From Magnetovibrio sp. (GTDB taxonomy: Bacteria; Pseudomonadota; Alphaproteobacteria; Rhodospirillales; Magnetovibrionaceae), in contig JAESUA010000032.1 in NCBI GenBank assembly GCA_016763255.1, forward strand, positions 1-19,145: 19,145 bases of DNA, in the 5' to 3' direction. Positions 1-19,145 of the stretch are shown in pieces (position 1 is the first letter of the stretch; the number at the start of each line of letters is the position of its first letter). The notes under the pieces are model-generated. The model had not been told where the DNA came from. It saw nothing but the letters and a program-made list of their open reading frames with translations, and did no database searches. The translations under genes were made by a program, and so were the position numbers.

Positions 1-290
1 ATGATGTTTTCCGCTTCGTATGCCTGCGCACCCAAAACACGCACCGCATGGTAGTGGCTGAGCAAGATGTATTTGACCGGAAGATCGGTGATTTCACGAA
101 TTTTAGAGATCACCTTTTTCGCCATATGCGGAGTCGCCTGGGTATCGATCACCATCACACCTTCATCGCCGATGATCACGCCGGTATTGGGATCACCTTC
201 GGCGGTGTAGGCATACGCGCCTTCACCAAGCTTGGTGGAGCTAACGGTTTTATCGCCCAGGTCACCGGTCGAAGCAAAAGTCTTGGTCAT
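1..290 (-). CDS. MBL-fold metallo-hydrolase family protein (partial, N-terminal 96 residues)
   Basis: This is the last visible gene of the leftward catabolic operon and runs off the window edge, so only the N-terminus is seen. The start is the ATG at 288-290, with AAGGAG about 8 nt upstream on the minus strand. The N-terminal region has the metallo-beta-lactamase layout: strands around GVIIGDEGVMVIDTQ, then ILLSHYHAVRVLG, where the metal-binding HxHxDH motif normally sits. Here that motif reads H-Y-H-A-V-R, so the usual Asp and third His are replaced. It may bind metal differently, or belong to an SHYHAVR-type subfamily. The role is unknown; its position suggests it serves the aromatic pathway, for example as a thioesterase or lactonase, but that is inference. 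The fold call is fairly secure and the substrate is not. Confidence 0.75.
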   Translation of the reverse strand, partial: MTKTFASTGDLGDKTVSSTKLGEGAYAYTAEGDPNTGVIIGDEGVMVIDTQATPHMAKKVISKIREITDLPVKYILLSHYHAVRVLGAQAYEAENI

Positions 291-318
291 TTCGGGTAGG
301 CTCCTTAAGAACTCGTTG

Positions 319-350
319 GGCGGCACAGTGCATGTTCGCACCGTGCCGCC
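319..350. repeat. Intercistronic hairpin between DUF2783 and MBL genes
   Basis: GGCGGCAC and GTGC (319-331) pair with GCAC and GTGCCGCC (338-350) across a 6-nt loop, with one mismatch. No T-tract follows on either strand, so it is not a classical intrinsic terminator. In the leftward transcript it lies between two co-directional genes and could stabilise mRNA ends or lower expression of the MBL gene. Confidence 0.6.
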
Positions 351-375
351 ATGATGGATTTTATAATTTGAGCAA

Positions 376-570
376 TCAGCCCATTTCGCCACGGGCGATG
401 GTCATGGCCTCGGACAAAACCTCTGTATCACCGATGTGATTGGCCAGCAGCAAAATCAATTTGGCATTGACGCTGAGGCTCTGCTCATCACCAAGATCAC
501 GATGCATATCGATCAGGTCCTGATAAAAATCATCGGACTTGGCGATGTTGGGTTGGGTGTTTAAAGACAT
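376..570 (-). CDS. DUF2783 family small protein
   Basis: This 64-residue acidic, helical protein has the look of the DUF2783 family (FYQDLIDMHRDLGDEQSLSVNAKLILLLANHIGD). That family has no known function and is typically found next to FAD-dependent aromatic hydroxylases. The ATG at 568-570 follows a TAGGAGAG ribosome-binding site. The gene begins 23 bp after the hydroxylase stop codon, so the two are almost certainly co-transcribed. No signal peptide or membrane segment is visible. A helper or small-subunit role for the hydroxylase is possible but rests only on gene order. Confidence 0.75.
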   Translation of the reverse strand: MSLNTQPNIAKSDDFYQDLIDMHRDLGDEQSLSVNAKLILLLANHIGDTEVLSEAMTIARGEMG

Positions 571-593
571 CTTTAAGTCTCTCCTATCAATAA

Positions 594-2228
594 CTATGCG
601 CGGCCAGAATCACGGGCGGTGGCAAGATTGAGGGCGGCGGAAATTTTGCCTTGATCGAAGCTGCGCCAGCGCGCGGCCACATGTTGATCGGGACGCAACA
701 AGTACGTGGTGCCGGGCTGGCCGTCGTAGCGTTCAGCCAAGCGGTCCTTGGCATCGATGATGTCTTTGCCGACCACCATCACATCGCAACGGATGCCATC
801 AACCACGATGTCGCTGACACCGGGGTCTTGGCCAAACACCAAGGCCGTGAAGCGTTCGCCAACGGTATTGAGGAACCAACCGTCTTCGCCGTTTGTGGTG
901 ATCGGGGCATCTGCACAGTTGGTGCCGGGGCGCATCTCACCGGCAAAATCAGCGGTATCAGCGGTGTTGAGCGAACTGTTAATATAAGGTGTGGGCATCG
1001 ACAAACGACCCGAGTTCACCAGCGGACGGGCAAACTCATTTTCATTGGCCAAGTCCAAAACCGCATCGCGAAACGCCGTGCTGACGGTGCTTTTGGGCGA
1101 GATGAAATCGGTTGAACGGGTTGAGTTCATCAAGTTATCGGCGGCCGCGAAAACACGTTCTTCTGAGTAGGTGTTCAACAGACTGTCGGGGGCATTGGCA
1201 TCGATGACCAATTTGAGCTTCCAGCCCAGATTGTCAATGTCTTGCACCCCGGTATTGGCACCACGGGCACCAAACGGCGACACCTGGTGAGCGCTATCAC
1301 CGGCAAAAAACACATGGCCGCAGCGAAAATCTTGCAACTGGCGACAGGCGAATTGATAAACGGACACCCATTCCAGTTCAAATTCTTTATCTTCGCCGAG
1401 CATGGCTTTCAGCAACGGGATGACATTTTCCGGCTTTTTGGCTTCTTCCGGATCGGCGTCCCAGCCCAGCTGGAAATCGATCCGGTAGACATCATCGGAT
1501 TGCTTGTGCAGCAACACCGACTGGCCGCGATGGAACGGTGGGTTGAACCAGAACCAGCGTTCCGCCGGAAAATCGGCCTTCATCACCACGTCGGCGATCA
1601 AGAAACGATCTTGGAAAAACTGGCCTTCAAATTCCATGCCGAGCATTTTGCGGGCATCGGAATTGGCCCCATCACACGCCACCACCCAATCGGCTTCCAT
1701 GGCATAGACGCCATCGGGGGTTTCCACCTGCAGTTTGACGTAGCTGTCGTCGTCAACATTCTTGATGGAAATGGTTTTTGATTTCCAGCGAAGGTCGATC
1801 AAATCGCCATAATCCTTGCAGCGTTCGATCATATATTCTTCAAGGTAGTACTGCTGCAAATTGATGAAGGCGGGAATTTTGTGATCTTCTTCGGGTAACA
1901 GATCAAATTCATAGACCTGTTTATCATCGCGAAACACACGGCCGACTTTCCATTCGACGCTTTTTTCGATCATCGGCTTGGCGCAACCCAAACGGTCCCA
2001 AACTTCCAGCGGGCGTTTGGCATAACACACCGCACGCGAACCGATGGAGACGGTGTTGCCGTCATCTAAGATCACCGTCTTGATGCCTTGCTCGGCAAAT
2101 TGTAGGGCGGTGGTCAGGCCGACCGGACCGGCACCGATGACCACCGCTTGATGGCGCACGGCGGTCCCGGTTTTTTGCTCGTCCGATTGAACGTATTCAA
2201 ATTCGGGGTACTCATAAGTCTGTAACAT
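594..2228 (-). CDS. FAD-dependent aromatic hydroxylase (class A flavoprotein monooxygenase)
   Basis: The product is 544 residues, in the MhpA-like group of flavoprotein hydroxylases, which use NAD(P)H and O2 to hydroxylate a phenolic acid in the cytoplasm. Visible motifs are the N-terminal dinucleotide-binding GAGPVGLTTALQFAEQG, the DG motif in ACDGANSDARKMLG, and the second FAD motif GDSAHQVSPFGARGANTGVQD. Length and motif order are normal for the family. I chose the ATG at 2226-2228 because GGGAG lies about 10 nt upstream and the protein then begins MLQTYEYPEF. A longer open frame to 2324 exists, but its extra residues lie inside the FAH gene. In context it could produce homogentisate or a related 1,4-dihydroxylated ring from a hydroxyphenyl acid. 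The family is secure and the substrate is inferred. Confidence 0.88.
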   Translation of the reverse strand: MLQTYEYPEFEYVQSDEQKTGTAVRHQAVVIGAGPVGLTTALQFAEQGIKTVILDDGNTVSIGSRAVCYAKRPLEVWDRLGCAKPMIEKSVEWKVGRVFRDDKQVYEFDLLPEEDHKIPAFINLQQYYLEEYMIERCKDYGDLIDLRWKSKTISIKNVDDDSYVKLQVETPDGVYAMEADWVVACDGANSDARKMLGMEFEGQFFQDRFLIADVVMKADFPAERWFWFNPPFHRGQSVLLHKQSDDVYRIDFQLGWDADPEEAKKPENVIPLLKAMLGEDKEFELEWVSVYQFACRQLQDFRCGHVFFAGDSAHQVSPFGARGANTGVQDIDNLGWKLKLVIDANAPDSLLNTYSEERVFAAADNLMNSTRSTDFISPKSTVSTAFRDAVLDLANENEFARPLVNSGRLSMPTPYINSSLNTADTADFAGEMRPGTNCADAPITTNGEDGWFLNTVGERFTALVFGQDPGVSDIVVDGIRCDVMVVGKDIIDAKDRLAERYDGQPGTTYLLRPDQHVAARWRSFDQGKISAALNLATARDSGRA

Positions 2229-3279
2229 TATATTTAGTCTCCCTGTGCGTTGCGCCTTTATTGATGAGGCTCGTAACGCACGACTTTTTGATCGATGGCA
2301 CCAAATATCGTACGGCCTTGGCATCCTTCATTTCAATGCGGATGCGATCACCAAACTTCATGAACGAGGTTTTCGCAGCGCCTTCATCGATGGTTTCGAT
2401 CATGCGGATTTCGGCGATGCACGAATATCCCAATCCCCCCTCGGAAATCGGTTTGCCCGGTTGACCGTTCAATTTATTTGACACCGTGCCGGACCCGATC
2501 ACCGCGCCCGCGCCCAACGGGCGGGACTTGGCGGCATGGGATATCAACTTGGGAAAATTAAAGGTCATGTCGACACCCGCTTCGGGTTTGCCAAACGGCT
2601 GATCGTTTAAGAATGACATCAAGGGCAATTCAACCTTGCCTTCTTTCCAGGCATCACCCATTTCATCGGGGGTCACCGCAACCGGCGAAAAAGCGCTGGA
2701 AGGTTTGGACTGAAAAAAGCCAAACCCCTTGGCCAATTCACCAGGGATCAATCCGCGCAAGGACACATCGTTAACCAACATCAAGAGCTTGATGTGATCA
2801 CCGGCCTTAGCATCGCAAATTGCCATCGGTACATCATCGGTGATCACCGCGATTTCGGCTTCAAAATCGATGCCCCATTCTTCGGTTTCCATCTCGATAT
2901 CATCACGCGGACCAATGAATTGATCGGAGCCGCCTTGATACATCAAGGGATCGGTCCAAAAGCTTTCCGGCAAGACTGCGCCACGGGCTTTGCGCACCAA
3001 TTCAACATGGTTCACATATGCCGAACCATCGGCCCATTGGTACGAACGCGGCAGCGGCGATTCACATTTGGCCTGATCAAAATCAACAGCCCCATCTACG
3101 TCTGCGTTATTGAGGCGATCTGACAGGGCCGCTAATTTCGGCGCAATTTCAGCCCAATTTTCGAGGGCCGCCTGCATCGTCACGGCGATGTCGGTGGCGG
3201 GCGCGCAGATCTTAAGATCACGCGAAACAACCACCAACACACCATCACGGGTGCCGTTTTTTAGGGTAGCGAGCTTCAT
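2212..3279 (-). CDS. Fumarylacetoacetate hydrolase family protein, apparent C-terminal frameshift
   Basis: As sequenced this encodes 355 residues. The FAH family hydrolyses C-C bonds of ring-cleavage products, here probably fumarylacetoacetate to fumarate and acetoacetate. Visible signatures are EIAVITDDVPM, KPSSAFSPVAVTPDEMG, GAGAVIGSGTVSNK and the late GDRIRIEMKDA. The start is the ATG at 3277-3279 after AAAGGAA, 13 bp from the VOC stop codon. After MKDAK the reading frame yields an unlikely tail that ends inside the next gene. Adding one G to the GGCC at 2314-2317 gives GRTIFGAIDQKVVRYEPHQ and a TAA at 2258-2260. That is the normal family ending (about 340 residues) and leaves a proper gap with ribosome-binding site before the hydroxylase. 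The intact gene is therefore probably 2258-3279. A sequencing error or a recent mutation would both explain it. Confidence 0.88.
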   Translation of the reverse strand: MKLATLKNGTRDGVLVVVSRDLKICAPATDIAVTMQAALENWAEIAPKLAALSDRLNNADVDGAVDFDQAKCESPLPRSYQWADGSAYVNHVELVRKARGAVLPESFWTDPLMYQGGSDQFIGPRDDIEMETEEWGIDFEAEIAVITDDVPMAICDAKAGDHIKLLMLVNDVSLRGLIPGELAKGFGFFQSKPSSAFSPVAVTPDEMGDAWKEGKVELPLMSFLNDQPFGKPEAGVDMTFNFPKLISHAAKSRPLGAGAVIGSGTVSNKLNGQPGKPISEGGLGYSCIAEIRMIETIDEGAAKTSFMKFGDRIRIEMKDAKAVRYLVPSIKKSCVTSLINKGATHRETKYNVTDL

Positions 3280-3292
3280 ATTGCGGGTTCCT

Positions 3293-3826
3293 TTAGCCGA
3301 ATTCTTTGGTGTGCATCCACTGGGCTTGCTTGGGCGCTTTTTTGGTTTTGTCCCACTCTTCAAGCATTTCCCATTTCACGTCGTCGAGCTTCTTGCTCAT
3401 TTCCGGGGTGCCGGTGTTCACGGCCAATTCCAGACGGTGACCATTGGGGTCGCGGAAATAGATGGACTCAAAAATCGTGTGATCGGTCACACCCAGAACT
3501 TCGATACCATCGGCTTCGAGGCGGGCCCGGACTTTTTCAATGTAGTCCATGGAATCAACGCGGAACGCCAAGTGCTGCACCCAGTCCGGGGTATTCGGAT
3601 CACGGCCCATTTCCGGCGAATTGGGAATTTCAAAAAATGCCAAGACGTTGCCATTGCCCGCATCCAAGAAGATATGCATGTAAGGGTCCGGTGCCTTGGT
3701 CGAAGGAACCTGGTCTTCGGCAATCGCCAAAACAAAATCCATGTCCAGATATTTGCCATACCATTCGACGGTTTCCTTGGCATTTTTGCAGCGATAGGCA
3801 ACGTGATGAATTTGTTCAATAGGCAT
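3293..3826 (-). CDS. VOC (glyoxalase/extradiol dioxygenase fold) family protein
   Basis: This 177-residue protein is one paired VOC unit plus a C-terminal tail. Putative metal ligands are His8 (IHHVAY), Glu66 (FFEIP), His85 (QHLAFRV) and Glu133 (HRLELAV). This spacing matches the His-Glu-His-Glu set of glyoxalase I, and YFRDPNGHRLEL is the usual VOC C-terminal motif. The ATG at 3824-3826 has GGGAGG close upstream. It is the first gene of the leftward operon. It could be a glyoxalase-like isomerase, an unusual small extradiol dioxygenase or a lyase acting on a pathway intermediate; sequence alone does not decide. The fold is confident and the reaction is not known. Confidence 0.82.
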   Translation of the reverse strand: MPIEQIHHVAYRCKNAKETVEWYGKYLDMDFVLAIAEDQVPSTKAPDPYMHIFLDAGNGNVLAFFEIPNSPEMGRDPNTPDWVQHLAFRVDSMDYIEKVRARLEADGIEVLGVTDHTIFESIYFRDPNGHRLELAVNTGTPEMSKKLDDVKWEMLEEWDKTKKAPKQAQWMHTKEFG

Positions 3827-4230
3827 GAGAGCCTCCCTTTTCGTATTTTTGCTCCTCAGCGCCCCGCACGTGGCCTGGCGCCCCTTGTTCTCTTGACTCG
3901 ATCATTAGTTACAAATGAAATGAAAGCAATATAATTATTCTGAATTTAGCTACGTATGGGGGTATACGGACCCCATAAATTGCCCAAGAATTTCTCTATA
4001 ACTAAAATTTAATCATCCAATATCAATTACATAAAATGAATTTGCGAAAATATCTTGAAATTAGTTTCATCTGCAATGATTATTGTTTCATACGAAATTA
4101 GCTCACCTCTCCAACAACAGGCGGGGTCTCCAATCGGGTTTTTTCGAAAAAGCCTGCAGACGTCGGCACTTAGAGTATCCGGCGCGGCAAAAAACCAAAT
4201 AAGGCATACCGAACTGGGAGGTTCAAACAC
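3827..4230. promoter_or_regulatory. Divergent regulatory region between the two catabolic operons
   Basis: This 404-bp AT-rich stretch holds no convincing gene and must contain the promoters of both operons. Symmetric elements seen are TATGGGG-N9-CCCCATA at 3955-3977, TCATT-N7-AATGA at 3902-3918, TGAAA-N4-TTTCA at 4056-4069, a second TTTCAT and GAAATTAG pair at 4086-4101, and the palindrome TTTTTCGAAAAA at 4140-4151. A MarR regulator is encoded in the rightward operon, so one or more of these may be its operators; which one cannot be told from sequence. The dctP ribosome-binding site GGGAGG lies at the right end. I could not assign -35/-10 elements with confidence. Confidence 0.5.
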
Positions 4231-5250
4231 ATGAAACGCATTGCCACTTTCGCCTTGGCCGCAGCAGGCCTTTTGGCCGCCACGGCCGTACAAGCGCAAA
4301 CCATCACCTTAAAAATCAGCCACTTTCTGCCCTCCTCACATCCGACGCAGAAAGACTTTTTGGAGCCGTGGGCCAGGCAGTTGGAAGAAAAAACCGGCGG
4401 CAAGGTTAAGGTTGAAATCTACCCTGCCGGTTCCGCGTTCGGTCATGTCGCCAAACAGCTCGATCAGGTCAAAGCCGGCGTCGTCGATATCGCCCACGGC
4501 CTCACCGGAATTCCCCGTGGCCGTTTGCCGCGCACCCTGGTTACCGATTTGCCGTTCCTGGTCAAAACAGCAGATGCCGCATCGCGCACCTTGTGGGATC
4601 TCTATAAAGATGGCGACATCGCACCGGAATACAAAGGCCTAAAAGTGTTGGCCCTGCACGCCCACAATGCCGGACTGATCCACACCCGCGACAAACAAGT
4701 TAAAACCATGGAAGACATGAAGGGCTTGCGCCTACGCACCCCTTCTGCGGCCGTCGCGATGATGCTCAAACAGCTGGGCGGCACCCCGGTGGGCCTGCCC
4801 CCAACCCAGGTTTATGAAAACCTGCAAAAAGGTGTCATCGACGGCAATGTGTTTCCCTATGAAGCGGTGCACGGATTCAAATTGCATGAAGTTTTGAATT
4901 ATCACCTTGATGCCAAGGCCTACACCACCAGCTTTTATTTCGTCATGAACCAGCGTAAATTCGACGCGCTGCCCGCAGACGTGCGCCAGGCCATCGACGA
5001 AATTTCCGGCCAAGTCTTGGTCAATAAGTTCGGCCCGTGGTGGAACACTTGGGACGAAGCCGGCAAGCAAGATATCAAAAACAAAGGCAGCGTGGTCACT
5101 GAACTTTCTGACGCCGAACGCGCACGCTGGCGTGAAGCCTTGGCCCCGACCATCGATGCTTATCTTAAAGGCATGGAGGACAAGGGTATCGCCAACGCAC
5201 GTAAAATTTATGCCAAGGCTCAAGCCCTGGTCGCCAAATACGAAAAGTAA
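4231..5250 (+). CDS. dctP: TRAP transporter substrate-binding protein DctP
   Basis: This 339-residue periplasmic solute receptor captures an organic acid for the DctQM permease. Residues 1-22 are a Sec signal peptide (KR, hydrophobic Ala/Leu core, cleavage after VQA before QTI). The mature part has the DctP-family pattern, including AGSAFGH, LTDLPFLV-like VTDLPFLV, and MKGLRLRTPSAAVAMMLKQLGGTPVGLPPTQVYENLQKGVIDG with the conserved carboxylate-binding arginine in LRLR. The start ATG follows GGGAGG by 9 nt. It is first in the rightward operon. The neighbouring aromatic catabolism genes suggest an aromatic or phenolic acid ligand, which is inference; most TRAP receptors bind carboxylates. Confidence 0.93.
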   Translation: MKRIATFALAAAGLLAATAVQAQTITLKISHFLPSSHPTQKDFLEPWARQLEEKTGGKVKVEIYPAGSAFGHVAKQLDQVKAGVVDIAHGLTGIPRGRLPRTLVTDLPFLVKTADAASRTLWDLYKDGDIAPEYKGLKVLALHAHNAGLIHTRDKQVKTMEDMKGLRLRTPSAAVAMMLKQLGGTPVGLPPTQVYENLQKGVIDGNVFPYEAVHGFKLHEVLNYHLDAKAYTTSFYFVMNQRKFDALPADVRQAIDEISGQVLVNKFGPWWNTWDEAGKQDIKNKGSVVTELSDAERARWREALAPTIDAYLKGMEDKGIANARKIYAKAQALVAKYEK

Positions 5251-5262
5251 GACCCACGTCAC

Positions 5263-5294
5263 GATGAGGTTCGGCCACTTCGCCGGGCCTCATC
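5263..5294 (+). repeat. Strong hairpin between dctP and dctQ
   Basis: Positions 5263-5275 and 5282-5294 form an uninterrupted 13-bp stem in RNA (two G-U pairs) with a 6-nt loop. No T-run follows, so it is unlikely to be a full terminator. It sits just after the receptor gene, where a stabilising 3' hairpin would let the binding protein be made in excess over the membrane subunits. Confidence 0.7.
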
Positions 5295-5316
5295 AGCCCT
5301 TTCCAAGAGGCCCGAT

Positions 5317-5847
5317 ATGTTCGAACGCAGCCATTCCATCCTTTTGCATCTCACCCGCTGGAGCGCTTGGCTCGGCATGCTTTTTTTGCTTGGTGCCATG
5401 TTGGTGACCACGGCCGATGTGGTTTTACGCAAGATCAATGGCCGGGGCATTTTTGGCACCGTGGACATCGTGCAAATGATGATCATGGGCGCGGCCTATC
5501 TTTCAATCCCTTATGGATTTCTCACCCGCAGCCACGTTTCGGTATCGGTCATAGTCGACATGTTTGACCGGCGCGCCACCGCCCTAACCAATTTATTGGC
5601 CGCCATTTTAGGCCTTGCATTCATGGGTGCCATCGCTTGGCTTGGTTTGGGTCAAGCCATAATGCAAGCCGAATATGGCGACATTTCGCTGACCTTGGGC
5701 ATTCCCATAACCTACTACTGGGCGCTACTCTTATTTGGTTCTGGCCTGTCGGCGCTGGTCTGCCTGCACATGAGTTTGGAAGCATTGATGATTGTCATCA
5801 CCGGACGCACACGCTTCACCCCCACCACTATGAAACGCGAGGACTGA
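5317..5847 (+). CDS. dctQ: TRAP transporter small permease DctQ
   Basis: This 176-residue inner-membrane protein has four predicted membrane helices: about residues 14-35, 48-68, 88-110 and 128-150, the last in YYWALLLFGSGLSALVCL. Size and layout match DctQ, the small subunit that pairs with DctM in Na+- or H+-driven TRAP transport. The ATG at 5317 has a weak AGAGG upstream. The stop codon is 3 bp before dctM, so the two are translationally linked. Confidence 0.9.
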   Translation: MFERSHSILLHLTRWSAWLGMLFLLGAMLVTTADVVLRKINGRGIFGTVDIVQMMIMGAAYLSIPYGFLTRSHVSVSVIVDMFDRRATALTNLLAAILGLAFMGAIAWLGLGQAIMQAEYGDISLTLGIPITYYWALLLFGSGLSALVCLHMSLEALMIVITGRTRFTPTTMKRED

Positions 5848-5850
5848 GCC

Positions 5851-7151
5851 ATGTCCCCAATCACACTCGGCCTCATCGCCTTTGCCGGTATGTTCGTACT
5901 GATCGGCTTGCGGGTACCGGTGGCTATTGCCATGGGCGTTGTCGGCGCAATCGGTGGATGGATACTCAACGGCACCGATAGTGTCGCTTTCATCATGGGT
6001 TCGGTGCCGTTCGAAGCGGTTTTCCCCTACAGCCTTTCGGTCATTCCGCTGTTTGTTTTGATGGGTGTGTTCGCGGCGCGGGCGGGGCTTTCAAGCTCAC
6101 TTTATGACGCCGTCAACGCGTTCATCGGCCATTATCGCGGTGGACTTGCGATGGCCACCATCGGCGCATGCGCCGCATTTGGTGCGATTTGTGGATCAAG
6201 TTTGGCCACCGCCGCTACCATGTGCCGCGTCGCCATGCCGCAGATGCGCCGACACAATTACGACGACGGCCTCGCCGCCGCTACGGTCGCCGCGGGCGGT
6301 ACCTTAGGCGTGTTGATCCCGCCGTCGGTGATCATGGTGATCTACGCCATCCTCACCGAGCAATCGATCGGCAAAATGTTTGCCGCGGCACTGATCCCCG
6401 GCGTGATTGCGACCGCCCTTTATATGGCTGCGGTGTTCGTTCAGACGTGGCGCAATCCAGACCTTGGTCCGCCGGCGAACGCGTCGATTGGTACGGCCGC
6501 ATGGTTGCGATCAAAAATGTCTGGATGGTCTTGCTGTTGTTTGGGGTGGTCATCGGCGGCATTTATATGGGATGGTTTTCGCCCACCGAAGCCGCAGCCA
6601 TCGGTGCCATGGGGGCTTTTTTCCTGGCCTTGATCAAGCGCATGATCAATATGTCGGTGCTCAAAGAATGCTTCACCGAAACCGCCTCGACCAGTGGCAT
6701 GATTTTCCTGATATTGGTCGGCACCGCATTATTCAATTATTTTGTTGAAACCACCGGCATGCCTCAAGCCCTGATCGCCCAAGTGAGTGGCCTGGGCTGG
6801 CCGCCGATGGCGATCCTCATCATGCTGGTGGTATTTTACATCTTCCTGGGCTGCTTTATGGATGCCCTGTCGATGTTGTTGTTGACCTTGCCGTTCGTCT
6901 TTCCGCTGATCGTCAGCCTGGGTTTTGATCCCATTTGGTTTGGTATCATCATGGTCTCGGTGGTTGAGGTCGGCCTGATCACCCCACCTGTGGGCATGAA
7001 CCTGTTCATCATCATGGCCGGCACGCCGGGCCTCAAGCTGCAAGTGATCAGCCGTGGGGTATTGGCATTTTTGTTGGCCGACGTGGTGCGTCTGGCGCTA
7101 TTGATTTTGATCCCTGGGCTGTCGTTGTGGCTGCCGACGTTGATGGAGTAA
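5851..7151 (+). pseudogene. dctM: TRAP transporter large permease DctM, disrupted by an apparent one-base deletion
   Basis: The frame starting at 5851 encodes the N-terminal half of DctM, with family sequences such as GLRVPVAIAMG, PLFVLMGVFAARAGLS, GAICGSSLATAATMCRVAMPQM and GGTLGVLIPPSVIMVIYAILTEQSIGKMFAAALIPG. It then goes out of frame and stops at 6633. The rest of DctM (GERVDWYGRMVAIKNVWMVLLLF to LSLWLPTLME, including GCFMDALSMLLLTLPF and VGLITPPVGMNLF) is in another frame up to the TAA at 7149-7151. One extra G in the GG at 6474-6475 reads LGPPGERV and gives one continuous protein of 433 residues, the normal DctM length with about 12 helices. Both halves look well conserved, so this is either a sequencing error or a very recent mutation. 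If real, the transporter is inactive. Confidence 0.88.
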
Positions 7152-7155
7152 GCAC

Positions 7156-7578
7156 GTGAGCAATGTGATGCAATGGAAACCGGAATATTCCGTCGGTATT
7201 GAAGAAATCGACCGTCAACATCAAGGCTTGATCGAACTGATCAACCTGTTGTCCCGAGATGAAATCAGCACCGGCCTGATGGCCCGCATGTTTGACGAAC
7301 TCGAAGCCTACACCAAGGAACATTTCACAACCGAAGAACGCCTGCTAAAAACAGCTGGCTTTGATGACTTAAAAGCCCATCGCAAGGAACACAAAGCGTT
7401 TGAGCAATGGCTGAGCGCGGTGCGCCAGACCTATGGTGTGGGGGTGACCTCACCGGCGCTTTTGGCGCAATCGGTCAATGCGTTTTTGCGCGACTGGCTG
7501 GTTAATCACATCTTGTCGTCCGATATGGCCTACAAAGACCATGTTGCGGCAAACCGCAGCACATATCTAGGGGAATAG
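7156..7578 (+). CDS. Bacteriohemerythrin (O2-binding di-iron protein)
   Basis: This 140-residue single-domain hemerythrin binds O2 reversibly at a di-iron centre. All seven ligands are visible: His22 (IDRQHQGL), His56 and Glu60 (EHFTTEE), His75 and His79 (HRKEH), His118 and Asp123 (WLVNHILSSD). The start is the GTG at 7156, four bases after the dctM stop, with GGAG 7 nt upstream inside the dctM end. It is cytoplasmic, with no signal peptide. Its place inside an aromatic-acid operon suggests O2 supply or buffering for the monooxygenase and dioxygenase steps; this link is inference. Confidence 0.93.
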   Translation: MSNVMQWKPEYSVGIEEIDRQHQGLIELINLLSRDEISTGLMARMFDELEAYTKEHFTTEERLLKTAGFDDLKAHRKEHKAFEQWLSAVRQTYGVGVTSPALLAQSVNAFLRDWLVNHILSSDMAYKDHVAANRSTYLGE

Positions 7579-7580
7579 AC

Positions 7581-8078
7581 GTGCCGAACGACCAACAAGA
7601 TATCGAATTCCAACTCGCCACGTACTTTCCTTATATGGTGCGCATCTTCTATCGCGATGTCAGCCAGACGGTGAAAGATGTCTACACCACCATTTTCGGT
7701 CTTTCGGTTTCCGAATGGCGCACCATGTCGGTGCTGAACGATTTTGAACCTTTATCGGCCAAGGAAATCGTCTCGCGCTCTTCCATGGACAAGGTCAATG
7801 TGTCGCGTTCCATCTCCAGCCTGCAAAGAAGGAAATACTTGGAACGCCACATCGACCCAGCGGATCGCCGTCGGGTTTTGCTGCGCCTGACCCGCCAAGG
7901 CAAACAGGTGATGATTGAGCTGATCCCCCTGGTGCAAGAAATCGAACGCGATTTGCTCAAAGGTCTCAGTGCGGTTGAGCGCGAGACCCTGGTGAAGCTG
8001 ATGCGCAAGGTGAGCCTCAACGCCCATGCCATTCAACCACCCACATCAGATGCTCAAATGAAGAAAGTTGGCACATGA
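7581..8078 (+). CDS. MarR family transcriptional regulator
   Basis: This 165-residue MarR-type winged-helix regulator has the recognition helix and wing in LSAKEIVSRSSMDKVNVSRSISSLQRRKYLERHIDPADRRRVLLRLTRQG, about residues 55-105, flanked by dimerisation helices. The start is a GTG at 7581, two bases after the hemerythrin stop, preceded by AGGGGAA. Its stop overlaps the maiA start by four bases (ATGA). Regulators of this type near aromatic-degradation genes usually repress until a phenolic ligand binds, so it probably controls the divergent region at 3827-4230. The ligand and operator are not proven. Confidence 0.9.
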   Translation: MPNDQQDIEFQLATYFPYMVRIFYRDVSQTVKDVYTTIFGLSVSEWRTMSVLNDFEPLSAKEIVSRSSMDKVNVSRSISSLQRRKYLERHIDPADRRRVLLRLTRQGKQVMIELIPLVQEIERDLLKGLSAVERETLVKLMRKVSLNAHAIQPPTSDAQMKKVGT

Positions 8079-8724
8079 TCAAGCTCTATACCTATTGGCG
8101 TTCCTCGGCTGCGTATCGGGTGCGTATCGCCTTAGCGCTTAAAAATGTGCCTTATGAAAGCGCCTATGTACACTTGGTGCGTGATGGTGGCGAGCAACTC
8201 AAATCTGAGTATGATGCCATCAACCCGCAACATTTGGTTCCGGCCTTGGAGCTCGACGACGCCACCGTGCTGACCCAATCCATGGCGATTTTGGAATATC
8301 TCGAAGACGCTTACCCGGACCAGCCCTTGCTGCCCAAAGATGCCAAGGCAAAAGCCCGCGTGCGGGCTCTGTGCCAAGCGGTGGCCAGCGACATGCATCC
8401 GCTCAACAATTTGCGGGTGCTGTCTTATCTCAGCAAAACGCTCAACATTGACGGCGACCAAAAATCCACATGGTACCACCATTGGATCAACATCGGATTT
8501 GAAGGCCTCGAACAGCTTTTGGCGCGCTCAACAGATACCGGCGAATTTTGCCACGGCTCCACACCAACCTTGGCGGATGCTTGTCTTATTCCCCAACTTT
8601 ATAACGCGCGGCGCTTTAAAGTGGATTTAAGCCCTTATGCGCATATTCAACGCATTGAAGCCGCCTGCCAAGACCACCCAGCCTTTGTCGCCGCGGCCCC
8701 ACAAGCACAAGGAGACGCCACACC

Positions 8725-8728
<4 letters not shown>
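8075..8728 (+). CDS. maiA: Maleylacetoacetate isomerase (zeta-class glutathione transferase)
   Basis: This 217-residue enzyme uses glutathione to isomerise maleylacetoacetate to fumarylacetoacetate. The signature SSAAYRVRIAL near residues 10-20 contains the catalytic Ser pair of zeta GSTs. NPQHLVPALELDD and the glutathione-binding TQSMAILEYLED follow, then the all-helical domain with SDMHPLNNLRVL and PTLADACLIPQLYNARRF. Length and motifs fit the family well. It overlaps the MarR gene by 4 bp and the acetoacetyl-CoA synthetase gene by 4 bp, so it is part of one operon. Together with the FAH gene it supports a homogentisate-type pathway; a maleylpyruvate isomerase role is a weaker alternative. 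Confidence 0.92.
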
Positions 8729-10680
<1,952 letters not shown>

Positions 10681-10735
10681 TCTCATAATCATGTGACACC
10701 ACACAGCATTATGCATGGCTGAATTCGTGTCATAT

Positions 10736-10751
10736 TGGCACGCAGTTTGCT
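10736..10751 (+). promoter_or_regulatory. Sigma-54 promoter of the response-regulator gene
   Basis: TGGCACG-CAGT-TTGCT is an essentially perfect sigma-54 site: GG at 10737-10738 and GC at 10749-10750 have the required 12-bp register. Transcription would start near 10762, about 90 bp before the ATG. A near-match to the enhancer palindrome seen at 14481-14611 (TGTCA-TAT-TGGCA, 10728-10740) overlaps the -24 box. The inverted pair TGACAC/GTGTCA lies at 10694-10699 and 10727-10732. Confidence 0.82.
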
Positions 10752-10854
10752 ATGCTATCATTGTGATGTGTGGCGGAACGCCTTTTCTCGCATTATGCGA
10801 TTTGGGGGCGTTCACGAAAGCCTTATGGGGGGACTTGAAAAAGGACCGTTCACC

Positions 10855-12258
10855 ATGAAGCATGAGCTCCCTGATATGGCGTTGCTGCTGGTCGAAGATT
10901 CCCAGCCCATGGCGCATGTGTATCAAGAATATCTGCGTCCAGAACCCTACGATGTCACCCATGTGGACACCGGTCGAGGGGCGTTGGATGTGCTTCGTCA
11001 TTCGCCGCCACGGGTGGTCTTACTGGACCTTAAACTTCCGGACATGGATGGTCTGGATATTCTTTATGAAATTGGTGCAATGGAACTGGACTGCACGGTG
11101 ATCGTCATCACCGCCAACGGTTCGGTCAAAACCGCAGTCGATGCCATGCGGCGCGGCGCGGCGGATTTTTTAGTCAAACCATTCAACGCCGATCGCTTGA
11201 TCGTGACCTTAAACAACGCCTTGGAAAAACAAGAGCTGTCTGACACCGTCAAAACCATCTGCGATGAACGCACTACATTTTGCGGTTTCATCGGATCTTC
11301 GCTGCCCATGCAAGCCGTTTATCGCATCATTGAAGAAGCCGCCCCCAGCAAGGCCAGTGTGTTCATCACCGGTGAATCCGGTACTGGCAAAGAAGTCTGT
11401 GCTGACGCCATTCATCAAAAAAGCCAACGCAAAAACAAACCCTTTATCGCCTTAAACTGCGCCGCAATTCCCAAAGATTTGATGGAAAGTGAAATTTTCG
11501 GCCATATCAAAGGGGCGTTCACCGGGGCCATGAAAGATCGCACAGGCGCGGCCCAAGAAGCCGACGGCGGAGTTTTATTTCTTGATGAAATTTGCGATTT
11601 AGATTTAAACCTGCAAGCCAAATTGCTGCGATTTATCCAAACCGGAACGATCCAAAAGCTGGGCGGCAACACCCCACAACAAGTCGACGTACGCATCATC
11701 TGTGCCACCAACAAATCACCTTGGGCGGAGGTCGAAGCCGGGCGGTTTCGCGAAGATCTGTACTTTCGCCTGCACGTGATCCCGATGGAATTGCCTGCGT
11801 TGCGCGTACGCGGCGACGACATCATGGAACTGGCCGAGCATTTTTTGAAAAAGTATGCCGCAGAAGAAGGCAAACCATTTGAAGGCTTCGAAGCGCCCGC
11901 CGAAGACGTTTTGCGCAATCATGCATGGCCCGGAAATGTTCGCGAATTGCAAAATATCATCCGCAACATGGTGGTTTTAAACACCGATAACTTTATCACC
12001 AATCACATGATGCCGGCACAATTGCAGACCACGGCAGCAACCGCCGCGCCAATCGCGGATGCATCCATTGCCCCGCCAATGATCCACCCTGCACCGCTGG
12101 TGATTAAACCAATGAAAGAAGTAGAATGGGATTACATTCAAGAAGCCTTGGCATTGTGCGGCAACAATGTGCCCAAAGCTGCGGCACTCTTGGACATCAG
12201 CCCCTCAACAATATATCGGCGCATTCGTGAGTTCAGCCCCCGGCATGCGGCACAGTAA
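10855..12258 (+). CDS. LuxO-like sigma-54-dependent response regulator
   Basis: This 467-residue NtrC-class activator has three parts. The receiver is at about 9-120, with acidic pair Glu14-Asp15, phosphoacceptor Asp58 ([13 protein letters not shown]), Thr86 (VITA) and Lys108 (VKPF). The AAA+ domain is at about 144-375, with Walker A GESGTGKE 173-180, an intact sigma-54 contact loop GAFTGA 220-225 and Walker B LFLDEI 241-246. A Fis-type helix-turn-helix is at about 424-460. The receiver-AAA linker and [38 protein letters not shown]-type sequence resemble Vibrio LuxO closely. The start is the ATG at 10855, chosen for AAGGA 9 nt upstream; longer frames lack a good site. It is the natural candidate to drive the sigma-54 promoters upstream of itself, manC and the dehydrogenase. 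No histidine kinase is adjacent. Confidence 0.92.
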   Translation: [467 protein letters not shown]

Positions 12259-12273
12259 TATTATTGTGCCGCA
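12246..12273. terminator. Palindrome at the convergent gene ends, possible bidirectional terminator
   Basis: TGCGGCACA (12246-12254) and TGTGCCGCA (12265-12273) are perfect inverted repeats around TAATATTA. The stop codons of both convergent genes lie in the central TAATATTA. The GC-rich arms with an AT-rich centre form a stable hairpin in either transcript, but no long T-tract follows, so termination strength is uncertain. Confidence 0.6.
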
Positions 12274-12851
12274 CGCGATGTGATGGGCGTGAACAAAAGC
12301 CCGTGTGGAGCGGCCAGCCGCAAGGCCGCGATGTGATACAAAAGTTTCACTTCGCCTGCAGCTGCACAGTGGCTCATGTCTTTCCATGACTTCAGTTCTA
12401 GAGCCATACTTTCCAGGTCGCCCGACGCCGGTGTGCGGGCCGCAAACGCCCCTCGGGCACTGAAAAAATGCCCCCGTCCGGCACCCAGGTTGCCATGCAC
12501 GGTGAACGAACCAAGGTGGTGCCACGTCGGTGCCGCATAGCCCGTTTCTTCCAAAAGTTCCCGCTGCACAGCATTTATTGGGGGCTCACCTTTATCCACC
12601 ATGCCGCCGGGAAAGGTTAGCGAGACATCGCGCAGGCCATGTTTGTACTGGCGCAGGCAGATGACCTTTTCGTTAACCGTTTCAGCGACCACCACAACAA
12701 AATCCGGCAACGTCAGTTGGTGGTAATCTTTCACCACATGACCGCTGTCGGTTTCAACCGTTTCCAAGGCGACCTCCATCCACGGGTCGGCCTTATAGAC
12801 AACCCGACGGTCAAGCACGTCCCAAAGGGGACCGGTATGAGATTTTTTCAT
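12261..12851 (-). CDS. Nudix hydrolase, NudK/ADP-ribose pyrophosphatase-like
   Basis: This 196-residue protein has a complete Nudix box at residues 83-105: GMVDKGE, seven residues, then RELLEETGY. The fold cleaves nucleoside diphosphates linked to another group, using Mg2+ held by the REXXEE glutamates. I use the ATG at 12849-12851. It overlaps the manC stop in a TGATG and has GGAG 8 nt upstream, whereas the frame could otherwise extend through three GTG codons. Coupling to manC suggests a sugar-nucleotide substrate such as GDP-mannose, or turnover of ADP-ribose or GDP-sugars; this is inferred from context. The stop is 2 bp from that of the convergent regulator gene. Confidence 0.88.
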   Translation of the reverse strand: MKKSHTGPLWDVLDRRVVYKADPWMEVALETVETDSGHVVKDYHQLTLPDFVVVVAETVNEKVICLRQYKHGLRDVSLTFPGGMVDKGEPPINAVQRELLEETGYAAPTWHHLGSFTVHGNLGAGRGHFFSARGAFAARTPASGDLESMALELKSWKDMSHCAAAGEVKLLYHIAALRLAAPHGLLFTPITSRAAQ

Positions 12852-14317
12852 CACCACCACTCCGCCGCATGGGCCGCATCGATGCGGCCATAGATATCAT
12901 CAAGCCGCACGATATCGTCTTCACCCAAATAATCGCCATATTGAACTTCGATCAGGTGCAAGGGTTGCTCGCTAAGATTGGCCAAACGGTGGATCGCTTC
13001 AACGGGGATATAGACGAATTCATTTTCATACATTATTTTGGTTTCTTCACCGACGGTGACTTGTGCCTCACCGCTGACGATGATCCAATGTTCGGCGCGA
13101 TGATGGTGGTATTGCGCCGACAACTTTCCACCGGGATCAACAACGATGTGTTTGACCTGATGCATGCCGCCATGATGGATGCCTTGATAGGTTCCCCACG
13201 GACGATGCACACAGGCCTGATGATCGGCCTCTACTTGATTGCGATGGCGCAAACGTTCAACGATATTTTTGACGTCTTGGGCATGATCTTTGGGCGCAAT
13301 CAGAACCGCATCGACGGTGTCGATCACCACGTAGTCTTCAAGCCCGATGGCGGCGATGACACGGCCGCATTCGCTGCGCACGTATGTATCGGTGCAATCT
13401 TGCAACACGACCTTATCATCACATTGATCCGCATCTGCCAAGTCGGCAAGGGCGGTCCACGATCCGACGTCACTCCAGCCAAAATCACCACGCACCATGG
13501 CGGCGCGCTGGGTGTGTTCCATCACCGCATAATCAATCGAGATGTCTTTTGCCATGGCAAATGATTTTGCCTCAGGACACATCATGCCACCGCCGCGCCG
13601 ACCACGTTCGATGGCCGTTTTGCAGGCATCAACGATGCCGGGGTGATGCTGTTCCAATTCCGCCAGATAACGTGAGGCCTTGAACAAGAACATGCCACTG
13701 TTCCAATGATAGGATCCGTCATCGATATACGCTTGTGCTGTTTCGCGGTTCGGCTTTTCCACAAAGTTTTGCACTTTGTATCCCTGCTCCACACCCTTAA
13801 GCGGGGGGCCTTCGTGGATGTATCCAAATCCAGTTTCGGGACGGATGGCTTTCATGCCAAAGGTCACCAGATAGCCCCGCTGCGCCGCAATCACCGCTTC
13901 AGCCACACAAGCATGAAAACGAGATTTACTTTCCAGAACATGATCGGATGGCATCACCAGCATCAAGGCATCTGGGTCATGTTGGGCTAAACTCAACGCC
14001 GCCAATGCAATCGCCGGGGCCGTATTGCGCCGCACCGGCTCCATGATCACCAGACTGGCATCTTGTTTGATTTCCTTAATTTGGTGCTCCACCAAAAAAC
14101 GAAAATCCTCTCCCGTCAGATAGGTTGGGGCGGCGTAACAACTGCGATCGCCAACCAACAATGCGGTGTCTTGCAACATGGTACGCTGGGTCACCATGGC
14201 CAGGAATTGCTTCGGCAAATCCGCGCGCGAAACCGGCCACAGCCGTGTACCCGCACCACCACACAAGATCACGGGGTGAACAATCACTTTATTGTTTGAG
14301 GGCTTTTTGCGCGCCAT
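12851..14317 (-). CDS. manC: Mannose-1-phosphate guanylyltransferase / mannose-6-phosphate isomerase (bifunctional)
   Basis: The product is 488 residues. The N-terminal nucleotidyltransferase makes GDP-mannose from GTP and mannose-1-phosphate; its signature GGAGTRLWPVSRADLPKQF is at residues 20-38, with FVEKPNRE further on. The C-terminal type II cupin isomerises fructose-6-phosphate and mannose-6-phosphate, with RPWGTYQGI, a His-rich metal site (SAQYHHHRAEHWIIVSGEA) and VYIPVEAIHRLAN. This is the AlgA/ManC/XanB architecture at normal length. I chose the ATG at 14315-14317, after AGGAG at 6 nt spacing; the longer frame to 14395 crosses the promoter. It precedes the Nudix gene with a 1-base overlap and diverges from the dehydrogenase. 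It supplies GDP-mannose to that enzyme. Confidence 0.95.
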   Translation of the reverse strand: MARKKPSNNKVIVHPVILCGGAGTRLWPVSRADLPKQFLAMVTQRTMLQDTALLVGDRSCYAAPTYLTGEDFRFLVEHQIKEIKQDASLVIMEPVRRNTAPAIALAALSLAQHDPDALMLVMPSDHVLESKSRFHACVAEAVIAAQRGYLVTFGMKAIRPETGFGYIHEGPPLKGVEQGYKVQNFVEKPNRETAQAYIDDGSYHWNSGMFLFKASRYLAELEQHHPGIVDACKTAIERGRRGGGMMCPEAKSFAMAKDISIDYAVMEHTQRAAMVRGDFGWSDVGSWTALADLADADQCDDKVVLQDCTDTYVRSECGRVIAAIGLEDYVVIDTVDAVLIAPKDHAQDVKNIVERLRHRNQVEADHQACVHRPWGTYQGIHHGGMHQVKHIVVDPGGKLSAQYHHHRAEHWIIVSGEAQVTVGEETKIMYENEFVYIPVEAIHRLANLSEQPLHLIEVQYGDYLGEDDIVRLDDIYGRIDAAHAAEWW

Positions 14318-14341
14318 GATGAGCTCCTGCTTGGTTGATTC

Positions 14342-14350
14342 GGGGGGGGG
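14342..14350. repeat. Nine-G homopolymer in the manC leader
   Basis: Nine consecutive G (C in the manC mRNA) lie between the predicted sigma-54 start site near 14368 and the manC ribosome-binding site. Such a tract is prone to length change, both in replication and in sequencing. No direct effect can be read from sequence. Confidence 0.6.
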
Positions 14351-14379
14351 CGGATAAACACCGTCCCGGACCCACAGGG

Positions 14380-14394
14380 GCAACGGCTGTGCCA
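14380..14394 (-). promoter_or_regulatory. Sigma-54 promoter of manC
   Basis: On the minus strand the sequence TGGCAC-AGCCG-TTGC is a near-perfect -24/-12 site with the correct 12-bp GG-to-GC register. It is placed about 65 bp before the manC ATG, with a predicted start near 14368. No competing sigma-70 promoter of comparable quality was seen between it and manC. Confidence 0.78.
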
Positions 14395-14480
14395 AAGCCG
14401 CAGATCAGCAACAAAACACATTAAAACAACCCACTAACCTCAGCAGGCCAGTACCAACGGCATTCTTATATGGTTAAGAT

Positions 14481-14611
14481 TGTCAGATTGACCCGCATCC
14501 AGATAAAAAAGCCAAAGCCCTGTCAAATTGATGTTGGGAGGTTGATGGATGGTCTCGACACAATGCGGGTCAACTTGACACATCCCCCCCAGCGAGCCTG
14601 TCAAACTGACA
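14481..14611. promoter_or_regulatory. Array of four TGTCA-N3-TGACA palindromes, putative shared enhancer
   Basis: Four 13-bp sites lie at 14481 (TGTCAGATTGACC), 14521 (TGTCAAATTGATG), 14568 (GGTCAACTTGACA) and 14599 (TGTCAAACTGACA, a perfect palindrome). Start-to-start distances are 40, 47 and 31 bp. Site centres span roughly 105-225 bp upstream of the rightward sigma-54 start and 120-240 bp upstream of the leftward one, the usual range for a sigma-54 activator. The bound protein is unknown; the LuxO-like regulator at 10855 is the obvious candidate. Confidence 0.65.
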
Positions 14612-14684
14612 CGGTGCGCCGAGCCCTGCCGGGGCCAAGATTATAATTCATTGATAACATTGCATATTCAAACACACGCCAGCT

Positions 14685-14699
14685 TGGCATGGCTTGTGC
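14685..14699 (+). promoter_or_regulatory. Probable sigma-54 promoter of the GDP-mannose dehydrogenase operon
   Basis: TGGCATG-GCTT-GTGC keeps the essential GG (14686-14687) and GC (14698-14699) in a 12-bp register, with two departures from consensus at weaker positions. The predicted start is near 14711, about 29 bp before the ATG with the ribosome-binding site in between. It is weaker by match than the other two sigma-54 sites in the window. Confidence 0.62.
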
Positions 14700-14739
14700 G
14701 GCTAAGGTTTCGGGTTTTCTTAAAAATGGAGTATCCGAT

Positions 14740-16524
14740 ATGAGCGCCGTCGAACATAAAATACAGTCCCAAAAAGCCAACGAGTTGTTTGAGCTGTTAA
14801 GTGAACACAAAAACAAATCCGTTTTAAGCATTTTTGGCCTTGGTTATGTGGGCGCTGTTTCAGCGGCCTGCTTCGCCGACCTCGGCCACTCCGTAATTGG
14901 CGTCGACCCGGACCAAAACAAAGTCGACACCATCAATCAGGGCCAATCGCCCATCGTCGAAGAAGGTTTGGCCGAGCTGCTCACCAAGGGTGTACGCACC
15001 GGCCTTTTGAAGGCCGACATCGACCCACACAGCGCCGTCATCAATTCCGACATTTCATTTGTCTGCGTCGGCACCCCTTCGACGCCTGACGGTGGATGTG
15101 ACCTGACTTACCTCAAAGCTGTGTCCGCTGAAATCGGCACGGCCCTGAAAAATAAAGATGGCTATCACGTGATTGTTTATCGCTCCACCGTACCGCCGGG
15201 AACCACCAACAATATTTTGCGCCCGATCATCGAACAAACATCCGGCAAGCGCGCGGGCAAGGACTTCGGACTGTGTTTTCATCCCGAATTTTTACGTGAA
15301 AGCTGCGCCATTGCCGATTTCCACGAGCCCCCAAAAACGGTTATCGGCGCGCAAGATACCCACAGCGCACACACCCTTGCCAAGCTCTATGACGGCATCG
15401 ATGACAACATCATCAACACCTCCATCGAAGTGGCCGAAATGGTCAAGTACACCGATAATACCTGGCACGCCCTGAAGGTTTCGTTCGCCAATGAAATCGG
15501 CAAACTGGGCCGTGCACTGGGCGTTGATAGTCACGAGGTGATGAATGTGTTCTGCCGCGATACCAAGCTCAACCTGTCTTCGTATTACATGAAACCAGGT
15601 TTTGCATTTGGCGGGTCATGCCTGCCCAAGGATGTGCGCGGCATCAACCATTTGGCCCAAGAAAATGGCGTGAAGATGCCGATCATCGGATCGATCATCG
15701 AAAGCAACACCGCCCAAATCGAACATGCCGCACGCATGATCATGGAATGGGGCGACGGACGCGTGGGTTTTTTGGGACTGACCTTCAAGGCCAACACAGA
15801 CGATTTACGCGAAAGCCCGGTACTGGAATTGCTGTCGATCATTCACCGCCTGGGCCGCGACATCAGCATTTACGACCCCAACTTAGATCTCGATACCGCC
15901 CTGCGTCATCATCTCATGCACAGCCGCCACGCGGGCGAAAGTGTTGAAAAATTAATGACTGATTTGCCCAATATGGTGCGCACCAGTGCGGCCTCCATCC
16001 TGGCCAGTTGTTCAACAATCGTCGTATCCCACAATACCCCGATGTTCCAACAGGCTGCCCTCCACCGCCGCCCGGAGCAACACGTCATCGATCTGGTGCG
16101 TGCCTTCGAAGGCACCGGCCTTGCCGATGAAGTCTTGGCCGCGGGAATGAACGACTATCTGCAAAAACCGGTGCATGCGCTGGAACTGACCAATATGGTG
16201 CGCAAATGGGCGCCACATCAGCGCAGCCAACGCATTTTGTTGGCTGAAGACGATTTGGCGCTTGGCCAAGTGACCCGCGCCAAATTGGAAAAAGCCGGCT
16301 GCATCGTCGATGTGGTGCGCGATGGCCGCAACGCCGCTTACGCCGCACGCGAAGCCGACTATGACCTTATCTTCATGGACATTTCCATGCCCAACATGGA
16401 TGGCATCGAGGCGACCAAAATTATCCGCTCTCACCACGGATTGCGATCTGGCGTACCCATCGTGGCCCTGACCGCACTCGCCACCCCAGAACTAAGCGAA
16501 ACCTATCACGGCATTTGCTGGTGA
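14740..16524 (+). CDS. algD: GDP-mannose 6-dehydrogenase (AlgD type) with an in-frame permuted receiver-domain insertion
   Basis: The product is 594 residues. AlgD oxidises GDP-mannose to GDP-mannuronate with two NAD+. Visible elements are the NAD motif GLGYVGAVSAACFADLGHSVIGVD, CVGTPSTPDG, YRSTVPPGTT, the AlgD-typical DNTWHALKVSFANEIGKLGRALG, catalytic Cys294 in GFAFGGSCLPKD, and GLTFKANTDDLRESPVLEL. The protein ends ETYHGICW; AlgD also ends GICW. Between VIDLVRAFEGTG and that end lie about 124 extra residues (461-584) that are receiver-domain sequence in permuted order: the C-terminal part with Lys476 (DYLQKPV), then the N-terminal part with Asp504-Asp505, phosphoacceptor Asp547 (FMDISMPNMDG) and Thr578 (VALTA). 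Without it the enzyme is about 470 residues. The start at 14740 follows TGGAG by 8 nt; an upstream in-frame ATG at 14689 overlaps the promoter. Confidence 0.9.
   Translation: MSAVEHKIQSQKANELFELLSEHKNKSVLSIFGLGYVGAVSAACFADLGHSVIGVDPDQNKVDTINQGQSPIVEEGLAELLTKGVRTGLLKADIDPHSAVINSDISFVCVGTPSTPDGGCDLTYLKAVSAEIGTALKNKDGYHVIVYRSTVPPGTTNNILRPIIEQTSGKRAGKDFGLCFHPEFLRESCAIADFHEPPKTVIGAQDTHSAHTLAKLYDGIDDNIINTSIEVAEMVKYTDNTWHALKVSFANEIGKLGRALGVDSHEVMNVFCRDTKLNLSSYYMKPGFAFGGSCLPKDVRGINHLAQENGVKMPIIGSIIESNTAQIEHAARMIMEWGDGRVGFLGLTFKANTDDLRESPVLELLSIIHRLGRDISIYDPNLDLDTALRHHLMHSRHAGESVEKLMTDLPNMVRTSAASILASCSTIVVSHNTPMFQQAALHRRPEQHVIDLVRAFEGTGLADEVLAAGMNDYLQKPVHALELTNMVRKWAPHQRSQRILLAEDDLALGQVTRAKLEKAGCIVDVVRDGRNAAYAAREADYDLIFMDISMPNMDGIEATKIIRSHHGLRSGVPIVALTALATPELSETYHGICW
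16120..16491 (+). other. Circularly permuted receiver (REC) domain inserted in the AlgD-type gene
   Basis: This 372-bp segment (124 codons) encodes the tail of a receiver domain (LADEVLAAGMNDYLQKPVHALELTNMVRKW), a linker, then the head of a receiver (RILLAEDD to GVPIVALTALATPE). Joining the end to the beginning gives LATPELADEVLAAGM, with 13 residues between ALTA and GM, the same spacing as ordinary receivers. It therefore equals one complete domain, or one period of a tandem receiver array, cut in the helix after beta-4. Breakpoints are uncertain by several residues because the native dehydrogenase sequence here is not known to me. Confidence 0.8.
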
Positions 16525-16558
16525 AAATGGTCACGCTTTTTTACAAAGGATATGTGCA

Positions 16559-17995
16559 ATGTTAAACACCCTTCAGCCTCCTAAAAACCCCGCCATACCT
16601 GAACTGTCTGAGGCCCACCGGTTCGACCCTAGCATCTTGCGCGAATACGACATCCGGGGTGTGGTGGGTGAAACCATCACCGTGATGGATGCCAAAGCCA
16701 TTGGTTTGGCCTTTGGCACCATGGTGCGACAACTTGGCGGCACCAGGGTGTGCATTGGCCGTGATGGCCGCATCCATTCTCAGGCCCTTTATTCGGCCCT
16801 GGCAAAGGGGCTGCAAAGCACCGGCATCAATGTCATCGCCATTGGCGTGGGGCCAACCCCGATGTTGTATTTTGCCGATCGCGTATTTGAATCCGATGGT
16901 GCCATCATGGTCACCGGGTCGCACAACCCACCTGAATACAACGGCTTTAAACTGGTCCTTGGCCATCAACCATTTTTCGGTGAAGACCTTCAAAGCCTCG
17001 GCCAATTGGCTGGCGAAGGCAGTTTTGTCGAAGGCGATGGCCGCCGCAGCAATGTTGATATAGCAGGTAAATATATCAACGCGTTGGACAGTAGTTCGAT
17101 TGCACGTCCGCTCAAAGTTGCCTGGGATCCAGGTAACGGTGCGGCAGCACAAATCACAGCGCAATTGGTACGCCGTCTTCCCGGACACCATATCGTGATC
17201 AATGAAGAAATCGATGGAACATTCCCCAATCATCACCCCGATCCGACGGTGCCGGAAAATCTCGAGCAATTGCGCGACGTCGTGATCCGCGAGCACTGCG
17301 CCTTTGGCATCGCATTTGATGGCGATGGTGATCGCATCGGTGTGATTGACGACGAGGGCGAAATTCTGTGGGGTGATCAACTGTTAAGCCTGATCGCCGA
17401 AAGCGTTTTGAACGCCAACCCCGGTGCCACCATCATCGCCGACGTCAAAGCCAGTCAAATCCTCTTTGATCGCATCACAAAATTGGGCGGTCGAGCCATG
17501 ATGTGCAAAACCGGCCATTCCCTGATCAAATCAAAAATGAATGAAACTGGGGCCATCTTGGCTGGCGAAATGAGTGGCCATATGTTTTTTGCCGATCGTT
17601 ATTTTGGCTTCGATGATGCGCTGTACGCGGCTGTTAGATTGTTGGAAGTGGTCGCCAGTCGTACCCAGCCCTTATCGTCATATCGCAAAGCTTTGCCGCA
17701 AGTTTACAACACCCCGGAATTACGCATCGAATGCCCCGATGAGCTAAAATTCAAGGCACTCGCGACCATCGAAGACACGGTCGCGCAAAGTGGTGCCGAT
17801 GCCATCACCATCGATGGCGTACGCGTCACAACCCAAGACGGTTGGTGGCTCTTGCGTGCCTCCAACACCCAACCCGCACTGGTCGCACGATGTGAATCAC
17901 AAACCTTTGCAGGGCTTGCATCGCTCAAAGCGACTCTTATCGAACACCTCAGATCTGCTGGCGTGACGGTGCCCGATAACCTCAAAAATAACTGA
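16559..17995 (+). CDS. Phosphomannomutase/phosphoglucomutase (AlgC-type)
   Basis: This 478-residue alpha-D-phosphohexomutase interconverts hexose 6- and 1-phosphates and feeds mannose-1-phosphate to ManC. The phosphoserine loop is TGSHNPPEYNGFK with Ser121. The Mg2+ loop DGDGDR is at 254-259, the sugar loop is GEMSGHMFFADRY, and the phosphate-binding loop of domain IV is RASNTQPALVARCES near the C-terminus. All four domains are present at normal length. The ATG follows AAAGGA and lies 34 bp after the dehydrogenase stop, so it belongs to the same operon. A short Pro-rich N-terminal extension (about 20 residues) precedes the core. Confidence 0.94.
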   Translation: MLNTLQPPKNPAIPELSEAHRFDPSILREYDIRGVVGETITVMDAKAIGLAFGTMVRQLGGTRVCIGRDGRIHSQALYSALAKGLQSTGINVIAIGVGPTPMLYFADRVFESDGAIMVTGSHNPPEYNGFKLVLGHQPFFGEDLQSLGQLAGEGSFVEGDGRRSNVDIAGKYINALDSSSIARPLKVAWDPGNGAAAQITAQLVRRLPGHHIVINEEIDGTFPNHHPDPTVPENLEQLRDVVIREHCAFGIAFDGDGDRIGVIDDEGEILWGDQLLSLIAESVLNANPGATIIADVKASQILFDRITKLGGRAMMCKTGHSLIKSKMNETGAILAGEMSGHMFFADRYFGFDDALYAAVRLLEVVASRTQPLSSYRKALPQVYNTPELRIECPDELKFKALATIEDTVAQSGADAITIDGVRVTTQDGWWLLRASNTQPALVARCESQTFAGLASLKATLIEHLRSAGVTVPDNLKNN

Positions 17996-18027
17996 ACCAA
18001 CACTGAAACCAAACTGGAGTAAAGATC

Positions 18028-18345
18028 ATGTCCGCCTCATCCCACTCCCCTTACTCACTGTACATTCCGGAGCTGCACATCCGCTGCTCCAATGACAAAA
18101 AACTGTTTGCATTGAGTCACATCGCGCAAGATATTATGGCGCAAACACGGCCCACAAGCATCCTCAGCGGGGTGCATGTGATAATGGAGGACGGCTGGTG
18201 GATGGTCCGTGCCGACGATCACGATCCGGCCCTCATTGTCCGTGCCCAAGCCAGCAGCGAGGCTGGATTGGCACACTTAAAACGCACCCTCGCCAACCAC
18301 TTGGATAGGGTCTGCCTAGATTTCCCCCTGTCCCACTTAGATTAA
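18028..18345 (+). CDS. Stand-alone paralogue of phosphohexomutase domain IV
   Basis: The 105 residues align along their length with the last domain of the mutase encoded just upstream: PELHIRCSNDKKLFALSHI against PELRIECPDELKFKALATI, then DGWWMVRADDHDPALIVRAQASSEAGLAHLK against DGWWLLRASNTQPALVARCESQTFAGLASLK. The phosphate-binding RASNTQP has become RADDHDP, so phosphosugar binding is unlikely to be conserved. The ATG has TGGAG upstream and lies 32 bp after the mutase stop. It has no domains I-III and cannot be an enzyme by itself. It may be a regulatory or decoy subunit of the mutase, or a duplication remnant still under translation; the intact frame and good ribosome-binding site favour a real protein. 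Confidence 0.82.
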   Translation: MSASSHSPYSLYIPELHIRCSNDKKLFALSHIAQDIMAQTRPTSILSGVHVIMEDGWWMVRADDHDPALIVRAQASSEAGLAHLKRTLANHLDRVCLDFPLSHLD

Positions 18346-18367
18346 AACACACGTCAGGAGAAATCCG

Positions 18368-18544
18368 ATGAAACCCTATTTTCCTACACAAAACCGCAAC
18401 GATCACAACCAAGCCATGGACTTTGCCGTACGCCTTGTCTCCTTGATGGGTTTTGAAGGGGCAATATCCGTATGCATTGAAAACCAGTGGAATGGCACCG
18501 AAAAAACCATTCGTCACATGCGCAAAGACCTCACCTTCAACTGA
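18368..18544 (+). CDS. Hypothetical 58-residue protein
   Basis: This short open frame has a strong ribosome-binding site (AGGAG, 7 nt before the ATG at 18368) and starts 22 bp after the domain-IV gene, so it is probably the last gene of the operon. The protein begins MKPYFPTQNRNDHNQAMDF and contains an amphipathic stretch FAVRLVSLMGFEGAISVCIENQW, then a basic end TIRHMRKDL. One Cys is present; no signal peptide, zinc motif or known domain is visible. I do not recognise the family. The terminator-like repeat begins nine bases after its stop. Confidence 0.65.
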   Translation: MKPYFPTQNRNDHNQAMDFAVRLVSLMGFEGAISVCIENQWNGTEKTIRHMRKDLTFN

Positions 18545-18552
18545 CATAAACT

Positions 18553-18613
18553 AAAATTTCAAAATGCCACGGCCGCCGAAATCACATCGTCGGCCATGGC
18601 ATTTTGAAATTTT
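18553..18613. terminator. Bidirectional terminator between the polysaccharide operon and the kinase gene
   Basis: The 23-nt arms 18553-18575 and 18591-18613 are inverted repeats with a single mismatch, around a 15-nt loop. The distal ends are AAAATTTCAAAA and TTTTGAAATTTT, so both strands give a GC-rich stem tip and a T-rich 3' side. It sits between convergent genes, which fits a shared terminator. Confidence 0.85.
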
Positions 18614-18620
18614 GAAGTCA

Positions 18621-19145
18621 CTATGCAGCTTGATTTTCGAGGTATTTTTTAAGCGCAACAAACGCATGATCAACTGCTTCACGCAGATCATCCGTCATCG
18701 TGAAGGCATGTTTTACATTGCCTGTTTTACAGTGCGATTCGATGGCCCGGGCAATGGTGTGAAGTTGCATCGCACCGAATGTCGCGGATGAACTGCCGAT
18801 GGTATGGCATTCCAGTTCCAACGTATCGGCATCCCCCAACATTTCAGCATCGGCAATGCGCTCCATGCGCTCCGCAACATCGCTGAAAAATGAGTCGAGG
18901 AACTTGGGAATCAGCGCCTCATCGGTTTCGGTCGCCAACTCGGCCAATATGGATGCATCAAATATTGTGGTGGCATTGAGCGCCGGTATTTGATCGGGCA
19001 TATTGGCCTTAACCACAGCGCGTTGATCATCCTTCGTCCATCGCGCCAGCATTTCCAAGACCGGGGCACGGCCCACCGGCTTAGCCAAATAATCATCCAT
19101 ACCGGCGGCCAGGATGCCTTCACGATCACCGACCATGGCATGGGC
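18621..19145 (-). CDS. Hybrid histidine kinase, C-terminal receiver and Hpt domains (partial)
   Basis: The frame is open to the window edge, so only the last 174 residues are visible. The first part, AHAMVGDREGILAAGMDDYLAKPV followed by VLEMLARWTK, is the C-terminal end of a receiver domain including its conserved Lys. After a linker, an Hpt domain follows (LIPKFLDSFFSDVAERMERI, then the phosphorylatable His in LECHTIGSSSATFGA and LHTIARAIESHCK). The usual HxxKGSS is HTIGSSS here, so the Lys is missing. The arrangement is that of a BarA/EvgS-type phosphorelay kinase with receiver(s) and a C-terminal Hpt. The kinase core and sensor would lie beyond the right edge. The internal ATG at 19134-19136 is not the true start. 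The target regulator is unknown. Confidence 0.88.
   Translation of the reverse strand, partial: AHAMVGDREGILAAGMDDYLAKPVGRAPVLEMLARWTKDDQRAVVKANMPDQIPALNATTIFDASILAELATETDEALIPKFLDSFFSDVAERMERIADAEMLGDADTLELECHTIGSSSATFGAMQLHTIARAIESHCKTGNVKHAFTMTDDLREAVDHAFVALKKYLENQAA

What the first reader, a model, noticed from the sequence alone, without database searches (positions are those of the whole stretch)
16120..16491. A circularly permuted receiver domain sits inside an AlgD-type GDP-mannose dehydrogenase
The dehydrogenase reads normally to VIDLVRAFEGTG, then 124 in-frame codons of receiver sequence follow, then the AlgD-like ending ETYHGICW. The receiver parts are in the order tail then head. 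They contain every key residue (Lys476, Asp504/Asp505, Asp547, Thr578) and the join restores normal spacing. Receivers tolerate few permutations, and direct insertion of one into a sugar-nucleotide dehydrogenase is not something I know of. If it folds, phosphorylation could control GDP-mannuronate supply. A simple origin is one period of a tandem-receiver kinase gene inserted by microhomology.
Basis: partly seen in the sequence, partly recalled or inferred. Interest (0 to 1): 0.9.

Follow-up and report, generated by a model that had tools for sequence, protein, structure and literature searches.

The report
Permuted receiver inside an alginate-precursor dehydrogenase
Some marine bacteria carry, inside the enzyme that makes the building block of alginate-like slime, a rearranged copy of a bacterial signal-switch domain that probably lets a nearby sensor kinase turn the enzyme up or down directly.

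Summary
ORF 14740-16524 encodes a GDP-mannose 6-dehydrogenase whose C-terminal loop (VIDLVR...YHGICW) holds about 125 extra residues: a receiver domain in the order tail (half alpha4-beta5-alpha5) then head (beta1-beta4-start of alpha4). Two protein searches listed 62 clusters with this architecture; eight loci, window included, were located. In 61 clusters inspected the phosphorylation residues are almost invariant (Asp547 60/60, Asp504 61/61, Glu/Asp503 61/61, Thr/Ser578 60/60, Lys476 60/61). The insert is under purifying selection and, modelled alone, forms one confident domain (pLDDT 87, pTM 0.84).

Seven of eight loci lie near a hybrid kinase (HisKA-HATPase-REC-Hpt). In those seven genomes that kinase's own receiver is the genome's closest relative of the insert (rank 1 of 17-41). 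An outgroup with plain AlgD already has such a kinase beside it. Best reading: the phosphorelay phosphorylates the dehydrogenase and sets GDP-mannuronate supply. Phosphotransfer, its sign and its effect on the enzyme are untested. Seven searches of open-access papers listed nothing describing a permuted receiver or this fusion.

The parts
14740..16524 (+). AlgD-REC: GDP-mannose 6-dehydrogenase with internal permuted receiver (594 aa; longest ORF starts 14689)
14740..16101 (+). dehydrogenase part up to VIDLVR (residues 1-454)
16120..16209 (+). receiver tail: second half of alpha4, beta5 (Tyr473, Lys476 at 16165-16167), alpha5
16228..16494 (+). receiver head: beta1 (Glu503/Asp504 at 16246-16251) to beta4 and start of alpha4; Asp547 at 16378-16380, Thr578 at 16471-16473
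16501..16521 (+). AlgD-type ending TYHGICW
10735..12258 (+). sigma-54-dependent response regulator, LuxO-like (601.8 bits, below the family cutoff of 800)
12851..14395 (-). mannose-1-phosphate guanylyltransferase/mannose-6-phosphate isomerase
16559..17995 (+). phosphomannomutase/phosphoglucomutase (PgmG)
18621..19145 (-). 3' end (receiver tail and Hpt) of the nearby hybrid kinase; the rest is on contig C34, which overlaps the window end by 57 bases with one mismatch

Best explanation
A GDP-mannose 6-dehydrogenase under direct two-component control. A receiver, circularly permuted with the cut inside alpha4, is built into the loop before the enzyme's last conserved stretch. The nearby hybrid kinase (sensor-HisKA-HATPase-REC-Hpt) probably passes phosphate through its Hpt to Asp547, and probably also to the sigma-54 regulator encoded nearby. 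Phosphorylation would shift beta4, alpha4 and beta5 (Thr578, Tyr473); since both joints to the enzyme lie at alpha4, this would move the YHGICW tail or the C-terminal domain and change GDP-mannuronate output. I lean to activation. Shown: architecture, permuted order, residue conservation, purifying selection, kinase nearby, receiver kinship. Inferred: phosphotransfer, effect on the enzyme and its sign, and that the polymer is alginate.
For: Permuted order by profile and confident single-domain model (solved receivers match the head). Phosphorylation residues kept in 60-61 of 61 fusions. dN/dS 0.01-0.11 in the receiver of four close relatives, 0.04-0.07 in the dehydrogenase. Insert and dehydrogenase distances correlate, 0 of 500 shuffles as high. 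Kinase nearby in 7 of 8 fusion loci, sigma-54 regulator in 6 of 8. In those seven genomes the nearby kinase's receiver is the best non-self match to an insert profile, rank 1 of 36, 29, 41, 24, 18, 17 and 25; the seven also outscore all 282 background receivers tested. GDP-mannose supply genes flank the fusion.
Against: No biochemistry. In G012 the kinase is not on the fusion's 39-kb contig; candidates lie on other contigs. L062 has no sigma-54 regulator beside it. Four of the seven kinase loci are close relatives. One outgroup (G539) has the kinase next to a receiver-less AlgD, so the kinase does not need the insert, and there its receiver leads only narrowly (104.5 against 100.7 bits). P0159 groups with the fusions but has no receiver. 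The whole-protein model is only fair (pTM 0.60) and no dimer was modelled. The sequential aligners did not test where beta5-alpha5 packs.
Confidence: 0.55

Rival explanations
1. The receiver is phosphorylated but does not act on catalysis: it is a docking, dimerisation or localisation handle bringing the enzyme to the kinase or polymer machinery, or a phosphate sink that tunes the kinase.
For: The same conservation and kinase kinship would be expected; plain AlgD next to the same kind of kinase exists.
Against: A terminal fusion would serve for docking; the insert instead lies within the enzyme's own C-terminal stretch, both flanks kept.
Confidence: 0.25
2. The two half-receivers do not close on themselves but pair in trans between protomers of the enzyme, so the switch is a domain-swapped receiver dimer rather than a permuted monomeric receiver.
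For: GDP-mannose dehydrogenase is a domain-swapped dimer (recalled); no coordinates or dimer model could be examined here.
Against: The insert alone is modelled as one compact domain, pTM 0.84, with a linker short between the halves.
Confidence: 0.12
3. Assembly chimera or recent neutral insertion.
For: The genome is fragmented (425 contigs, 67% complete) and the contig ends inside another receiver.
Against: Same junctions in 61 inspected protein clusters and in other genomes, one recorded as a strain (Kiloniella sp. EL199); low dN/dS.
Confidence: 0.01

Closest known systems
GDP-mannose 6-dehydrogenase AlgD (solved: 1mfz, 1muu, 1mv8)
   Same: Three dehydrogenase domains, closest solved sequence (E 1.8e-124), the invariant Cys (C294), the Y-x-G-I-C-W type ending
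   Different: About 125 residues of receiver inserted before the ending; 57 of 59 plain rows have 9 residues there
Receiver domains of hybrid kinases (PF00072), above all that of the nearby HisKA-HATPase-REC-Hpt kinase
   Same: Sequence, key residues, fold of the head; best match in its genome in 7 of 7 genomes with the nearby kinase
   Different: Permuted inside alpha4, both ends tied into an enzyme
Response regulators with enzymatic output (CheB, PleD, RpfG; recalled)
   Same: A receiver joined to an enzyme
   Different: Those have an unpermuted receiver at or near a chain end (recalled); here it is internal and the enzyme is a sugar-nucleotide dehydrogenase
cRec domain of jumbo phages (PMC7824862, passages read)
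   Same: A divergent receiver fold
   Different: Proposed cyclic-phosphate hydrolase, said never to be found in histidine-kinase systems; the passages do not call it permuted

Membership tests
GDP-mannose 6-dehydrogenase (AlgD type) | NAD-binding, central and C-terminal dehydrogenase domains | tested here: met
   all three above the Pfam cutoff
GDP-mannose 6-dehydrogenase (AlgD type) | Closer to GDP-mannose than UDP-glucose dehydrogenases; invariant Cys; GICW-type end | tested here: met
   (Cys in 61 of 61 fusions and 59 of 59 plain rows)
GDP-mannose 6-dehydrogenase (AlgD type) | Oxidises GDP-mannose to GDP-mannuronate | not testable with these tools
   needs an assay
Receiver domain (PF00072) | Profile match and phospho-acceptor, acidic pair, Thr/Ser, Lys | tested here: met
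Receiver domain (PF00072) | Normal linear order beta1 to alpha5 | tested here: not met
   tail before head; so it is a permuted relative that may work like a receiver, not an ordinary member
Receiver domain (PF00072) | Receiver fold with beta5-alpha5 packed as usual | tested here: inconclusive
   head matches solved receivers; tail not aligned by sequential aligners; model pTM 0.84
Receiver domain (PF00072) | Phosphorylated by a histidine kinase or Hpt | not testable with these tools
   kinase nearby and kin receiver are circumstantial
Response regulator with enzymatic output | Receiver at a chain end followed or preceded by an output domain | tested here: not met
   the receiver interrupts the enzyme's C-terminal part; it may still work like one

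The most novel reading that the evidence does not exclude
A naturally circularly permuted receiver, derived from the nearby hybrid kinase's own receiver, was spliced into a sugar-nucleotide dehydrogenase and kept as a phosphorelay-driven allosteric valve on the committed step of an alginate-type polymer, so that one relay sets both transcription (sigma-54 regulator) and enzyme activity.
Probability: 0.5. Interest if true: 0.88.

Novelty: new variant of a known kind. Interest (0 to 1): 0.8.

Why it matters
A conserved permuted receiver with both ends tied into an enzyme would show that this fold tolerates a cut in alpha4 in nature and would be a natural template for phosphorylation-switched enzymes. 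It would also be a direct two-component switch on a committed exopolysaccharide step, faster than transcription. One carrier, Kiloniella sp. EL199, is recorded as a strain, so it may be testable in culture.

Tried and rejected
Assembly chimera: rejected. Ordinary non-receiver extension: rejected. Tandem-receiver donor: not supported; each of the four nearby kinases scanned and the window's shows one receiver stretch. The receiver tree has only 88 columns and is poorly resolved (inserts need 4 changes), so descent from the kinase receiver rests on scores. Single origin of the fusion: the tree needs 5 changes of the label, yet one clade is not rejected (p-AU 0.466); neither is shown.

How common: in the order, 15 of 317 genomes had an AlgD- or UDP-glucose-dehydrogenase-type match at E <= 1e-72; 2 carry the receiver, 12 do not (endings), 1 (G061) is a fragment without C-terminus. 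In an even draw of the class, 5 of 385 matched the fusion-specific profile: the window's own and four that match only to about position 90 of 125; G463 of these was read in full and is plain. So the fusion is rare. Of 37 loci in the genome-contig scan, 7 are full fusions; the other 30 matched part of the query, mostly its receiver end, and were not examined. P0229 is counted as a fusion from its length and listed domains only. The protein lists show the best 120 rows of 1352, 8000 and 7995 matches, so the count of 62 is a lower bound.

Papers: nine searches; seven bear on novelty (all but 48 and 82), open-access library only; one search listed 15 of 18. Passages read of PMC7824862, PMC12918730 and PMC5907407, none about a permuted receiver; all other papers seen as listings. 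The names Alg8, Alg44, AlgI, AlgX, AlgJ for genes in L057/L062 are recalled: NCBIfam gave nothing above its cutoffs, AlgK at 40 of 700 bits; Pfam gives glycosyltransferase 2, PilZ, MBOAT and Sel1; searches found no solved relative and only DltB.

Full report
What is there. The frame 14689-16524 (+) is open throughout; 14740 is the likelier start and gives the 594-residue protein P0001, whose numbering I use. Pfam finds the three dehydrogenase domains and one Response_reg. The nearest solved sequence is GDP-mannose 6-dehydrogenase (1mfz, E 1.8e-124), ahead of a UDP-glucose dehydrogenase (1.4e-72). A GMP/PMI gene and a phosphomannomutase gene flank it.

Not an artefact. G012, a MAG of another genus of the same family, has the protein at 74% identity including the ending. 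The genome-contig scan gave seven full fusions: L057 (Rhodospirillaceae NORP128, the same contig as G012's), L058 and L060 (Hyphomicrobiales), L059 and L061 (Rhizobiaceae), L062 (Kiloniella sp. EL199) and L063 (UBA6062). Protein searches listed 61 fusions among 120 rows and one more (P0229). In the 61: Lys476 60 and one Arg; Glu/Asp503 61; Asp504 61; Asp547 60 of 60 and Thr/Ser578 60 of 60 (P0156 breaks off before them); the switch-position residue 473 is Tyr in 50, Phe in 6, other in 5. In 57 of 59 plain rows the place holds 9 residues.

Selection and history. Among the six pairs of L058-L061, dN/dS of the receiver is 0.01-0.11 and of the dehydrogenase 0.04-0.07; pairs with the window or L057 are saturated. 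Over 59 fusions, insert and dehydrogenase distances correlate (r 0.74 tail, 0.68 head; the two dehydrogenase halves 0.87), 0 of 500 shuffles as high. The dehydrogenase tree needs 5 changes of the label, but one clade is not rejected (p-AU 0.466).

Neighbourhood. In L058-L061 a hybrid kinase, a phosphonate-type binding protein, a sigma-54 regulator and GMP/PMI lie within about 8 kb upstream of the fusion; in L063 the kinase and a sigma-54 regulator follow it; L062 has the kinase and a single-domain receiver (L059 and L061 kinases judged by 77% and 86% identity to L060's). In the window the sigma-54 regulator is at 10735-12258 and the contig ends inside a kinase at 18621-19145. Contig C34 overlaps that end by 57 bases with one mismatch and carries the rest: Tll0287-like sensor, PAS domains, HisKA, HATPase and REC; the Hpt is in the window. 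That the two contigs adjoin is inferred from this overlap. So 7 of 8 fusion loci have the kinase nearby. G012 has none on its 39-kb contig but has two kinases elsewhere whose receivers score 122 bits, one behind a frame that resembles the binding protein by eye. Among 12 stretches round plain AlgD-type genes, 1 (G539) has the kinase and sigma-54 pair; two more have partial, mainly PAS-region hits. Four of the seven are close relatives and the plain stretches differ in length (6.8-19 kb), so this is suggestive only.

Kinship of the receivers. A profile of 14 insert heads was run on nine genomes. Leaving out the insert itself, the nearby kinase's receiver ranks first among receivers found at E <= 1e-9 in each of the seven genomes (of 36, 29, 41, 24, 18, 17 and 25). 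Leads run from 14 bits (117.6 against 103.3, G702) to 55 (116.1 against 61.1, G697); in the window's genome 125.3 against 80.6. In G539, with plain AlgD, the kinase beside AlgD also leads, narrowly (104.5 against 100.7, of 31). The seven receivers score 111-121 bits on a profile of all the insert heads, above all 282 background receivers taken from earlier hits (best 106); G539's scores 99.7. I read this as descent of the insert from that kinase's receiver, or shared specificity for its Hpt, or both, with kinase and AlgD neighbours before the insertion.

Mechanism. Shown: an enzyme with a conserved, selected, permuted receiver near a kin kinase. Inferred: the Hpt phosphorylates Asp547; in ordinary receivers Thr/Ser and the beta5 aromatic then move alpha4-beta5 (recalled); here both tethers are at alpha4, so the enzyme's last stretch would feel it. 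The sign is unknown; I lean to activation. The cue may differ by lineage: a Tll0287-like sensor in the window, a phosphonate-type binding protein in L058-L061.

Novelty. Receivers that gate enzymes are known (recalled), so this is a new variant of a known kind. Searches listed no paper on a permuted receiver or this fusion; they cover open-access papers only. Database names seen are 'nucleotide sugar dehydrogenase' and 'GDP-mannose 6-dehydrogenase'.

Noticed in passing
window 18028-18345 (+): Small ORF (105 aa) resembling the C-terminal part of the neighbouring phosphomannomutase (40% over its residues 380-472); a counterpart follows the mutase in G012 (L054 14030-14308, 31%). Pfam gives only a sub-threshold DUF2218.
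   Followed up: partly
window 5851-7151 (+): Two overlapping frames (260 and 327 aa) look like one TRAP transporter large subunit split by a frame break near 6600 (by eye).
   Followed up: no
P0159 (491 aa): Groups with the window's fusion clade (support 85) but has a 39-residue charged stretch in place of the receiver: perhaps a loss of the insert.
   Followed up: partly
L050 (G061) 111-638: AlgD fragment 73% identical to the window, cut at both ends and running into an unrelated gene: broken copy or assembly fault.
   Followed up: partly
L118 (G012 C50) about 647-3890: Frame resembling the binding protein of L058-L061 (by eye) followed by a hybrid kinase 56% identical to the window's over its kinase part, away from the fusion.
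   Followed up: partly
P0155: A fusion from a MAG labelled Pseudomonas marincola: mislabelled bin or spread outside Alphaproteobacteria.
   Followed up: no
window 7156-7578 (+): ORF that looks hemerythrin-like by eye, after the TRAP genes.
   Followed up: no
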